From Armatimonadota bacterium (GTDB lineage Bacteria; Armatimonadota; Fimbriimonadia; Fimbriimonadales; Fimbriimonadaceae), in assembly GCA_018268315.1 (NCBI GenBank), contig JAFDWU010000001.1, positions 225,280 to 289,279 on the forward strand: 64,000 nt of DNA. Reading direction: 5' to 3'. The notes beneath the pieces are model-generated. The model did no database searches. It was not told the origin of the DNA and saw nothing but the letters and a program-made list of their open reading frames with translations. Below, one piece after another: positions 1 to 64,000 of the stretch. The position numbers were made by a program, and so were the translations under genes. Positions within the stretch are counted from its first letter, which is position 1, and every line of letters begins with the position of its first letter.

Positions 1-60
1 ATGGCATGCCTGGGCCTTGGTGTGGCGGCGCTGATCCGAAAGCGACGCGCTACGAAGTAA
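1..60 (+). CDS. C-terminal end of a PEP-CTERM sorting-signal protein (partial)
   Basis: The last 19 codons of a gene entering from the left, in frame 1 and ending TAA at 58-60. The visible tail is a short hydrophobic stretch (GLGVAALI) followed by a basic RKRR cluster. This is the architecture of the PEP-CTERM sorting signal, and it closely resembles the end of the complete PEP-CTERM gene at 8613-9221. The PEP motif itself would lie outside the window. In this family the tail directs export and processing by an exosortase-type system. A strong terminator follows directly. Confidence 0.6.
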   Translation: MACLGLGVAALIRKRRATK

Positions 61-73
61 GAGTCTTTGCTTG

Positions 74-107
74 AACGGGGAAGGAAGCTAGGCTCCTTCC
101 CCGTTTT
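74..107 (+). terminator. Rho-independent terminator
   Basis: A perfect 12-bp stem (74-85 with 94-105), an 8-nt loop and a T-run at 104-107, just after the stop of the partial PEP-CTERM gene. Its weaker mirror image could also serve the convergent gene ending at 112. Confidence 0.85.
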
Positions 108-111
108 GCTG

Positions 112-1122
112 CTAATTGGGTTGGACGCTTACGCTGGTGGCGTGAACGAATCCGCTGGCAATCTTCCACCGCTTGCCGGTGCGGATGTCTCCGGCACAGA
201 CGTCACATACCCAGACCTGAATCTTGCCCATCGTATCTGTGTTCTTGTTGGTGGTGAGAGATGCCCAAGTCCCCAGATCGCCGCCAAAGTCGATGTCCAA
301 TACGTTGGCGATCACGCACTTGCTTGTGCCGGTCTTCCAATTGACCTCGTACATCCATTCTTCGCAACCTGCCGAACCTGCGTAAAATCCGTCCCGAATC
401 CAGCATCGATCAGACCTGGCACTTGTATAAGCAACCCGGTGGGGACCATCAAGATCAAAGCAGAGATTGTACTTACGCCCGCTTCGTTCAACTATTGCGG
501 TATCCATCGACTCGGTTCTGCCCGTTCTATCCGCGCGTGTGGTCACTGGGCCGTTGCCAACGACTCTGATTGTATGACCGTCAAGGACAAAGTAGTCCTC
601 ACCACCATTAATATTGAAGCTGACGTCCCTTCGCGGAGGACGGCTATGACTCAACGCTAGACGGCCGTTCTTCGTTACGTACGCTTCAAAGTCGAAGGGC
701 GGAGACCATCCGTGCGAAGTTCCCCTCTGGACCGCATGCCATCGGTCAAAGATTGCTACACCGCGCGCGGGCCAGCCGAGATCTCTTGTGTTGATCGCGC
801 TGAAACATCCGGTAGCGACGATCCTCCGCCGCTTTGTTCTGATGTCGTATTCAACAAGGCGGTGACCAGAGTCACCATGAGGACCTATGCCGCGTGGCAC
901 CGTATCGCACTCAATCCACGCAATGCGGTTCTTACCGACCCACTGAACTCCCCAGCGGTCGCCACGCCCGTGGGTTAGCGCGCGCCGCGACTTGCCATGG
1001 AAGTCGGACAGATACACCTGATAGTAGCTGCGCCGATGATCTTGATAATAGAAGCGCGCAGAATAGGCTACCAGCGGCTCGAACTGATGCCTAGAAAGGA
1101 GGAGCGCGGCGAGGGCAAGCAT
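112..1122 (-). CDS. Hypothetical protein, possible TolB-like beta-propeller
   Basis: A 336-residue protein if started at the ATG at 1122. The reading frame is open further upstream, but a start beyond 1181 would overlap the divergent TMEM175 gene. The N terminus (MLALAALLLS) is hydrophobic and could be a short, poor signal peptide. The sequence contains repeated W/Y-rich strands (for example YYQVYLSDFHGKSRR and GVQWVGKNRIAWIE) reminiscent of the repeats of TolB/WD40-type propellers. I do not recognise a specific family, and no catalytic motif is evident. Start choice is uncertain because no clear Shine-Dalgarno is present. Confidence 0.5.
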   Translation of the reverse strand: MLALAALLLSRHQFEPLVAYSARFYYQDHRRSYYQVYLSDFHGKSRRALTHGRGDRWGVQWVGKNRIAWIECDTVPRGIGPHGDSGHRLVEYDIRTKRRRIVATGCFSAINTRDLGWPARGVAIFDRWHAVQRGTSHGWSPPFDFEAYVTKNGRLALSHSRPPRRDVSFNINGGEDYFVLDGHTIRVVGNGPVTTRADRTGRTESMDTAIVERSGRKYNLCFDLDGPHRVAYTSARSDRCWIRDGFYAGSAGCEEWMYEVNWKTGTSKCVIANVLDIDFGGDLGTWASLTTNKNTDTMGKIQVWVCDVCAGDIRTGKRWKIASGFVHATSVSVQPN

Positions 1123-1180
1123 GTCTTGATTAGATTGTAACGCTGACGACCATCGCATCGGCGGTCCGTCTGTTCCTTCA

Positions 1181-1759
1181 ATGACTACCGAGCGGCTGGA
1201 GGCGTTTACCGATGGCGTGATCGCTATCATCATCACCGTCATGCTGCTGGAGTTCAAGACACCGACCGGGTCCAGCATCACCGACTTGCAGGCCACGTGG
1301 CCGCTTCTGGTCAGCTACACACTGAGCTATGTCAATCTCGGCATCTACTGGAACAACCACCATCACATGTTTCAGGCGGTGGAGCATCTTAACGGCAGGG
1401 TTCTCTGGGCAAACCTGCACCTATTGTTCTGGCTTTCGATGATTCCCTTTGCAACGAACTGGGCAAGCGTGAGTTCCTACGCGCCGACTCCGGTGGCGAT
1501 TTACGGAATAGTTCTACTGCTTGCAGGGGCCGCGTACTCCCTGCTCACGCGAGCGTTGGTGAGCGCGAACGGGAAGGATTCGGTATTCGCGAAGGGCTTG
1601 GGCAGCGATACGAAGGGATTCGCCTCGCTGATTATCTACACCATCGGGGTGGGGGTGGCCCACTTCCAGCCCTACGTTGCGTTCGGACTTTACGTGGTGG
1701 TTGCAGTCATGTGGTTCATTCCAGACCGCCGCTTTGAGCGCGCTCGCCAAGAATCTTGA
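1181..1759 (+). CDS. TMEM175-family (DUF1211) potassium channel protein
   Basis: A 192-residue polytopic membrane protein. The first helix carries RLEAFTDGVIAIIITVM, matching the TMEM175/DUF1211 signature in which an F-S/T-D-G motif sits in TM1. About six hydrophobic segments follow, the number in bacterial TMEM175 subunits, which assemble as tetrameric K+-permeable channels lacking the TVGYG filter. Functional assignment rests on family knowledge. It is divergent from the gene at 112-1122, with a gap of about 58 bp that must hold both promoters. Confidence 0.85.
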   Translation: MTTERLEAFTDGVIAIIITVMLLEFKTPTGSSITDLQATWPLLVSYTLSYVNLGIYWNNHHHMFQAVEHLNGRVLWANLHLLFWLSMIPFATNWASVSSYAPTPVAIYGIVLLLAGAAYSLLTRALVSANGKDSVFAKGLGSDTKGFASLIIYTIGVGVAHFQPYVAFGLYVVVAVMWFIPDRRFERARQES

Positions 1760-1895
1760 ACGTTCTTACGAAACTCAGTAGCCGGAAACCAGTTGGCGCT
1801 GCGCGCAATTTACTAGGAACAGGCCTCCACACAGCTAACGCTTGGTTTTAGCCATCCACGCGGTCATTGGACCTCCTCTATCTAGGCAATAGTCG

Positions 1896-2492
1896 TTAAC
1901 CTCGACCAAAAGTCTGAGCGCTGTACTGCTCGGGAACCGTGGGAGTTGGAACGACGGGCGGCTTTCCATTCCACCAAGCCTTTGGATGAGCGTTTGCCCA
2001 AGGGAACGTCTGGCCCTTATTCGACCACACGACTCCGCGCACCATGTCCACCGTCTTCAACATGAATCCGCGGCGAGTGGGAACCCATAGCTGCTGGGTG
2101 TAAGAGATACCGTTTCGTTCGATGTTTCCCTTTTCAATTCGGTTCTTCCATTCGGAGCGGAGCAAAGCGACATATCCATCTTTCCCCTTCTTGGCGAACT
2201 GCAATATCTGCCACTTTCGGCTAACGTTCTTGACATCACCTATGTCATGGAAGGTCTGGTAGATGTCTGGATACCGATGGTCGACACCATCGTAATCGGT
2301 ATAGGTGAACCCGACGATGCAATTCCGAACCCAAAATCCGACGGCTTTGTCATGATCCGTGGACACATACTCCCGCTCGTACTGGCGCAGTTCATTTTCT
2401 ACAAATCGCCGTGCAGCTGCAAGATCGGCATCTGCCGATTGGCTAGACGGCGACTGCAAGATGGCAAGGCTTACCGCAAACACATGCATCAA
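1896..2492 (-). CDS. Exported protein of unknown function
   Basis: A 198-residue protein with a short hydrophobic N terminus (MMHVFAVSLAILQS), suggesting export. The middle (ADADLAAARRFVENELRQYEREY) followed by aromatic-rich strands could be an NTF2/SnoaL-like fold, but no diagnostic motif supports that. The C terminus is rich in Trp and Pro (WWNGKPPVVPTPTVPEQY). It stands alone on the minus strand. I do not recognise the family. Confidence 0.55.
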   Translation of the reverse strand: MMHVFAVSLAILQSPSSQSADADLAAARRFVENELRQYEREYVSTDHDKAVGFWVRNCIVGFTYTDYDGVDHRYPDIYQTFHDIGDVKNVSRKWQILQFAKKGKDGYVALLRSEWKNRIEKGNIERNGISYTQQLWVPTRRGFMLKTVDMVRGVVWSNKGQTFPWANAHPKAWWNGKPPVVPTPTVPEQYSAQTFGRG

Positions 2493-2546
2493 TAATGCTG
2501 ACGATAGAGCGGTGCCAAATCGTTACAGCTACGGGACAAACGAATT

Positions 2547-2571
2547 GGGCCGCCCTGGGGAAGGACGGCCC
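2547..2571 (-). terminator. Hairpin, probable terminator
   Basis: A GC-rich stem of about nine pairs with one mismatch (GGGCCG pairing with CGGCCC at its base), located 40 bp downstream of the minus-strand gene ending at 2611. The following T-run is weak, so termination efficiency is uncertain. Confidence 0.45.
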
Positions 2572-2610
2572 ATTATGAGTCAGTGGAGGTTAGAGGATGG
2601 TAGTGACGTG

Positions 2611-2991
2611 TTAAGCTGCGCGCGCGATGGCGGCAAGCGGCATGAAGTGCGCCTCCGATGGGTCCATCACGTAATCTTCAAATCCTTCAAGGACCTTTTG
2701 GAGCCTTGCCTTCGTATGGCGCTCCTTGTCCTCAACGCTAGACACGACGTCGATGATTTGGTAGGCTCCGCACCCATAGAGTTTATCTTTCATGCCGCAA
2801 AGCTCATCAAAACTCGTTTCGTCATAGGATGACTTGGCATGGTCCAAGAGCAGATTGAACCGCTCAAGGCCAGATTCCTCGATATGGCGTTGAAGTTCCA
2901 TACCGAACACTTTCATCTCGTCGGGAGTGACAACTCCGCCAAGGCTGGCTTCGACAAACCCGCCGTTTTCGTAGACGCTGATCAAATACAT
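2611..2991 (-). CDS. Small cytosolic protein, possibly STAS/SpoIIAA-like
   Basis: A 126-residue protein without signal peptide or membrane segment. The N-terminal pattern (a beta strand with Gly-rich turn, then TPDEMKVFGMELQRHIEESG, then FNLLLDHAKSS) resembles the beta-alpha-beta start of SpoIIAA/STAS-like proteins. The resemblance is weak. Cys residues at two sites (LCGMKD, YGCGAY) are noticeable but not in a metal-binding pattern. No neighbour suggests a role. Confidence 0.55.
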   Translation of the reverse strand: MYLISVYENGGFVEASLGGVVTPDEMKVFGMELQRHIEESGLERFNLLLDHAKSSYDETSFDELCGMKDKLYGCGAYQIIDVVSSVEDKERHTKARLQKVLEGFEDYVMDPSEAHFMPLAAIARAA

Positions 2992-3111
2992 TTTTCCCTG
3001 CTACCCCTTTCAAGGCCAAATCGGCCTTCCTGTTTTGCATTTCCGCGTTTCGTGGGATAGTAATCCCCGTATTTCACGCGGCGCAGGCATAAACTGGTAA
3101 CAGTTGGGGGA

Positions 3112-3591
3112 TCAGGTTGCCGGAAGGAATTCGCGCCAGCGATCGGACTCCGCTACTTCCTTCAGAATCTTATTGCGTTCTTTCAGAAAACGCTCCATGT
3201 AGCCTTTGAGGAAGATCATTTCAACCGCTAGCCCAAGCAAGCCGTAAGGGCAGGTAAACGTGAGGCTGTCCCGCATGCGGGTGCCCTCGTGAGCTTTCTC
3301 AAATCTGTGCTCGTGGCGTAACTGCTTGAAGTCGCCCTTTACCATTTCGTCCACAAACAGATGGGGCTGATCGAACTTGGTTATCCGCACTGATAGGTCG
3401 CGCCAAGCGAGGAGGTGTCGCGCGCGCCATGTAACCTCGCCGTCCGCCCCAATAAGGCCGCTTGTGACTCCCGCAACGGCTGTTTCCCGTGTCGCGCCAG
3501 TTGATTCCTGGTGCAGATCAATGGAGCGAGCAAGATCGAAAACCCGCTGAAGCGGGGCATTGATAATCGTGACCAGTTCGATGGTCGCCAT
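3112..3591 (-). CDS. SRPBCC (START/Bet v1-like) ligand-binding protein, copy 2
   Basis: A 159-residue protein opening MATIELVTIINAPLQRVFDL, the typical first strand and helix of SRPBCC proteins (beta strand, 'I-x-A-P', then V-F-D-L-A-R). Members bind hydrophobic ligands in a deep cavity. It is a tandem paralogue of the gene at 3599-4072, with shared INAP/IKAP, F-x-E-x-M-x-K-G and R-M-R-D-S motifs. The 7-bp gap suggests co-transcription. The ligand cannot be inferred. Confidence 0.8.
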   Translation of the reverse strand: MATIELVTIINAPLQRVFDLARSIDLHQESTGATRETAVAGVTSGLIGADGEVTWRARHLLAWRDLSVRITKFDQPHLFVDEMVKGDFKQLRHEHRFEKAHEGTRMRDSLTFTCPYGLLGLAVEMIFLKGYMERFLKERNKILKEVAESDRWREFLPAT

Positions 3592-3598
3592 GCGACTT

Positions 3599-4072
3599 CT
3601 AAGTGGTTGGCTCTTGGCTGAGATACTTCCGGTATTGATCGGATTCCGCAGCCTTCTTAATCGCGGCCGCCCGCGCCTTCATTGCTGACTTAAACCTGCC
3701 ACCAACAAATGGAGAACCTGCGGGAATACCGAATGGGCCACGGGCGAACTCGTAGGTGATGCTATCGCGCATCGTAGTGTTGCCATCCTCTTCCGCAAAG
3801 CGGCGCTCGTAGACGAGGCGCTTGAACCCGCCTTTTGTCATCGACTCAGCAAAGTAAAGGGGGCTTTCGAAGGCGACCGTCTGCATCGTTACTTCCCCGC
3901 CTCCGATGTACTTCTTGTAAACAACCTCTGCGCCTGCCGTAAGGCCCCCCTTTGGGGCGCCGCTCTTGACTTCGTCGCCAACGGTCTCTTTAATGAAATC
4001 AGTATTTCGGGCAAGGTCGAAGACTCGTTGTTCGGGAGCCTTGATGGTGGTTAACAGTTCTACTTTTGCCAT
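3599..4072 (-). CDS. SRPBCC (START/Bet v1-like) ligand-binding protein, copy 1
   Basis: A 157-residue SRPBCC protein opening MAKVELLTTIKAPEQRVFDL and carrying the late-strand motif TTMRDSITYEFARGPFGIP. It is the upstream member of a tandem pair with 3112-3591; the two share fold motifs throughout but have clearly diverged. Cyclase/dehydrase-like and polyketide-cyclase-like members of the superfamily look similar at this level, so only the fold is assigned. Confidence 0.8.
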   Translation of the reverse strand: MAKVELLTTIKAPEQRVFDLARNTDFIKETVGDEVKSGAPKGGLTAGAEVVYKKYIGGGEVTMQTVAFESPLYFAESMTKGGFKRLVYERRFAEEDGNTTMRDSITYEFARGPFGIPAGSPFVGGRFKSAMKARAAAIKKAAESDQYRKYLSQEPTT

Positions 4073-4130
4073 GAGGATGATGTTCGAGCTTGCAATGGAT
4101 TACTTAACTAAGAGTGTTTCACGTAATGCT

Positions 4131-4172
4131 AACAAAAAGCAAAAAGACCCTGCTGCCGTAGCAGCCGGGTCT
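4131..4172 (-). terminator. Rho-independent terminator of rplU-rpmA
   Basis: The hairpin at 4145-4172 pairs 12 positions with one mismatch around a CGTA loop. On the minus strand it is followed by a T-rich tract (complement of the A-runs at 4132-4145). It lies 20 bp past the rpmA stop. Confidence 0.9.
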
Positions 4173-4192
4173 CTTCCAAAACTTCGGATCGC

Positions 4193-4450
4193 TTAGGCTT
4201 CGTGCGGGTAAACGGCCACCCGGCGACGGTCACGCGGACCTTCGAACTTAACCTGTCCGGCAACGAGCGCAAACAGCGTAAAGTCTTTGCCGATGCCAAC
4301 CCCAGGACCCGGATAGAACTTGGTGCCCTTCTGGCGAATGAGGATGTAGCCTGCGCCCACGACTTCGCCGCCATAGCGCTTCACGCCACGACGCTGAGCA
4401 TTGCTATCGCGGCCGTTACGGGTTGAACCTTGACCTTTTTTATGTGCCAT
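4193..4450 (-). CDS. rpmA: 50S ribosomal protein L27
   Basis: An 85-residue protein beginning [20 protein letters not shown], the near-invariant L27 N terminus that reaches the peptidyl-transferase centre. The RYGGE, G-x-ILIRQ-x-GTKF and P-G-x-GVG-x-D motifs of the family follow. No N-terminal extension of the type cleaved by Prp in Firmicutes is present. It directly follows rplU with no spacer, the standard bacterial order, and is followed by a terminator. Confidence 0.98.
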
Positions 4451-4768
4451 TTACTTGCCTGCCTCTACCTTGGTGATGCGAAGCGAGGTGAACGGCTGTC
4501 GATGGCCCCAGCGCTTGCGCTCATTCTTCTTAGGCTTGTAGTTGAAAGCGTTGATCTTCTTGGCTTTGCCTTGCTCCACGATTTCACCGTGGACCTTTGC
4601 GCCCTTAATGAACGGGGAGCCGACAGTCACTTTGTCGCCTTCCGCTACGAGCACGACTTCGGAAAGCTCAACCTTGGCGCCGACGTCTCCTTCCAGTTTT
4701 TCAACTCGAATAACGTCATCCTTGGCAGCTTTGTATTGCTTTCCTCCAGTCTTTACAATCGCGTACAT
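4451..4768 (-). CDS. rplU: 50S ribosomal protein L21
   Basis: A 105-residue protein starting MYAIVKTGGKQYKA, the canonical L21 start. A longer frame reaches 4813, but the ATG at 4768 is chosen because AGGAG sits about 8 nt upstream and the family begins here. The C terminus KKNERKRWGHRQPFTSLRIT matches the L21 signature. First gene of the two-gene rplU-rpmA operon. Confidence 0.97.
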   Translation of the reverse strand: MYAIVKTGGKQYKAAKDDVIRVEKLEGDVGAKVELSEVVLVAEGDKVTVGSPFIKGAKVHGEIVEQGKAKKINAFNYKPKKNERKRWGHRQPFTSLRITKVEAGK

Positions 4769-4840
4769 TGAAAATCTCCTGCACCGTCTTGGCGCAAGAG
4801 AGAAGATTGGCATAAATAGGGCCCCGCCGTCAAGTGCCTA

Positions 4841-6787
4841 TTATGCGGCTGGGTTCGCGCGCCGCGTGATAACCGCAACAAGTGCAGGGTCAAAGCGCCC
4901 CGGATCGCTCAGGAAGCCCTTGCCTTCATTCTCAGCCACCTCGACGAGGACCGCCAGGATGCGTCCAAGCAAAGGAATTCTAGTGCCCGAAAGGCCATTG
5001 GGGCCAGTGCCATCGTAGCGCTCCTCAGCGCCCTGCAAACCAGGAAGCAGAAGGCGAAACTCTTCGGATTTATCGAGCGACTCTACGCCGGCATAGCCGC
5101 CTGCCTCAAAGGCATTGCGGTAACCGTGGAAAACCATGATTAGCGCACGAAGAATCAGGGTCTGCACTGAGGTGAGCTGCAACTCCTCAGCAAGCTTGGT
5201 GATGGTGGGATTGAGTCGGGCAAGCAGCTTTTCTCCCTGGGCGCGGTCCTGCTGGCGGAGACGGCTCATCGCTTTCTCAACATCGACGACTTCTCGACGG
5301 GGAATCGACTCATTGCCAGGAGCGGCAATTACCACGCGATTGCGGCCCTGCCGTTTCGCTTCGTAGAGCGCTCCGTCAGCGGCCCTGATAAGTCCCTGGG
5401 GCTCCGCTCCATTCATTGCGATATCGGCAACACCAAAACTGGCGCTGATGTGCCGGAGCGCGCCGCTACGTGTGAAGTATTGGATAGCTTCGATTTCTTG
5501 GCGAATTCGGTCGCACAAGGTGGCAGCCTCTTCGGCAGTGGCGTTAGGGAGGATGAGGGTGAACTCTTCCCCGCCGTATCGCGCGGCCATATCGTAGGGC
5601 CTCACGGAGCGGCGTAGGACTTCTGCGACTTGCCGTAGCACTTCGTCTCCCGCCTCGTGTCCCTCTTCCTCGTTAAAACTTCGGAAATGATCAACGTCCA
5701 CCATCACGACGCTGAGCGCGCGGTGCGTTCGTTCCGCTTCGATCGTGCGAACGTGGAGGAACTCCTGCATCGAGCGGTGATTGCGGATGCCGGTGAGAGC
5801 ATCATGGCTGGCCCACTTCTCCGCCAACTCGTACATCTGGCTGGAGTTGATGGCGAGCGCCAGGTGCTCGGCCAGAGTCGGGAAGATTTCGCTGTTCTCA
5901 AGGAAATTGACATCTCCTTCCTTACCGATCATTTCGATGACGCCCACGAGGCGATCGCAAATGATGAGGGGGAGGCAGCAGACTGCGCCGGCGCGCAGGT
6001 AGCAGAACTTGGCTTCCAGGTTCGCGCTCAGAAGATTGTCGATTACGTTGTCAACGATGAGCGGCTCGCGGCGGCTAGCAACAAGATCGGCGATGCACGA
6101 TTGACCCACGTTCACGCTGAGGCGCCCGAGGATTTCGGTGCCTTTGCGGTTTACGCCGACGCTGGCAACAAGCTCCATGCAGTCAGGATCGTTTGGATCG
6201 CAAGTCCAGATAAGAGTTGCTGCAAGATCAGCGGAGCTGGCAATTTCGTGGGCGGCGGCAATACAGGTTTGCGAAACCGTCACGTGCATGGTCAGCGCCT
6301 TGCCAAGGCGCTTAAGAATATTCGCCACCCGCCAACCCTTGGTCGCCTGGCCCTTCGCGCGCTTTTCTTCTTGCGCGTTGACCATTAAGACAAAGATTTC
6401 ATTTCCACCCCGCGACGAGCGAGCGCTGAAGTAACGGACGCCATCGTAGTAGAGCGCTCCGTGACCGGCATGCGCGCCACCTTCCATCAGGCCCGCAAGC
6501 GGCGTCTTCAGCAGGTTCATATCCGGCCGGAAGAATGGCACCTTAACGGCAATTCCCCAGGTTCGCGCCGGGTAGCCAAGCGGATCAATAATCGCTACGC
6601 CAAGCTCGTTGGGGTCGAAAGACGAAATGAGGGCGGGTGCAGGCAGATCGAGAATGATCTTGTCGCCATCGCAGAGGTTGATCTCAAGCGGAAATGCAGC
6701 GCCAGCGGCTTCCCTCGATTCAAGCGTAGAGATTCCGAATTCTTTTAAGAGCTTGGCAAGCTGCGCGCGCGAATCGTGGTTGGCCAT
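4841..6787 (-). CDS. GAF-GGDEF diguanylate cyclase with C-terminal degenerate HD-GYP-like domain
   Basis: A 648-residue soluble protein. The first 150 or so residues are unassigned. A GAF-like region spans about 170-315. A GGDEF domain spans about 325-490 with an intact catalytic GGEEF (405-409) and an inhibitory RPYD site (396-399) at the usual five-residue spacing. The C-terminal 130 residues read like an HD-GYP remnant: ERYDGTGPNGLSG (589-601), IPLLGRILAV and GRFDPALV are HD-GYP hallmarks. However, the metal-binding HD pair is absent and the expected HHE is AEE. It therefore probably makes c-di-GMP, with the last domain regulatory or structural; this is inference. No partner gene is adjacent. 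Confidence 0.88.
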   Translation of the reverse strand: MANHDSRAQLAKLLKEFGISTLESREAAGAAFPLEINLCDGDKIILDLPAPALISSFDPNELGVAIIDPLGYPARTWGIAVKVPFFRPDMNLLKTPLAGLMEGGAHAGHGALYYDGVRYFSARSSRGGNEIFVLMVNAQEEKRAKGQATKGWRVANILKRLGKALTMHVTVSQTCIAAAHEIASSADLAATLIWTCDPNDPDCMELVASVGVNRKGTEILGRLSVNVGQSCIADLVASRREPLIVDNVIDNLLSANLEAKFCYLRAGAVCCLPLIICDRLVGVIEMIGKEGDVNFLENSEIFPTLAEHLALAINSSQMYELAEKWASHDALTGIRNHRSMQEFLHVRTIEAERTHRALSVVMVDVDHFRSFNEEEGHEAGDEVLRQVAEVLRRSVRPYDMAARYGGEEFTLILPNATAEEAATLCDRIRQEIEAIQYFTRSGALRHISASFGVADIAMNGAEPQGLIRAADGALYEAKRQGRNRVVIAAPGNESIPRREVVDVEKAMSRLRQQDRAQGEKLLARLNPTITKLAEELQLTSVQTLILRALIMVFHGYRNAFEAGGYAGVESLDKSEEFRLLLPGLQGAEERYDGTGPNGLSGTRIPLLGRILAVLVEVAENEGKGFLSDPGRFDPALVAVITRRANPAA

Positions 6788-6878
6788 CCGTTACCAGTAA
6801 TTGTCGGTAGTATTTAGCCGCGCCTCAACGGGGAAACTCGATGAATCTTCGGAGGCGGCGCAGCGTCAAGGGAAAGGT

Positions 6879-8606
6879 ATGAAGCTTGCTGGTTGGATTG
6901 CATTACTGATTGCGCTATTTGCACTTGCCGGTTGTGGCGGCGGAGGGGGAGGCAACAACGCGACCCTGACGTATATCACCAACTGGGCGAATGCGGGGAG
7001 CGCCACCGGCGGGCAATCTCAGCGCGTTACCCTTACCGATCTGAGCGGGACCCTCATCCAAAGCTTTACCGTTGATAACGGCACGAACTCTGTTCAGTTT
7101 ACGGGCTTAGCGCCGGGCAGCTACGTGATTACAAGCCAACTTTTTAGCCTGCTTGACCTAGGCGGCATACAGACCGGTGAGATGGACGCCCAAGTTGACG
7201 TTAATGGCAACACGACATTTACTTCGTCTGTTGGCGATTTACCGTCATCGGTTGTCGTTTCTCCTGCTTCCGCCAGCTTCGCGGCGCAGCATACGGTTCA
7301 GTTCTTTGCCCGGCTGGTAAACGGCGCTGGGGTAGCGACTTTCAATGCGCCGGGAACCTTTACTTGGGCGACTCTCGGCGGGAATTCAACGGTTTCTTCG
7401 ACGGGCGTGGTGCTTGGGCAATCGGCAGGCAGCGGATCGGTAAGGGCAACTCACAGCACGACGAACCTCCTTGGCGCTGCGACGCTCTCGATTTCGAATC
7501 CGGTGATCAAGACCACGAAGTGGACGGTCATTGTCTTTCTAAATGCCTCGAATGACCTTGATTCGTTTTCTTACGGCACGAATGTGCCGCAAATGATGCG
7601 GGCGGCAGGAAACCCAGACATGCGGTTCGTGCTGCAGTGGAAGCAAGCCTTCATCAACGGGGAATCAACGACCCCATCGTTCGTTGGAACGCGGCGAATG
7701 GTGCTGGGAACCACGAAGAACGAGCTGGTTCAGGATATGGGAACGGGCGTTGACATGGGTTCCTTCCAAACGATGAGCGACTTCATCACTTGGTGCAAAA
7801 CCTACTATCCCGCCCAGCGCTATTGCCTGGTGGTTTGGGATCACGGCAACGGCTGGAGGCGCTCCAAGATGGCCCAGCGGCGCGGGGTGAGCTATGACGA
7901 CGACACCGGCAACCACATCGACACGTGGCAGCTTCAACAGGCGATTCCTTCGAAGGTGGACATCCTTGCGTGGGATGCGAGCCTGATGCAGATGTCGGAA
8001 GTGGCCTACGAAGTGAAAGACTTAGCTTCGTACATTGTGGGAAGCGAGGAAAGCCCTCCCGGGCAAGGCTATCCGTATGACACCATCTTTGCCAAGTTCC
8101 GCGATAACCCGGATGACACGACGCTGAACCTTGCGAAGGCGTTTGTAGATAAGACTCTTGCGGTGCCGGATTACGCCAGCCGGAAGATCACACAGAGCGT
8201 CATCGACCCAACCAAGTTGCCGGCGCTGGCCAACTCCGTGAAGAGCCTTGGGGCGACGATGGTAACAGACATCGGCCAACTTCAGACGATCGTGCCCGCC
8301 GTACGTTCGGTGGCGCAGAAGTACGAGTCAGACAACCGCTACTTCTTCGATCTCGAGGATATTTGCAACCGGCTCAACGGCTCGCCGGGCATTCCGCCCG
8401 ACGTCGTTACGGCGGCAAACGCGGTAATTCAGTCGATTGGGGCAGCAGTGGTTTACGAGGGACATAACACGAACTCGCCGGGATCACACGGGATCGCGAT
8501 CGACTTCTCACCGAGCAGTTTCTACGGGAACGTGGCGTCGGACTACAACCAACTGCAATGGGAGACTGCATCGCAGTGGGGAAATTTCCTGAGCGTGGCG
8601 CCTTAG
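6879..8606 (+). CDS. Clostripain-family (C11) peptidase-like lipoprotein with Cys-to-Ser substitution
   Basis: A 575-residue protein. The ATG at 6879 is chosen over an upstream TTG because it opens a lipoprotein signal peptide (MKLAGWIALLIALFALAGC, lipobox LAGC) followed by a poly-Gly linker. An Ig-like or BIG-type region covers about 120-205. The C11-like domain runs from about 215, with WDHGNGW holding the predicted catalytic His (H322). The segment WDASLMQMSEVAYE matches the family's D-A-C-L-M active-site motif, but the Cys is Ser368 (AGC codon at 7980-7982). PG-x-G-YPYD downstream is also family-like. Activity is therefore doubtful. It is convergent with the PEP-CTERM gene, 6 bp apart. 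Confidence 0.85.
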   Translation: MKLAGWIALLIALFALAGCGGGGGGNNATLTYITNWANAGSATGGQSQRVTLTDLSGTLIQSFTVDNGTNSVQFTGLAPGSYVITSQLFSLLDLGGIQTGEMDAQVDVNGNTTFTSSVGDLPSSVVVSPASASFAAQHTVQFFARLVNGAGVATFNAPGTFTWATLGGNSTVSSTGVVLGQSAGSGSVRATHSTTNLLGAATLSISNPVIKTTKWTVIVFLNASNDLDSFSYGTNVPQMMRAAGNPDMRFVLQWKQAFINGESTTPSFVGTRRMVLGTTKNELVQDMGTGVDMGSFQTMSDFITWCKTYYPAQRYCLVVWDHGNGWRRSKMAQRRGVSYDDDTGNHIDTWQLQQAIPSKVDILAWDASLMQMSEVAYEVKDLASYIVGSEESPPGQGYPYDTIFAKFRDNPDDTTLNLAKAFVDKTLAVPDYASRKITQSVIDPTKLPALANSVKSLGATMVTDIGQLQTIVPAVRSVAQKYESDNRYFFDLEDICNRLNGSPGIPPDVVTAANAVIQSIGAAVVYEGHNTNSPGSHGIAIDFSPSSFYGNVASDYNQLQWETASQWGNFLSVAP

Positions 8607-8612
8607 ACTGAA

Positions 8613-9221
8613 CTACTTGCGTCGGCGAATGAGCGCGAGCGCCGCCAGACCGAGAGCCGTGAGGCTAGCGGGTTCAGGTACCGGATCCGCAAGGCCGAAC
8701 ACTTGGAATGCGTGCTCTTCATTGGTGGGCGTATAAAGGCCAGCTCCATGATAGCGACGCACACCGGGCGGAGTTGAGTTTGCGTTTGCGCTTTCCCAGT
8801 AGACGCCGGTTTGCTGATAGTTGAGACTCGGATCCGAATCCAGCATCAGGTAATAGTGCCCAGCGTTGAGGTGGACTGAACTGGCAATCTCCAGGGTGTG
8901 ATCCAGTTCATTGAAACCGTAGAGGCTGCGACCGGTGTTGCTGGCGTCATCGTCCAGGTTCGCTGTAAAGATCTGGCCACCAGGTCCAGAATCGTCGGCA
9001 TTCATGATTCTGACCCGAACCTGACCTGTTTGCGTGCCACCAAGAGACCAGAATCGGACTCCCATGATGCTTGCTCCGTGGGTCAGCGTGAAGTCTTCAG
9101 CCACGTCGTATGCGCTGATATCATCGCCTCCTAATAGATTTGGGGAGCCATTGTCATAAACCATTCCGGCTGCAGCCATCGATGCAAAGCCAAGAAGGGC
9201 AATTGAAAATCTGAGTCTCAT
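8613..9221 (-). CDS. PEP-CTERM sorting-domain protein
   Basis: A 202-residue exported protein. The ATG at 9221 is used because a Shine-Dalgarno (GAGAGGTGAT) lies just upstream and the protein then opens with a clean signal peptide (MRLRFSIALLGFASMAAAG). The body is a beta-rich domain with many Asp/Asn/Gly turns. The C terminus shows VPEPAS, a hydrophobic helix and a terminal RRRK, a textbook PEP-CTERM tail. Such proteins are exported and processed by an exosortase and often act at the cell surface. No exosortase gene is in the window. Confidence 0.9.
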   Translation of the reverse strand: MRLRFSIALLGFASMAAAGMVYDNGSPNLLGGDDISAYDVAEDFTLTHGASIMGVRFWSLGGTQTGQVRVRIMNADDSGPGGQIFTANLDDDASNTGRSLYGFNELDHTLEIASSVHLNAGHYYLMLDSDPSLNYQQTGVYWESANANSTPPGVRRYHGAGLYTPTNEEHAFQVFGLADPVPEPASLTALGLAALALIRRRK

Positions 9222-9499
9222 CAGATCACCTCTCAAAAAACATTGTAATTCAAGCATGATGCCAAAAGTGCATATTGGGCAGTAATAGTGCAAAAAAGTG
9301 TGGGCCGGTTGGCGAGACCGGCCCGGGGGCTGGAGGGTTATGGGGAGGACTCTCTCCTCCATCGGCTGGAGTCGGTGTAACGTTGCGGCTGGAGCACCGA
9401 CATTAACGGATTTCCGCGTAGGAAGCAGCGATAAGGCTGATGGAGATACCGGGTCGGTAGCGGGAGAGGCGAATTCCCGCGCAATTACAAGCCATAGAA
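9222..9499. other. Intergenic region between PEP-CTERM gene and rpsR
   Basis: No credible ORF. It contains the terminator-like hairpin at 9292-9324 and several further GC-rich imperfect inverted repeats between 9325 and 9480. A plus-strand GGAAGCAGCGATAAG segment near 9421 superficially recalls SRP RNA but lacks the partner strand. A structured leader for the minus-strand gene is possible but unproven. Confidence 0.4.
9292..9324 (-). terminator. Terminator-like hairpin in the leader of the PEP-CTERM gene
   Basis: A perfect 8-bp stem (9302-9309 with 9317-9324) followed on the minus strand by six Ts (complement of 9292-9297). No minus-strand gene ends upstream of it. It lies about 80 bp before the PEP-CTERM start, so it may act as an attenuator of that gene. 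Confidence 0.5.
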
Positions 9500-9528
9500 T
9501 TGCCGGGGTTCGGCTGATGTGCTATACT
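9500..9528 (+). promoter_or_regulatory. Sigma-70-type promoter of rpsR
   Basis: A -35 TTGCCG (9500-9505), a spacer of exactly 17 nt and a -10 TATACT (9523-9528). It ends 37 bp before the rpsR start, giving a short leader. Confidence 0.75.
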
Positions 9529-9565
9529 TTTGGCTCATTCAAGTTGGCCGAAAGAGATTTACAGG

Positions 9566-10012
9566 ATGAGCGAAGAACTTAAGAAAAGTGCGCCGGAAGG
9601 CGATGATCGAGGATTTCCGCGCGATAAAGACGCAGCGGATGGACGCAAGGGCAAGCGACGCCGCAAGGTTAGCTATTTGACCCTTAACAAGATTGAGAAA
9701 GTGGATTACAAGGACGTAAACGTTCTTCGCCGCTTTACCAACGAGCGAGGCAAGATCACTGCCGCTCGTCAGAATGGCAACACCGCAAAGCAGCAGCGCA
9801 TGATCGCCGAAGCGATTGACCGCGCTCGAGAGCTTGCTCTGATGCCGTTCGTGGCCAAGGACATGACCGACCGCCGAGAACCGCGACGAGATCGTGGTGA
9901 TCGGTATGAGCGGCATGATCGCGACCGTGATCGAGATCGTGATCGCGGTGAGCGACCGGCAGAGAAGCCGGCAGCCGCAGCAGAAGCAGCCGCTCCGACT
10001 GAAAACGCCTAA
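9566..10012 (+). CDS. rpsR: 30S ribosomal protein S18, with long charged C-terminal tail
   Basis: A 148-residue protein, about twice the normal 75-90. The core at about 33-97 (NKIEKVDYKDVNVLRRF, then ERGKITAARQNG) is S18. The zinc Cys pair seen in many S18s is replaced (KVSYLT), so this is a zinc-independent form. An N-terminal acidic/basic extension of about 30 residues and a C-terminal tail of Arg-Asp repeats (about 100-130) ending in Ala-rich sequence are added. The ATG at 9566 is preferred over an upstream TTG. It is monocistronic: own promoter upstream, strong terminator downstream; the usual rpsF and ssb neighbours are absent. Confidence 0.93.
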   Translation: MSEELKKSAPEGDDRGFPRDKDAADGRKGKRRRKVSYLTLNKIEKVDYKDVNVLRRFTNERGKITAARQNGNTAKQQRMIAEAIDRARELALMPFVAKDMTDRREPRRDRGDRYERHDRDRDRDRDRGERPAEKPAAAAEAAAPTENA

Positions 10013-10023
10013 CACTGGAATTG

Positions 10024-10053
10024 AAGGCCACCCGCTTCGGGTGGCCTTTTTGT
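10024..10053 (+). terminator. Rho-independent terminator of rpsR
   Basis: An 11-bp perfect GC-rich stem (AAGGCCACCCG with CGGGTGGCCTT) with a 3-nt loop, followed by TTTTTGTTT, 11 bp after the rpsR stop. Confidence 0.93.
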
Positions 10054-10059
10054 TTATCC

Positions 10060-10512
10060 ATGCAAGCACTTCTCGAGACTTGGGACATCAACGCTCGGCT
10101 GAACACTTACCTGCTTGCCGCCATTCCTGATGATCTTCTGGCAGTTAAGCAGAAAGGCATGAAGTGTGTGCTTGGCAACTTCACCCACATTCACAATGTG
10201 CGGCTGATGTGGCTGAAGGCATCCGCCCCCGAGCTGATGGCAGGGCTTGAGAAAGCAGAAGAGCCCTTGAGCAAGGCAAAAGTGCTGGAGCATCTTGAGG
10301 CTTCGGCGGCGGCAATTCGCAGGCTAATCGAATCCGCCGGCAGCCCGGAAGGCAAGATTAAAGGCTTTAAGCCGCATGCAGCGGCTTTCGTTGGCTACAT
10401 GATCGCCCACGAGGCATACCACCGAACCTGCGCGGAGGTTGTTTTGCGCCAAAACGGGACTCCGATTGACGACAAGACCAGCTACGGACTGTGGGAATGG
10501 GGTTCTCGCTAA
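10060..10512 (+). CDS. DinB-like (DUF664-type) four-helix protein
   Basis: A 150-residue, all-alpha protein. The ATG at 10060 is used because the longer frame would run into the rpsR terminator. The pattern LETWDINARLNTYLLAAIP, a mid-sequence FTHIHNVR and a late MIAHEAYHRTCAEVVLRQ gives the three His positions typical of DinB/DUF664 metal-binding proteins. These are often thiol-dependent or stress-related enzymes of unknown substrate. The specific function is unknown. Confidence 0.75.
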   Translation: MQALLETWDINARLNTYLLAAIPDDLLAVKQKGMKCVLGNFTHIHNVRLMWLKASAPELMAGLEKAEEPLSKAKVLEHLEASAAAIRRLIESAGSPEGKIKGFKPHAAAFVGYMIAHEAYHRTCAEVVLRQNGTPIDDKTSYGLWEWGSR

Positions 10513-10571
10513 CCGCGAAGTACGATTCTTGACGTTACGGGTACCCTCAGACTCGTATTTAGAAAGAGACC

Positions 10572-11798
10572 ATGAGCGAAACAGAAACGCGCACCTCCAT
10601 GCCTGCCACCGACACCATTTTCCAGAAGGTGGGCGAAAACACTATGGTGGTCAACATGGGGCCACAGCACCCATCGACCCACGGCGTATTGCGCGTCATC
10701 TGCGAGCTTGAGGGCGAAACCATCATCAGCTGCAAGAGCCAGATCGGCTTCCTCCACACGGGAATGGAAAAGGAAGCGGAGTACCAGCAGTATCACAAAT
10801 GCGTGGTGATGACCGACCGCATGGATTATCTGAATGCGAATGGCAACAACCTGGCCCACGCGCTTGCGGTTGAGAAGCTGCTTGGCTGCGAGATTCCGCG
10901 CCGCGCCTCTTACCTTCGCGTGATTCTTGCCGAGCTAAGCCGAATTGCCTCGCACTGCGTTTGGCTGGGCACTCACGGGCTGGATCTGGGCGCGATGACC
11001 CCGTTCTTCTACATCATGCAGCAGCGCGAGATGATCCTCGACATGTTCGAGATGTTCTCCGGCGTTCGCATGATGCCAAGCTGGATCGTACCGGGCGGAT
11101 TGCGCGGCGACATGCCGGAAGGCTTCGACAAGAAGCTGAACGCTTTTCTTGCCGAGTTTCCTGGCGAGCTTGAAGTCGTTGAGAACCTGCTGGTGGAGAA
11201 CCCGATTTGGAAGGAGCGCACTTACGATGTGGGCATCCTGACCGGCAAGCAGGCGCTTGAGCTTGGCTGCAGCGGGCCGATTGCCCGCGGTTCCGGCGTT
11301 GCCTGGGACTTACGCAAGAGCAATCCGTACTCCTGCTATGAAGAGTTTGATTTCGGCGTGCCGGTGGGCAAGAAGGGCGACGTTTACGACCGCTTCCTGG
11401 TCCGCATCGCGGAAATGAAGGAGAGTTGCAAGATTCTCCGCCAAGCTCTGGACGGTTTGCCAGAAGGCGATTTCCGAACCAGCGACCGCAAGATTGCGCC
11501 GCCTCCACGCTCGGAGCTTGATTCCTCGATGGAATCTCTGATCCACCACTTTAAGCTATATACGGAGGGCTTCCATACGCCGGTCGGCGAGGCTTACGCG
11601 GGCGTGGAAGGGCCGAAGGGCGAGCTTGGCTTCTATGTGGTTTCGGACGGCTCGAATCGGCCTTACCGATGGCATGAGCGGCCGCCGAGCTTCATGAACT
11701 TGAAGTCGCTGGAAGTTTTGGCGATTGGACGCCTGATTGCGGACGTAATCGCGATCATCGGGTCCATCGATATCGTGTTAGGGGAGATTGACCGATGA
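10572..11798 (+). CDS. nuoD: NADH-quinone oxidoreductase subunit D
   Basis: A 408-residue protein of normal length for the 49-kDa/NuoD subunit, which with NuoB forms the quinone site of respiratory complex I. MGPQHPSTHGVLRV near the N terminus, the GFLHTGMEKEAE segment and the C-terminal RPPSF-N-L are family hallmarks. An AGAAAGAG sequence precedes the ATG. It overlaps nuoE by 4 bp (ATGA). nuoA-C are not upstream; a DinB-like gene is. Confidence 0.97.
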   Translation: MSETETRTSMPATDTIFQKVGENTMVVNMGPQHPSTHGVLRVICELEGETIISCKSQIGFLHTGMEKEAEYQQYHKCVVMTDRMDYLNANGNNLAHALAVEKLLGCEIPRRASYLRVILAELSRIASHCVWLGTHGLDLGAMTPFFYIMQQREMILDMFEMFSGVRMMPSWIVPGGLRGDMPEGFDKKLNAFLAEFPGELEVVENLLVENPIWKERTYDVGILTGKQALELGCSGPIARGSGVAWDLRKSNPYSCYEEFDFGVPVGKKGDVYDRFLVRIAEMKESCKILRQALDGLPEGDFRTSDRKIAPPPRSELDSSMESLIHHFKLYTEGFHTPVGEAYAGVEGPKGELGFYVVSDGSNRPYRWHERPPSFMNLKSLEVLAIGRLIADVIAIIGSIDIVLGEIDR

Positions 11799-12415
11799 GC
11801 GATTTGATTCAAATTGGCGCGCCAAACGAGCGGCCCCGCATTCCTGATCCGAGCGAGCTGAAGCTGAAGTTCTCGGACAAGGCGATTGCCGAGCTTGAAG
11901 CGTTGAAGACGCACTATCCCGAATGGAAGGCATGCGTTCTGCCGGGCCTGTGGATTGCCCAGCGCGAGTACGGCGGATACCTGAGCGGCGACGCGATCGC
12001 TGAGGTCGCCTACCGGTTGCAGCGCAGCTACGCAGAAGTTGAGGGCGTGGCGACGTTCTACACGATGTACAACACCGCCCACAAGCCGGGCAAGCACAAG
12101 ATCGAGGTTTGCACGTGCCTGAGTTGCCAGCTTTGCGGCGGCTACCGGCTTCGGGATTACCTGACCTCCAAGCTTGGCATTCATCACGGTGAGACCACGG
12201 AGGACGGCATGTTCACGCTGGAAGAAGTGGAGTGCCTAGACGCTTGCGACCGCGCGCCGGTTCTTCAGATCGGCGATGAGTATTACGGACCGGTGGATGA
12301 GAAGATGGTGGATGATCTGCTCGCGAAGCTGCGGAAGTCGAATGAATCGACGGTCGTGAAGCTTGCGGATGAGATCGTGCAGGTACACCTGCGCGAGACT
12401 GAGCGCGCTAAGTAA
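11795..12415 (+). CDS. nuoE: NADH-quinone oxidoreductase subunit E
   Basis: A 206-residue thioredoxin-fold subunit carrying the N1a [2Fe-2S] cluster. The four ligands are visible as C106-x4-C111 and C147-x3-C151. YRLQRSYAEVEGVATFYTMY is the family helix motif. A 30-residue charged C-terminal extension follows. It is translationally coupled to nuoD. The next gene is not nuoF, so the complex I genes must be dispersed. Confidence 0.95.
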   Translation: MSDLIQIGAPNERPRIPDPSELKLKFSDKAIAELEALKTHYPEWKACVLPGLWIAQREYGGYLSGDAIAEVAYRLQRSYAEVEGVATFYTMYNTAHKPGKHKIEVCTCLSCQLCGGYRLRDYLTSKLGIHHGETTEDGMFTLEEVECLDACDRAPVLQIGDEYYGPVDEKMVDDLLAKLRKSNESTVVKLADEIVQVHLRETERAK

Positions 12416-12614
12416 CCGACACGTCGAGCGTTGGTGGGGGCCATAGGGATTGCTTCGGTCAAACGTTCTCGGAGTCCTATCCTGCTCCCCTTAACGTCAT
12501 AAACCTGTGATATAAGGGAGTTGGGCCAAACTACGGCGGGACTCAAGCGAGTCAGATGCCTTGCGAAGCCTGTCGCACCGCCGCCCGTCAGATCAATCTT
12601 GAACGGTATGCACA

Positions 12615-13595
12615 ATGAAAATCCTCTTGTTTCTCCTGATCAGCGCTAAGCTGGCAGCAGCACAATTTGTTCCTCTGGAACTTCACACCTTCGCCGCCTT
12701 CTATCCTGTAGCAATTGATCCGACTGGCAAGTTCCTAGCTGCGGCAACCTGGCAGCAGGGACCGTTGGTGGTCAAGGAATTTGGCGGAGGCGAACAAGTT
12801 CTTGAACAGAAAGGGGATGCATTTGAACTTGCCTGGTCACACGACGGCCGGTATCTCACATCGATATCCACGTCCCACCGAGTCCGGGTTTGGGATGTAA
12901 GGCATAAAAGGTGCTTACTGACCGCTGTCACAACGGCGCAATATGCTCCGCGCGTGGCTAACGACAGACTGGCAATTGTTGATGGGTCTGAAATCGATCT
13001 TGTGAGTTTGATGGGAGGCAAGATTACAAACAAGCTGAGGATTCCTGAGGGTCGGCAAGTTAAGATGCTTACTGATTGCGGCTCCTACCTTTTCGTGATG
13101 CTGGGTGCTCGCGGCCCCGATGGGCCGCAATTAGCTAAGATTGGAGCGGCAAAGGGCGACCTAACATTATTGGCTTCGCCTCCAGGTTCTTTCGGGGGAA
13201 TTTCCGAAGAAGATACCGGAACATGGACTTACATCGCCTTGCCGCCGTTGCCAAAGGTTGGCAACGACACGGAGAAATATTTTGCCGACGCAAATAAACT
13301 CGAAGCAAGCGTTTGGGAATTGGATCCGGCACTGTGCAGGATTTCAATGCTGGGCAAGGTTAAGCCCTATGACAGTCGGCCGCTGGGAATGCTCGACGGC
13401 CAAACTCTGGCTTATGTGGGAACCGACGCGAATGGCGGAGTAAGAGTTATTTTGAAGTCATTCAAGACGGGCCATGAAGAAACGCTTCTCGAATGGCCGC
13501 GGCCCGATGGGTTTCTGAAAGGGGCCGTTTCACGAAGAACGAAGACTATCGTTTTATCTCAAAAGGGCAGTTTGCTTTTATGGAGGCCTAGATGA
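12615..13595 (+). CDS. Exported WD40-like beta-propeller protein
   Basis: A 326-residue protein with a signal peptide (MKILLFLLISAKLAAAQ). Repeats such as VAIDPTGKFLAAATW, LAWSHDGRYLTSIS and HRVRVWDVRHKRCL are WD40-type blades, probably five to seven in all with the later ones degenerate. Likely a periplasmic binding or scaffold protein with no evident enzymatic motif. The 199 bp between nuoE and this gene holds no other ORF. Confidence 0.7.
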   Translation: MKILLFLLISAKLAAAQFVPLELHTFAAFYPVAIDPTGKFLAAATWQQGPLVVKEFGGGEQVLEQKGDAFELAWSHDGRYLTSISTSHRVRVWDVRHKRCLLTAVTTAQYAPRVANDRLAIVDGSEIDLVSLMGGKITNKLRIPEGRQVKMLTDCGSYLFVMLGARGPDGPQLAKIGAAKGDLTLLASPPGSFGGISEEDTGTWTYIALPPLPKVGNDTEKYFADANKLEASVWELDPALCRISMLGKVKPYDSRPLGMLDGQTLAYVGTDANGGVRVILKSFKTGHEETLLEWPRPDGFLKGAVSRRTKTIVLSQKGSLLLWRPR

Positions 13596-13695
13596 ACAAT
13601 CGGGATGATCTTTCAACATCTAGCCCAAGAGCAAGATCCACTTCTGGCTAGGTCGCATTGTAGCCCCTTGTAAGATCAAAAGGAAGTTGGCAGAC

Positions 13696-14181
13696 ATGGC
13701 ACGCAAAATTCTTTTGCTTCGAATAGGCGTATTCCTTGCGGGTTTGTTTGTAGTCTGTTCGCTGCTAGAGATTTACGATATTTGGGAACAGAGCCAGGTC
13801 TACGTTTGCAGAAATCACCTGATGAAGCTCGCCCATGCCGTCCTGCTCTACACGGCGGACAATGACGGCCGCCTGCCCCTTAAGGAGAGTTGGCAAACTC
13901 AGATATCTGCGAACTATTTGCAGGGAATCAAGAATCCTCAGGAACTCTTTCACTGCAATTACAGCGACAAGGAATTCAGCTATGCGTTCAATGCCTCGGT
14001 ATCCGGCGCTAAGCTTAGCGAACTCGACGAGAATCGCATCATTTTGTTTGAATCAGACCTCGGCACTGAAAATGCGTATGGTTCGGAAAAGGACGAATCG
14101 AAGCCCCGGCACTTCGGAGACAACTACGCCATGAGCGCGAAGACCGAGGTGGTATTTGACCACTTCTTGAAGTGGCGATAG
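13696..14181 (+). CDS. Single-pass protein with pseudopilin-like periplasmic domain
   Basis: A 161-residue protein. The ATG at 13696 is preferred because AGGAAG sits 9 nt upstream. One N-terminal membrane segment (about 6-28) is followed by CRNHLMKLAHAVLLYTADND, the pattern found in DUF1559/prepilin-like proteins of Armatimonadota and Planctomycetes. The N-terminal segment lacks a prepilin cleavage motif, so it is probably anchored rather than assembled. Function unknown. Confidence 0.65.
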   Translation: MARKILLLRIGVFLAGLFVVCSLLEIYDIWEQSQVYVCRNHLMKLAHAVLLYTADNDGRLPLKESWQTQISANYLQGIKNPQELFHCNYSDKEFSYAFNASVSGAKLSELDENRIILFESDLGTENAYGSEKDESKPRHFGDNYAMSAKTEVVFDHFLKWR

Positions 14182-14185
14182 GCTT

Positions 14186-14899
14186 CTAGCCAAGCAGAAG
14201 GATTGAGGCTGCCGCTGCGGCCGCGTGGTCTACCCTTAGCACCCTTGGCCCGAGCGTGACGCCGCGCTTCCCGATGAGTTCCAGTTCTGCAGGAGTCCAG
14301 CCGCCCTCGGGGCCGATGCAGATTTGCGCCTCGTTTGATTTTGGCTTTGAGATGGCGGCAATAGTGTTCTCGGATTCGCTTAGCACGATTGCCTCGGGGT
14401 ACTTGGCTAAGGCTGCAGCAAGATCGGCGGCAACGGAGAAGCTTGGAAGCATCGTGCGGAAGCTGACTTCGCAGGCTTCCCTTGCGATGGCCGCCAGACG
14501 CCGCAGATGCTTGCTCATCTTGTCTTCATCCCAGCGCACCACGGTGCGCTCCGAATGGAACAGAACGAACCCGGCGACGCCGATCTCGGTGCAGGCCCTT
14601 ACAATCTCCTCGATCTTGTCCGCCTTTGGCAGCGATTGGAGCACGGTGAGCCTCAGCGGGCTCTCCGTGTTCGGCTGATAAACGGCAAGCGGAATGGCAT
14701 TGCGGCCTTCAAGGCGGCATCGGATAAGGCGTCCGTCGCCGGGCAGGATGGCGATTTCCTCTCCGGTTTGGAGGCGCAGCACTTTGCGGAACTTGTCAAG
14801 CTCTTCCTGCGGAAGCTCAAAGGGCTCGTCGTAGCTTTCCAGCCCAAGCACAAACGCGCGGGGCAGGGCCCTTAACGGGAAAGAATGCTCGCGATCCAA
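14186..14899 (-). CDS. rsmE: 16S rRNA m3U1498 methyltransferase
   Basis: A 237-residue SPOUT-class methyltransferase. LQSLPKADKIEEIVRACTEIGV, then SERTVVRW and IGPEGGWTPAE form the RsmE signature, the last being part of the SAM-binding knot. The C-terminal LGPRVLRVDHA has D-H where many homologues have E-T. It overlaps the end of prmA by 28 bp, as expected for the dnaJ-prmA-rsmE gene order. Confidence 0.93.
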   Translation of the reverse strand: MDREHSFPLRALPRAFVLGLESYDEPFELPQEELDKFRKVLRLQTGEEIAILPGDGRLIRCRLEGRNAIPLAVYQPNTESPLRLTVLQSLPKADKIEEIVRACTEIGVAGFVLFHSERTVVRWDEDKMSKHLRRLAAIAREACEVSFRTMLPSFSVAADLAAALAKYPEAIVLSESENTIAAISKPKSNEAQICIGPEGGWTPAELELIGKRGVTLGPRVLRVDHAAAAAASILLLG

Positions 14900-15711
14900 T
14901 CATCCTCCTCCAGCTTGGCGGTTTCCTTCAGGCCCTCTCGCTCGGCGGCCTTCAGGACGTCGGGGTAGTTGGCGGCAAGGATGCCGCTGATGACCCACTG
15001 GCCGTCTGGCGCCAGACGCGCGACAATGTCGGGCATGAGGGAGAGGATGGTGGCGCTGATGATGTTGCTGAGGATGATGTCGAAGGGGCCATCGCCTAAA
15101 TCCTGAATTCCGGCGGCGGTGATGAAGGTGAGGTTCACCTTGTTGAGGGCAGCATTCTCGCGAGCGATCTCGACCGAGATCGGCTCGATGTCGGAGCCCA
15201 CCACGCTGGCGGCGCCGAGGCGCGCCGCGCCAATCGAAAGCACTCCGCTTCCGCACCCGATATCAGCTACTTTCTTGTCTGAAACCTGCAGTGTTTCGAG
15301 ATGTTGCAAGCACATGCGGGTGGTTGGATGCTCGCCAGTGCCAAACGCCTGACCGGGGTCTAGTTCGATGATGAGGTCGTCTGCTTCCGCCTCATATGGC
15401 TCCCATGAAGGCTTGATCACAAAGCGTTTACCGATGCGCCGGGGCTTGAAGAATTTCTTCCAGGCATTGAGCCAGTCGTCGTCCTGAACCTTCTCGACCC
15501 GCACGGCTTCGGCCCCATTTTTCAGTAGCAGGGTTTGAATTCGCTCAACGGTCTGGGTGGAACCCGGCACTTCTTGAACGCAGCACGTGATGCTTGGCGG
15601 ACGATCTTCCACCAGCGTGTTGTCGCAGCCCTGCCCGCGCAACAAGTCGATGACGAGCGACCAATCGCCCGGCACCTCGGGATAGCGGGCGTTGATCTGA
15701 ATCCAGTTCAT
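14872..15711 (-). CDS. prmA: Ribosomal protein L11 methyltransferase
   Basis: A 279-residue protein. [20 protein letters not shown] is the PrmA signature, followed by [16 protein letters not shown] (SAM-binding motif I) and LSNIISATI. The enzyme trimethylates L11. The ATG at 15711 overlaps the dnaJ stop in an ATGA arrangement, so translation is probably coupled. Confidence 0.95.
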
Positions 15712-16823
15712 TTCTTCTTGAATAATCCGCCAAGGATGCCGCCCGGCGGCTGGGGAACGGTTTCTCCGCCTAGCTCAGCAAGCTCTCGAATCAGGGCGAC
15801 TTGGCCCTCGTTCAGCTTCTTAGGAACCTTCACGGTCGCGCCTACGACGATGTCGCCGCGGCGGCCGCCGTGAATTGGCGGAAGGCCCTCGCCGCGGATG
15901 ATAAATCTTTCGCCAGGCTGGGTACCAGCAGGGATAGTAAGTTCAAGCTCACCTTCCAGACCCTGGAATGTGATTTTATCGCCGAGCGCGGCCTGGGCGA
16001 AGGTCAGCTCAAGCTGGGAGAATAAAGTTTGGCCCTGGCGCTGGAAACGCGGGTCTTCTTTGACTTCCAGATAGACATAAAGATCGCCGGGGCGACCGCC
16101 GCCAAGCCCTTCACTTCCCTGGCCCGGCACTTGCAGGGTCATGCCATGCTCCACGCCGGCGGGGATGCTCACGCGGACCTTTGCCTCTTCCGGCGTCAGG
16201 CCACGTCCCTTGCAAGTCTTGCAGGGGTTCTTAACGATCTGGCCAGTGCCTTCGCAGGTTCCGCAGGGCATCTGCGTTCTCATTTGGCCAAGGATGGTGT
16301 TGCGAACGGTGCTGATGACGCCAGTTCCACCGCAAGCGGTGCACCGGTCGGGCTGACCTCCGCCTTCTACTCGGCTGCCGTTGCAGGAATCGCACTGCGA
16401 CATGCGGCGGATGGTGATTTCCGGGTGCATGCCGTGGAGAACATCGACAAGGGTGAGTTCGACCTCGGCGCGGATGTCCTCGCCGTTGATTACGCCGGGG
16501 CGTTGGGTGCTGAACCCGCCAAAGCCGCCGAAACCTCCGCCAAAGAACTGTTCGAAAATGTCGGCGATGCCGCCTTGGCCGCCGAAATGGTCGAAGCCGG
16601 TTTCCTCGGCAGTTCCGAACTGATCGAAGCGCGCGCGCTTCTCGGGATCCGAGAGGATGGAGTAGGCCTCGCCAATCTCCTTAAATTTCTCTTCGGCCTC
16701 GGGGTCTTCTTTGTTGACGTCGGGGTGGTAGCGGCTTGCGAGACGGCGAAATGCCGCCTTGATTTCGTTTTGCGATGCGCTCTTAGGCACCCCTAAGACG
16801 TCGTAGGGGTCTTGTCGACTCAT
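15708..16823 (-). CDS. dnaJ: Chaperone protein DnaJ
   Basis: A 371-residue type I J-protein. The J domain has HPD at 33-35, followed by a Gly/Phe-rich linker ([10 protein letters not shown]). Four zinc motifs follow ([30 protein letters not shown]), then the C-terminal substrate-binding region. It activates DnaK ATPase. No dnaK or grpE is adjacent; it sits after rpoZ with a 10-bp gap. Confidence 0.97.
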
Positions 16824-16833
16824 ATAGTCTTAA

Positions 16834-17328
16834 TTAGACGCTATCTTCGCCTTCGGCATCCTCAAGACTCGTTTCCTGCTCAGCGATATCGCTAAGAGAA
16901 AGCGTGTCCTCTTCAGCCGGGACGACTGCGGTCTCGTCTTCCTCGCCAATAAGGTCGGAGATGGAGGCGATTTCAGCATCTTCATGCTCTTCGGCCTCAT
17001 GATCTTCCTCAAGCCCAGGAACACCCACGAGTACGACTTCGGTTTCGTCCAGCGCCGGAAGGAGCAGGCCGAGTTCGGAAGGTACGGTTTCGTCGGTGAG
17101 GATGTTGATGACATCGGTTGGAGCAGCGACTTCCGAGTAGGTCGGCATGATCGCTTTGATTTTGCCGGCCGCAATCTCGGCAAGGGCAATCGTCAGCGGA
17201 TGGTTCGACTCAACCTGAACGAGCGGGATCGCGCCCTCGCGAAGTTGCTTCGCGCGCTTAGCGGCAAGGTTGGATAGAACGTACTTGCCATGTTCGTACG
17301 CATTGAGGATATCTGGGGATGGAAGCAT
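16834..17328 (-). CDS. rpoZ: RNA polymerase omega subunit with long acidic C-terminal extension
   Basis: A 164-residue protein. Residues 1-65 match omega (YVLSNLAAKRAKQLREGAIP, then NHPLTIALAEIAAGKI). From about residue 105 to the end the sequence is dominated by Glu and Asp with few aromatics, so it is probably disordered. Most bacterial omegas are 60-110 residues. A good promoter lies 30 bp upstream and dnaJ follows by 10 bp. The assignment of the core is firm; the tail's role is unknown. Confidence 0.9.
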   Translation of the reverse strand: MLPSPDILNAYEHGKYVLSNLAAKRAKQLREGAIPLVQVESNHPLTIALAEIAAGKIKAIMPTYSEVAAPTDVINILTDETVPSELGLLLPALDETEVVLVGVPGLEEDHEAEEHEDAEIASISDLIGEEDETAVVPAEEDTLSLSDIAEQETSLEDAEGEDSV

Positions 17329-17358
17329 AATCGTAGAAATCGATTCGGGAAGAGGTCT

Positions 17359-17387
17359 ATTATACCCCTCCCCGGTCAGAAAGTCAC
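17359..17387 (-). promoter_or_regulatory. Sigma-70-type promoter of rpoZ-dnaJ-prmA-rsmE
   Basis: On the minus strand: -10 TATAAT (17359-17364), 17-nt spacer, -35 GTGACT (17382-17387). It ends 30 bp before the rpoZ ATG. Confidence 0.75.
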
Positions 17388-17396
17388 GCCCTAGGC

Positions 17397-18161
17397 TTAG
17401 TAATCCCCGTCCGAACTACCCGAAGTATCCTTGCCACCCTTCGCAGGGAGCTTATTTGCCCCCGCTTTGTCCTTTGCGCCAGACTTGTCGGTTCCATCGC
17501 CATCGGAGCTATCGGTATCGATTTCAAAGCCACTGTTCTGCCTGTGCGCCCTGCCAAGTTCGCGAACCTTGACGGTCAGCCAGTCACGATGCTCGCCCAT
17601 GATGGTGGGGGCAGAGGCTTTGCTCTGCTTTCCGTATTCGGGGTGTTGATTACGGCCGGTGGTTCCGACTTCAAACAGCACAACCATCGATGGATCGACA
17701 CCCTTGGCGTCTTTTCCGCCCAGGGCGGGATTGAACGCGATGCCGGTGGTTTGGCTATTAGCATCCGTGCAAGTCCAGACTTCGCCAGCCTTCCAGGTCT
17801 TGAAAGGCACATTCTTCTCACCCATATTCTTGAAATAGGGTTCGATTTCATCCTGCCACTTGGCGGCGTCGGGATATTTGCCCTTGTCTTTCACGTATCG
17901 GGACATCGCGGAACCGGCCTGTTCAAAGCCGACGCTGCAGCTAATAACACCCGACACCTTGCCCCACATGTTAAAGCCGAGGACTGCAAGCCCGCCAAAC
18001 ACAGCGATGCAACCCAAGGCCAGCACACCGAGGACAACCACGATCACGGTCGTGGAATTGTTCTTCGGCATTGGCGCGGGACCGTAGCTTTGCTGATTCC
18101 CTTGCGGAGGTGGAGGTGGGCCACCATATCCGGGCTGAAAAGGAGGAGGCGTTTCACTCAT
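17397..18161 (-). CDS. Pro-rich single-pass membrane protein with pseudopilin-like domain
   Basis: A 254-residue protein. Residues 1-33 form a Pro/Gly/Gln-rich cytoplasmic tail (PPPFQPGYGGPPPPPQG). One membrane helix spans about 36-65, followed by a periplasmic domain with CSVGFEQAGSAMSRYVKDKGKYPD, which recalls the DUF1559-like family seen elsewhere in this window. The C terminus is a low-complexity Gly/Ser/Asp/Lys tail. Function unknown. Confidence 0.65.
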   Translation of the reverse strand: MSETPPPFQPGYGGPPPPPQGNQQSYGPAPMPKNNSTTVIVVVLGVLALGCIAVFGGLAVLGFNMWGKVSGVISCSVGFEQAGSAMSRYVKDKGKYPDAAKWQDEIEPYFKNMGEKNVPFKTWKAGEVWTCTDANSQTTGIAFNPALGGKDAKGVDPSMVVLFEVGTTGRNQHPEYGKQSKASAPTIMGEHRDWLTVKVRELGRAHRQNSGFEIDTDSSDGDGTDKSGAKDKAGANKLPAKGGKDTSGSSDGDY

Positions 18162-18248
18162 GACTGTTTAATCTTACGGGAAAGAACGGAAATAGGTTGT
18201 TGAGTTAGGCCAAACGGCGGTTGCGTCATTCAGAATGACGTTGGTCCG

Positions 18249-19583
18249 ATGACAAGCGACGAGCAATTTTTGAAAACATTACGGGATTTGCCTAGGGTCG
18301 ATGACCTGATTGCCCGTTTGGACGGCGCGCCGCCCGCCGTTGCGAGAGCCGCTGCGCGAAACGCTATTGAGCGGGGGCGTTCTGAGTTGCAACGCGGGTG
18401 CGAGGTAACGCTTCAGCAGATTGTCGCGCAGGCGCAGAAAGAAGCGGGTGAGCTGCTGGAGGATCGTGTGCAGAGGGTGATCAACATGAGCGGAACGATC
18501 CTGCACACTGGGCTTGGGCGCGCGCCGCTGCCGCTGGACTTCGGTCGGACACAGGGCGAATATGCCGCGCTTGAGTTCTCGCTTGAAACGGGTGAACGTG
18601 GAGACCGGCAGGCGTGGGTGCGAGAGCATCTTATCGCCCTAACGGGGGCGGAGGACTCCCTGGTGGTCAACAACTGCGCGGGGGCGGTGCTGCTTGCTTT
18701 GGCTGCGATCAGTGCGGGCAAGGAAGTGATCCTCTCTCGGGGCGAAATGGTGGAAATCGGCGGCTCGTTCCGAGTTCCGGAAATCATCGCCCAAAGCGGA
18801 TGCCGCCTGAAGGAAGTTGGGACCACCAACAAGACGCGGGCAAGCGACTACTCGCGAGCAGTTGGGAAAGAGACGGGCGCGATTCTGCGCTGCCACACCA
18901 GCAACTACAAAATCGTGGGCTTTACGGAGACGCCATCGGTTGGGCAGATTGCCGCGGTGGCAAAGGAGAAGGGCGTGCCGTTCATCTTCGATTTCGGGAC
19001 GGGCTGCATGATCGACCTTGCCCCGTTTGGCTTGCCCGGCTTGGATAGTTTTCCAGGTCTGGTGAGCCAGGGCGTCGATCTGGTTCTCGGCAGCGGCGAT
19101 AAGCTGCTGGGCGGGCCGCAAGCCGGGATCATTGTCGGGCGAAAGGAACTTATCGCGGCATGCGCCGCGCATCCACTGGCGAGAGCTTTGCGGGTCGATA
19201 AGCTGACCCTTGCCGCGCTGGAAGCTGTACTACGCGCCTATAGGACTGGGCAGCTAGACAAGATTCCTCTGCTTCGCATCCTTGGAACTCCTTTGCCGGA
19301 GATCAGGCGTCGGGCGCGCGCTCTTGCGAAGGCGCTAGGGGCGAAGGCAAGCGTGGTCGAATCCGAGAGCGAGTTGGGAGCGGGCTGCTCGCCTGACCTC
19401 AAGGTCCCCACCTACTGCGTAGCGATCAAATCGGACAGCCCAACAAAGTTATATCAAGCGCTGCTGAAGGTAGATCCGCCGGTTATCGGGCGAATTGAAA
19501 AGGGATTGTTGTTGCTGGATTGCAGAACCATCCAACAAGGCGACTTCAGACCGGTAAAATCCGCGCTAGAGAAAGCCCTGTGA
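18249..19583 (+). CDS. selA: L-seryl-tRNA(Sec) selenium transferase
   Basis: A 444-residue PLP enzyme that converts seryl-tRNA(Sec) to selenocysteyl-tRNA(Sec). INMSGTILHTGLGRAPL, the GERGDR segment, and GSGDKLLGGPQAGII with the PLP-binding Lys285 are clear SelA motifs. Length is normal. selB, selC and selD are not in the window. Its stop overlaps the GTG start of the next gene. No clear Shine-Dalgarno precedes the ATG. Confidence 0.92.
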   Translation: MTSDEQFLKTLRDLPRVDDLIARLDGAPPAVARAAARNAIERGRSELQRGCEVTLQQIVAQAQKEAGELLEDRVQRVINMSGTILHTGLGRAPLPLDFGRTQGEYAALEFSLETGERGDRQAWVREHLIALTGAEDSLVVNNCAGAVLLALAAISAGKEVILSRGEMVEIGGSFRVPEIIAQSGCRLKEVGTTNKTRASDYSRAVGKETGAILRCHTSNYKIVGFTETPSVGQIAAVAKEKGVPFIFDFGTGCMIDLAPFGLPGLDSFPGLVSQGVDLVLGSGDKLLGGPQAGIIVGRKELIAACAAHPLARALRVDKLTLAALEAVLRAYRTGQLDKIPLLRILGTPLPEIRRRARALAKALGAKASVVESESELGAGCSPDLKVPTYCVAIKSDSPTKLYQALLKVDPPVIGRIEKGLLLLDCRTIQQGDFRPVKSALEKAL

Positions 19584-20158
19584 GTTCAGAACGCCAAGAC
19601 ACCATTCGAAAACTGCTTACCGCCCTTGAGGACCACCATCCGGGGGAAATGCGCCACGCCGAGCGCGTTGCGGTTGTGGCAGTGGCAACGGCGAATGAGC
19701 TTGGTCTCGACGACTCGACTCTAGAGCGGGTGCACTCCTCGTCGATGCTGCACGACGTTGGCAAGCTTTCCCTGAACGCCGACCTGCTGCAAAGCACGGG
19801 ACTGCTGACTCGCGAAGACCGCGAGCAGCTTGAGACCCACGTTGATGCGATCCAGTTCCTGAACATTGATCACGCCTGGATGGAGGGAGTGCCGAGGATT
19901 ATCCGCAGCCACCACGAACGGTGGGACGGTACCGGCTATCCGAACCAGCTAAAGGGCGAGGACATCCCGATTGAGGCGCGCCTGATCGCAGTCGCCGAGG
20001 TTTACGACACGCTTGCCTACGGCGCGATATGGAAGGAGCCGATTGGCGAGGACGCCGCCGCCGCCGAAATCGAGAAGGGGAGCGGGACGTGGTTTGACCC
20101 TAGCATCGTCGAAGCTTTCCAGCGCGTTCGCCACCTTATCCAGCCGGTGAACGTCTAG
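19580..20158 (+). CDS. HD-GYP domain protein (c-di-GMP phosphodiesterase-like)
   Basis: A 192-residue stand-alone HD-GYP domain. The GTG at 19580 overlaps the selA stop (GTGA) and is preceded by AGAGAAAG. RHAERVA, SSMLHDVGKLSLN (HD pair) and SHHERWDGTGYPNQLKGEDIP (GYP motif) are all intact, so c-di-GMP hydrolysis is plausible. There is no sensor or receiver domain, so its regulation must come from elsewhere. Confidence 0.9.
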   Translation: MSSERQDTIRKLLTALEDHHPGEMRHAERVAVVAVATANELGLDDSTLERVHSSSMLHDVGKLSLNADLLQSTGLLTREDREQLETHVDAIQFLNIDHAWMEGVPRIIRSHHERWDGTGYPNQLKGEDIPIEARLIAVAEVYDTLAYGAIWKEPIGEDAAAAEIEKGSGTWFDPSIVEAFQRVRHLIQPVNV

Positions 20159-20161
20159 CCG

Positions 20162-20950
20162 ATGAATATCCTGATCACGAACGATGACGGGCTTTACGCC
20201 GAGGGTCTGCGGGTTCTGGCGGAAGTCGCACAGCAATTCGGGGATGTGAAAGTAATTGCCCCGGACCGCGAGCGCTCTGCTTGTGGGCACGCGATGACGA
20301 TGCGCGATCCGCTTCGAATGAGGAGGATTGAGCACCTTCCCTTCGAGGGTTACGAGTTGAATGGCTTGCCGGTCGACTGCGTGAACGTTGGCAACACGAT
20401 TCTGTTTCCTGAAGGGTGCGATCTGATTCTGAGCGGCATTAACGAGGGGCCCAATCTGGGCTTTGACATCACCTATTCGGGCACTGTTGCCGGCGCGATG
20501 GAGGGAGCGATTAACGATATCCGCTCGATTGCGCTGAGCATGGCCCTGTTCGTTACGGGAGCTCCATTACACCTGGACACGGCAAGGCGATGGCTTGCAG
20601 AGAATTTCGCATTGCTTTGTGAGTTGCCGGTTGAAGCCGGAACGTTCTTGAACGTGAATATTCCGTCGATCCAGTACGATGAGCTGCGCGGCATGAGGGT
20701 TTGCCAAATGGGCAAGCGGGTCTATAAAGACCGTGTTGAGGAGCGCAACGACCCGTGGGGGCGACCCTACTACTGGCAGGGCGGGGTTGTAGTAATGAAC
20801 CCCAGCGAGCAGCCGGGCACTGACGTCGAGGCAGTGAGCGAGGGATTCGTTTCCATCACCCCCGTCAGCTTAGATTGGACCAGCTACGACGCGATTACCA
20901 AGCTACGGGCCGCGATGCCAACTCATTCCGGCCACAGCGGTATCCTCTAG
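20162..20950 (+). CDS. surE: 5'/3'-nucleotidase SurE
   Basis: A 262-residue protein opening [19 protein letters not shown], with the metal-binding Asp pair at 8-9. [20 protein letters not shown] is the second family motif. SurE dephosphorylates nucleoside monophosphates and is linked to stress survival. It follows the HD-GYP gene by 3 bp and precedes the carboxylase gene by 4 bp, so it is in the same operon. Confidence 0.95.
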
Positions 20951-20954
20951 CCCA

Positions 20955-22562
20955 ATGGAAATCCTTCCGTCCCAGGTTGACCTTAACGACGACATGCACC
21001 GCGCGAACCGCGCGGCGATGGACGCCATCATGGCGGATTATCGGGCCGAAATGGCAAGGCTCATGCTCGGGGGCGGCGAGGATTCTATTAAGAAGCACAA
21101 GAAGCGCAACAAGATGCTGGCGCGGGAGCGGATCGAAGCTCTGATTGATGACGGCTCGCCATTCCTGGAGTTCAGCACGTTCGCCGCTTACCGGATGTAC
21201 GACGACGAAGCGCCATGCGCGAGCATCGTGACCGGCATCGGAAGGATTCATGGCCGCGAGTGTGTGATTGTTGCCAACGACGCCACCGTTAAGGGCGGAA
21301 CTTACTACCCGATGACGGTGAAGAAGCACCTTCGAGCCCAAGAGATAGCGCTGGAGAATAACCTTCCCTGTATCTACTTGGTGGACTCGGGCGGCGCGTT
21401 TCTGCCCCTGCAAAGCGAAGTCTTCCCCGACAAAGAACACTTCGGGCGAATTTTCTTCAACCAGGCGAACATGAGCGCTAGGCGGATTCCGCAGATCGCG
21501 GCGGTTATGGGCTCCTGCACGGCGGGCGGCGCCTACGTTCCTGCGATGAGCGATGAGAGCATCATCGTGAAGGGGAACGGCACGATCTTCCTTGGCGGGC
21601 CCCCATTGGTAAAAGCGGCGACCGGCGAAGACGTCTCAGCTGAGGACCTTGGTGGGGCGGACGTTCACACGAGGATCAGCGGCGTTGCCGACCATTTTGC
21701 AGAGGACGACCAGCACGCGATCGACATCCTTCGAAACATCGTGGAAAACCTAGGCCCGAGAAAGCTGGCAGCGGCAGACGTGAAGGCGCCCGAAGATCCT
21801 ATTTACTCACCGGAGGACCTCTACTCTCTGGTTCCCGACAACCCCAAGCAGCCGATGGCAATGCGCGAGGTTTTGGCGCGAATTGTGGATGGCTCGCGCT
21901 TCCAGGAATTTAAGGCCAACTATGGCAAAACGCTTATCTGCGGCTTTGCCCGGTTCTATGGGCAGCTTGCGGGAGTGCTGGCTAACGATGGAATTCTTTT
22001 TTCGGAATCTTCCCTGAAAGGCGCCCACTTCATCGAGCTTTGCTGCCAGCGCGGGATTCCGCTGGTGTTCGTGCAGAACATCACCGGCTTCATGGTAGGT
22101 CGCAAGTACGAGAATGAAGGCATTGCCAAGAACGGGGCGAAGCTGGTGACGGCGGTCAGCACCGCAAGCGTTCCTAAATTCACGGTGGTGGTTGGGGGCT
22201 CCTACGGCGCGGGCAACTACGGCATGTGCGGCCGGGCCTACGGCCCTCGACAGCTTTGGATGTGGCCGAACGCGCGCATCAGCGTGATGGGAGGCGAGCA
22301 GGCCTCCAACGTTTTGCTGACGGTGAAGATTGACCAACTTGCCGCGAAGGGGCAAAAGATGACCCAGCAAGAGCAGGACGAATTTCGCGCGCCGATCCTC
22401 CAGAAGTACTCAGATGAGTCGTCCGCCTATTTCTCTTCAGCCAGGCTATGGGATGACGGCATTATCGACCCTGTCGATACCCGCCGTGTGCTTGGTCTTG
22501 GCATCGCGGCCGCGCGGAACCGCCCATCAGAAGAACCCAACTTCGCCGTGTACCGAATGTAA
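20955..22562 (+). CDS. Acyl-CoA carboxylase beta subunit, methylcrotonyl-CoA carboxylase type
   Basis: A 535-residue carboxyltransferase. [37 protein letters not shown] and [16 protein letters not shown] are distinctive of MCC-beta rather than PCC-beta. The C-terminal [17 protein letters not shown] forms the acyl-CoA oxyanion region. It transfers CO2 from biotin to an acyl-CoA in leucine catabolism. No biotin carboxylase or BCCP subunit is adjacent. Last gene of the selA-surE operon. Confidence 0.92.
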
Positions 22563-22615
22563 AAATTGTTGCCAAAAGCGGGAACATGCCCTCCGCTTCG
22601 TTAGTCCCTGTTAAG

Positions 22616-22635
22616 TAAGGTTCAATTGAACCTTA
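22616..22635. promoter_or_regulatory. Perfect 20-bp palindrome, possible operator
   Basis: TAAGGTTCAATTGAACCTTA is a perfect inverted repeat with no spacer, in the gap between the carboxylase gene and the receiver-like gene, 17 bp before the proposed GTG start. It looks like a dimeric repressor site rather than a terminator (no loop, no T-run). Confidence 0.5.
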
Positions 22636-22652
22636 ATAACAAGGGGCAAATC

Positions 22653-23015
22653 GTGGGGGACACCGCAGCCATATTGATTGTTTGTAAGGAGCATCACCTT
22701 ACGACGTTGCTGATACACCGTATTCGACGCGCCGGCTACTCGGCGATGGCAACCGATAGCGCCGAAGAGGCGAAACGAATCCTGGACGAAGGCGGCATCC
22801 GCGTACTAATCGTTGATAGCGACATGGATCACGAGGATGGATGCGCCGCAGTGTCAAACATGCGCCAAGGAAACGGCCTCTCAATCGTTTATTTGCTTAC
22901 CAGTCACGCGATGGTGGATATCGACCAGGCCACCGCAGCAGGAGCAAACCTGGTTCTGACGAAACCCTTCGATGCCGCGCGCCTCGTTCAGTTCCTCGAC
23001 GCGACTCTGCGGTAA
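22653..23015 (+). CDS. Single-domain receiver-like protein with degenerate acidic pocket
   Basis: A 120-residue receiver fold. The GTG at 22653 is chosen because AAGGGG lies 6-7 nt upstream; an in-frame TTG at 22626 falls inside the palindrome. A candidate phosphoacceptor Asp55 (LIVDSDMDHEDG) and the conserved Lys (TKPF) are present. The usual acidic pair after strand 1 is replaced: ILIVCKE instead of ILIVDDE. Phosphorylation may be impaired. There is no output domain. It lies immediately upstream of flagellin, suggesting a motility-related role (inference). Confidence 0.8.
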   Translation: MGDTAAILIVCKEHHLTTLLIHRIRRAGYSAMATDSAEEAKRILDEGGIRVLIVDSDMDHEDGCAAVSNMRQGNGLSIVYLLTSHAMVDIDQATAAGANLVLTKPFDAARLVQFLDATLR

Positions 23016-23027
23016 TCAGAATTGATC

Positions 23028-23054
23028 TTGAGAAGTTCCATGTTCTACCGATAA
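23028..23054 (+). promoter_or_regulatory. Candidate sigma-28 (FliA) promoter of flagellin
   Basis: TTGA (23028-23031), 15 nt, ACCGATAA (23047-23054), against the sigma-28 consensus TAAA-N15-GCCGATAA. It is 51 bp before the flagellin start. A small hairpin (CCAGG with CCTGG, 23073-23090) lies in the leader. Confidence 0.6.
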
Positions 23055-23105
23055 TTCAACCAAGGCCTTTTACCAGGTTTGCAAGCCTGGACCGCGGATT
23101 GAATT

Positions 23106-24560
23106 ATGAGCTTCTCAATTAACACTAATGGCGCTTCGATTGACGCTCTGCGCAACATCGATAAAGTCAACCAGCAGCTGCTTCAGGCTCAGAACCGATT
23201 AAGCACGGGGTTGCGGATCAACAGCTCGGGCGATGACCCTGCCGGCTTGATCATCAGCGATGCCTTTTCAACCCAGATCATCGGCGTTCAGCAGTCTTCC
23301 AAGAACGCGCAGGATGGAATCAATCTGCTTAAGACAGCGGACAGCGCGCTTGGCGAACTTACGAATCTTCTTCAGAACCTGCGCACGATCGCGGTCGCGT
23401 CTGCGAACAGCGCCACTCAAGATGCGGCCACCCTTCAGGGGAACCAACAGCAGATCGCCTCAATTCTTCAGTCAATTGACCGCATTGCCTCCAATTCGAG
23501 CTTTGGCTCAATCAACCTTCTCGATGGAACCGCAGGCATCCACACGGCAATTTCTGACCCTGCCGACATCCTCGGGATTGCCATCGGGTCAACCTTTGGT
23601 GGCAGCAAGACTGTCTCGGGCCTCGTTACCCTTGCACAGGTTACGCAATCAAGCGCGGCATCCGCGACGCTTGGAAACGTGTTTGCAACCGCAACCGCAA
23701 CGGTAGGCGCGGGCGCTTTTCAGATCAACGGAGTCTCCTTCCTTTCCGACGGCACGAAGTCCGTACAGGCGATTGTCAATCAGATTAACGAGCAAACGAA
23801 TAAGACCGGCGTTGCCGCGTCAATCGTTGCGAGCGGTGGTGGAGTCAGCATTAAGCTTGACCAGGCAAATTACGGCGCCCAGTATTCCGTTGCGTTAACG
23901 GATGGCAGTCACCTTCTGAACAACAGCTCGTTGCTGAATGTGGCAGGAACTGACGCGGTTTACAACGTCACCGCTCCGACGGCCAATGGCGCGAAGACGG
24001 TCACCTTTACGGGTGGACGCAACGCTGGCGATAGCGGGCTTAAGCTGACCGACGGGCAAGGCAATACGATCATTCTCACTCCTGCGTCCAATAGCGGGCT
24101 GACCGCGCTTGGCAGTATCGGCGGCTCGTTGAACCTGGGCCAGATCAATTTCCAGATCGGGGCTGCTTCCGGACAGGCCACCACGGTAACGCTTCCGAAT
24201 GTTTCTAGCAACCAGTTGGCCACCACGGCGATTGCAGGCTTGACGCTTGCGAACGCGGATGTGACGACGCCCTCCGGAGCACAGCAGGCGATCACGCTTG
24301 TGGACGCGGCGATCGACCAGATCACTTCGCTGAGAGCTTCGATTGGCTCGACGCAATCGAACGTTTTGCAATCCACCCAGCAGTGGCTGGACACCGCAAG
24401 TGAGAACCTTCAATCTTCGCGGAGCCAAGTGCTGGATACGGATATCGCACAGGCAGTCAGTGAGCAGACGCGGCTACAGATCTTGCAGCAGAGCGGGCTT
24501 GCAGTGCTGGCTCAGGCGAACCAAGATCCGGCGGCAGTAATCCAGCTTCTGAAGCAGTAG
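23106..24560 (+). CDS. fliC: Flagellin
   Basis: A 484-residue flagellin. The N-terminal D0/D1 region reads MSFSINTNGASIDALRNIDK, then QNRLSTGLRINSSGDDPAGL. The C-terminal D1/D0 coiled region has NLQSSRSQVLDTDIAQAVSE and ends LAQANQDPAAVIQLLKQ. The centre (about 170-390) is a variable, Ser/Thr/Gly-rich surface domain. It polymerises into the filament after export through the flagellar secretion apparatus. A sigma-28-like promoter and a weak Shine-Dalgarno precede it. It is the only flagellin in the window and ends flush against the convergent recombinase gene. Confidence 0.95.
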   Translation: MSFSINTNGASIDALRNIDKVNQQLLQAQNRLSTGLRINSSGDDPAGLIISDAFSTQIIGVQQSSKNAQDGINLLKTADSALGELTNLLQNLRTIAVASANSATQDAATLQGNQQQIASILQSIDRIASNSSFGSINLLDGTAGIHTAISDPADILGIAIGSTFGGSKTVSGLVTLAQVTQSSAASATLGNVFATATATVGAGAFQINGVSFLSDGTKSVQAIVNQINEQTNKTGVAASIVASGGGVSIKLDQANYGAQYSVALTDGSHLLNNSSLLNVAGTDAVYNVTAPTANGAKTVTFTGGRNAGDSGLKLTDGQGNTIILTPASNSGLTALGSIGGSLNLGQINFQIGAASGQATTVTLPNVSSNQLATTAIAGLTLANADVTTPSGAQQAITLVDAAIDQITSLRASIGSTQSNVLQSTQQWLDTASENLQSSRSQVLDTDIAQAVSEQTRLQILQQSGLAVLAQANQDPAAVIQLLKQ

Positions 24561-25460
24561 TTACTTGCGCGGGTGAGCGGCTAAGTAGCGTCGGCGAACC
24601 TCGTCGACGTCAAGCTTCGTATAGATTTGGGTCGTTGAAATCGACTCGTGGCCGAGTAGTTCTTGGACTGATCTCAGGTCTGCGCCTCCCTTAAGCAAGT
24701 GAACAGCGTAGGTGTGCCTTAGGACGTGAGGGCCGATGCCGTCTGGCAGGCCAGCCTTTTTGCACAACGCTTCGAGTCTGGCGTAAACCCATTGGCGAGT
24801 GAGCGGTTTGCCTTTCAGGTTTAGGAAGACAACCTGGGTTGGGCTTTTTATCAGCCTCGGCCGCGCTTCCTTTAGATACAGCTTGAGCCACTCGATGGTC
24901 TGCTCTGGAAGCGGCACCGTGCGGACTTTGCCACGCTTTCCGCGCACGCGGACGCAATCCTCATCGAAGATGAGCTCGGCGATATTGAGTTCGCACGCCT
25001 CGCTTACCCTCAGGCCAGCGCCATATATCAGTTCCAGCAGTGCGCGGTCCCGTAAGCCCTCCGGTTCGTGGGGGTTTGGCGCCTCAAGGACCTTTTCCAG
25101 TTGCTCGATGCTGAGCGCTTTGGGGAGAAGTTTGGGTTTTTTGAATCCACCAGTCGAGGGCAGCCTGATCTGATCGATTTTGTTTTCCCTTACGAGGAAC
25201 TTGAGGAAGGAGCGCAGGGCGCTAAGCCGGCGCTGGGCGGTAGACACGGCAAGCGGCGGGCCGAGGGTGCTGGAGTAGCGGCCGAGGGTTTCTGGGGTGA
25301 GGTCTTGCCAGCGGCCGATGTTCTGCTTCTGCAGGAAAGCCATGACCTCTTTAAGGTCGTTGCGATAAGCGGTCAGCGTGTGGGCGCTCACCGCGCGTTC
25401 AGAGCGCTGGTACTGGAGGAACTCCTCCACCCACGGGATCAGGCCGGCTTGCGCTTCCAT
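24561..25460 (-). CDS. Tyrosine recombinase of the XerC/XerD type
   Basis: A 299-residue protein, standard Xer length. An N-terminal SAM-like core-binding domain spans about 1-95. The catalytic residues are all visible: Arg151 (AGLRVSEACEL), Lys175 (RGKRGK), His245 and Arg248 (HVLRHTYAVHL), His271 (LLGHES) and Tyr280 (IYTKL). Likely the chromosome-dimer resolvase. XerC and XerD cannot be told apart from sequence alone here. Its start overlaps the end of the glycosyltransferase gene by 22 bp. Confidence 0.93.
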   Translation of the reverse strand: MEAQAGLIPWVEEFLQYQRSERAVSAHTLTAYRNDLKEVMAFLQKQNIGRWQDLTPETLGRYSSTLGPPLAVSTAQRRLSALRSFLKFLVRENKIDQIRLPSTGGFKKPKLLPKALSIEQLEKVLEAPNPHEPEGLRDRALLELIYGAGLRVSEACELNIAELIFDEDCVRVRGKRGKVRTVPLPEQTIEWLKLYLKEARPRLIKSPTQVVFLNLKGKPLTRQWVYARLEALCKKAGLPDGIGPHVLRHTYAVHLLKGGADLRSVQELLGHESISTTQIYTKLDVDEVRRRYLAAHPRK

Positions 25461-27139
25461 ATTTGAATGTACGGACGCACATACATCATGTCCTGCACGA
25501 TGGGGCCTGGGTCGATTCCGAAGGCTCGGTCGAGTTGGTATTGGCTTTCAAGGAGCCGTTTGAACTCTTGATATTTCTTGAGCTCACCTTCCGAGCCTGC
25601 GGGCGCGCCGTTGCGGAGGAAGCGCTCCCGGGCATCGGTTTCGAAGTTGCTGAAGACGATGGCGTCAGGCTTGTATTCGGTGATGAGGCGCGGATCCCAT
25701 TCCTGGCGCTCGTCGGGGTTGGCGGGGACATATCGGACGACGGTTAAGCCTTGCGCAGCTTTGATGGCTTGCTCCTGGATCGGCCACGGCGCGCGAAGCA
25801 TTCCGGTATCGGGGTAGATCGGCGGGGTGTAGTACCAGGGGTCGGTGACGACGCCAATAGACTTCCCTGCGTATTGCTGCTTGATGTAAAGCGCGCCGCG
25901 ATCGCGGGCTTCGGGGGCGGCCATAATGGCGCTGTTCTCCATCGCGGCCCTAAAGCCCCCCGCGTCAAGGCCGCCAAGGCCGAGGATGCCGATGGCGACG
26001 AGGATAAGTGAGCGGCCTTTCTGGAGATGCCCCAACCCGACCATCCACCCGCTTCCGGCGGCGATCGCGAGATCGAGGGGGAACGTGTAGCGAAGGAACT
26101 TAACTTCAGAGCCACCAATGGCTAGATAGGTCAAGACGAAGCTTACGGTGAGACATATCAGCCATGTTTTACGCTGTAAACATCCATATATCAGGCCGGA
26201 AAGCCCGAGCAGGGTGATGAGAATTCCAACCCCCTGAAAGAGATTGGAAAGGTGGTAAATCCACCCCGGCGCGGTTCCGGCAAAGACAAGATCGTGTCCC
26301 GTTCGGCTGTGAACGATCTCGTCGGTCAGGCCCTGCACAAACTTGTCGCGGTCAAGGAGGGCGGCAGGGGTGCCAAGAATGAAGGCAACGAGGGCGACAA
26401 GAAAGCCAGCTCCACCAAACTGGACGGCCTTGGGCTTTGCCGCATACAGCAGAACGGCGGCGAGCGTGCCGAACGCAAGGATGCCGGGATACTTGGCACT
26501 GGCGGATAGCCCCGCGCATGCGGCGGACAAGAGAACCCATTTCCACTGCTGCTTTTCAGTAAGCGGCGTCTCGCCTTCGGCGGGAATCAGTTTTAGGGCA
26601 AAGTGGGCGCTCAGCACGAACAGCAGGAACGACAGCATGTCCACGGTGGCGAAATCGCTGTGCATGACGAGGCCCGGTGCAAAGGCAATCACCAGCCCCG
26701 CGAAGATTGAGCCTGCCTTGCCGGTCCAGCGCCGCATCAGCAGAAAGACAACCGACGCCGCGAGAGAGCCAAAGATGACGTTTAGAAACCGACCGGCAAG
26801 GATGCATTTCGCAACGAAGGCGGGATCCATAGCCGCATTGCCGGAAGGCGCGCCGCCACTGTAGGCGGCGGCAAAGTCGCCCGCGATGCGCATCAAAGAA
26901 AAGTAGAGGGTGCCGTAGTTGTAATAGCCGGGCAGGAACTGGCCCTGGAGCGGAGAGACGTGGCGGCTTACCAGCCAGTTCAAATGCTCATCGGGGTGAT
27001 AGCTGTGGTTGTGCAGGCTGTTGGGAAGGCCCCAGCCGATACCCATGAGCCGAGGCATCAGCGCGATGATGAAAAGCATCGCCGCAATCTGAAACGTTTG
27101 GCTAGAGAGCAGGGATTGCGGCTTCGCGCTCTTTGACAT
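25439..27139 (-). CDS. Membrane glycosyltransferase, GT39/PMT-like
   Basis: A 566-residue protein with about ten membrane segments. An early periplasmic loop has YHPDEHLNW, the Asp-Glu pair typical of GT39/ArnT-type transferases that use polyprenyl-phosphate sugars. A soluble C-terminal domain of about 170 residues follows. It probably glycosylates exported proteins or lipids; donor and acceptor are unknown. It overlaps its neighbours by 22 and 38 bp in a tightly packed minus-strand operon. Confidence 0.85.
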   Translation of the reverse strand: MSKSAKPQSLLSSQTFQIAAMLFIIALMPRLMGIGWGLPNSLHNHSYHPDEHLNWLVSRHVSPLQGQFLPGYYNYGTLYFSLMRIAGDFAAAYSGGAPSGNAAMDPAFVAKCILAGRFLNVIFGSLAASVVFLLMRRWTGKAGSIFAGLVIAFAPGLVMHSDFATVDMLSFLLFVLSAHFALKLIPAEGETPLTEKQQWKWVLLSAACAGLSASAKYPGILAFGTLAAVLLYAAKPKAVQFGGAGFLVALVAFILGTPAALLDRDKFVQGLTDEIVHSRTGHDLVFAGTAPGWIYHLSNLFQGVGILITLLGLSGLIYGCLQRKTWLICLTVSFVLTYLAIGGSEVKFLRYTFPLDLAIAAGSGWMVGLGHLQKGRSLILVAIGILGLGGLDAGGFRAAMENSAIMAAPEARDRGALYIKQQYAGKSIGVVTDPWYYTPPIYPDTGMLRAPWPIQEQAIKAAQGLTVVRYVPANPDERQEWDPRLITEYKPDAIVFSNFETDARERFLRNGAPAGSEGELKKYQEFKRLLESQYQLDRAFGIDPGPIVQDMMYVRPYIQIWKRKPA

Positions 27140-27767
27140 CTGGATTCGATGTTAGCACGGCGAGCAGAGCCTGTACGACCTCGGGGTCGAACTCAGTGCC
27201 GCTAAGGTCCTTCAAGTGTTTGCGGGCAAGGAAATCGCCTTGGCGGCGCTCCACCCAAAGATAATCGGTGACGACGTGCAGAATGCGGGCATGGCGGTTC
27301 GGCAGTCCATCTTTCGAATCGTAAGGTTCGTGGTGCTGCGCCACTACGGGGGCGAGACGCCGAAGGGACGGAATCATCTCCAGCATCGCCGAGCCGATCT
27401 TCGCGTGCTGGAAGTAAGTGCTGAAATCGGCGGACGACCAGGTGTTCACCGGCCGGTGGTTCACGAGCGCGTAGGGGATCGAGCAGAGGCCGACATCCCG
27501 CAGTGTTGCGGCAAGGCTCAAATCCCTCAGCTGGTTCTCGTTTAGCCCGAGTTGGCGGCCAACCCTGACTGATAGTTTCTCCACCCTCGCGCTAAGCCCG
27601 GCATGGCTTGGAAAGCGAAGCTCAACTGCGGTGGAAAAGGCCTTCACCGACTCCTGTAGGCGCTCGTCAAGGTGTTTGGGTAGCCATACCTTGGCATAGA
27701 AATAGAGCCAGCCCGTAATTCCGGCGGCGGAGAGGAAAACGATCCAGAAGAGCCCGTCTGGCTTCAA
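27102..27767 (-). CDS. Membrane-anchored degenerate HD-GYP protein
   Basis: A 221-residue protein with one N-terminal membrane helix (about 7-28). The HD-GYP scaffold is recognisable: TLRDVGLCSIP aligns with the LHDIGK motif but its His is Arg. QHAKIGSAML and QHHEPYDSKDGLPNRHARIL correspond to later motifs, but the GTGYP core is lost. GTEFDPEVVQALL closes the domain. It is probably catalytically dead and may bind ligand or a partner. It overlaps the intact membrane HD-GYP gene upstream by 4 bp (ATGA). Confidence 0.82.
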   Translation of the reverse strand: MKPDGLFWIVFLSAAGITGWLYFYAKVWLPKHLDERLQESVKAFSTAVELRFPSHAGLSARVEKLSVRVGRQLGLNENQLRDLSLAATLRDVGLCSIPYALVNHRPVNTWSSADFSTYFQHAKIGSAMLEMIPSLRRLAPVVAQHHEPYDSKDGLPNRHARILHVVTDYLWVERRQGDFLARKHLKDLSGTEFDPEVVQALLAVLTSNPDVKEREAAIPAL

Positions 27768-29071
27768 ACCGCGTACCCCTCCTCGACGACTTCACGGAAG
27801 GCCTTGACCACCTGGGGGTCGAACTGGGTTCCGGAGCAGCGTTCAAGTTCAGCAAGGGCGTCCTGCACGGTCCTTGGCGCGCGGTACGTGCGTTGCTGGC
27901 CGGGACCGGGGCCGCCAGTCATGGCGTCGAAGGCGTCGACGACGGCGATGATCTTGCTCTCGACGGGAATCTTCTCATCGGGAAGCCTGTCGGGATACCC
28001 CGCGCCGTCGGGTCGTTCGTGGTGATGGCGAATCCAGGGAACCAGGGCTTGAAGCGGCTTTACCGGCTCAAGAATCTCAGCGCCCCACTCGCTGTGGCAT
28101 CGCACATGCTCCATTTCGACCGGATCAAGTTTGGCGGGTTTATCGAGCACGTCTTCGCTAACTGCAATCTTGCCGATATCGTGCAGAACGGCGGCCTCGC
28201 GCACAAGGCGCGCGTGTGGCGCGCTCATGCCAAGGCGGCGGGCAACTTCTTCGGCAGCAATTGCCACTCGCTCCAGGTGCCCGTGGGTGTAAGGGTGGGC
28301 ATGGCGCAGCATCTGGCTGAGGGCGGCGATGGTCTCGTAGTAGTGGTCGTAAATCTCGGTTTGAATCCGGATTGCACGGCGTAGAGACAGGACCGGAATG
28401 AGCGCCAAGGGCACAAGGAAGGGTGAGGCTTTGACGCAGAGCTCGACAACGAGCAAACCGGTCAGCGCGTAGAGACCAAACGAGAGCGCGCCGAGGCGCA
28501 GGCTGCGGGTGAGGCTTTCGCTGGGGGGACGGTCACTGAGGACAGACTCGAGATGGCTTATGAGGAGTAGATTCGAAGCTCCATAGCCCAGCATGAAGGC
28601 GAGCGCTTCGATTTCCGGCACTCCGCCCCCGCTCAGGTTCCTAGTGGCTACCAGCACGGCCGAACCAATGACGCAGCTATTTGCGGAAATGGCCGCGTTC
28701 AGACCTACCCAAACCGGCGAATTCGATTTGCCGACGAAGCGTGGGTAGAGCGTTGCCATTAATACGGTATTGATGGTGTCCAGCGCAACCGCATAGATCG
28801 GGCCGACGATTACCGCCATTGCCGCGACGAACGGCAAGGTGAACGTGAGCCGGAGGCCACGCCGGGAGAGTTCTACGGGCACACTTTCGGCCGCCAGAGA
28901 AGTTGCAAAGAGGATCAAGGCGGCAGCAATCGGCAGTTGGTCGGGCATCGAGGCTCGGAACCGCATTGCCACGATGCCGAGCAAAGCAGTCCCGGTGAGC
29001 AGGATGAGGAGCCGGTGGGCAACCGCAAGGCGGTTTGCTTGGCGTTGCTTGATGGTGGCGGCTTGCCTCAT
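27764..29071 (-). CDS. Polytopic membrane HD-GYP domain protein
   Basis: A 435-residue protein. An N-terminal region with about six or seven membrane helices (25-235) resembles a MASE-like sensor. A cytoplasmic HD-GYP domain spans about 245-430 with HLERVA, AAVLHDIGKIAVSE and RHHHERPDGAGYPDRLP, so metal ligands and the GYP motif are present. Likely a c-di-GMP phosphodiesterase responding to a membrane signal. First gene of the operon with the degenerate paralogue, the glycosyltransferase and the recombinase. Confidence 0.9.
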   Translation of the reverse strand: MRQAATIKQRQANRLAVAHRLLILLTGTALLGIVAMRFRASMPDQLPIAAALILFATSLAAESVPVELSRRGLRLTFTLPFVAAMAVIVGPIYAVALDTINTVLMATLYPRFVGKSNSPVWVGLNAAISANSCVIGSAVLVATRNLSGGGVPEIEALAFMLGYGASNLLLISHLESVLSDRPPSESLTRSLRLGALSFGLYALTGLLVVELCVKASPFLVPLALIPVLSLRRAIRIQTEIYDHYYETIAALSQMLRHAHPYTHGHLERVAIAAEEVARRLGMSAPHARLVREAAVLHDIGKIAVSEDVLDKPAKLDPVEMEHVRCHSEWGAEILEPVKPLQALVPWIRHHHERPDGAGYPDRLPDEKIPVESKIIAVVDAFDAMTGGPGPGQQRTYRAPRTVQDALAELERCSGTQFDPQVVKAFREVVEEGYAV

Positions 29072-29138
29072 GCCTTAGAAAAGACGGACAGCCAGTAGGG
29101 GGTGGTGCAGGTTCAGGCGTACCTGTAGGTCTTAATCG

Positions 29139-30155
29139 CTATTTAGCGGGTTGAAGGGCAAGGACGGTATGGCCGGTGAACCGCTCCTCAACGACAGGCT
29201 TAGGCTGTTTCTTGAGGTTGATGGTGAATGTGCCTTTGGAATCGGTCTCCGCGTGGAGAGTCTGATGTGTTACGGGATCGAGATCGAAATACAACGTTTG
29301 CGTAAGCTGCAATGGAACGGTATCCACGTCGGTCGCCTCGCCAAATTCCTGCATCGCGATCTGGTTAACAAATGCGCCCAGATCGGAATTAAGTGAAAGA
29401 GCTCCTTCGATGCGCAGAATTCTGCGTCCATTCACCATCATCGGGCCCTTGTAAGTGTATGTGTAATCAAGCCGCTGCACGGCCATTTCGCCGCGACGAT
29501 TACCACGCAACTTCTGAGGTTGGTAGCCCGCGGTTTCCTTCCAGGTTTGCCCCACCTTCACGGCATCAAATGGAAGCCTTGGGGCCAAATCAAGCGATGA
29601 ACTGAGCGGCCCGATATTAAGGGCCAACCGATGAACGTCGTCTCGAAAGTTCAGGAGGAACGACGCGAGGTCACTTTGAAGCGAGTTCGGGAAGGCTGCC
29701 GCCTCAATCAAAGACTTGTTGCCGCCGTCATCGTCATCGGTGCCGCTGCCGCTATCCGATCCGCCCCCCATTGGTTTCTTGGGGGTCATATTGCGCAGGT
29801 TGATGATATGGTTGAGTGGGGTGAGAATGATCTCAACCGCTTCATTGATCTTCTCAATCTTAACTTGAGGGCCCTTGCCGTCCGGGTCCTCTGCAGACTC
29901 CTTGAAGGTAGGCCGCTTCAGAACCAGCCGAACGTTGCCTTCCGGCATCAGTTCCTTTACCGACAGACTGAAGGGGTACTCAATATCAAGGCGCGAAGGA
30001 AGGAATGTTTCCAGGTCTCCCGCCCGCATCTCAATGTTCAGGGTTGCGCTGACACGGTAGTTGAGCGCGGCGCCGTTAGTGAAGCGGCGCTCAAACGTGA
30101 CGGGAGGCGAATCCTGCACCGACAACAACGCGAGCGACACGAGAGATGCGAGCAT
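29139..30155 (-). CDS. Exported protein of unknown function
   Basis: A 338-residue protein with a short signal peptide (MLASLVSLALLSVQ). The body is beta-rich and a central low-complexity linker (GGGSDSGSGTDDDDGG, about 133-148) separates two halves. VGQTWKETAGYQP and the GRRILRIEGALSL stretch recall exported Armatimonadota/Planctomycetes proteins that I cannot place in a named family. It is 6 bp from the acyl-CoA dehydrogenase gene. Confidence 0.6.
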   Translation of the reverse strand: MLASLVSLALLSVQDSPPVTFERRFTNGAALNYRVSATLNIEMRAGDLETFLPSRLDIEYPFSLSVKELMPEGNVRLVLKRPTFKESAEDPDGKGPQVKIEKINEAVEIILTPLNHIINLRNMTPKKPMGGGSDSGSGTDDDDGGNKSLIEAAAFPNSLQSDLASFLLNFRDDVHRLALNIGPLSSSLDLAPRLPFDAVKVGQTWKETAGYQPQKLRGNRRGEMAVQRLDYTYTYKGPMMVNGRRILRIEGALSLNSDLGAFVNQIAMQEFGEATDVDTVPLQLTQTLYFDLDPVTHQTLHAETDSKGTFTINLKKQPKPVVEERFTGHTVLALQPAK

Positions 30156-30161
30156 TTGAAC

Positions 30162-31280
30162 CTATTTTAGAGCTTGCTTGGCAATAACCATTCGCTGGAT
30201 TTCGCTGCAACCCTCGCCAATTTCCGTGAGCTTGGCGTCTCGCCAGAGCTTTTCGACCAGATAGTCGGGTGTCATGCCGCGGCCACCATGAATCTGAATT
30301 GCCCGGTTTGTAACTCGGTTTGCAGTTTCACTTGCGTATAGCTTTGCAATTGATGATTCTTTGACGACTGGCAGGCCCATGTCGTACATTCGATAGCCTT
30401 TTTGAAGCAACAGGCGAGCGGCCTCGACTTCCACTTCGTTATCGGCAAGCATGTTCTGAACCGACTGCATGTCGCACAGGCGTCGGTTGAACTGTTCACG
30501 CTGCTTGGAATACTCAAGAGCGAGTTCGAGGGCTTTCTCGGCGATGCCGAGCGCCATGCCGGCGATGCCGAGGCGACCACGGTAAAGCAAGCCGATGGCT
30601 TCTTCAAACTTACAGGGCGTGTGCCAGGCAACCGCATTCGTTAGCTTAAACTGAACTGTGTTGGAAGCGGAGACGCCGACGGTGTGGATGCGCTTTACGA
30701 CTTCAAAGCCCGGCTGAGCGGTTTCCATGAGGAAGGCTGAGAGCTCGGTTTCGCTTGTGCGGGCGATCATGATGATCAGATCCGCTTTACCGCCGTTCGT
30801 GATGAACATCTTCTCGCCGTTAAGGTGGAAGTAACCCGGCTTATCGGCAATCGGCGTGGCCTTAGTCTTTACCCGGCGGGCATCGCTGCCGGCGTCCGGT
30901 TCGGTGAGGCCCCATGCAAGCTTAATCTCGCCCGACATCATGCCTGGCAGATACTTCTTCTTCTGCTCATCCGTGCCGAACGAAACAACGTGTCCAACGG
31001 CAAGAGCATTGCAGGCGGCAACGTTCATCGCAAGCGCGGGGTCGCCCTTGGCCAGTTCCTTGATTGCCTCGCAGTAAGCGGCGCAGGAACGGCCCGGTCC
31101 GCCCATTTCCTTAGGAACGCAAAGGGAGAGGAGACCAGCTTTGCCCAATTTGGGCCAAATTTCGTCCGGGAATCCCTTATTGGCTTCCCATTCGCGCGTT
31201 TTGGGCAGGACTTCAGCGGCCACAAATTCGCGCACGCTCTCAATAAACTTCACTTCGTCGGGGTGAACATCTACAAACAT
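30162..31280 (-). CDS. Acyl-CoA dehydrogenase
   Basis: A 372-residue flavoenzyme. AWGLTEPDAGSDARRVKTKA and GEKMFITNGGKADLIIMIAR bind FAD, and the C-terminal QIHGGRGMTPDYLVEKLWRD then IGEGCSEIQR carries the catalytic Glu in the usual EG position. It oxidises an acyl-CoA to the 2-enoyl-CoA; chain-length specificity cannot be read reliably. It fits with the hydratase/dehydrogenase at 32778 and the MCC-type subunit at 20955 in fatty acid or branched-chain catabolism, though they are not adjacent. Confidence 0.93.
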   Translation of the reverse strand: MFVDVHPDEVKFIESVREFVAAEVLPKTREWEANKGFPDEIWPKLGKAGLLSLCVPKEMGGPGRSCAAYCEAIKELAKGDPALAMNVAACNALAVGHVVSFGTDEQKKKYLPGMMSGEIKLAWGLTEPDAGSDARRVKTKATPIADKPGYFHLNGEKMFITNGGKADLIIMIARTSETELSAFLMETAQPGFEVVKRIHTVGVSASNTVQFKLTNAVAWHTPCKFEEAIGLLYRGRLGIAGMALGIAEKALELALEYSKQREQFNRRLCDMQSVQNMLADNEVEVEAARLLLQKGYRMYDMGLPVVKESSIAKLYASETANRVTNRAIQIHGGRGMTPDYLVEKLWRDAKLTEIGEGCSEIQRMVIAKQALK

Positions 31281-31340
31281 AATCTTCCTATTTCGTCAGT
31301 GTACTACGCCTATCAGGGCTGATTCGTGCTTCGTTCAAAG

Positions 31341-31373
31341 CAAATCAAACCGCGCTAACGGACGCTAGCGCGG
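31341..31373 (-). terminator. Terminator of infC-rpmI-rplT
   Basis: A perfect 8-bp stem (31350-31357 with 31366-31373), 26 bp past the rplT stop on the minus strand, followed by a T-rich but interrupted tract (TTTGATTTG). Confidence 0.65.
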
Positions 31374-31398
31374 CTTGACTCAATTTCGAACCTAACGG

Positions 31399-31749
31399 TT
31401 ACTTGGCTTGGGCCTTAACTACCAGCGCCTTGAAGGCGGCAGGATCGTGGATCGCCATTTCGCTAAGCATCTTTCGGTTGACCTGGATGCCTTGAGCATT
31501 CAGGGCGCCGATGAACTGGCCGTACTTGATGCCGTGCTCTCGGCAACCGGCGGTGATACGAGCAATCCAGAGTCGGCGGAAATCGCGCTTCTTGGCTCGG
31601 CGATCGCGGAAGGCATACTGTCCAGCCTTCATCCACTGTTCGTGGGCGCGCTTAAATACGTTCTTCTTTCGACCCCAATAGCCAGAGGCTCGGTCGATAA
31701 TCTTCTTGTGGCGCTTGTGGCGCATTAGGCCACGCTTAATTCTTGCCAT
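31399..31749 (-). CDS. rplT: 50S ribosomal protein L20
   Basis: A 116-residue protein. MARIKRGLMRHKRHKKIIDR, YRDRRAKKRDFR-type stretch (YAFRDRRAKKRDFRRLWIAR) and INRKMLSEMA-like segment (VNRKMLSEMAI) are L20 hallmarks. L20 is essential for early large-subunit assembly and in many bacteria represses its own operon. Last gene of infC-rpmI-rplT. Confidence 0.97.
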   Translation of the reverse strand: MARIKRGLMRHKRHKKIIDRASGYWGRKKNVFKRAHEQWMKAGQYAFRDRRAKKRDFRRLWIARITAGCREHGIKYGQFIGALNAQGIQVNRKMLSEMAIHDPAAFKALVVKAQAK

Positions 31750-31823
31750 TTATTTTCCTCGTTTGATTGTTTGAACCGTTTCCCAGCCCGAGGGCGGTGG
31801 CGGTAGAGTGACGAATTGCGGCT

Positions 31824-32018
31824 TTAGAGGACCAGCATGCGCTTGACGCGCTTCTGCTCGCCCCGGAACAGTACCGGCTCTTGCTCAAGGCGGCGCTTGC
31901 GCGACTTGCCCTTGTGCAAGAACTGGTGGCTGTTATAGGCTTTCCGGCGGGTGATTTTGCCCGTACCGGTGATCTTAAACCTCTTGGCCGCTGTCTTGTT
32001 TGTCTTCAGCTTTGGCAT
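31824..32018 (-). CDS. rpmI: 50S ribosomal protein L35
   Basis: A 64-residue basic protein beginning MPKLKTNKTAAKRFKITGTG and ending KRVKRMLVL, the L35 pattern. Its start lies inside the end of infC (44-bp overlap), which suggests translational coupling. Confidence 0.97.
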   Translation of the reverse strand: MPKLKTNKTAAKRFKITGTGKITRRKAYNSHQFLHKGKSRKRRLEQEPVLFRGEQKRVKRMLVL

Positions 32019-32571
32019 TTTTCTTCGTTCCGGTTGTCGGCTTGGGAAGGAGGACCATCACCATTTGCTTGCCATCGAGAGAGGGAGATTTCTCCACAAT
32101 TCCGATATCCGCAAGCTGTGCGGCCATGTTCTCCAGCTTTTGCCGCCCCAATTCGGGGTGCGTTACTTCGCGCGCTTTGAACATGCAGACAATTCGGACC
32201 TTATCTCCAGCCTCCAGAAACCTTCGGGCCTTGTTAACGCCAACCATCAAATCATGTTCCGCTATACGCGGACTGATCTTTATACCTTTTACGTCCTGCT
32301 GTTTGCGCTTGCCTTCCCGTTCCCGCTTCTCCATTTCGTATTTGTGGCGGCCGTAATCAATGATTCGGCATACGGGAGGATTGGATTGGGCAGCGACGAG
32401 GACAAGGTCTAGGCCCAAGTCTTTTGCCTGCTGCAGCGCCTGCCTGCTTTGGAGGATTCCCAACTGGGCTCCATCGGCGCCAATGACGCGTACGTCTCGA
32501 TATTTGTAAGTTACACGCTCATTAATGAGCGGACCGATATCCGGTCTCGGGTCTCTGCGGAAGCCCTTTAT
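31975..32571 (-). CDS. infC: Translation initiation factor IF-3, apparent AUA start
   Basis: A 198-residue IF-3. PLINERVTYKYRDVRVIGAD opens the N domain, SNPPVCRIIDYGRHKYE is the linker signature, and the C domain has IKISPRI and a charged tail (residues about 180-198). No ATG, GTG or TTG lies between an in-frame TGA (32578-32580) and the conserved N terminus. The first plausible codon is ATA at 32571-32569, giving M-K-G-F-R-R-D-P-R-P, which parallels the E. coli IF-3 start (AUU, M-K-G-G-K-R). AGGTGAT (32577-32583) sits 5 nt upstream of it. Non-AUG starts in infC are a known basis for IF-3 autoregulation; AUA itself is unusual. Confidence 0.9.
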   Translation of the reverse strand: MKGFRRDPRPDIGPLINERVTYKYRDVRVIGADGAQLGILQSRQALQQAKDLGLDLVLVAAQSNPPVCRIIDYGRHKYEMEKREREGKRKQQDVKGIKISPRIAEHDLMVGVNKARRFLEAGDKVRIVCMFKAREVTHPELGRQKLENMAAQLADIGIVEKSPSLDGKQMVMVLLPKPTTGTKKNAKAEDKQDSGQEV

Positions 32572-32600
32572 TGTCGATCACCTGAAGTTTGATGGGTCAT
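32568..32600 (-). CDS. Ten-codon upstream ORF in the infC leader (putative)
   Basis: ATG at 32600-32598, sense codons M-T-H-Q-T-S-G-D-R-Q and a TAA stop at 32570-32568. The last two bases of the proposed infC AUA are the first two of this stop (ATAA), and the infC Shine-Dalgarno lies inside the ORF. Ribosomes terminating here would sit at the infC start. Its own Shine-Dalgarno is weak, so translation is uncertain. Confidence 0.4.
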   Translation of the reverse strand: MTHQTSGDRQ

Positions 32601-32630
32601 ACGTGTTTTTCTTTTGTGCGTTGCAATTCA

Positions 32631-32636
32631 ATTATA
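32631..32636 (-). promoter_or_regulatory. Candidate -10 element of the infC operon
   Basis: A perfect TATAAT on the minus strand, 60 bp before the proposed infC start. No good -35 hexamer is found at 16-18 nt spacing, so only the -10 is claimed. Confidence 0.5.
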
Positions 32637-32777
32637 TCTTGGGCAGGGCCAAAGAAAAGTTAAGTGTCGATTTTAGGGACGCGATTGGCTAAACCAATGT
32701 TCCAGCGGTCCGGTATTCTTGCGGTCAGAATGGGAGTCACGCCGTTGTCGAATGAATCACTTAATACCGAATCATGG

Positions 32778-34937
32778 ATGAAAGCAAATCGAGTCTGCGT
32801 AATCGGCGCAGGCACGATGGGAAGCGGCATCGCCGCGCACCTTGCGAATATCGGCTTTGAAGTCACACTGCTTGATCTTACGAAGCAGTCGATCGAGGAG
32901 GCATTCTCCCGCTCCAAGCAGGTTAAGCCGCCCCACTTCATGACTACCGAGCGCGCGCAGTCGATCCGTCTCGGATCGCTGGCCGACAACCTTGACTGGA
33001 TCACGGAAGCCGATTGGGTTTGCGAAGCGATCATTGAGCGTCCCGATGCGAAGGCGGAGCTGTTCAAGACGATCGCTCCTCTTATCTCCGAGCGGGCGAT
33101 GATCAGCACCAATACAAGCGGCCTTGAAATCTCGATGCTGGGCGAGCACTTCCCGGAAGAGATTCGCCGCAAATTCCTGGGCACCCACTTCTTCAATCCT
33201 CCCCGCTATCTCAAGCTGCTTGAGTTGATTCCCACAACCTACTCCGACCCGAAGGCAGTCGAAGCGATGACGAAATTCTTGGAGCAGAGAGTGGCGCGCC
33301 GTGTGGTAGTGGCGAAGGATACGCCCGGCTTCATCGCTAACCGTTACGGAATGTGGTCGATGTTCCAAGCCATCCACGTTGCTGAGAAGCTTCGCATTCC
33401 GATTGAGCAGGTTGATTTCATCACGGGGCCGTTCCTCGGTCGGCCGCGAAGCGGCAGCTTCCGACTGAACGACTTGGTGGGCCTCGACATCATGCAGGAC
33501 ATCGCGACGAACCTGATTCAGAGGCGTCCAGGCGATCCGTTCATTGAAGGACTAAAGACGCCGAAGTCGATGGCATTTCTAGCAGAGCGGGGCTGGATTG
33601 GCGAAAAGACGGGTCAGGGCTACTACCGCCGCGAGGGCAAAGAACTCCTTGCTTTTGATCTTGAAACCAATGCGTATCGCCTGCGGCGAGACGGCGGCTT
33701 TGAGTCGCTGAAGGCGCTTGAAAAGCTGCCGCTGGGCGAGCGAATCGGGAAGGCGCTTGAGCTGAAAGATGAGGCGGGCGAGTTCCTTCGCCACTACCTG
33801 CTGCCCATCATGAAGTATGCGGATTACCTGAAGGAAGAGATCAGCCACAGCGTGCGCGACTTTGACCGGGTCATGATGTGGGGATTTGGCTGGGAAGCGG
33901 GTCCGTTTGCGATGATGGATGCGATTGGCCACGAAAAGCTTGGCATGGGTGGCAAGGCGTTCTACAGTGAGGGCAAGATTCTGGATTTCTCGGGCAAGTA
34001 TGTGAAGCCCGAACCGGAGCCGGAGTTCGCCACCATCAAGGACTTCCCGATTCTGTCCACTCACGAGAACTTCTTGATTCGCGACCTTGGCGACGGCATC
34101 AAGGCGGTCAGCCTGACAACGAAGATGGGCGTCATCACTCCCGCTTTGGTGACCGAACTGACAAAGCTCCTAAAGGACCCGCTCTTCGACCGGTTCATGC
34201 TGACCTCGGAGGCGCGAAGCTTTTCGGCAGGGTTCGATCTCAAGTTCTTCCTTGAGAGGATTGAGAAGCATGACGTGGAAGGCATTGAGCAGGCGCTGAT
34301 CGACCTTCAAAAGCTCGGCGAGATGCTTGAGCAACGCAAGGTCGTCGCCGCGGTATTTGGCCACTGCCTCGGCGCGGGACTTGAGTTGGCGTTTAGCTGC
34401 TCAATGATTGCCGCCCACCCGGAGACAACTATCGGCTTCCCAGAAACACGAGTTGGATTGATCCCTGGTGGGCGCGGCACAACCCTGGCCCGCGTTTACA
34501 ACCAGGCGAGCGCAAAGCGGCTTACCGATGTTTGCCTGACCCTTGCCGAGGGAACCACCGGCAACCCGGACCAGGCAAGGACGATGGGCATCCTCAGGAG
34601 CCGAGACGTTACGGTCTACCACCCGGATCGCTTGATCTATGATGCGAAGAAGCTTCTGAAGGTGGTTATGCCTGCCGTAAGACCGGCGTGGAAGCCCTCG
34701 GAAGGGCCGCTGCAGGGAATGATCGACCGAGAGCTCAAGGCCAAACTGGCTGACGACACCCTGACCGAATACGATCTGGTGCTGGGCGAAAAGCTGAAGT
34801 CGGTTTTCGCACGATGTATAACCTACGAAGAGGCACTGGCGAAAGAGCGGTCGGAATTCCTGGACCTTTGCTGGCGAGCCCATACCCAGGGTCGAATTAA
34901 GGCGATGGTCGAAAACGGAAAACCGTTAAGAAATTAG
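32778..34937 (+). CDS. Bifunctional 3-hydroxyacyl-CoA dehydrogenase / enoyl-CoA hydratase
   Basis: A 719-residue fusion. The start at 32778 places the NAD-binding motif (VCVIGAGTMGSGIAAHLANI) six residues in, as in homologues; the open frame continues to 32664. The order is dehydrogenase N domain, dehydrogenase C domain (including GTHFFNPPRYLKLLELI and DTPGFIANRYG), then a C-terminal crotonase domain (ARSFSAGFDLKF and FGHCLGAGLELAF oxyanion segments). This dehydrogenase-first order is the reverse of E. coli FadB. It catalyses two steps of beta-oxidation. No thiolase is adjacent. Confidence 0.92.
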   Translation: MKANRVCVIGAGTMGSGIAAHLANIGFEVTLLDLTKQSIEEAFSRSKQVKPPHFMTTERAQSIRLGSLADNLDWITEADWVCEAIIERPDAKAELFKTIAPLISERAMISTNTSGLEISMLGEHFPEEIRRKFLGTHFFNPPRYLKLLELIPTTYSDPKAVEAMTKFLEQRVARRVVVAKDTPGFIANRYGMWSMFQAIHVAEKLRIPIEQVDFITGPFLGRPRSGSFRLNDLVGLDIMQDIATNLIQRRPGDPFIEGLKTPKSMAFLAERGWIGEKTGQGYYRREGKELLAFDLETNAYRLRRDGGFESLKALEKLPLGERIGKALELKDEAGEFLRHYLLPIMKYADYLKEEISHSVRDFDRVMMWGFGWEAGPFAMMDAIGHEKLGMGGKAFYSEGKILDFSGKYVKPEPEPEFATIKDFPILSTHENFLIRDLGDGIKAVSLTTKMGVITPALVTELTKLLKDPLFDRFMLTSEARSFSAGFDLKFFLERIEKHDVEGIEQALIDLQKLGEMLEQRKVVAAVFGHCLGAGLELAFSCSMIAAHPETTIGFPETRVGLIPGGRGTTLARVYNQASAKRLTDVCLTLAEGTTGNPDQARTMGILRSRDVTVYHPDRLIYDAKKLLKVVMPAVRPAWKPSEGPLQGMIDRELKAKLADDTLTEYDLVLGEKLKSVFARCITYEEALAKERSEFLDLCWRAHTQGRIKAMVENGKPLRN

Positions 34938-34986
34938 TCGCTGACACCTGCAATTAGTGCTTGGGCGCGCCGACAAATAGCTTGAC

Positions 34987-35817
34987 ATGCGTCAAGACGT
35001 TTTACAGGCAGTCGCTCTCTGCTCTTTCGGCAATCAGTTCTTTCGCTCCGGCGAAGACCGCGGCCCTGAGCTCAGGCTAACCAATGCTAACTTCAAAACG
35101 GCCTGCGAAATTGGCTTTGAGCGAGGCCCGGAAGCGGGCATCCTTGCCGGCACTGCGGCCGATGGCACCAGCTCTTGGTTCCGACGCATGAAGCATGAAG
35201 GCGCTGAGAATCTCGTTTTGGCGCTTGCAAACTGCCCTTACATGCAGAACGATCCTCGCGGCCCGTGGGGCGTAATGATTGAGACTGATAGAGGCACTGA
35301 GATTTGGCAGCCGACCTGGAAGCTGCGCAGCGTGGGCGACAACGATGCGACTCCGTGGCGCGTGACCTATCTTGCGAAGAAAGCAAACCGATGGGATGTA
35401 AAGAACCCGCTTCCTCCGCAGGAAGCAGCGGCCAAGATTGAATCCGTTTGCAAGGAAGCCATTGCTAATCTAGAGCCAACTCAGCCTACATTCAGCGCTG
35501 CGCTTGCACGATGCCTTTACTTCTTTAACAGCGGCAACGACGACTTAAATGGCGTGCTTGACCTGTATGCAAGTGGCACTGAAAGCTGGGGGCGTGTTCT
35601 GTTTTCGATGGCAGTCCGCCTTGGCACGCTTCTGCAATCCAAGAACTGGAAGCAGGTTTACAGTGAATCGGGCGCCGATTCTAGTTTTTCGGCTATTACC
35701 AACACCCTTTGGGAGCTTGCGATGACGACCTTCGAGGCGGCGATGATCGCTACCGGCGAGATCGAAACTGCACTGGCACAGCCCAGAGCCCTTGAGGATT
35801 TGTCCCAAGCATCGTAA
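34987..35817 (+). CDS. Protein of unknown function
   Basis: A 276-residue soluble protein that I do not recognise. It has no signal peptide or membrane segment. Features include a Trp-rich middle (RGPWGVMIETDRGTEIWQPTW) and a mostly helical C-terminal half with TTFEAAMIATGEIE. Its last 68 bp overlap the convergent gene at 35750-36595. The codon pattern looks like that of its neighbours. Confidence 0.6.
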   Translation: MRQDVLQAVALCSFGNQFFRSGEDRGPELRLTNANFKTACEIGFERGPEAGILAGTAADGTSSWFRRMKHEGAENLVLALANCPYMQNDPRGPWGVMIETDRGTEIWQPTWKLRSVGDNDATPWRVTYLAKKANRWDVKNPLPPQEAAAKIESVCKEAIANLEPTQPTFSAALARCLYFFNSGNDDLNGVLDLYASGTESWGRVLFSMAVRLGTLLQSKNWKQVYSESGADSSFSAITNTLWELAMTTFEAAMIATGEIETALAQPRALEDLSQAS

Positions 35818-36595
35818 TACGTGCGTCCGAACTCTTGATTCGCTTTAGATTTCCGCCGGGGGTGATGGCGTAAAGCCCGCCCGAATGGCGCGTTTCCGCC
35901 GTTTGTGAATCGAATTCCGCGTTCTTCGTCTTGCGAATTGCGAGACGCGTTACGAACTTGCCCGCCTCAAAATGGTCGTTGCCGTCATCCCAGCCGATGA
36001 CAAAGCCATCGACCGGCGACACCGCCCCGCTGGGGTCATGATAGGGCTTGGGATCATAGCTTTCCATCGCCCCCAAATTCGAAGTCTCCGTGCAAAGAAT
36101 CACGTCATTTGGGTTGCTGATTAGGTTCATCGGGTAGCCCGCATACGGAAGGTACATGCCGTACGAGGATTCCAGCACCTTGCCGGCCGATGTGCCCGCC
36201 GTCTTTACATTCTCTGATTCGTCCGCGGTGGGGCACTTAAAGCTGCTGCGCGGGTTCATGAAAGGCTCCAACAAGGTCACCCACGTTATCGGCTTGCCAT
36301 TAGCCAGATAGGGCGAGCCATTCATGTTGGTGGTAAAGCCGGGGGGAAGGCTTTCGTCGTTTTGGACGGTATAAAGCGACATCGCCTTTGCGATGGAAGC
36401 AAGGTTTTCTTTGCAGAGATGGTCGTTGCGGCCATCCATCAGCTTCTTGTAAACGGGAATGAGGCAGATTCCGAGGACAACAAGGCTGACCAAGATGACG
36501 TAGGCGTCTTTCTTTGTTAAATATTGGCTTTTGGCTGGACCACTATCGCCCTCAGGGGCACTTGGGTCGAAGCTCTCAACTTGAAATAGAATCAA
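35750..36595 (-). CDS. Single-pass protein with pseudopilin/DUF1559-like domain
   Basis: A 281-residue protein. A short Asp/Glu-rich N-terminal tail is followed by a membrane helix (about 30-50) and CKENLASIAKAMSLYTVQNDESLPPG, the pattern of the DUF1559-like group. FKCPTADESENVK and ARHSGG-like TRHSGGLYAI near the end are also typical. No prepilin cleavage motif is seen. Its ATG overlaps the LCP gene stop (ATGA), so it is probably co-translated with it and may act at the envelope. Confidence 0.72.
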   Translation of the reverse strand: MILFQVESFDPSAPEGDSGPAKSQYLTKKDAYVILVSLVVLGICLIPVYKKLMDGRNDHLCKENLASIAKAMSLYTVQNDESLPPGFTTNMNGSPYLANGKPITWVTLLEPFMNPRSSFKCPTADESENVKTAGTSAGKVLESSYGMYLPYAGYPMNLISNPNDVILCTETSNLGAMESYDPKPYHDPSGAVSPVDGFVIGWDDGNDHFEAGKFVTRLAIRKTKNAEFDSQTAETRHSGGLYAITPGGNLKRIKSSDARITMLGTNPQGLWAVPVQFRSRR

Positions 36596-37728
36596 TTGCT
36601 TGGTTTCCCTTCCTCTTCATCCTTTCCTTGGCTATCTTCGGCTTTCAGCATTCCAAGTTTCTTCAAAACCGCCTTGGCTCTTGGCTTATCAAGAAAGAGG
36701 GCGGTGGTTCCTTCCTTCTCACGGACGGGTAAGCCGGTCATTTGGATGGAAGTTGGAGGCAGAGACTTTGAGAATAGCGCGAGCGAGGCGCATTCGCGGG
36801 GCGTCAGCTCATTGTTTAAGACTTCGATAGCCTTGCGCGCAACCGCATCGAAGAGCCCTGGCTTTTTCATTACTTCAGCCTTGAGAGCAAGTACGAACTC
36901 TCGTTGGCGCTGCTGACGCGCGAAGTCGCTATCCGCATGCCGGAACCTTACAAAACCCATCGCCTGCTCGCCATTGAGAACCTGCGGACCAGGGACGAGG
37001 TGAATGTGGAGGTGGCCTGCGTTGTCGTCGTAATCCATCTTGCGCGGGACGTTGATGTGAACGCCGCCTACGAGGTCAACCATCTGCTTGAAAGACTCGA
37101 AGTCGAGGGAGATGGTCTTGTCGATCTTGACCCCCAGCATGTCCTCGATGGCAGCCTGGGAAAGTTCGTTGCCGCCAATCGCATGAAAGGCGTTGATCTT
37201 ATGGCCCGGGTAGCCCTCGAGCTTGTAGTAGGTATCCCGGGGGATGGAAAGGCCCACGATGGACCGATTCTTGAAATCGCACTTGAGCAGCAGGAGCATG
37301 TCGCTACGAGCCTGCTGGTGGATGATGTTGGCGCCACCGATAGTGAGGTCCTCATCGCATCCGAGGATGAGCACAGTGAGCGTGTCCTTATTGAAGACTT
37401 GATCGGGCGGGGTTCTGTCGAGAGCCTGCATCACGATCTGGCTCATGATCGGGCTGGTGCGGATATAGCCCATTGCCGAGCCAATCGCGAGGGCGGCAAA
37501 GAGAAACAGGCAATACAGAGAGCCGAGCAGAAACTTCACAAAGGGACTTCGCTTCTTTCCAGATGCTTCACTCACAGGGCTTGTTACCGATTCCTCAACA
37601 TTTGGTTTCAAGAAACGCGGAACCTCGCTTAGCGGGTCCGGCGTCTCGACGGTCGCGGATTCCTGATTTATCGGCGCACCGTTCGCGCCGACATCTTCTG
37701 GCTTACCCTGCGCGGAAGATTCTGACAC
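36592..37728 (-). CDS. LytR-CpsA-Psr (LCP) family cell-envelope phosphotransferase
   Basis: A 378-residue protein. A cytoplasmic tail (1-60) leads to a membrane helix (about 65-88). The LCP domain has TLTVLILGCDE, RSDMLLLL, GLSIPRDTYYKLEGYPGHKINA and the GFVRFRHADSDFARQQRQ motif with the Arg/Asp residues that bind polyprenyl pyrophosphate. LCP enzymes attach glycopolymers to peptidoglycan or other acceptors. A short acidic/basic C terminus follows. Confidence 0.93.
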   Translation of the reverse strand: MSESSAQGKPEDVGANGAPINQESATVETPDPLSEVPRFLKPNVEESVTSPVSEASGKKRSPFVKFLLGSLYCLFLFAALAIGSAMGYIRTSPIMSQIVMQALDRTPPDQVFNKDTLTVLILGCDEDLTIGGANIIHQQARSDMLLLLKCDFKNRSIVGLSIPRDTYYKLEGYPGHKINAFHAIGGNELSQAAIEDMLGVKIDKTISLDFESFKQMVDLVGGVHINVPRKMDYDDNAGHLHIHLVPGPQVLNGEQAMGFVRFRHADSDFARQQRQREFVLALKAEVMKKPGLFDAVARKAIEVLNNELTPRECASLALFSKSLPPTSIQMTGLPVREKEGTTALFLDKPRAKAVLKKLGMLKAEDSQGKDEEEGKPSN

Positions 37729-37735
37729 AGGTTAT

Positions 37736-39007
37736 TTAACGATTGCCCTCGGCCGATGGTGCCCGAAGCTCCTTCGAACTATTCGTTTGAGGGAAGACGA
37801 CGCGGAACGTTGAGCCTTCGCCCAGCGTGCTGTTGATCTCCACCTTCGCACCATGGACTACCGCCAACTCCAAAACAATGCGCATTCCCCAGCCTGAGCC
37901 GCTGGCGTTTTCCCACTGGCTTCTTGCGGTGCCTTTTAGGATTCGGGCCGCAGTTTGCTTCGTCATGCCGGGGCCGTTATCTTCAACTTCCAGGATGTGG
38001 TGGTTATTTGTGAAGGAGTAACGGATTTCGACTTCCGGCTCTTTCTGCTTCCCTTCTTTTACTGCCTTGAGGGCATTGCCCACAAGGTTCTGCACCACCC
38101 GGAATACATAGAGTGGGTCGTGCATTGTTTGGGGGGCGGCGTAATCCAAGTGAGCGCAAAGCTTCACACCCTCGTTTCGAGCGGCTTCCTCGTAGAAGCT
38201 GACGCTTTGCGCGATGGTGTCCGCCATCGGCGCGACTTTGAATTGCGGGCGAAGCTCACGGCCAGCGGACAGGTCTGAAATCAGTTGTGCGTAGCCTACG
38301 ATCCGCTCCGTACACGACTTCACTTCCTCGGCCGACTCCTTCAGAACATCGAGAACGGCAGGGCTTGCGTTGGGCCGCTCAAGGCTCTTGATGGCGAGAT
38401 CGGTGTTCAGCACGTTGGCCTGCAACGCAGCCGCGAGGTTGCCGATATCGTGGCTCACCTTGCCCATGCCAAGGAGGCTGCTGGCGCGGGCGACCTCTTC
38501 AGTAAGGCGGGCGTTGACGAACGCCATGGTGGCAACGGCGGCGACTGTCTCGAGGATTGCGCCATCGTTCTCGCTAAAGCGGCCATCTTTCTTGTTGATG
38601 AGCTGGACGACCCCGATCGGCTGCTCATCTTCGAGCATTAGAGGCACGCTAATCATTGTGCGTACCGGCACGCCGGTGGCGCGTTCAAACTCGCTCAGTT
38701 CGGAATCCGGCTTGGGTTCGAATTCTCTTGATATCGTCTGGCGAAGTTGAAAGGCTGCGCCTGCCATGCCGAAATCATCGGCAATGTCCTTGCTTGGGAG
38801 TTTGGACTCGACGTTGCTTGGCAAGACGTGGCGAAACGTTAAGCGGTTTTCGGCTTCATCATGGAGGTACATGGTGCCGCCGGATGCGCCGACCGCGTCT
38901 ACGCAAATGGTCAAGGCATCCCTCAGAAGGAGATCGATGTTATCCGCGCTCGATAATCTTTTCGAGGCCTTCTGAACCGCCCGAATGAGGCGGGATGCCG
39001 AATCCAC
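37736..39007 (-). CDS. GAF-domain sensor histidine kinase
   Basis: A 423-residue soluble kinase. A GAF domain spans about 20-165 (ISVPLMLEDEQPIGVVQLINK). The dimerisation/H-box region has MGKVSHDIGN with His186, followed by an ATPase domain with the N box (NLVGNALKAV), EDNGPGMT and GSGWGMRIV. It has no membrane segment, so it senses a cytosolic signal. It lies 21 bp downstream of the response-regulator gene and the pair are presumably partners. Confidence 0.92.
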   Translation of the reverse strand: MDSASRLIRAVQKASKRLSSADNIDLLLRDALTICVDAVGASGGTMYLHDEAENRLTFRHVLPSNVESKLPSKDIADDFGMAGAAFQLRQTISREFEPKPDSELSEFERATGVPVRTMISVPLMLEDEQPIGVVQLINKKDGRFSENDGAILETVAAVATMAFVNARLTEEVARASSLLGMGKVSHDIGNLAAALQANVLNTDLAIKSLERPNASPAVLDVLKESAEEVKSCTERIVGYAQLISDLSAGRELRPQFKVAPMADTIAQSVSFYEEAARNEGVKLCAHLDYAAPQTMHDPLYVFRVVQNLVGNALKAVKEGKQKEPEVEIRYSFTNNHHILEVEDNGPGMTKQTAARILKGTARSQWENASGSGWGMRIVLELAVVHGAKVEINSTLGEGSTFRVVFPQTNSSKELRAPSAEGNR

Positions 39008-39028
39008 GGCGGAAGTTTACTAGATGCT

Positions 39029-39460
39029 TTAGCCCTGCCAGTTCACGCGCTCAAGGCGCTCCAGATTTCGCATGTCGCGCTGGCGCTGCTCTAAGGCGGC
39101 GTTTACCTTCTGGACCAATTCCTCGTATACGTCGTGATCTGGCGAATGCTTTTCGATGTAATCGAACGCCCCGCGGCGCATACATTCCACCGCGTTTTCG
39201 ACGGTAGCGTACGCCGTCATAACGATCACCATTGCGAAAAGATCGCGGGCGAAGGCTGCTTGAAGCACTTGGAGCCCGGCTTTGGGGGCGTCCATGCTCA
39301 TGTCCGTAAGAACAACGTCAAACTGCTTGGCTTCCCGTAGTAGGCGGCAGGCTTCGGGCACCTCCGATGTGACGGTGACCTCGTGCCCTTCCCTTTTCAG
39401 GCGGCGCTCTACCGCGCTCAGGACTGCTTCTTCGTCATCGACGACTAAGATTCTTGCCAT
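39029..39460 (-). CDS. Response regulator, receiver domain with short helical tail
   Basis: A 143-residue protein. ARILVVDDEEAVL holds the acidic pocket, Asp53 (VVLTDMSMD) is the phosphoacceptor, and the switch residues T (VMTAYAT) and K (DYIEKHSP) are present. After the receiver only a charged helix of about 20 residues (EQRQRDMRNLERLERV) remains, with no DNA-binding domain, so output is by protein contact. Upstream of and probably co-transcribed with the GAF kinase. Confidence 0.92.
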   Translation of the reverse strand: MARILVVDDEEAVLSAVERRLKREGHEVTVTSEVPEACRLLREAKQFDVVLTDMSMDAPKAGLQVLQAAFARDLFAMVIVMTAYATVENAVECMRRGAFDYIEKHSPDHDVYEELVQKVNAALEQRQRDMRNLERLERVNWQG

Positions 39461-39525
39461 TGGTTCGAAATTATATCGGGTTCTATGCTGCCGGTTAAGG
39501 CTTCATAAAGAATCTCGCGATAAAT

Positions 39526-42000
39526 CTAGCTTTCCTCGCCGCCTTCTTCGTCGTCGTCCTCAATATCGCCCTCATCGGCTTCCTGCACGATGCGCGCAAT
39601 CGAGCGGACTTGGTCGCCGGCGGCAAGGTCAATTAGCTTGACCCCTTGAGCCACACGGCCCACCACACGGATGTCCTTCACCTTCATGCGGATGCCCTTA
39701 CCGTTGACAGTCATCACGAGCAAGCGGTCATCGGCATCGACGACTTCTGCGCCGACGATTTGACCGGTCTTCTCGGTGACGTTCATCGTGAGGATGCCGC
39801 TGCCGCCTCGGCCCTGGATTCGATAATCGCTAAGCGGTGTGCGCTTGCCGTATCCGCCGGCGCCTACTACCAGTAGCTCAGCGTTCTCGTTAACGAGCCC
39901 TGCGCCGATGATGATGTCATCGCCCTTAAGGCGCATCGCCCTGACGCCACCGGCAGCTCGGCTTCGGGATGTAGCCTGCTTTTCGTTAAAGCGAACGGAC
40001 TGGCCGTTGCGGGTGACAAGGATTATGTCGTCGTTGCCGCGCGTCTTCAACGCCCAGCCAAGTTCGTCGCCTTCCTCGATATCAAAGGCGATGAGGCCGT
40101 TGTTGCGCAGATTCACAAAGGCGCTTAGCGGCGTTCGCTTGATCTCGCCGTAGCGGGTGATCATCGTCATGAAGCCATCGGTCGAGAGATTCTTGACGCT
40201 GTTCGTCGCGGTAACGCGCTCTTCACCAAGGATGCTGATGTAGTTGATGACCGGCATGCCCCTTGCGTAGCGGCCGCTCTCAGGGATTTCGTAGCCCTTC
40301 AGCTTGTAAACCCTTCCGCGATTCGTGAAGAACAGAATCGTGTGGTGGGTGCTGATTTGGAAGAGGTGTGCTGGCTCGTCGTCAGCCTTCAGGGTGTTGT
40401 TTACGCCCTTGCCTCCGCGCTTCTGCTGGCGGTAGGCATCGATGCTGACTCGCTTGATGTAGCCGTCGCGTGAAATCGAAATGATGGCGTCTTCATCCGG
40501 GATGAGGTCCTCATCGGAGAAGTCGCCTGCTTCGCGCTGCTGGATCTTTGTGCGGCGCTCGTCGCCAAACTTATCGCGAAGGTATTCCAGATCCATCTGG
40601 ATAAGCTGGCGGACACGCTCATCGTTGGTGAGGATGTCCATCAAGTTCTGAACCTTCTTGAGGACCGCCTTGTAGTCCTGCTCCAGCTTCAACTGTTCAA
40701 GCTGGGTGAGGTTTCGCAGCGGCATCGCAAGGACGGCATTTGCCTGGAACGGCGACATTTCGAATTGTCGAACCAACTCGACACGGGCAGTGCCGGGATC
40801 GGCGCTCTTGCGGATGACGAGAATGATGTCGTCCAGGAAGCGGCGCGCAATCTGGAAGCCCTCGTTAAGGTGCATCTCTTCAAGCGCGCGGTAAAGCTCG
40901 TATCGCGTTCGGCGACGAATGACGTCTTGCCGGTGAGCGAGGTAGAGATCAAGCTGGAGCATGATCGGGCAGGTTCGCGGCCCGAGATCCACCAACGAGA
41001 GCATGTTCGCGCCGAAGGTAGTGCGAAGCTGCGTGTGCTTAAGAAGGTAGTTGAGCGCCTTGTTCGGGTTGACGTCGCGGCGGATGTCGACCTCGATGCG
41101 CATGCCCCGCTTATCGGAGTAATCCTGCACGCTGAGGATGCCATCGAACTTGCGTTCCTTGGCAACGGCCGCGATAGCCAGGATGAGCGTTTCCTTGCTG
41201 ACCTGGTACGGGATTTCGGTGATAACGATGACCGACTTGCCCGCGTCTCCCGGCTCGATGCCGGTCTTGGCCTGGAGGGTGATAGAGCCGCGGCCGGTTT
41301 CGTAGGCGGAGCGGATTCCCTTGGTGCCCATGATGATGCCGTAGGTGGGGAAATCGGGGCCAGGCAGAACCTCCATGATTTCATCGAGCGTGCACTCGGG
41401 GTTATTCAACCTGAGGAGCAATGCGTTACAAACCTCGGTGAGGTTATGGGGCGGCATGTTGGTGGCCATACCGACCGCAATGCCTTGGCTGCCGTTACAA
41501 ATTGAGTTCGGGAACTTGCTAGGGAAAACGATCGGCTCGAGAAGCGACTGGCTATAGTTCGGCATCCAGTCGACCGTCTCGCGGTCGAGGTCTTCCATCA
41601 GTTCCATCGCGAGCGGGGTTAGACGGGCTTCGGTGTATCGCATCGCGGCAGGCTTATCGCCATCGACAGAGCCAAAGTTTCCTTGGCCCATGACGAGCGG
41701 GTAGCGCATCGACCAGCTTTGCGCCATTCGGGCGAGAGCAGGGTAGATGACGGCGTCTCCGTGAGGGTGGTAATCGCCGCTGGTAGAACCGCAAATCTTC
41801 GCGCACTTAACGAAGGCGCTGGTTGGGGTTAGGTTCAACTCGCGCATCGCGTAGAGGATGCGGCGCTGAACCGGCTTCAGTCCGTCTCGCGCGTCAGGAA
41901 GGGCGCGGGAAACGATGACGGACATCGCGTAGTTGACATAGGAACGGCCAAGTTCCTCTTCAACATCAATAATCTGGATTTCGTTGGTATCTTCGGGCAC
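39526..42000 (-). CDS. gyrA: DNA gyrase subunit A
   Basis: An 824-residue protein. The catalytic Tyr122 is in MRYTEARLT. The C-terminal propeller carries a GyrA-box-like QQKRGGKGV near residue 530, marking it as GyrA rather than ParC. The quinolone-resistance region reads YHPHGDAVIYPAL with Ala at 83 and Pro at 87 (E. coli numbering is identical here), where Ser83 and Asp87 are found in susceptible E. coli. The last 20 residues are highly acidic. gyrB is not in the window. Confidence 0.96.
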   Translation of the reverse strand: MPEDTNEIQIIDVEEELGRSYVNYAMSVIVSRALPDARDGLKPVQRRILYAMRELNLTPTSAFVKCAKICGSTSGDYHPHGDAVIYPALARMAQSWSMRYPLVMGQGNFGSVDGDKPAAMRYTEARLTPLAMELMEDLDRETVDWMPNYSQSLLEPIVFPSKFPNSICNGSQGIAVGMATNMPPHNLTEVCNALLLRLNNPECTLDEIMEVLPGPDFPTYGIIMGTKGIRSAYETGRGSITLQAKTGIEPGDAGKSVIVITEIPYQVSKETLILAIAAVAKERKFDGILSVQDYSDKRGMRIEVDIRRDVNPNKALNYLLKHTQLRTTFGANMLSLVDLGPRTCPIMLQLDLYLAHRQDVIRRRTRYELYRALEEMHLNEGFQIARRFLDDIILVIRKSADPGTARVELVRQFEMSPFQANAVLAMPLRNLTQLEQLKLEQDYKAVLKKVQNLMDILTNDERVRQLIQMDLEYLRDKFGDERRTKIQQREAGDFSDEDLIPDEDAIISISRDGYIKRVSIDAYRQQKRGGKGVNNTLKADDEPAHLFQISTHHTILFFTNRGRVYKLKGYEIPESGRYARGMPVINYISILGEERVTATNSVKNLSTDGFMTMITRYGEIKRTPLSAFVNLRNNGLIAFDIEEGDELGWALKTRGNDDIILVTRNGQSVRFNEKQATSRSRAAGGVRAMRLKGDDIIIGAGLVNENAELLVVGAGGYGKRTPLSDYRIQGRGGSGILTMNVTEKTGQIVGAEVVDADDRLLVMTVNGKGIRMKVKDIRVVGRVAQGVKLIDLAAGDQVRSIARIVQEADEGDIEDDDEEGGEES

Positions 42001-42099
42001 GGGCTAGTAAGGTCCTTGAAGTGTGGCGGGAATTCGCCGGATGAAGGGTAAGTGTACCGCTAGAGACGATTTTCAGGCTGAGAACGCTTCTACCGGGCT

Positions 42100-42183
42100 G
42101 GTAACCTTGGCCACGTGACGGTTGGATTTATTGGATTAGGGACGATGGGCACGCCGATGGCGGGCCATCTTCTGAGAGCGGAG
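42100..42183 (+). repeat. Direct repeat copy A (5' end of 3-hydroxyisobutyrate-dehydrogenase-like gene)
   Basis: About 84 bp beginning GGTAACCTTG, nearly identical to 43790-43872. The two copies flank the inverted serine-hydrolase gene. They diverge in both directions outside this stretch. Confidence 0.85.
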
Positions 42184-42195
42184 CCAGTTACTTAG
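42115..42195 (+). pseudogene. Truncated duplicate of the 3-hydroxyisobutyrate dehydrogenase gene start
   Basis: GTG at 42115 followed by VGFIGLGTMGTPMAGHLLR, which matches residues 3-21 of the intact gene at 43804-44667 except for Ala to Thr and Lys to Arg. It then diverges and stops at TAG 42193-42195, within the end of the convergent serine-hydrolase gene. Only the Rossmann motif survives. It is a remnant of a duplication. Confidence 0.85.
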
Positions 42196-43495
42196 ATTTC
42201 TTAGCCGTGTACGTTCCACTTATGTCGGTCCAAACGATACCATCGACTTTGCCCTGAGGGTCCCGACGGAAAACGACGTCGGCATACTTATTTCGAAAGA
42301 AGAACTTGTCTCCCGCAACATGCTCAAGGGGTTGGAAACCCGACTGACCCAAGACCAGGCAATCTCCGTATTGCTGGACGGTCACCGACAAGCCAGGAAA
42401 GAAATCAAATTTCCCTACATATTCCGGCCCGGTTCCGGGATCAGGCTTGCCGCCACGCGGTCGAGGTGTGAAGGGGGCCGGCTTCTTACCAAAAGCAACC
42501 GCTTCGAGGGCGGACTGTAAGGGATCCTCGGATGCAGGAGTCTCCGTATTACCGAGATAAACGATGACCGTTGCGTCTTGGGGATAAAGCTCTGAAAGAG
42601 CGGTAAAGCCTTCAAAGACGCCATTGTGCCAGATTAGTTTTCTTCCATTATCCTCCTGCACCATAACGCCGAGCCCTTTTCCAGAAACCAACTTATCCCT
42701 CACGTCGGGGTAGACGACTCCCTTCAGGAGAAACTCTTCGTTCCAACGCACCAAGTCCCCCACCGTGCTGTAGATATTTCCTGGCCCGCAGCCATTACTG
42801 TAGTCCGAGTGAGGGTCCAACCGCCCTAATCCTGTGGCGCCAAACCAGGGGCCGTAACCATCCGCAAGTTTGGGCACGATGTCCTTGGTGAGCAGCGTTC
42901 CCGTGTCCTTCATGCCTAGCGGCGAAAAGAAATTCTGCTGAAGGAACTCTCCGTAAGACTGCCCCGAGACGGTTTCGATAATGTACGCCAGCACCCGGTA
43001 TGCGTTGTTACTGTACATTTTCTTGGTTCCTGGCTCAAATGCTAGAGGGCGCTTCTTGATCAGATCAACCATTTGGGCAGTTGTATGGAATGAATGATAT
43101 TCTTCGTCTTCCAGATCGCGACTAAGTCCCGAGGAGTGGGTTATTAACTGCTGTATGTCGATCTTGTCGCCGGACGGGAAGTCTGGAACATACTTCGACA
43201 GCTTGTCCGCTATGCTTAGCTTCCCTGTCTTTTCTAGCAAAAGAATCGCCGCTGCGGTGAACTGCTTGGAGATAGACCCAATCATGAACCTGGTTTCTTC
43301 CTTGTTCGGCACTGCCTGCTCGATATTCGCATAACCGTAGGAGTGCTTAAAGAGGGTCTTTCCTCCTCGTCGGATCACTATGTTGCCGGAGAACTCGTTG
43401 GCAGCCAATATGGGCCTCAAGAAGCCGCTTAAGTCGTGTTCGATCGTTGCAGCCGGGCGCATGATCAAGCCAGCAACGACAATTGAGGTAATCAT
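42188..43495 (-). CDS. Serine hydrolase of the beta-lactamase/penicillin-binding class C family
   Basis: A 435-residue exported protein with an uncleaved or weak N-terminal hydrophobic segment. The three class C motifs are intact: S74-x-x-K77 (SISK), Y161-x-N163 (YSN) and HNG (IWHNGVFEGF). A C-terminal beta-rich domain follows from about 330. Such proteins act as esterases, D-aminopeptidases or carboxypeptidases more often than as true beta-lactamases. It lies inverted between two copies of an 84-bp direct repeat and has no operon partner. Confidence 0.88.
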   Translation of the reverse strand: MITSIVVAGLIMRPAATIEHDLSGFLRPILAANEFSGNIVIRRGGKTLFKHSYGYANIEQAVPNKEETRFMIGSISKQFTAAAILLLEKTGKLSIADKLSKYVPDFPSGDKIDIQQLITHSSGLSRDLEDEEYHSFHTTAQMVDLIKKRPLAFEPGTKKMYSNNAYRVLAYIIETVSGQSYGEFLQQNFFSPLGMKDTGTLLTKDIVPKLADGYGPWFGATGLGRLDPHSDYSNGCGPGNIYSTVGDLVRWNEEFLLKGVVYPDVRDKLVSGKGLGVMVQEDNGRKLIWHNGVFEGFTALSELYPQDATVIVYLGNTETPASEDPLQSALEAVAFGKKPAPFTPRPRGGKPDPGTGPEYVGKFDFFPGLSVTVQQYGDCLVLGQSGFQPLEHVAGDKFFFRNKYADVVFRRDPQGKVDGIVWTDISGTYTAKKSK

Positions 43496-43789
43496 CGCAA
43501 GCCCTCTTTGTTTGGAACCTGCGGCTTAGCGCGATTGTCCACGGTTTGAACTGTGGTTTGCCTGAACACGTGAGCGCATCTGGCCCTGGCTTTGAGCTTC
43601 GATTTCAAAAAATGCGGCCACATTTGTAAATATGATGTCATGCATCGCGACACGGTGGGTTTTACACTGAATCAAAAGACCTACATCGGACCGGGCTGGG
43701 TTCGGATCGACTCGAACGGCTCAACCCGGCTCGTTCTTGTGGATCCTGGACTTGAGCCTGCGAGTCTAGGAGATATTGGATTTCGGCGC
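43496..43789. other. Intergenic region upstream of the 3-hydroxyisobutyrate dehydrogenase gene
   Basis: About 290 bp without a convincing gene. It has an open frame (43592-43807) with no homology signs or Shine-Dalgarno. It must carry the promoters of the two divergent genes, but no good hexamers stand out. Confidence 0.4.
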
Positions 43790-43872
43790 GGTAACCTTGC
43801 CCTGTGACGGTTGGATTTATTGGATTGGGGACGATGGGCGCGCCGATGGCGGGCCATCTGCTGAAGGCAGGG
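43790..43872 (+). repeat. Direct repeat copy B
   Basis: Matches 42100-42183; covers 14 bp upstream of the GTG and the first codons of the intact dehydrogenase gene. Confidence 0.85.
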
Positions 43873-44667
43873 CGAGACCTGGTGGTTTGGAACCGGACTC
43901 CGGGCAAGACCGACGAGTTGAAAGCGGCTGGCGCGAGGGTGGCGAATTCGCTGGAAGACATGGCCTGGGATTGTGGAGTCATCTGCATCTGCGTTAACCG
44001 CAGCGAGGACGTCGAAGAGTGCCTGAAGCCGATTTGGGACAAGGGCCAGAACAACGCGCTGATCATCGACCACTCCACCATCGCCCCGGAAGCCGCTAGG
44101 CGCTTCTCGGCGGAAAGCTACCGGCGAGGAATGAGGTTTGTAGACGCCCCACTGACGGGCGGAAGCATGGGGGCTAAGAATGGAACCCTGACGATTTTCA
44201 TGGGCGGCGAGGAAGCCGATGTGGCCAAAGCAAGCGGCATCGTAGAAGCCTACGCGAAGAACGCTCAGTGGGTTGGGCTGTCCGGCCAGGGGCAGATGAT
44301 GAAGCTGGCCAACCAGATTGCGGTGGGCGCCTCGGTGCTCGGCCTGTGCGAGACGATGGCGTTCGCAGAGAAAGCAGGACTAAACAAGCAGCAGGCCCTC
44401 GAGATGATTGGATCGGGCGCAGGAGGAAGTTGGGCGTTTAATAACTACGGCCCGAAGGTGCTTGCCGAAGATTGGAGCCCGGGATTCAGCATCAAGAACC
44501 AACGCAAGGATTTTGGATATTGCAAGGACGCCGCGGCGCAAGTCCATGCGGACCTGCCGGGCATTGAGATGATCGACGCATTAATGAAGCGTCTGGATGA
44601 TGAGGGACACGGCGAGTGGGCGACCTGCTCGCTGTATGAGCTTTATATGAGGGGGATCACAAATTGA
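43804..44667 (+). CDS. 3-Hydroxyisobutyrate dehydrogenase-like (beta-hydroxyacid) dehydrogenase
   Basis: A 287-residue enzyme with GTG start. VGFIGLGTMGAPMAGHLLKA is the NAD(P)-binding motif, FVDAPLTGGSMGAKNGTLTI the substrate motif, and GQGQMMKLANQIAVG carries the catalytic Lys. NPGF-like PGFSIKNQRKDFGY follows. It could act on 3-hydroxyisobutyrate (valine catabolism), tartronate semialdehyde or a similar beta-hydroxyacid. Its stop overlaps the TTG start of the next gene. Confidence 0.9.
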   Translation: MTVGFIGLGTMGAPMAGHLLKAGRDLVVWNRTPGKTDELKAAGARVANSLEDMAWDCGVICICVNRSEDVEECLKPIWDKGQNNALIIDHSTIAPEAARRFSAESYRRGMRFVDAPLTGGSMGAKNGTLTIFMGGEEADVAKASGIVEAYAKNAQWVGLSGQGQMMKLANQIAVGASVLGLCETMAFAEKAGLNKQQALEMIGSGAGGSWAFNNYGPKVLAEDWSPGFSIKNQRKDFGYCKDAAAQVHADLPGIEMIDALMKRLDDEGHGEWATCSLYELYMRGITN

Positions 44668-45281
44668 GCCTGATTGCTGTTGCCATACTGCTTACGGGCG
44701 CTATGGGCACCGAGCCCACCTACCAGGACCGCCGGTCCCAGATTATCTGCCACGGCGCGCTGATTCGATACGATGAACCACCTTCAATGCTCGTGTCGGT
44801 CACCTCGGCGGGCAAGCGCATCGACATGGGGATGCAGAAGGATATGGCGTTCCAGATGCAGGGTGGAACCGGCTGGAAGTACGACGGCGCCTCTCTTTCC
44901 TTCTATTCCGGGTCTAAGCTGAAAGGGAGGGTGAAAGTTCCGCGGATATCCGCACCGAGGCAGATTTACAAGCATGGACTAGAGATCGATCCGCTGCTAC
45001 GCCAGTGGGCATTTTCCAACAGTCCTGCCCGTAGCCTGCTTGCGCCAGGACTGATTGCCAAGTGGGGCGGCAAGAAGACGATTAACGGCGTTCGGTGCGA
45101 AGCCGTAATTCTGAAATCCAAGGCGTTACGGGTCACTGTTTGGGTTCGCACGACGGATGCGCTCTTCGCGCGCACGGTCGCCGAAAACCTGGACGCCAAG
45201 GGACACGTGGTTAATCGGTCGGACCGGAGCTATCGGTACAAGCAGGTTGGAAAGACGATTTCGAAGTCTCGATTCCGCTAG
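44664..45281 (+). CDS. Exported protein, possibly LolA/DUF2092-like
   Basis: A 205-residue protein starting at TTG 44664, which overlaps the upstream TGA (TTGA), with a short signal peptide (MSLIAVAILLTGAMG). The body is beta-rich with YDEPPSMLVSVTSAGKRI and KTINGVRCEAVIL, similar in style to periplasmic lipid-carrier-like proteins such as DUF2092/LolA. The resemblance is weak. It converges on the S41 protease with a 4-bp overlap. Confidence 0.6.
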   Translation: MSLIAVAILLTGAMGTEPTYQDRRSQIICHGALIRYDEPPSMLVSVTSAGKRIDMGMQKDMAFQMQGGTGWKYDGASLSFYSGSKLKGRVKVPRISAPRQIYKHGLEIDPLLRQWAFSNSPARSLLAPGLIAKWGGKKTINGVRCEAVILKSKALRVTVWVRTTDALFARTVAENLDAKGHVVNRSDRSYRYKQVGKTISKSRFR

Positions 45282-46549
45282 GCGGCGATCTTTGCGGCAG
45301 TATCCGAAATGAACTTGATCGCCTGAGCGACGACCTCATCCTTCACATCTTTTCGGAAAACCGGCGGATCGGCAACCTGGATATCGGGCGCAAGCCCGTT
45401 GCCTTCAAGGCGAATACCGCGCAGGGTCACGTAATCCATAACCGGGAACTCGACTTCAAAGCCCATCGGCAGCTCCCGCAGCATCGAGACCAGCACCTTG
45501 CCAGCCGTCTTGGTGCCAATCAGGGTAGCGCCTCGATTCTCTTTGAGAGCGGCGGCGGCAATTTCGGCGGCGCTGCCGGAACCGGCATCGGTAAGCACCA
45601 CGAGTTTGCCATCGAAAGCGGCAGGACGCATGGTGGGCGTCTTAATACGGTCGGCGCTTTCCTCCGGCGTCCACTGTGCGATTTTGACGACGTCAATCTT
45701 GGCGTCCGGGTTCTGTTTGAGATAGTTACGAACAAGTCTCTTGCTTACAAACGTGCCGATATCAGTTTGTGCTGGGGTGAGGACGCTGATTAAGTGGATC
45801 ATGTTGATTACGGCGCCGCCGGGGTTGCCGCGAAGGTCAACGATCAGACTCTTGGCGTTGCTTGCCTTGTCGATCAGGTTCTCTACGTTGTCACGGCTGT
45901 AGGTCATGTCGAATGTGGGAATCTTGAGAAGCGCTACATCCGGGGAGGGAAATTCGAGCGTTGGGGGGCGGACGAGCGAATACTTCACGCGCACGATGTG
46001 CAGATGAACCATCTTGCCCTTGTACTTCTGGACATCGAGATCAACCGCCTCACCTTCCCTGCCCAGCATCTGGGTGCTGCTTTCCAGCGGCTCTCCATTG
46101 ACTTTCGCGATGACGTCTCCCGGCTCAAGTCCGGCGGCCTTCGCGGGAGTCTCGTCGAAGACCTCGACGATTTCTACTTGCTTATCTTTTGCGAGGTATC
46201 GCGCTCGAATGCCGATTCCGATGGTGGCTTGGGAGTGACGCTGCTCGGACTGGGTGGGGCTTAGAACAACCACGTGGCTGATCCCCAGCTTTGACAGCAC
46301 GCTGTTGGTGGCGTCTCGGAACTCATCTTCGGTGCGAGCCTCATCGAACTTCGCTTTGTTCTGGTCGAACAGGCTGGGGAGGGAGGCGAAGTCCACTCCG
46401 GGTACGAAGGCGTTCTCGCTCAGCATCTCAATCAAAGCCTCCCGCACCTTGTTTTTGGCGTAGGGGCTGATGGTTTTGCTTTGCGCTCCGGCAAGGCAAG
46501 CAACCACGAGCAAGGCAGCGATGAGCAAAAGTCGTAGGCGGAATCGCAT
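45278..46549 (-). CDS. S41-family C-terminal processing protease with PDZ domain
   Basis: A 423-residue exported protease. It has a signal peptide (1-22), a PDZ domain at about 110-190 (GLEPGDVIAKVNG) and a peptidase domain with SLIVDLRGNPGGAVI. The probable catalytic Ser326 is in AGSGSAAEIAA and the Lys351 base in GTKTAGK. It cleaves unfolded or C-terminally tagged envelope proteins. It is divergent from the fliM operon. Confidence 0.92.
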   Translation of the reverse strand: MRFRLRLLLIAALLVVACLAGAQSKTISPYAKNKVREALIEMLSENAFVPGVDFASLPSLFDQNKAKFDEARTEDEFRDATNSVLSKLGISHVVVLSPTQSEQRHSQATIGIGIRARYLAKDKQVEIVEVFDETPAKAAGLEPGDVIAKVNGEPLESSTQMLGREGEAVDLDVQKYKGKMVHLHIVRVKYSLVRPPTLEFPSPDVALLKIPTFDMTYSRDNVENLIDKASNAKSLIVDLRGNPGGAVINMIHLISVLTPAQTDIGTFVSKRLVRNYLKQNPDAKIDVVKIAQWTPEESADRIKTPTMRPAAFDGKLVVLTDAGSGSAAEIAAAALKENRGATLIGTKTAGKVLVSMLRELPMGFEVEFPVMDYVTLRGIRLEGNGLAPDIQVADPPVFRKDVKDEVVAQAIKFISDTAAKIAA

Positions 46550-46559
46550 GGGTTCTACT

Positions 46560-46586
46560 TTAAGAGAACGCTATTCCCGACGATAA
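46560..46586 (+). promoter_or_regulatory. Possible sigma-28-like promoter of the fliM operon
   Basis: TTAA (46560-46563), 15 nt, GACGATAA (46579-46586), against TAAA-N15-GCCGATAA. It would give a leader of about 140 nt before fliM. The -10 matches at 7 of 8 positions. Confidence 0.4.
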
Positions 46587-46730
46587 GTGCGCCCATCTGG
46601 GCCCAAAAAGCTAACAAGCTTCTTCAACTTTTTCCTTTCCGACCGCTGAGGAAGGCCCGTAAAGCTACCGATACACCTACTGATAGCCCCGAATAGAACC
46701 GAATTCGGGACGGAAAGTGGAAAACCAAAC

Positions 46731-47726
46731 GTGTCAGATATTCTTTCACAAGCTGAAATAGAAGCTCTTTTGAACTCCTTGGCGACTGATACCGAGTCGC
46801 AGCCCTCGCCTGTGGCATCTGCCCCTCAGCAGACTCTACAGAAGTCGGGCGGCAAGGTGTTTGAAGTCTATGATTTCCGCCGACCGGATAAGTTCTCGAA
46901 GGATCAGCTCCGAACCTTGCAGATGCTGCACGAGACGTTCGCGCGGCTTGCGGGCTCCAGCCTTTCCGCTTACCTACGTGCTCCGATTTCCATCGATTTG
47001 ATTTCGCTTGAGCAAGTGCCTTACGAAGAGTATCTGCGAAGCATCAACCAATCGGTCTTCACCGTGCTTTCGATTCCTCCGCTTACCGGTCAGGCAGTGC
47101 TCGAGATTGAGCTAAACCTCATCTTCACGATGATCGACCGAATGCTGGGTGGCCCGGGCAAGGGCGTGAATCGCTCGGTGCTCACTGATATTGAGCGGCC
47201 CCTGATTCGCCAGATGATTGAGCGAATGCTTACCGCGCTGAAAGCAGCGTGGGAAGGCGTAGTCATCGTGAATCCCGGAATTGAGGGCATGGAGACAAGC
47301 GCGCAGTTCGTTCAGATCGCGCCGCCGAACGACATCGTTGTAACGATTCTCTTTGAGGTTCGCATGGGCAACCAGCGAACGGCGATGAGCCTTTGTATTC
47401 CCTACCTGGTTCTTAAGCCGATTGCGACCAAGCTCAGCGCTCAGAAGTGGTTTGCCGGCAGCAACCGAAAGGTTAGCCACGCGGTGCGTAAGATGCTTTC
47501 TCACCAAATTAATCAGGCAGCTGTTAGCTGCGAAGTGGTGCTTGGCGAGAGCCGCACCAGTGTTCGCGACTTCTTAAAGCTGCAGGTTGGCGACATCGTC
47601 AAGCTGAACACCTCGACCGCGCACGACATCAAGATGAACGTCGCCGCGCATCCCAAGTTTCACGGCAAACCGGCATTGAACGGCAAGAAGCTGGTTTTCA
47701 CGATCACCGACGCAATTGAAGAGTAA
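46731..47726 (+). CDS. fliM: Flagellar motor switch protein FliM
   Basis: A 331-residue protein with GTG start. The N-terminal LSQAEIEALLNSL is the CheY-P-binding motif, the middle has the CheC-like domain (YEEYLRSINQSVFTVLSIPPL) and the C-terminal SpoA domain carries GESRTSVRDFLKLQVGDIV. FliM is in the C ring that sets rotation direction. First gene of a seven-gene flagellar operon. Confidence 0.96.
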   Translation: MSDILSQAEIEALLNSLATDTESQPSPVASAPQQTLQKSGGKVFEVYDFRRPDKFSKDQLRTLQMLHETFARLAGSSLSAYLRAPISIDLISLEQVPYEEYLRSINQSVFTVLSIPPLTGQAVLEIELNLIFTMIDRMLGGPGKGVNRSVLTDIERPLIRQMIERMLTALKAAWEGVVIVNPGIEGMETSAQFVQIAPPNDIVVTILFEVRMGNQRTAMSLCIPYLVLKPIATKLSAQKWFAGSNRKVSHAVRKMLSHQINQAAVSCEVVLGESRTSVRDFLKLQVGDIVKLNTSTAHDIKMNVAAHPKFHGKPALNGKKLVFTITDAIEE

Positions 47727-47741
47727 CGACAGGATCAAAGA

Positions 47742-48653
47742 ATGGCAATATCCCCTGACATCATCACCAAGCTAACCAGCCACATTGGTTCGCTCGTCCA
47801 AACGGTCTCGATCACTATGAGCGAGGCGTGCAACAAGCAGGTTTCGATCACGGAACCGACCTTGCAGACCGTTCTGACCCAAGACCTTCTTGGCTCTCAA
47901 AACGAGCAGATGGTTGTGGTCCAATTCGCGCTAAATCCGATTCCTGAGAACCCGATGGTGGTGCTGATCAACCAGGAGTCCGGGCAGAACATGGCTTCTG
48001 CGGTGCTTGACCAGGATGAAGTCACGCTGGATGAGAATACGATGGCCGATATTCGGCCGACACTTGAAGGATTAGTACAGGGTATCTGCCTTTCAGTTGG
48101 ACAAATCCGTAACGATCCAGTAGTCGCAAGCGGGCTTTCCATTCGCTTCCAACCATTCGCTTTCCCGCATAACCTTGAAAAGCTCACGGAAATGCTACAG
48201 ATCAAGGCAAGCTTCTTGATCGATGGCGCTGATGAGAAGGGCGAAATTACGTGGCTCTTCGATCCAGATTCTGCTTACCTGATCCTTGGCGAGAAGTTCG
48301 TTGACGAAACCCCATTCGAGCAGATGGCAGGCGATGCGAATGCTGGTGGTGCACCTCAACCTTCCGGCCAGAAATACGAAGATGTTAGTGGGCTTGATAT
48401 CCTGCTGGACATTCCGCTTGAAATCAGCGTCGAGCTGGGCCGAATGAAGATGCTCGTCAAGGACGTTCTAGAGCTGGGTACCGGCTCGATCGTCGAGCTG
48501 GATAAATCCGCTGGCGAACCGGTTGACGTTATGGTTAACGGCCGACTGGTTGCCAAGGGCGAGGTCGTGGTTATCGATGAGAACTTCGGCGTTCGTGTAA
48601 CTGAGATTTTGAATCCGCAAGAGCGGCTTCAGCGCTTGAACGATGCGGCTTAA
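47742..48653 (+). CDS. fliN: Flagellar motor switch protein FliN/FliY
   Basis: A 303-residue protein, so a long FliY-type rather than the short FliN. The N-terminal 200 residues resemble a CheC/CheX-like domain (two helical [15 protein letters not shown]-type segments). The C-terminal SpoA domain has [17 protein letters not shown] and [19 protein letters not shown]. CheC-type phosphatase residues were not clearly seen. 15 bp after fliM. Confidence 0.92.
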
Positions 48654-49164
48654 GACTTCCCTCCTGCTTCTCGTCCCGCCTGCCTCCGCGTTCGCGGATG
48701 GCATTCTGGGAACGAAGAGTTCTTCCGCCCTCGGCCCGGTTACCGCGGCCGCAGCGGGAGGCGGCAGCTTCCCCATCCTCCAGATGGTGATGGCGCTGCT
48801 GGCAGTTTACGTGCTGCTCAAGTGGATCATGCCGAAGCTCGCCAACAAGGTGACCCGACGGCTGAACGTGAACCTGAACAGCACGATCAAGGTTGAGGAA
48901 TCCGCTTCGTTCGCGGGCGGCAACTTGTTTGTGGTTTCTGCGCGCGGCAAAGACTTGCTGCTTTGCGTTTCCGCATCAGGCGTGCAGTGCCTTGCCGACG
49001 TGACCCCCACCAAGGAGCCGGAACCGCTTCCGCCCACTTTCAAGGAAGTGTTGGTCGAGGCATCGCCGATCAGGCTTGTTGAGGCGATTGAGGAGCGCGA
49101 AGCGACTCAGCCGGAACCGGAAGTGCAGATGGCGCTTGAGCGCCTGTCCCGATTTACGATTTGA
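48643..49164 (+). CDS. fliO: Flagellar biosynthesis protein FliO
   Basis: A 173-residue protein with a signal-like N terminus, one membrane helix (about 43-63) and a cytoplasmic domain with [20 protein letters not shown], typical of FliO. It overlaps the end of fliN by 11 bp and fliP by 4 bp. FliO assists assembly of the FliP ring of the export gate. Confidence 0.85.
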
Positions 49165-49937
49165 CCCCTATGAGAACTTCTTTGCGCCCTGCCTTGGTTC
49201 GAGCCATCCTGGCATTTCTGCTGGTAATGCTGGTTGGCATCGCCTCGGCGCAAACCGCTTTGCCGATGCCGAACATCTCCGTGAATGTTGGCGGAAAGGC
49301 GGGCGGCGTCGGCGATATCAGCACGGGCTTGCAGATTCTCGCGATGCTGACGGTGCTCAGCCTTGCGCCGGCGATTCTTATTCTGACGACCTCGTTTACG
49401 CGCATCGTCATCATTTTCAGCTTCCTTCGCAACGCGCTGGGCGTGCAGAACATTCCGCCGAACCAGGTGCTGGTTGGCCTTAGCCTGTTTCTGACTTTCT
49501 TCGTGATGGGGCCGACCTATTCGAAGGTGGACCAGGTGGCGATTAGGCCGTACATGGAGAAGAAGATTTCGCCGGAGAAGGCGATGGAGCTTGGCTCCAA
49601 GCCGCTGCGCGAGTTCATGCTGAAGAACACCTACGAATCGGACCTGCTGCTGTTTGTAAACATTCGGCACGAGCATCCGAAGACCAAGGAAGACGTTTCG
49701 ATGGTGTCGGCGATCCCGGCGTTCATCATCAGCGAGCTAAAGACCGCTTTCATCGTCGGCTTCTATCTGTTTGTGCCGTTCCTTGTAATCGACCTCATTG
49801 TGGCAAGCGCCCTGATGAGCATGGGCATGATGATGCTGCCGCCAACAGTGGTGTCGTTGCCGATGAAAATCCTTGTTTTCATCCTTTCTAACGGCTGGGC
49901 GACGCTTGTCGCGGCGATTGTGGCGGGGTACCGCTAG
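49161..49937 (+). CDS. fliP: Flagellar biosynthesis protein FliP
   Basis: A 258-residue protein. It has an N-terminal signal peptide, then MLTVLSLAPAILILTTSFTR, NALGVQNIPPNQVLVGLSLF and IPAFIISELKTAF, the invariant FliP motifs. The start is taken at TTG 49161 (TTGA overlap with fliO); an ATG nine bases later is equally possible. Core of the flagellar export gate. Confidence 0.95.
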   Translation: MTPMRTSLRPALVRAILAFLLVMLVGIASAQTALPMPNISVNVGGKAGGVGDISTGLQILAMLTVLSLAPAILILTTSFTRIVIIFSFLRNALGVQNIPPNQVLVGLSLFLTFFVMGPTYSKVDQVAIRPYMEKKISPEKAMELGSKPLREFMLKNTYESDLLLFVNIRHEHPKTKEDVSMVSAIPAFIISELKTAFIVGFYLFVPFLVIDLIVASALMSMGMMMLPPTVVSLPMKILVFILSNGWATLVAAIVAGYR

Positions 49938-50206
49938 TGGATCAGGGTCAAGTTCTTGAGCTTGCACGTCAGGCAATGCAGACCACGCTGTACGTGGCGA
50001 TGCCGATTCTTGCGGTAAGCCTTTTCGTAGGCGTCTTGATCAGCGTTTTCCAGGCTATCACGCAGGTTCAGGAAATGACGCTCACGTTCGTGCCGAAGCT
50101 GATTTGCATCGGCCTGGCGGTTCTTTTCCTTGGCTCGTGGATGCTGACGCAGCTTGTGGGGTTCACCCAGCTTTGCTTTGAATATGCCGCGAGGGTTGGC
50201 CGTTGA
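49937..50206 (+). CDS. fliQ: Flagellar biosynthesis protein FliQ
   Basis: An 89-residue, two-helix membrane protein. VLELARQAMQTTLYVAMPIL and VFQAITQVQEMTLTFVPKL match FliQ. GTG start shares one base with the fliP stop. Confidence 0.95.
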   Translation: MDQGQVLELARQAMQTTLYVAMPILAVSLFVGVLISVFQAITQVQEMTLTFVPKLICIGLAVLFLGSWMLTQLVGFTQLCFEYAARVGR

Positions 50207-50955
50207 ACGAGGCGCTATTCTTTGCCTTCTTCATGGTCTTCATCCGGTGCTCGGCGCTGCTGCTGTCGTCGCCGATGTTTGGCGCGCAGTCCACTCCGCT
50301 GTTTGTTCGCATCTTCACCACCCTTTGCATCGCTGGCGCGCTGACGGTTGCGATTCAGCCGAACATTGGCCCGATGCCGACCAACTTCTACGAATTCGGC
50401 GTTCGCGCTTTGCACGAGGCGCTTGCTGGGCTTCTTATTGGCTCGTTCGCTAGCCTTGCTTTACAGGCGGCTCAAATTGCGGGCGGCATGCTTGATCTTC
50501 AAGTTGGCTTGGCTTCGAGCCAGGTGTTGAACCCTCTGAATGGCGTCCCGGTAACCCTGATCGCGCAGTTCAAGACAATGCTTGGGCTGATGATCTACAT
50601 CTCGGTGGATGGGCACCATGCATTGATTGGCAGCTTGGTAATGAGCTACCAAGCGGGGCCGCTGGGATACGAAAGCCTGCCCGCGCTGCGGGATTCGGCA
50701 GTGAGCCTGATCGAGCAGTCTTGCCTTATCGGCTTGCAAATCGCGGCGCCAGTGATTGCCGTGAGCCTTGTTGTTGACGCGGGCCTTGGTTTGATTAACC
50801 GAGCGGTGCCGCAGATGCCGGTGATGCTGGTTGGCGCGCCGGTGAAAATTGGCGTGGGCCTTGCCATGATGGCGATCGCGCTCCCGGCCATGTCCGGCGG
50901 CATGAACCAGGCAATGGATTTGGCCACCCAAAGCATACGGAGGGTGATGCACTAA
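50203..50955 (+). CDS. fliR: Flagellar biosynthesis protein FliR
   Basis: A 250-residue, six-helix protein. FRCSAL-like FIRCSALLLSSPMFG, then AQIAGGMLDLQVGLASSQVL and GLINRAVPQMPVMLVGAPVK are FliR motifs. It starts at TTG 50203 in a TTGA overlap with fliQ and completes the export gate with FliP and FliQ. Confidence 0.95.
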   Translation: MNEALFFAFFMVFIRCSALLLSSPMFGAQSTPLFVRIFTTLCIAGALTVAIQPNIGPMPTNFYEFGVRALHEALAGLLIGSFASLALQAAQIAGGMLDLQVGLASSQVLNPLNGVPVTLIAQFKTMLGLMIYISVDGHHALIGSLVMSYQAGPLGYESLPALRDSAVSLIEQSCLIGLQIAAPVIAVSLVVDAGLGLINRAVPQMPVMLVGAPVKIGVGLAMMAIALPAMSGGMNQAMDLATQSIRRVMH

Positions 50956-52026
50956 ATGGCAGAAGAATCCTCACAAGAACGTACAGAGGACGCAACTCCC
51001 CGTCGCCGCTCGCAGGCGAGAAAGAAGGGGACGGTTGCCAAATCTCAGGATTTGACCTCTGCGTCCGTAGTGTTCACCGCCACGATGGTTGCGCCGAGCG
51101 CGTTCGGCATGCTGCACAACGGGTTTTCAAGGGCGTTCGCAATGAGCCTTGCCGCGCAGAGCGATTTGACGACGAACACCTTGCGCGACCTGGTGATCAA
51201 CATCATGATGCTGAGCCTGCCCGGCCTTGCGTTGCTGATTGGAAGCTGCATGGTGGTGGGAATTGCAGTGAATTTGGCGCAGGTTGGATTTGTTTTCAGC
51301 GGCGAGGCGCTTACGCCGTCGTTCGCAAAGCTGAACCCCTTGAATGGGTTGAAGCGGCTCTTCTCGTTTACCGCTGGCTTTGAGGGGATTAAGGCGCTCC
51401 TGAAGTCGTTCCTGTTTGGCCTTGTGCTTTGGGGGGCTATGAGGAATTCATGGAATGAGCTTGCTGGGCTGGGCGCAATGACCACGGTTGCGGCGCTTTC
51501 GGTGATTGGTTCGTTGCTGCACTCGATCGCGATTAGGATTTCCTTGATTTGGCTGATTTTGGCGGCAGTGGACTACTTCGTCCAGCGGCGGCAGGTGAAT
51601 AAGCAGCTTAAGATGACCAAGTACGAGGTTCGCCAGGAATACAAGGAGATGGAGACTTCTCCCGAGCTAAAAATGGCGATGTCACGCAGGCGGCAGCAGC
51701 TTAAGAAGATGCGGACAGCGGATGCGGTGGAGTCTGCAAACGTGATTGTGACGAACCCGACCCACTACGCGGTGGCACTGCGCTACGACCCTGAGAAGCA
51801 TGGCGCGCCGGAAGTTGTGGCGAAGGGCGTTGATTTTATGGCGGCCAAGATTCGTGAGTTTGCGACCGAGTACGGGGTGCCAATTGTGCCGAACCCGCCG
51901 CTTGCTCGAGCGCTGTATCGCCAGTGCGATATCGGCGATTACGTCCCTCGAGAGCTTTTCCAGGCGGTAGCCGAAGTGCTGGCGTATGTTTATCAGGTGC
52001 TCAAAGCGCCTCAGGCGCGGCGATAG
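50956..52026 (+). CDS. flhB: Flagellar biosynthesis protein FlhB
   Basis: A 356-residue protein. ERTEDATPRRRSQARKKGTV is the cytoplasmic N terminus, four membrane helices follow, and NPTH at 267-270 is the autocleavage site for switching export from hook to filament substrates. It abuts fliR. flhA, usually next, is absent; its end overlaps the convergent AlkZ-like gene by 16 bp. Confidence 0.96.
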   Translation: MAEESSQERTEDATPRRRSQARKKGTVAKSQDLTSASVVFTATMVAPSAFGMLHNGFSRAFAMSLAAQSDLTTNTLRDLVINIMMLSLPGLALLIGSCMVVGIAVNLAQVGFVFSGEALTPSFAKLNPLNGLKRLFSFTAGFEGIKALLKSFLFGLVLWGAMRNSWNELAGLGAMTTVAALSVIGSLLHSIAIRISLIWLILAAVDYFVQRRQVNKQLKMTKYEVRQEYKEMETSPELKMAMSRRRQQLKKMRTADAVESANVIVTNPTHYAVALRYDPEKHGAPEVVAKGVDFMAAKIREFATEYGVPIVPNPPLARALYRQCDIGDYVPRELFQAVAEVLAYVYQVLKAPQARR

Positions 52027-53207
52027 TGCTGAGCCTGCAACTCTCTTAGTCTTGCGAGTGCAGGTTGGCGAGAGGCTGGGGAATCGAGGCTGAACGAGCG
52101 GCAATCGCCGAGTTCTTCCCTTATGAAGCTCTCCATTTCCTCTATCTTCTGGGTCACTTTCGCGTCGGGTTTTTCGAATAGGGCTTCGACGAGTTCGCCG
52201 GCGGCGGGATCGAACTCCCAATAACCGATGATGCGGGCGTCTTTGACGACCACGTTGGCGGTGAGGTCTGCCAACCCTCCGCCTGCGGCCATCTTCTTAT
52301 CGCTCAGGACTTCAATGCTTGCGACCTCTGCCGGCATGAAGGAGAGGAAATCCCGGCGAAGGAGGAAGAGGGAGTCGAGTCCAGACAGGAGAGCAACGTG
52401 GCCGGTTGTTGGCGTGAAGTCTTTGAATTCTGTTGCGGCGTGCGGGCTGGCCAGGAATGGGGAGCCGTCTTCGATGGGCTGCAGATCAAGCCCTTGAAGG
52501 GCTTGCTTGATGGCGTTGACACCGGCAGAACTGAACCACTTGAAATCCTCTAGCCTTGCGATGCCAACCCATTCCCAATATCGCTGCGCGAGCTTTTCTA
52601 AGGCCGCATCTGGCGGGACAAGGGTCGGTCGGTGGTCGGTCCAACGCACGTAGCCGAACGACTGCTGATCCAGCCGCCCATCCTTCGGGACGCGGCGGAT
52701 TTCCGCCTGCGACTGCAGTCTGCCGAGGGCCATTGGAAGCGATGTGGTTAGTCCGCGCTTCTTCCCTTCCTCGCCGAAGTTGCGGACCTTATCGCCGAGC
52801 TGCTTCTTGATGGTGGCGGGGTCTTGCGGCTGGTCGTTGATAACTTGTAGAGCTTCATGGCAGAGCTTATCGAGGTCGTTTGCGGTGAAGCCGAAGTGCT
52901 TCTCCGCGATAGAGACCTCGGACTGGAAGCTAGCGCCTGCGGAAAGGCCAAGGCCGAAGTCCTCACTGGGCAATTGATAGGTGCAACCGCGCGCGGATGG
53001 CAACTCGTGGATTTCCAGGTTGCGGTAGGCGGTTTCGATGGCCTCGCGGGGGCAGCCGTTCCTTGAGAAGATGCTGAGGTAGGGATTGGCCCCACCAACT
53101 GAACGTGCCCACCCGCTGGCGGCAAGCGCTTCGCCGGGAGTCTTGGTTTGGCTGGGTTTGACCACGAGGCGGTCAAACCACCAGGCGCTGAGGCGAGACT
53201 GATCCAT
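52011..53207 (-). CDS. AlkZ-like winged-helix protein (HTH_42/DUF1006 family)
   Basis: A 398-residue protein. LSAWWFDRLVVKP opens it. ANPYLSIFSRNGCP, an AlkZ-like central region (WVGIARLEDFKWFSSAGV) and a late strand-rich part with NVVVKDARIIGYWEFD fit the family of DNA glycosylases and winged-helix proteins typified by AlkZ. The catalytic QxQ motif was not identified with confidence, so glycosylase activity is uncertain. Confidence 0.65.
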   Translation of the reverse strand: MDQSRLSAWWFDRLVVKPSQTKTPGEALAASGWARSVGGANPYLSIFSRNGCPREAIETAYRNLEIHELPSARGCTYQLPSEDFGLGLSAGASFQSEVSIAEKHFGFTANDLDKLCHEALQVINDQPQDPATIKKQLGDKVRNFGEEGKKRGLTTSLPMALGRLQSQAEIRRVPKDGRLDQQSFGYVRWTDHRPTLVPPDAALEKLAQRYWEWVGIARLEDFKWFSSAGVNAIKQALQGLDLQPIEDGSPFLASPHAATEFKDFTPTTGHVALLSGLDSLFLLRRDFLSFMPAEVASIEVLSDKKMAAGGGLADLTANVVVKDARIIGYWEFDPAAGELVEALFEKPDAKVTQKIEEMESFIREELGDCRSFSLDSPASRQPALARLRELQAQHYRRA

Positions 53208-53226
53208 CGTCGTTATTTACCTCTTT

Positions 53227-53718
53227 CTACAGATTTGCCTTAATGACGTACTCGACGTTGACGCAGTCTTTCCACACGCCATCGACCTTGCCGTGGTAGC
53301 GAAGGAGGCCAACACGGTCAAAGCTGAGGGAGTCCATGAGCTTGAGGCTTGCCGTGTTTTCGGCAAGGATTCGGGAGGTGAGCTTGTGGTAGCCCGCTTG
53401 GTGGCAAGCATCGACGAGCGCCTGCATGGCGAGCTTGCCAAGACCCTCGCCCCGGTACTCCCTCGCCACGTAGACGGAGAACTCGACCACTCCCGCGTAG
53501 GCGCATCGCTCAGAGTAGGGGCTGGTTGAGGCAAAGGCGGTGATTTCGTTGCCGTCTTCGACGACAATGATTGGCATCTTGCGCTCGAACCAAGTGAGGA
53601 TGTCCGCGCTGGAGCGCGGATCGGTTTCGAAGGTGGCAATGCGGTCTTCGATGCCTTGGTTGTAGATGCGCGCAATGCTCTCGGCGTCGCGGGGCCCGGC
53701 TGGGCGGGTGGTCGGCAT
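53227..53718 (-). CDS. GNAT acetyltransferase, ArsN1/PAT-like
   Basis: A 163-residue enzyme. The ATG at 53718 gives the usual start (MPTTRPAGPRDAESIARIYN). NQGIEDRIATFET and YAGVVEFSVYVAREYRGEGL, followed by the acetyl-CoA loop GEGLGKLAM, match the ArsN1/phosphinothricin acetyltransferase group, which N-acetylates arsinothricin and phosphinothricin-type amino acids. Substrate is inference from family similarity. No arsenic-resistance genes are adjacent. Confidence 0.82.
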   Translation of the reverse strand: MPTTRPAGPRDAESIARIYNQGIEDRIATFETDPRSSADILTWFERKMPIIVVEDGNEITAFASTSPYSERCAYAGVVEFSVYVAREYRGEGLGKLAMQALVDACHQAGYHKLTSRILAENTASLKLMDSLSFDRVGLLRYHGKVDGVWKDCVNVEYVIKANL

Positions 53719-53902
53719 GGTGTTTCTAGTTTGCCTGGTCTTTTCTGATGTAGGGTAGGCACTGAGAAAGGCATACAGATTTCTTGATTTCAAAATCACG
53801 ATAAATGATGGAAAATAGACCTACTACAAGCAACTATGTAGATGGATCGCGCGTCAAGGAGTTCAATCCCCGCCGGTCGCGCACCTAGGAACCTGAACAG
53901 CC

Positions 53903-54796
53903 ATGCAAATATCAATCGTCCGAACTTCCCTCGCTATCGTCGGCGCTCTTAGCCTAGCAGTCGCTACAAGAGCGATTGTCCCGGCCAATGCCCAAAGCGG
54001 CAAAGCCAAGGCAATTGATTACGCCCAGGTCAACCTGGTTTTGCGAAACAACTATTGCAATGACTGCCACGTGATGAGCGCAGGCGCAATGGGCGGTCTC
54101 CACCTGGGAACCCGCGAAGGCATGTTGAAAGGAGGACATAGCGGACCTGCGGCTGTCCCGGGCAATGCGGACGCAAGCCTTATCATCAAGGCTCTTACCG
54201 GCGCTGAGGGTGTGCGCAAGATGCCTCCTCAGGGCGGCTCGATGAAGCCGGAAGACATCGAAGTAATTCGGGAATGGATCAATCAGGGGGCAAAGCCAAG
54301 TGTCTGTAGCCAAGCACTCAGCGATTTTTACACAGCCGCGTTTGCCCAGAAGTGGGACGATGCATGGGCGGCATGCCAAAAGATCGCCAGCCAAAAGATC
54401 GATGGCGTGCGCACGGACTTTCTAGCAGCACGCTTAAGCCTTTCGGTATTGCTCCACCGGAACGACGAGGAGAACTTCTACAAGGAAGCCGCAATCGCAG
54501 TTAAGATTCGGCCGGTAAACGCAGGACTCTTCGACACGATCGCCTCTGGCATCGTCAATCCAGAAAGCAAGTTCAAACACCGCGACACTAAGCTCGCTTT
54601 GCAAGCTGCCGAACTCGCGGTCAAGGATTCGGACCGAAAATCTGGCGCAATCTTGAACACCCTTGCTTGGGCGTATTACTGGAGAGGTGATCGGGCCAAG
54701 GCCATTCAAACCGCCAACGAAGCCTTAAAATGCCACGACGCGGTTGGGGGCACAAAAGACGAAATCAACGCCAGCCTTAAGAAGTTCGGGGGCTAG
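53903..54796 (+). CDS. Planctomycete-type cytochrome c (PSCyt1-like) with helical-repeat C terminus
   Basis: A 297-residue exported protein with a signal peptide (to about ANA-30). One c-type haem motif, C52-N-D-C55-H56, is followed by the likely Met ligand in KMPPQGG (M107), the PSCyt1 pattern. The C-terminal 160 residues contain paired helices like TPR units (LNTLAWAYYWRGDRAKAIQT). Probably a periplasmic electron carrier or sensor. Confidence 0.8.
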   Translation: MQISIVRTSLAIVGALSLAVATRAIVPANAQSGKAKAIDYAQVNLVLRNNYCNDCHVMSAGAMGGLHLGTREGMLKGGHSGPAAVPGNADASLIIKALTGAEGVRKMPPQGGSMKPEDIEVIREWINQGAKPSVCSQALSDFYTAAFAQKWDDAWAACQKIASQKIDGVRTDFLAARLSLSVLLHRNDEENFYKEAAIAVKIRPVNAGLFDTIASGIVNPESKFKHRDTKLALQAAELAVKDSDRKSGAILNTLAWAYYWRGDRAKAIQTANEALKCHDAVGGTKDEINASLKKFGG

Positions 54797-54797
54797 G

Positions 54798-55343
54798 CTA
54801 GTCTGTGGGATAGATGATTGAATGCCAGTGAAGCGGGATTCCCTCTTCCGCCTGGCGCTCGTTAGCCCACTCAGAAAGCTCTTTGAGACGACGGTTGAGT
54901 TCCTTGAAATCATCCGGGGAAAGGCGCATGTTTAGCCGCTGGACGGCTATTAGCCCAAACAGCGAGGGATCAGTTTCGCCTCGCTCCGAAGCGGCGGCGT
55001 AACCGCGCATCGCGCCCCGCATTCCTGCCAAGACCGTCTTTCGATTCAACCTTGCGACCTCGGTTGAGGTGCGCGGGTCGGGGAGGATTACCCGCTTGGC
55101 GGTAGGCGCGAATACCGTTTCCGGCTTGCGCGCAGTGGGCCTGCGCATGACGGCGTGAATCAGCCCAACTTTCTCCAGAGCCATGAGGTGATAGTGGACC
55201 GACTCTGGACTGCGTCCAAGAGCTTCTCCAACCTCGCGGGCAGACCCTTGCCCGAGAGCTCGCAGACGCACGTAGACCTCGCTCCGCGTTGGCGAGGCGA
55301 GGACAGCAAGTTGCTCGGAAGTTAATGTTGCACCTTCTGGCAT
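54798..55343 (-). CDS. Winged-helix transcriptional regulator, ArsR-like
   Basis: A 181-residue protein. LAVLASPTRSEVYVRLRALG and SAREVGEALGRSPESVHYHLMALEKVGLI form an ArsR-type helix-turn-helix and wing. A C-terminal helical domain follows (residues about 95-170). No ArsR metal-binding Cys pair is evident. It is divergent from the serine-hydrolase triplet with 52 bp between starts, so it is the obvious candidate regulator and may autoregulate. Confidence 0.85.
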   Translation of the reverse strand: MPEGATLTSEQLAVLASPTRSEVYVRLRALGQGSAREVGEALGRSPESVHYHLMALEKVGLIHAVMRRPTARKPETVFAPTAKRVILPDPRTSTEVARLNRKTVLAGMRGAMRGYAAASERGETDPSLFGLIAVQRLNMRLSPDDFKELNRRLKELSEWANERQAEEGIPLHWHSIIYPTD

Positions 55344-55395
55344 AAAACTAAAAAGAGTGGAACTTTCTTATTTATTGACGTGTTTGGCTAATAAA

Positions 55396-56946
55396 ATGAG
55401 ACCAGGTTTTAGAGGGACGAATCATTCGACGATCGTTAGTGTTACCACGTTGGCGTTGGCAAGCCTTGGGTGCCAGGCATCAAACCTGCCGATTTCCTCG
55501 GCAAACGCTCCAGCCGCAAAAGCTGTTGCCGTGAGCCAGCCTCAGTCGAATGAGGCGGCGCAGAAATTGGTAAGCGATTTCATCGAGGCACTCAATTCAA
55601 AGGATGAGGCGAAGATGCGGGCGTTTATTGAAAGCCGATGCTCCTCAGCTACTCCGGTGGAAACTCGGCTAGGGAGAATGATGCCGGTGGCAAAGGAGCA
55701 CGCCCCGTTCAAGCTGGTGCGCTTTGGAACGACGACTGCAACCGAAATTCGGGCGTTGGTAACGGACAACTCTGGCGAAGAGTTGGGCTTCATCGTGCGG
55801 ATTACTCTTGACGCAGAGCCAAAGATTGACGCGGTGGGGATCGGAGGACCTGAGGATGTAGACGCCACCCCTCCTGCGAGCCACGCGAATTGGACTAACC
55901 TGCCGGACCTAGCCGCCGATATCGCGAAAGAAACCCAATCTCCGGCGATGGCGATTGCCATGTTACGCGACGGCAAGCTAGAGCAAACCGTTACCGGCGT
56001 GAGGGAGATTGGCAAGCCTGACAAGGTCGGCATCGACGAGCCTTGGAGCATCGGCTCGATTGGCAAGCCGCTCTGTTCAACCCTTATTGGCAAGCTGATC
56101 GATATGGGCAAGCTGAGGTTTGACACGACCCTTAAGGAGGCGCTGCCAGGATATCCGATGAAGCCAGCCTATGAGAATTTAACTCTTGCGCAAGTGATGC
56201 ATCATCGAGCCGGTTTGCCGCAGGATTTGGGTTTCCGAAGGCCGATGGTGGAACGAATTGTCGGTAACGCGAAGACCCCGGAGGAAATTCGCGCGAATTA
56301 TGTGAAAGACATCTTTTCGCGCGATGTGATCGCAAAGCCTGATGAGCGGTTCGCCTACTCGAACGCGGACTATGCGGTGCTCGCTCACATCATTGAGCTC
56401 AAGATGGGCATGCCTTACGAAGAAGTCATGCGAGAGCTGCTTTTCAAGCCGCTTGGGCTTACCCACAGCTTCATTGGTTCAGCAACGTATCCGAAGGAGA
56501 TGCCGAGCGGACACATTCCCGGACCGAACGGCCTTGAAGTAGCGAACTTCGGCGGTCCACTTGAGGCGATGGTGGCAGGCGCGGGCGGCGGGCTGTACAT
56601 GTCGGTTGGCGACCTAGTGAAGTTTGGCGAGATGCATATGAAGGGAATGCAGGGGCAGGATGGCTATCTGACGGCAGCCACAGTTGCGCGGCTGCATCAA
56701 GGCGTGCAGGAAGATCCGGCTGCGCCCAGGCAATATGCTTGCGGCTGGGGCATTCAGGCAGCTCCCGGTATCCAGCAATGGCATGGGCACAACGGCTCGA
56801 ACGGGACGTTCCGCGCTGAGCTTGCGATCTTTCCGAAGTCCAACTTGGTTGTAGTAGCGATTGTGAATCGCGGTGGCGAAGCCGAACCGTCGCCGGGATT
56901 CCAGGCAGTGACCGCGATTGCCTCCAAGTACGCTCCAGCTAAGTAA
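55396..56946 (+). CDS. Serine hydrolase (beta-lactamase family), tandem copy 1
   Basis: A 516-residue exported protein. The ATG at 55396 opens a signal peptide ending ASLGC; an upstream GTG at 55357 is less likely. An N-terminal NTF2-like domain (about 55-135) contains ALNSKDEAKMRAFIES. The C-terminal hydrolase has intact motifs: S221-x-x-K224 (SIGK), Y321-x-N323 (YSN) and HNG (QQWHGHNGSNG). Most similar to copy 3. Substrate unknown; esterase or peptidase rather than true beta-lactamase is likely. Confidence 0.9.
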   Translation: MRPGFRGTNHSTIVSVTTLALASLGCQASNLPISSANAPAAKAVAVSQPQSNEAAQKLVSDFIEALNSKDEAKMRAFIESRCSSATPVETRLGRMMPVAKEHAPFKLVRFGTTTATEIRALVTDNSGEELGFIVRITLDAEPKIDAVGIGGPEDVDATPPASHANWTNLPDLAADIAKETQSPAMAIAMLRDGKLEQTVTGVREIGKPDKVGIDEPWSIGSIGKPLCSTLIGKLIDMGKLRFDTTLKEALPGYPMKPAYENLTLAQVMHHRAGLPQDLGFRRPMVERIVGNAKTPEEIRANYVKDIFSRDVIAKPDERFAYSNADYAVLAHIIELKMGMPYEEVMRELLFKPLGLTHSFIGSATYPKEMPSGHIPGPNGLEVANFGGPLEAMVAGAGGGLYMSVGDLVKFGEMHMKGMQGQDGYLTAATVARLHQGVQEDPAAPRQYACGWGIQAAPGIQQWHGHNGSNGTFRAELAIFPKSNLVVVAIVNRGGEAEPSPGFQAVTAIASKYAPAK

Positions 56947-56959
56947 GGCTGCGCCAAAC

Positions 56960-56992
56960 ATGGGCCGCAGCGGCCTGCTGCCTGCGGCCCAT
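56960..56992 (+). terminator. Hairpin after copy 1, probable terminator
   Basis: A perfect 11-bp GC-rich stem (56960-56970 with 56982-56992), 14 bp after the stop of copy 1, followed by a weak T-run (ATCTGTTGTT). It would separate transcription of copy 1 from copy 2. Confidence 0.5.
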
Positions 56993-57081
56993 ATCTGTTG
57001 TTGGAGTTACAGTTGGGGGATACACCCGCTCAACCCTTTTAACTGGGTTACCTTCATCTGTCCGAGCGGAGTCTTAGGGGC

Positions 57082-58554
57082 ATGCGGGGACTCCCTTTCA
57101 TATTTCTGGCGGCGGTCGGCGTTGCCCTTTCTGGCTGCGGACAACAAATTCCTGGCGCGATTCCGGGCGATCCAGCGCAAGGGGCGGTGAACGACTTCCT
57201 CTCTGCGCTGAACACCAAGGATGAGCAGAAGATTCGCGCATTCGTTGATTCGGAATGCACCCCAAGCGTTCCTCCCGAGATACGTATGAACCGCATGATG
57301 CCTCTGGCATTACAGCACGCTCCTTTCCGGGTCGTGAAGTTTGGACTGCGGACCCCAACCTCGATCCGCGCGCTTTTCAAGACGGTTGAAGACGAGCCCA
57401 ATACCGTTGTGATGACCCTAACGGAAGGACCCAAGCCAAGGATCGTTAAGATTTTGGTAGGCGATCCGGGCCTGATGAGACCGCCCAAGGATTACGCGGA
57501 ATGGACGGATATACAGGCGCTGACAGATGAGATCAGTCGGGACTCGCAGTCCCCGGCGATGGGTGTTGCCGTTATCCAGGACGGAAGATTGGAGATCGCG
57601 GTTTCGGGTGTGCGCGAGTTGAACAAGCCAAACAAGGTTGATATCGACTCCGCTTGGAGCATTGGCGCGATCGGGGAATGCCTTTGCGACACCTTGATAG
57701 GAAAGCTGATCGAAAGCGGGAAGCTCAACTGGGACACCACTCTGCGGGAAGCGCTGCCCGGCTTTCCGATGCGGCCGGGGTACGAGAAGGCGACGATTGA
57801 ACAAGTGATGCACCAGCGAGCCGGATTTCCGGTTGAGCCGGGCGTTCAAGAAGCTGAAATCAAGCAATATTCGGCCGGCGCAAAGTCTCCGCAGGAGATT
57901 CGATCCAAGTACGTCGCGGTAGTGCTTGGCCGGGCTCCTATTGCCACGCCAGGAACTGAGTTCCGCTTCTCGCGAGCGACCTACGCGGTTCTGGTGAAGA
58001 TCGTGGAGGCCAGGGTAGGCAGACCTTACGAAGAGATTCTTCGCGATCAGCTGTTCAAGCCGCTTGGTCTCGATAGCAGCTTTATTGGCGGGGAGGGGCT
58101 GCCGACATCTGCCCCCCTTGGGCACTTTCCGGGGCACGATTGGCTGGAGCCAGTCCCTGCCTTATCGCAGGGAGTCATCGCCGTTGGAAATGAGACCGTA
58201 ATTCGAATGTCGGCTGCGGACCTTGCTCACTTCGCCGAACTGCACTTAGAGGGGTTGAATGGTAAGGACGGATATCTGAAGGCATCGACAATCTCCCGTC
58301 TTCACAGAGGGCAGAACGAAGCTCCCGACATTTCCCAGCAGTATGCCTGCGGATGGACTATCCAAGGCGCACAGGGGATTCAGGAATGGCATGGGTGCAC
58401 CGATTCGGGATCGGCATTCCACGCACAGGTTGCCATCTTCCCGGAATCGAACTTGGTGGTGGTCGCGATTACTAACCGAGGCGGCGAGATCGATCCTTCC
58501 CCAACGTTCCAGGCTGTGACCGCGATTGGCGCTAGATACGCCTCAGCGAAGTAA
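57082..58554 (+). CDS. Serine hydrolase-like lipoprotein, tandem copy 2, predicted pseudoenzyme
   Basis: A 490-residue protein with a clear lipoprotein signal (MRGLPFIFLAAVGVALSGC, LSGC lipobox, Cys19) and the same two-domain layout as its neighbours. All three catalytic motifs are lost. SIGK is AIGE (A196, E199; codons GCG at 57667 and GAA at 57676). The YSN motif is FSR (F296-S-R298). HNG is CTD (C439-T-D441). The frame is otherwise intact, so selection seems to have kept a non-catalytic protein. It may be a binding or scaffold subunit; this is inference. Confidence 0.88.
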   Translation: MRGLPFIFLAAVGVALSGCGQQIPGAIPGDPAQGAVNDFLSALNTKDEQKIRAFVDSECTPSVPPEIRMNRMMPLALQHAPFRVVKFGLRTPTSIRALFKTVEDEPNTVVMTLTEGPKPRIVKILVGDPGLMRPPKDYAEWTDIQALTDEISRDSQSPAMGVAVIQDGRLEIAVSGVRELNKPNKVDIDSAWSIGAIGECLCDTLIGKLIESGKLNWDTTLREALPGFPMRPGYEKATIEQVMHQRAGFPVEPGVQEAEIKQYSAGAKSPQEIRSKYVAVVLGRAPIATPGTEFRFSRATYAVLVKIVEARVGRPYEEILRDQLFKPLGLDSSFIGGEGLPTSAPLGHFPGHDWLEPVPALSQGVIAVGNETVIRMSAADLAHFAELHLEGLNGKDGYLKASTISRLHRGQNEAPDISQQYACGWTIQGAQGIQEWHGCTDSGSAFHAQVAIFPESNLVVVAITNRGGEIDPSPTFQAVTAIGARYASAK

Positions 58555-58680
58555 CCGCAACCGAGCCCGATACCAAATCAAGCGCCGTCGGCGTTCACGC
58601 TTTCTTGTTGACGGAGGACCGCTCGATAATAAATAAAAATATAGAAACTATTTTTGTTATTGCTTTGTTCAAATATTTTA

Positions 58681-60255
58681 ATGAGGCTAAATCACAGAAA
58701 ACTCAAAACACTGAACCTATTAGGTCTGGGCGGCTTTGCTCTTTGCAGCATGGTCTCCCAAGCGGCGCCAACCACCATCGTGTTGGGGAACCGCCACTCG
58801 GACCCCTCACTCTTCGTTAAGACAGCCGACTCACGAGAAGCGGCGCAGAAGCTCGCTAAGGGCTTTGTCGACACCCTGAACACCAAAGACCCGGCAAAGA
58901 TGCGGGCATTCATCTTGAGCCACTGCACAACGGCCACACCAGTTGAAACGCGCCTGCAACGAATGATGTCGGTTACGAATCAATTTGGGCCATTTAAGGT
59001 TGTGCGCTTTGGGACAACCACCGATTCAGAAGTTCGTGCATTGGTGGCTGATCGCAATGGCGACAACCAGACGTTCATCGTCCGCATCACGCCTGGCGCT
59101 GACCCTAAAATTGTAAGCGTTTCCATCACCAGTCCGGACCAAGTGGACGCACCACCCGCTGTTAGCCATTCAAATTGGACGACCTTGTCCGGCTTGGCTA
59201 CGGATATTGCTAAGGAAACGCGATCTCCCGCCATGGCGATCGCAATGAGCCGTAACGGAAAGCTTGAGCAGACGGTCACCGGAGTCCGGGAGCTTGGCAA
59301 GAACGACAAAGTCGGCGTCGATGAGCCGTTTAGCATCGGCTCCATCGGCAAGCCGCTTTGTTCAACGCTGATTGGCAAGTTGATTGAGGCGGGCATGCTC
59401 CGCTTTGACACAACCCTGAAGGAAGCATTGCCGGGATATCCCATGAAGCCGGCCTACGAGAATCTAACCCTTGAACAGGTGATGCAACACCGTGCGGGAC
59501 TACCGCAAGACCTTGGATTCCCCCCGGGCGTTGTTCAAAGAATTGTCGGGGATTCCACGGATCCCATTGAAATCCGGTCGAAGTACATCAAAGATATCCT
59601 GTCGCGAGACGTGATTGCGAAGCCAAATGAGCGGTTCGCATATTCGAACGCCGACTACGCAGTACTGTCCCACATCATTGAACTCAAGCTAGGGATTCCT
59701 TATGAGGAAGCGCTAAGAACTCTTCTTTTCCAGCCGCTGGGCCTAAACCACAGCTACATTGGCTCGGCCACTTTTCCGAAAGAAAGGCCCAGCGGACATG
59801 TGCCGGGGCCAAACGGGCTCACGGTTAGGAATTACATCGGTCTAACTGACAATCAATCCAGCAACAAGCTAGAGACAATGGTGGCCGGCGCTGGGGCTGG
59901 CATTTATATGTCAGTTGCTGACCTGGTGCGTTTCGGCGAAATGCACATGAAGGGGCTTCAGGGAGAGGACGGCTATCTGAAAGCCTCAACCATAGCTCGT
60001 CTTCATCAGGGCGTTCACGAAGATCCCGGCGCTACACGGGAGTATGCCTGCGGCTGGGGAATTCAAACCAGTCCTGGTATCCAGCAATGGCATGGGCACA
60101 ACGGCTCGGACGGAACGTTCGTATCCGACCTCGCCATCTTCCCGAAGTCAAATCTGGTCATCGTAGCGATTGTTAACCGCGGCGGTCAAACAGATCCTTC
60201 GCCAGGATTCCAAGCGATTACTGCAATCGCGTCCAAGTATGCGCCCGCTAAGTAA
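58681..60255 (+). CDS. Serine hydrolase (beta-lactamase family), tandem copy 3
   Basis: A 524-residue exported protein. The ATG at 58681 is followed by a signal peptide ending SQAA. The NTF2-like domain (TLNTKDPAKMRAFILSH) and hydrolase domain parallel copy 1, with intact S221-x-x-K224, YSN and HNG motifs. A region rich in A and T, with an inverted repeat (AAAAATA/TATTTTT, 58635-58655), lies just upstream and may hold its promoter or operator. Confidence 0.9.
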   Translation: MRLNHRKLKTLNLLGLGGFALCSMVSQAAPTTIVLGNRHSDPSLFVKTADSREAAQKLAKGFVDTLNTKDPAKMRAFILSHCTTATPVETRLQRMMSVTNQFGPFKVVRFGTTTDSEVRALVADRNGDNQTFIVRITPGADPKIVSVSITSPDQVDAPPAVSHSNWTTLSGLATDIAKETRSPAMAIAMSRNGKLEQTVTGVRELGKNDKVGVDEPFSIGSIGKPLCSTLIGKLIEAGMLRFDTTLKEALPGYPMKPAYENLTLEQVMQHRAGLPQDLGFPPGVVQRIVGDSTDPIEIRSKYIKDILSRDVIAKPNERFAYSNADYAVLSHIIELKLGIPYEEALRTLLFQPLGLNHSYIGSATFPKERPSGHVPGPNGLTVRNYIGLTDNQSSNKLETMVAGAGAGIYMSVADLVRFGEMHMKGLQGEDGYLKASTIARLHQGVHEDPGATREYACGWGIQTSPGIQQWHGHNGSDGTFVSDLAIFPKSNLVIVAIVNRGGQTDPSPGFQAITAIASKYAPAK

Positions 60256-60269
60256 TCGTTGAAGTATTT

Positions 60270-60299
60270 AGGTCGAGCTGGCTCCTGCCACCTCGGCCT
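60270..60299 (+). terminator. Hairpin after copy 3, possible terminator
   Basis: An 8-bp stem with one G-U pair (60270-60277 with 60292-60299), 15 bp past the stop, followed by TTATGCATTTTG. The T-run is weak. Confidence 0.4.
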
Positions 60300-60325
60300 T
60301 ATGCATTTTGAGTTCATTAAGCCTG

Positions 60326-60383
60326 TGTTATTAACGTTAACAATGCGTTAATAATCCATCGGTATTGTCCTGTGTTAATAACA
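60326..60383. promoter_or_regulatory. Cluster of GTTAATAA half-sites upstream of the porin gene
   Basis: TTATTAACG (60328-60336) is inverted relative to CGTTAATAA (60346-60354), and a third copy TGTTAATAACA lies at 60373-60383. All are in the leader of the porin-like gene. The spacing of about 18 and 27 bp suggests protein binding to one or two DNA faces. Confidence 0.4.
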
Positions 60384-60456
60384 TTCCGGGGCTACGAGGG
60401 GCCTTCTCTTGGGGGGAAGGCGTGGCTCCAACAACTTCTCGCACGGAACAAAAACG

Positions 60457-61833
60457 ATGACTCATTGGATGATTAGCAGCTACGTTTGCATGACGTTGAT
60501 GAGCGCGGGCCATATCGACCCGGCTCATCTCAGCACCGCCCTTGCCGAAAAGTCGGCTACGACCAAAGCGATGGTGGATAAGGTGGGGAGCCTTGAAACC
60601 AAGGTGTCCGCGCTTGCCGCCCAACCTCAGAGTGATGACAACTCGGCGGTTCTGAGAAAGATTCTCGAAGAGCTTTCTTCGATGAAGGATCAGATGGGCA
60701 AGCAGCAGAAGGACATTGACGCCCTTTACAAGCAGCTCAACCTGAAGCACGACGCCGATGGCGGAGTGAAGGCTGGAACAGCGCCTGATAAGACGCTTGG
60801 CGACCGGCTGGCGGGCCTTGAGAAGGTTAAAGTGAGCGGCTTTGAGCAGTTCCAGTATCGCCAGAGCGGCAGCCCCGGCGGCATCGGTGGCAGCGCGCAG
60901 AGCGCCATTTACGATAAGCGCACGCGCATCAACATCGAGAGCTTCCCGAAGCCTGGCAACTTGGGCTTTAAGGCATCGTTTGATCTTGCAGCGGGCAAGG
61001 ACACGAACGCATCGATCACGAAAGATGCTTACGTGCGATACGCCACCAGACTTGAGGGTGGACTGAATGCGGAAGTGAAAGCGGGCCAAATGCCGATGCC
61101 GATGGGCTATGACCTTCAGCGGGGCGACACGGACCGCGAGACTCCGGAGCGCGCGCTTTACAATCGCAGCCAGTTCGGCGGCGAGCGCGGACGCGGCATC
61201 AATCTTGCGGTGGACTTCCCTAGCGGATACACCGTGCAGGTGGGCGCATGGGATTCGCTGACTTCGGAAGACGCGGAGCAGGCGGGCAACTCGGTCGGCG
61301 CAAGCGGACGCCTGGTGACGACGGCGGGGATCAAGAAGAACTTTGATCTTGGCGCGCACAAGAACGGCAAGACGATGCTTGAGCTTGGTCTGTCTGGATT
61401 GAGCGGCGCGAGGCCATCGTTGACCGCAGGCGGCGGCACCTCCCCGCAAATTGACCGCAAGTTCCTCTATGGCCACGCCAACTTCGTGAACTTGTTCGGC
61501 AAGGGCGTTGATTGGCGCAATGAGGCCATGGTCGGCAAGGATCGCGTTCCGAATGCGGTCGGCGCTGCGGGCAACGTAGCAACGAACATGAGCGGCTTCC
61601 AGACCACTCTTGGCTGGCGGGCGACCTCTCAGCACCGGCTTGATGTTCACTTTGAGCAGTTCAACCCGGACCTGAACAATTCGGGCCATACGATCAGCGC
61701 GATCGGCGCGGCGTACAACTTCTTCGCGAAGGATGGGTACACGCTACAGTTCACGCGAGAGCAGTGGACGGACCAATCGAAGTCGCCTTCACGCTACTTC
61801 GTGACGACCCTGCGCGTGCAATTCAAGTTCTAG
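60457..61833 (+). CDS. Porin-like outer-membrane beta-barrel with N-terminal coiled coil
   Basis: A 458-residue protein. The ATG at 60457 is used; the longer frame begins with TTG. A weak signal-like start is followed by a helical region (about 25-110) with heptad-like Leu/Val spacing (TTKAMVDKVGSLETKVSALA). The rest alternates Gly, aromatic and polar residues in amphipathic strands (for example FQYRQSG, AYVRYATRLEGG) and ends in a Phe (RVQFKF), as outer-membrane barrels do. It resembles phosphate-selective or SLH-less porins. The N-terminal coiled coil could tether it to the cell wall. Confidence 0.82.
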   Translation: MTHWMISSYVCMTLMSAGHIDPAHLSTALAEKSATTKAMVDKVGSLETKVSALAAQPQSDDNSAVLRKILEELSSMKDQMGKQQKDIDALYKQLNLKHDADGGVKAGTAPDKTLGDRLAGLEKVKVSGFEQFQYRQSGSPGGIGGSAQSAIYDKRTRINIESFPKPGNLGFKASFDLAAGKDTNASITKDAYVRYATRLEGGLNAEVKAGQMPMPMGYDLQRGDTDRETPERALYNRSQFGGERGRGINLAVDFPSGYTVQVGAWDSLTSEDAEQAGNSVGASGRLVTTAGIKKNFDLGAHKNGKTMLELGLSGLSGARPSLTAGGGTSPQIDRKFLYGHANFVNLFGKGVDWRNEAMVGKDRVPNAVGAAGNVATNMSGFQTTLGWRATSQHRLDVHFEQFNPDLNNSGHTISAIGAAYNFFAKDGYTLQFTREQWTDQSKSPSRYFVTTLRVQFKF

Positions 61834-61850
61834 GGCTGTTGCAAAGCAGA

Positions 61851-61892
61851 GGGGCCGACAGCGAATTCGCTGTCGGCCCCAACTTCTTTTTT
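61851..61892 (+). terminator. Strong terminator after the porin gene
   Basis: A perfect 30-bp palindrome (61851-61880, centre GAATTC), followed by a T-rich stretch with six consecutive Ts at 61887-61892. It separates the convergent porin and clpX genes. Confidence 0.93.
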
Positions 61893-61902
61893 GGGCTCGC
61901 TT

Positions 61903-63195
61903 TTAGCTTGCCTGCTTGATTTCTTCTTCGTTCTGCAGCAGCGGAGCGTTCTTGTGCTCGATGATGCCGGTTGGTATCACGACCCGCTTAACGTCCTCAT
62001 TGCTGGGCACTTCGTACATCACATCCATCATGACTTCTTCGATGATGGCGCGCAGAGCGCGGGCGCCGGTCTTTCGGCGAAGCGCTTCGCGAGCAAACTC
62101 GGTGAGAGCCGCAGGCTCTACGATAAGTTCGACGCCGTCAAGTTCGAAGAACTTGGCGTACTGCTTCAGAATCGCGTTCTTCGGCTCGCTGAGGATTCGA
62201 ACGAGGGTCTCCTCGTCGAGGTAATCCAAGGTTGCGACTACCGGCAGACGGCCGATGAACTCGGGAATCAGACCGAACTTCAGGAGATCTTCCGGAAGGA
62301 TGTGGCGCAGAATGTTTGGATCCTGCTCCGACTTCTTCTCGGGCGCGGCTCGGAAGCCCATGGTGTTCTCCTTCTGGCGACGTCGGATCATCTCTTCGAT
62401 GCCCTCGAACGCGCCACCGCAGACGAACAGAATGTTGCTGGTGTCGATCTGGATGTATTCCTGCTGCGGGTGCTTGCGTCCGCCCTGCGGGGGAACGTTG
62501 GCAACCGTGCCTTCAAGAATCTTTAGGAGCGCCTGCTGGACGCCTTCACCGCTGACGTCGCGGGTGATCGACGGGTTATCGCTCTTGCGGGCGATCTTGT
62601 CGATTTCATCCACGTAGATGATGCCGCGCTCGCAAAGCTGCTTCGCGTTGCGGGCATCCATCGATTCTGCGGCTTGGTAAAGCTTGAGGAGAATGTTCTC
62701 CACGTCCTCGCCTACGTATCCGGCCTCGGTGAGGGCGGTTGCATCGGCGATCGCGAACGGCACGTTCAGCATGCGCGCAAGGGTTTGGGCGAGGAGGGTT
62801 TTGCCGGAGCCGGTCGGGCCGATCATCAAGATATTGCTCTTGTGAAGCTCGACTTCCCCGTCCACTACTCGCTGAGAAATGCGCTTGTAGTGGTTGTAAA
62901 CTGCAACTGCAAGAGATTTCTTCGCAAGATCCTGGCCGACTACGTAGCCGCCAAGATAGCTGACGATTTCCTTCGGCTTGGGCACCTTGTTAAGGGTTGC
63001 CTCACCAGATCGAACCAGCGAAGGCGTTGGCGTAGCCGCCGCACTTCGATCAGGCTCGTTGTGAAGGATATCATTGCAGAGATCCACACAGTCGGAGCAG
63101 ACCGCCCCGTGGAGCCCAACGATGAGTTTACGAACTTGCTCTTTGGTTTTCCCGCATAAGCAACATTGATTTTGTCGTTCCCCGGTTTTGGCCAT
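61903..63195 (-). CDS. clpX: ATP-dependent Clp protease ATP-binding subunit ClpX
   Basis: A 430-residue AAA+ unfoldase. The zinc-binding domain uses C11-x2-C14 and C33-x2-C36. Walker A GPTGSGKT is at 126-133, Walker B has [11 protein letters not shown], and the ClpP-docking IGF-type loop is seen as MGFRA. It unfolds substrates for ClpP, whose gene lies 21 bp upstream, so the usual clpP-clpX operon is present. Confidence 0.97.
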
Positions 63196-63216
63196 TAATG
63201 CTTCCTTAGACGAGAA

Positions 63217-63801
63217 TTATCGGCTCCCATGCTCCAAGACCTTATCGATCAAACCGTATTCTACGGCTTCTGATCCCGACATGAAGTAGTCGCGGTCCAT
63301 ATCCTTCCTTAATTGTTCATCAGGTTTACCAGTATGGAAGGCTAGAATTTTCGTCAAAGCGTCCATAGTTCGGTTGACTTCTTTTGCCTGAACGTTGATA
63401 TCCGCCGTGGTACCGCGGAATCCGCCGCTAACCTGGTGGATCATGATGCGCGCGTTGGGGAGAGCAAATCGCTTTCCAGAAGCGCCTCCCGCAAGGAGTA
63501 CTGCGCCCATCGAAGCGGCGAGACCAACGCAAATCGTCGCGACCGCAGGCTTGATGATGCGCATGGTGTCGTAAATCGCTAGTCCAGCGGAAACGCTGCC
63601 ACCCGGGCTGTTAATGTAGAACTCGATGTCCTTTTCAGGGTCTTCCTTTTCCAAGAAGAGAAGCTGTGCAACGATAATATTTGCAACTTGATCGTCAACC
63701 TCGTCACCGAGGAAGACGATGCGGTCCTTCATCAAACGGGACCAAATATCGTAAGCCCTTTCGCCGCGATTAGTGGTCTCTACAACGGTTGGAATTAACA
63801 A
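63217..63801 (-). CDS. clpP: ATP-dependent Clp protease proteolytic subunit ClpP, TTG start
   Basis: A 194-residue protease. The TTG at 63801 is chosen because AGGAGG (63809-63814) lies exactly 7 nt upstream and the resulting start ([18 protein letters not shown]) matches ClpP; the frame is open further to 63876. The catalytic triad is S97 (GLAASMGA), H122 (MIHQVSGG) and D171 (MDRDYFMS), the standard positions. It forms the proteolytic barrel for ClpX. Confidence 0.96.
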
Positions 63802-64000
63802 ATCAATGCCTCCTGCACTATTTCCCTTCTGATGACGCCGAAACGCCAGTCCCGGTTGCCCTGGACCTAGCTTCAATTCTACCAGCGCATTCCTCAGAAC
63901 CTGTTAAGAATGCGGGTATGGCTGCCATCACCTTACTATTCCAGTATGGCGAAGTTTGGTTCAAACCGTAGGGGAGAGGGACTGCTATTTTAGCTTGGCT
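63802..64000. other. Region upstream of clpP
   Basis: About 200 bp with no convincing gene. It contains a GCATTC/GAATGC inverted repeat (about 63892-63918). Nothing else stands out. Confidence 0.35.

Follow-up and report, generated by a model that had tools for sequence, protein, structure and literature searches.

infC, the gene for translation initiation factor IF3, is almost certainly translated from an AUA codon behind a strong Shine-Dalgarno (SD) sequence in the stretch of Armatimonadota DNA analysed here (64,000 nt, hereafter the window), and its leader carries a ten-codon upstream ORF (uORF) that reads over this start in another frame. Comparison of related genomes makes it very probable that selection in the window's family keeps a leader AUG together with a frame that crosses the infC start and ends there or shortly beyond. 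For the uORF of the window genome itself, maintenance by selection is likely.

An isoleucine codon as the start of infC

On the minus strand of the window, infC (31975..32571) is followed by two genes that we take from their sequence to be rpmI (L35; 31824..32018) and rplT, and a long divergent ORF lies upstream of infC. Read from the AUA to its TAA stop, infC encodes 198 aa that match IF3 in Pfam and NCBIfam (PF05198, 2.1e-25; PF00707, 9.6e-30; TIGR00168, 4e-53), with IF3_N spanning residues 16-86 of the AUA-started protein. This is the single IF3_N match in the window's assembly (2.8 Mb, 9 contigs). At the other end of the gene, the last 44 nt of infC (31975-32018) also hold the beginning of rpmI, in a different frame; an overlap of the two genes is found in 35 of the 36 family genomes in which a motif search located the rpmI start, which was not resolved in the other 43 of 79.

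The putative AUA initiation codon (32571-32569) lies behind the SD AGGTGATC (32583-32576), which itself contains an in-frame TGA (32580-32578). From this TGA to the IF3 domain there is no ATG, GTG or TTG. The first canonical in-frame codon is the TTG at 32463-32461, and we rejected a start there, as it would remove part of IF3_N. The positions that the earlier note had assigned to the in-frame TGA, the SD, the ATA, the ten-codon uORF and the ATAA overlap all proved correct to the base on the minus strand.

IF3_N searches matched 273 of 291 genomes of the phylum, 79 of 85 genomes of the window's family (f1; the remaining six were left out) and all 31 of the order sample. We compared the infC leaders of 173 of the 273, namely 79 from f1, 8 from its sister family f2 and 86 from outgroup families; a related-locus search with a single IF3 protein gave two loci, one of them in Armatimonadetes bacterium SZAS-4. 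With the choice restricted to Ile codons, all 79 f1 genomes show one that is preceded by an SD-like stretch and corresponds in position to the window's AUA; because only Ile codons were allowed, the zero entropy of the first two bases of the start carries no weight. The codon is AUA in 60 genomes, AUU in 11 and AUC in 8, and among the internal Ile codons of infC in the same family 121 of 820 are AUA. When seven codons were allowed to compete by SD, with canonical codons favoured on ties, the start place was unchanged in 84 of the 87 genomes of f1 and f2 (ATA 63, ATT 13, ATC 8) and moved in three, to CTG, ATG and GTG, once each. As far as the conserved IN motif, 82 of the 87 lack any canonical codon preceded by an SD match of at least 4 nt.

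The earlier note had held that a downstream start or an in-frame AUG in homologous leaders would speak against AUA. Canonical in-frame codons turned up only marginally: 76 of the 79 f1 genomes have no ATG, GTG or TTG between the upstream in-frame stop and the Ile start codon, and the other three have a canonical codon upstream with no intervening stop (L049, TTG; L094, GTG/TTG; L095, ATG/TTG). An ATG, GTG or TTG also lies three codons downstream of the Ile start in 8 of the 79, and initiation there would be possible in those genomes. Judged by the conserved codon and its conserved SD, AUA as the infC start, as the earlier note had proposed, is well borne out, and its presence at this place is more than chance. 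A non-AUG IF3 start with an SD, common to relatives, is one mark of the class of autorepressed infC genes, and it is found here.

The same note had suggested a comparison of leaders across the Armatimonadota, and this comparison gave Ile codons well beyond the family. In the other families, the chosen infC starts are Ile codons in 79 of 84 loci, and in 74 of the 75 loci with an SD of at least 5 nt (AUA 31, AUC 30, AUU 13, TTG 1); two of the 86 outgroup loci had no start candidate and nine more had an SD below 5 nt, and the outgroup picks are approximate singly, some in family f3 landing on an Ile codon within the protein's N-terminal part. A predicted Ile-codon start is the usual state of infC in this phylum sample.

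The anti-SD GGATCACCTCC is present in 66 of 85 f1 genomes. A 16S rRNA search of the window's own assembly (2.8 Mb, rated 100% complete) gave no match, so the anti-SD of the window genome is not directly readable. Three contigs (G093:C37, G095:C30 and G122:C61) bear a 16S 3' end unlike that of the family, either in addition to it or in its place, and are perhaps foreign. In two genomes of genus g25 (L073 and L078, 1.5 Mb each), the AUA of infC is kept, with a weak SD (TAAGG/AAGG) and without an overlapping uORF.

Selection on the frame of an overlapping upstream ORF

The uORF of the window (32568..32600, minus strand) runs from the ATG at 32600-32598 to the TAA at 32570-32568 and has ten codons, MTHQTSGDRQ. 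Its stop overlaps the ATA of infC as ATAA, and an upstream stop that overlaps or adjoins the downstream start, as in coupled gene pairs, is thus present. The overlap itself is forced, because AUA followed by A or G always gives TAA or TAG in that frame. We therefore rejected ATAA as a sign of coupling, since it follows from AUA plus a next base A. Going further than the single sequence allowed the earlier note to go, the comparison supports retention of an overlapping uORF by selection at the family level.

An out-of-frame AUG with a frame running over the infC start was found, within the segment -40..-14, in 58 of 79 f1 genomes and 6 of 8 f2 genomes. Outside these two families it occurs in 7 of 75 infC leaders of the phylum. 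Within a leader segment bounded by the -10 box (starting 4 nt past the -10 and reaching to the SD), 56 of the 79 f1 leaders have such a uORF, against 26.9 in dinucleotide-shuffled leaders (sd 3.8, maximum 39 in 2000) and 12.7 in mononucleotide shuffles; with one genome per genus, the figures are 20.5 of 31 against 9.2 shuffled (sd 2.4). The rule with the fixed segment -40..-14, applied to other genes of the f1 genomes and the window, gave 47 of 372 (12.6%; the window's own infC is included in the 372), and 11 of 118 for other genes with an SD of at least 5 nt. Promoter-led control genes with short leaders had a uORF in 0 of 3 in each of two versions of this stricter control, whose three genes each are too small a sample to be informative.

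The excess of leader AUGs as such is moderate (81 against 66 in dinucleotide shuffles); the signal lies in their frames. Frame 0 (that of infC), frame 1 and frame 2 hold 4, 43 and 34 leader AUGs, respectively, against 22, 23 and 21 in shuffled leaders. All but one of the 77 out-of-frame AUGs read past the infC start, and the uORFs of relatives end +1 to +17 from it. In 48 genomes, the infC frame has a stop at most three codons upstream, so that IF3 could not be made from an in-frame AUG, yet the infC frame is still avoided, with 43 of 47 AUGs lying outside it; counted as one AUG per genus, 14 of 15 avoid it, which is weak (p 0.02). By leader, 33 uORFs use frame 1, 30 use frame 2 and one leader has both, and the frame requires a minimum of ten changes on the IF3 tree, one of these changes being for the leader with both frames. 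A programmed frameshift from the uORF into infC was rejected because both other frames are used and no single shift fits.

The first position of uORF codons 2-4 is A at frequencies of 0.66, 0.67 and 0.61 (54-56 leaders; background 0.35), a periodicity that is weaker with one leader per genus (0.64, 0.61 and 0.47; one second codon position reaches 0.58). Leaders from different genera of the window's clade are unalignable, with 43% identity against 40% when shuffled. A conserved leader peptide was also rejected, since the uORF peptide sequences differ between genera. As far as leader sequences can tell, the comparison says that selection acts on the reading of a frame across the infC start and not on the uORF peptide.

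Leader RNA and the position of the upstream AUG

The earlier note had considered that the uORF could add attenuation to the circuit. No terminator-like site was found on the minus strand in 31000-33000, and no Rfam 15 leader RNA matched in the window at gathering score. Transcription attenuation was dismissed for lack of such a site and because the uORF overlaps the gene start. The stretch from SD to start is unpaired at 0.57, against 0.52 in shuffles, and is thus no more structured than expected. RNA structure hiding the SD was rejected, as there is none beyond shuffles, and coupling would accordingly not be needed for unfolding, a point against the coupling proposed below.

A -10 box, TATAAT, lies at 32636-32631 on the minus strand, from which we infer a transcript start near 32624. 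We found no good -35 for infC in the window and no full consensus promoter in 31000-33000. Among the f1 leaders, 70 of 79 contain TATAAT or TATACT without mismatch, its end 35-59 nt upstream of the infC start, and 40 of 79 have a -35 that agrees at 5-6 of 6 positions. Of 48 leaders that have an exact -10, 40 place their most upstream overlapping AUG 4-14 nt past it, where 45% would be expected under a uniform distribution. With a predicted transcript start about 7 nt downstream of the -10, the uORF may therefore be leaderless or nearly so in relatives. The window is an outlier: its upstream AUG stands 30 nt after the -10 box, is not 5'-terminal by the predicted transcript start, and has no visible SD of its own.

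As for other genes, a search of the 80 nt preceding the first in-frame ATG or GTG of 776 long ORFs in these genomes gave 20 TATAMT boxes. Nine of the 20 are only 4-9 nt away from the start codon (6 ATG, 3 GTG) and mark candidate 5'-terminal starts, which thus recur among relatives and are in keeping with the coupling proposed below. One of these is in the window: the ORF beginning MARILVVDDEEA (start near 39460, minus strand), 9 nt after a TATAAT, a candidate leaderless gene whose product we take, by resemblance, to be a response regulator.

Proposed coupling of the upstream ORF to infC

We tentatively favour translational coupling, in which IF3 would counteract leaderless initiation, re-initiation and initiation at the AUA, over a uORF that arose by chance, acts as a brake or serves as a landing site. 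Ribosomes would start on the leader AUG, which lacks an SD and lies at or near the predicted 5' end in most relatives that have one, and would terminate over the AUA of infC. The infC SD, lying inside the uORF, would let the terminating ribosomes or their 30S subunits re-initiate at the AUA. Excess IF3 would oppose each of these steps, so that the leader would act as a multi-step sensor of free IF3 and give sharper autorepression.

Excess IF3 in E. coli inhibits initiation at non-canonical codons and on leaderless mRNAs, as well as SD-less re-initiation (PMC2268962; leaderless review PMC9031893). The layout of the infC leader in this lineage would allow a non-AUG start, a 5'-proximal AUG and re-initiation; since IF3 inhibits all three modes in E. 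coli, such a leader would be a multi-step IF3 sensor. It is possible, if on the unlikely side, that the leader is built in this way, stringing together IF3-opposed modes (a 5'-proximal SD-less AUG, termination and re-initiation, and the AUA) through which IF3 reads its own activity, with the frame kept and not the sequence. Counting against coupling, the E. coli re-initiation data on IF3 concern starts without an SD (PMC2268962), and low IF3 can stimulate leaderless translation (PMC9031893). In its favour, 5'-terminal upstream AUGs (5'-uAUGs) in E. coli affect SD-led genes downstream (PMC4965119).

Chance is the first alternative to be weighed. Taken alone, the uORF of the window is not significant, since on average over the family about a third of dinucleotide-shuffled leaders contain one. 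It is also missing in 21 of 79 f1 genomes, or in 23 under the -10-bounded rule, including the window's closest relative by identity (G132, 68%), and outside the window's clade it is patchy (10 of 31 genera without it, and 10/20 in the largest genus, by the -10-bounded rule). Together with the missing SD and the distance of the window's AUG from its -10 box, this would fit a leader in which only the AUA and its SD are functional, and it also counts against coupling. Against this, the uORF is present in both genomes of the nearest tree-neighbour genus (support 86) and in 29 of 30 genomes of the window's clade, a clade picked with the tree in view; the deep forks of that tree are weak. We consider a chance origin of the window's uORF unlikely.

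The leader AUG could instead act as a brake: ribosomes from it would cross the infC SD and AUA and exclude 30S subunits, keeping basal IF3 low. The uORFs that overlap the start do contain the infC SD, and some E. coli 5'-uAUGs lower downstream expression, which also counts against coupling; a change of the 5'-uAUG raised downstream expression of cmk, iscR, luxS and mngR (PMC4965119). Yet frames ending at the in-frame TGA within the SD would block initiation just as well, and the leader AUGs avoid them. Moreover, if IF3 lowers leaderless initiation, a brake would result in positive feedback. We regard it as improbable.

It is likewise doubtful that the 5'-proximal AUG is simply a landing site bringing 30S or 70S close to the infC SD, with translation of the uORF mattering little. 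The closest precedent is E. coli ptrB, where changing the upstream AUG to AUC leaves less than 8% of downstream expression and an early stop restores 40% (PMC4965119). A landing site alone leaves unexplained both the avoidance of the infC frame and the passage of nearly all out-of-frame AUGs beyond the infC start, and the window's AUG is not 5'-terminal as judged by the -10 box.

The layout offers a direct way to test whether gene control makes use of the action of IF3 against leaderless initiation and re-initiation, which PMC2268962 discusses as proof-reading. infC can be misannotated if only ATG, GTG and TTG are allowed, and misannotation of this kind has been reported for Streptomyces infC in PMC5472188, which calls the noncanonical start of infC well documented. 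Across the sampled phylum, infC appears mostly to start with an Ile codon, and one lineage adds an overlapping mini-ORF whose frame is under apparent selection.

Comparison with known systems

Autoregulation by IF3 has been worked out mainly in E. coli, where infC starts at AUU and is under this control. The window's infC resembles that of E. coli in having a non-AUG, Ile-codon IF3 start behind an SD. In E. coli (NC_000913, GGAGGAATAAGGTATTAAAGGC), the AUU lies 3 nt after the thrS stop, so that a stop of the upstream frame stands beside the start there too; the lineage of the window is thus not alone in having a stop codon next to the start of infC. The two differ in that E. coli infC has AUU with thrS upstream, whereas the window has AUA with its own -10 box and mini-ORF.

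The earlier note had called AUA rarely documented as an infC start, but it is already in print for S. aureus, whose infC likewise has an AUA start with an SD and where retapamulin-trapped ribosomes were found at this codon (PMC13009471). S. aureus belongs to another phylum, and the single infC mention in the main text of that paper does not speak of an overlapping uORF. An open-access search of the literature on infC uORFs, AUA starts and Armatimonadota start codons, covering mostly titles and listings, gave no paper recognisable as describing the present architecture. AUA for infC is therefore already known, and the overlapping uORF is a variation on known uORF and autoregulation schemes.

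The mRNAs with 5'-uAUGs described in E. coli by Beck et al. 2016 (PMC4965119) are like those predicted for the window's relatives in that an AUG at the 5' end, or close to it, precedes an SD-led gene. In contrast to them, the present case concerns one gene in two families, with a frame-selected overlap of a non-AUG start; the transcript ends here are predictions, and the AUG in the window is not 5'-terminal. Finally, iraD (PMC5574718) shares with the infC leader a short upstream ORF and a proposed coupling to the regulated gene, whereas the proposed regulator of infC would be infC's own product.

Follow-up and report, generated by a model that had tools for sequence, protein, structure and literature searches.

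Sequence and model evidence for a maintained pseudoenzyme in a tandem trio of S12-fold hydrolases from the family Fimbriimonadaceae

The middle gene of a tandem trio of hydrolase genes is well supported as encoding a maintained pseudoenzyme, as had been proposed in the original prediction. This reading is supported by the distribution of changes among conserved sites, a neutral simulation, a confident structural model and a second conserved clade of motif-less proteins. The three genes (copies 1, 2 and 3) lie head to tail on one strand of the window, the whole analysed stretch of 64,000 nucleotides, within a host genome of 2.8 Mb (9 contigs, 100% complete). All three products matched PF00144, for which the cut-off is 27 bits (Table 1). 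Copy 1 shared 71% identity with copy 3 and 49% with copy 2. The motif assignments of the original prediction were reproduced in the alignment: copies 1 and 3 carried SxxK, YxN and HxG as SIGK/YSN/HNG, and copy 2 had AIGE, FSR and CTD at the aligned places. The frame of copy 2 was intact (zero stops, zero frameshifts), as were its scaffold and its lipoprotein signal. By fold, Pfam score and the SxxK, YxN and third motifs, copies 1 and 3 belong to S12 (PF00144) and, judging from their sequences, are exported serine hydrolases of the S12 type. Copy 2 lacked the motifs of an active S12 member; its fold was kept and its catalytic residues were lost. Motif loss was not routine in this genome, since its other S12 proteins kept SxxK. 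A clear, canonical lipobox (LSGC) was read only in copy 2. The lipobox of copy 1 was weak (SLGC), and the N-terminus of copy 3, whose most probable start codon is the ATG at 58681, resembled an ordinary signal peptide.

Table 1. Positions of the features at the locus (window numbering) and of the related gene pairs in four other genomes (numbering of each locus)
Feature	Position	Strand	Details
HTH_20 (ArsR-type winged-helix) regulator	54798..55343	-	divergent from copy 1; Pfam HTH_20 E 5e-8
Operator/promoter-like element before copy 1, AACTTTCTTATTTATTG	55361..55377	+	one of two matches in the 2.8 Mb genome
Copy 1, intact NTF2-like + S12/class C-fold serine hydrolase	55396..56946	+	SIGK/YSN/HNG; PF00144 162.9 bits
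Stem-loop between copies 1 and 2	56957..57000	+	MFE -28.8 for 56950-57010, z -2.2
Copy 2, lipoprotein, well-supported pseudoenzyme	57082..58554	+	AIGE/FSR/CTD; PF00144 128.8 bits
Same element before copy 3, AACTATTTTTGTTATTG	58646..58662	+	the only other match genome-wide
Copy 3, intact NTF2-like + S12/class C-fold serine hydrolase	58681..60255	+	SIGK/YSN/HNG; PF00144 158.5 bits
Stem-loop after copy 3	60269..60304	+	MFE -23.5 for 60256-60330, z -2.9
Dead S12-fold + beta-helix gene pair	L106:6583-10223		beta-helix PF13229; weak GH141/NosD matches
Dead S12-fold + beta-helix gene pair	L107:4682-8304		beta-helix PF13229; weak GH141/NosD matches
Dead S12-fold + beta-helix gene pair	L108:4858-8384		beta-helix PF13229; weak GH141/NosD matches
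Dead S12-fold + beta-helix gene pair	L109:4854-8195		beta-helix PF13229; weak GH141/NosD matches

Copy 2 was modelled with AF2 in the same fold as the intact copies (pLDDT 87.6, pTM 0.83; copy 1, pLDDT 89.3). Structural matches of the model were an FmtA-like protein, ClbP, the octameric Pyrococcus homologue (2qmi), R61 and AmpC. The S12 fold of copy 1 was backed by AF2 together with Foldseek.

The changes in copy 2 were concentrated in its motifs. Of the 51 sites that did not vary among 15 intact rows of the alignment, copy 2 was altered at 7/7 motif sites and 4/44 others (D277E, A396N, G470S and L476V; Fisher 2.9e-6). D277 was altered in every dead protein, which makes it a probable further residue of the active site. 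Pairwise dN/dS was discarded as a test because synonymous sites were saturated, and an internal clock was used instead, in which the neutral decay of copy 1 was simulated with the lost motif as the clock. At 0.5–1.0 substitutions per site, all seven motif residues were lost in 3–26% of runs, with 13–17 stops and 19–38% retention of the other sites expected at that point; the lower end (3% of runs) corresponded to about 13 stops and 38% of the other sites retained. Copy 2 had 0 stops and retained 91% (40/44) of the other invariant sites, a pattern that the neutral simulation never yielded. Selection therefore acted either on the scaffold once the motif had been lost or on the motif change itself, and both cases imply a function. 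The persistence of copy 2 since the loss is thus estimated by a clock that assumes neutral drift of the seven motif changes; if these were adaptive, the time since the loss could be short, and a function for copy 2 would follow as well. Purifying selection after the loss was indicated for copy 2 by the internal clock and more directly for the second clade of dead proteins described below. Four-fold sites were 31–35% identical between the copies, compared with 27–29% expected by composition; such near-random values indicate that the duplicates are old. The GC3 of copy 2 was 0.64, like that of copy 1.

The pocket of copy 2 was altered at a pair of positions whose equivalents in AmpC, K67 and N152, touch. 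Positions 224 and 323 (copy 1 numbering) were K and N in all intact rows, E and R in copy 2, and K–D (three proteins) or Q–N (one protein) in the second dead clade. From these few sequences, the pattern suggests that a salt bridge or a neutral pair may have taken the place of a catalytic contact. In copy 2, K224E and N323R may form a salt bridge in place of the catalytic K–N contact. Cysteines at positions 225 and 465 were unique to copy 2 among all rows, and a C225–C465 disulfide is possible.

Members of the subfamily were searched for in 85 genomes of the same family, then in 113 of the class and then in 291 of the phylum (Armatimonadota). Full-length members comprised 27 genes in 18 genomes, all within the window's own family, Fimbriimonadaceae. 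The motifs were intact in 22 rows, copies 1 and 3 included, and S221, K224, D277, Y321, N323, H465, N466 and G467 were invariant in all of these. Of two scans of a named genome collection, one gave no relatives of the trio and the other gave 15 intact relatives with 32–53% identity, none of them close; they were MAGs, mostly labelled Armatimonadetes, Fimbriimonas or Fimbriimonadaceae. Neither a second tandem trio nor an orthologue of copy 2 was found in the 291 Armatimonadota genomes, a sample without a second species of the window's genus. The search for the same trio that had been proposed at the outset therefore left the tandem arrangement unique to the window's genome within this sample. 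Pseudoenzymes of this subfamily, in contrast, were not unique to that genome.

A second set of subfamily members without the motifs was present in four genomes from a different genus (G018, G020, G021 and G023), with the readings AIGK/LDD/SIS, AIGK/-TD/FTG, GAGK/DSD/SIS and SIGQ/QAN/SAG. These proteins were placed in a monophyletic clade (100/100) far from copy 2, with saturated synonymous sites, 38–56% amino acid identity and zero stops. One of the four (L061) also lacked the N-terminal domain. In 4/4 genomes the gene of a right-handed beta-helix protein (about 680 residues) was located directly 3' of the dead gene on the same strand. All four genomes encoded intact paralogues elsewhere, and the dead genes were on other contigs than those paralogues. 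A common origin for the dead copies was rejected, because the tree forces two. Its starred branches mark two independent motif losses, and by this phylogeny motif loss is recurrent in the subfamily, having occurred at least twice. We tentatively suggest, without giving it the weight of the reading of copy 2 itself, that dead copies were made and kept at least twice and that the S12 fold was repeatedly used as an exported non-catalytic binding module, with the 224/323 contact replaced by new pairs and with one case paired with a beta-helix gene. Among about 40 sampled relatives, the only further dead-looking S12 protein was a homologue in G022 (L042:1474-2556, minus strand) with TGVQ for SxxK and HNL for HxG, possibly a third dead lineage.

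The original prediction had tentatively placed copy 2 and its active neighbours under the divergent winged-helix regulator, which fits copies 1 and 3, with their common upstream element, but not copy 2, which lacked the element and followed a stem-loop. The 17-base element AACTNTNTTNNTTATTG had exactly two matches genome-wide, before copies 1 and 3, and none before copy 2; its reversed control had zero matches genome-wide. The pattern was derived from those two sites, so that the two matches arise by construction; independent support came from its absence elsewhere in the genome and from similar sequence in five other genomes (G012, G059, G049, G044 and G019), in which counterparts were located between regulator and hydrolase. 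In G001 and G002 the regulator was present with no clear element, and a relaxed form of the element was not found beside hydrolases without the regulator. The upstream regions of copies 1 and 3 could be aligned (score 40, 0/500 shuffles as good), and that of copy 2 aligned with neither. The best cross-genome matches of the regulator were divergently adjacent to the same hydrolase (G059, G012, G049, G001, G019, G002 and G044). Based on the element distribution, the synteny of the regulator and the absence of the relaxed form, copies 1 and 3 are probably under the regulator's control, and copy 2 is probably outside it or reached only via read-through past the stem-loop between copies 1 and 2. 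The three genes thus probably do not form one jointly controlled system, which corrects the earlier idea. That stem-loop was rejected as a classical terminator, as it had no T-run. The stem-loop after copy 3 probably closes the cluster. Searches of the locus for sigma-70 promoters and classical terminators gave nothing above chance. Elsewhere in the window, a gene for a Planctomycete-type cytochrome c domain (PSCyt1) protein (53903-54796) ended 2 bases from the convergent regulator gene. Contig 5 of the window's own genome carried a second divergent pair (110973-111875, minus strand, and 112094-112546, plus strand), made up of an S12 hydrolase gene and a regulator gene of the same HTH type.

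In the tree, copy 2 was placed outside copies 1 and 3 (99/97); 10 informative sites favoured this branching order and 0 favoured either alternative. Its branch length was 0.89, compared with 0.34 and 0.54 for its sisters. The ancestral unit would have been a two-gene module of an ArsR-type regulator and a divergent exported hydrolase with an operator-like element between them; the arrangement follows from the genome comparison, and we infer that the regulator binds the element. The ancestral hydrolase would have combined an N-terminal NTF2-like domain with an S12/class C beta-lactamase-fold domain, and would have been triplicated in tandem long ago in the window's lineage. In the simplest account, a first duplication was followed by a second, which placed a copy of the regulated active gene, together with its element, on the opposite flank of copy 2. 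Copies 1 and 3 still carry both the element and the residues needed for catalysis. Having split off first, copy 2 would have lost the nucleophile, the base and the third-motif residues, and its element was either lost or never present. Purifying selection, as the calculation above supports, would have preserved its fold and kept its lipoprotein signal intact. It would act non-catalytically from the membrane through the remodelled pocket, the NTF2-like domain or both, and the ligand or partner it binds would be related to the one that copies 1 and 3 use. Taken as a whole, this explanation of an old triplication, a dead copy 2 kept by selection and a non-catalytic role at the membrane appears probable to us.

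Alternatively, copy 2 could be an obligate structural subunit or regulator of copy 1, copy 3 or both, like the pseudoenzymes of known enzyme pairs. The copies are tandem paralogues at 49% identity, and some relatives of the same fold are oligomeric, including 2qmi, the octameric homologue from Pyrococcus, and the filaments of LACTB. Precedents are the metformin hydrolase MetCa/MetCb, whose active and dead paralogues are encoded by paired genes in one cluster and form a complex (PMC11271267), and trypanosome AdoMetDC, with which the dead paralogue prozyme forms a complex (PMC5201418). Like the trio, both systems keep active and dead paralogues in one genome, and MetCa/MetCb also pairs them in one cluster. 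However, both have other folds, and complex formation of their kind is not favoured here by the separate upstream elements. The element common to copies 1 and 3 is missing at copy 2, in every other genome the active enzyme has no dead partner next to it, and the dead genes of the second clade and their active paralogues lie on different contigs. Given the separate elements and the intact relatives without a dead neighbour, a stoichiometric complex with copies 1 and 3 is the less favoured option, and we consider the subunit role rather unlikely.

It is improbable that copy 2 is at an early stage of decay, having recently lost its active site, and will disappear. Its branch is longer than those of its sisters, it had no orthologue in the 291 Armatimonadota genomes and its upstream element is missing, all of which would fit decay; yet the alteration of seven motif residues was accompanied by retention of 40/44 other invariant sites, the frame, the lipobox and GC3, and the neutral simulation never reproduced this combination. 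Even less probable is a re-tooled enzyme that uses different residues for catalysis, such as the new cysteines (225 and 465), E224 or D467. The two cysteines found only in copy 2 lie beside motif 1 and in motif 3, but they could equally form a disulfide. The altered loop (model residues 344–346 and around) was poorly modelled, with a block pLDDT of about 51, unlike an ordered new site, and we know of no chemistry in an S12 fold without the motif-1 serine. Most likely, copy 2 is anchored in the membrane and acts without catalysis as a binding or partner protein.

Copy 2 fits the definition of the MEROPS 'non-peptidase homologues', a category for homologues without catalytic residues that is used, for example, in PMC7804941. 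The category is purely descriptive and implies no function; in the present case there is evidence of selection, of recurrence and of an altered upstream element. S12-fold proteins that lack the catalytic residues appear in database counts but are seldom assigned a function. In a literature search that covered mostly non-subscription papers, none was found on such S12-fold pseudoenzymes or on Fimbriimonadaceae hydrolases. With two losses, intact sisters, a conserved regulator and a beta-helix partner gene, the subfamily offers a tractable test of the non-catalytic role of the S12 fold.

The fold of the trio is common to MEROPS S12/PF00144 (R61 DD-peptidase, AmpC, ClbP, FmtA-like, alkaline D-peptidase and IS11 esterase), and SxxK/YxN/HxG is common to the known members and copies 1 and 3. 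In contrast, solved members shared only about 15–24% identity with the trio, which additionally has an N-terminal domain and, in copy 2, lacks all motifs. The NCBIfam bla_class_C cut-off was missed by all three copies (42.9–54.9 bits versus 415), and they failed every NCBIfam cut-off for beta-lactamases and PBPs. The N-terminal domain drew no Pfam match, and a permissive cut-off did not change this. Models of this domain in copies 1 and 2 contained three helices and four strands in an order that is compatible with the NTF2-like label without proving it. On contig 4 of the window's genome (L003:875-2439), the gene of a free-standing protein that resembles the N-terminal domain overlapped a separate S12 hydrolase gene by four bases, as if the fused architecture had been split into two genes.
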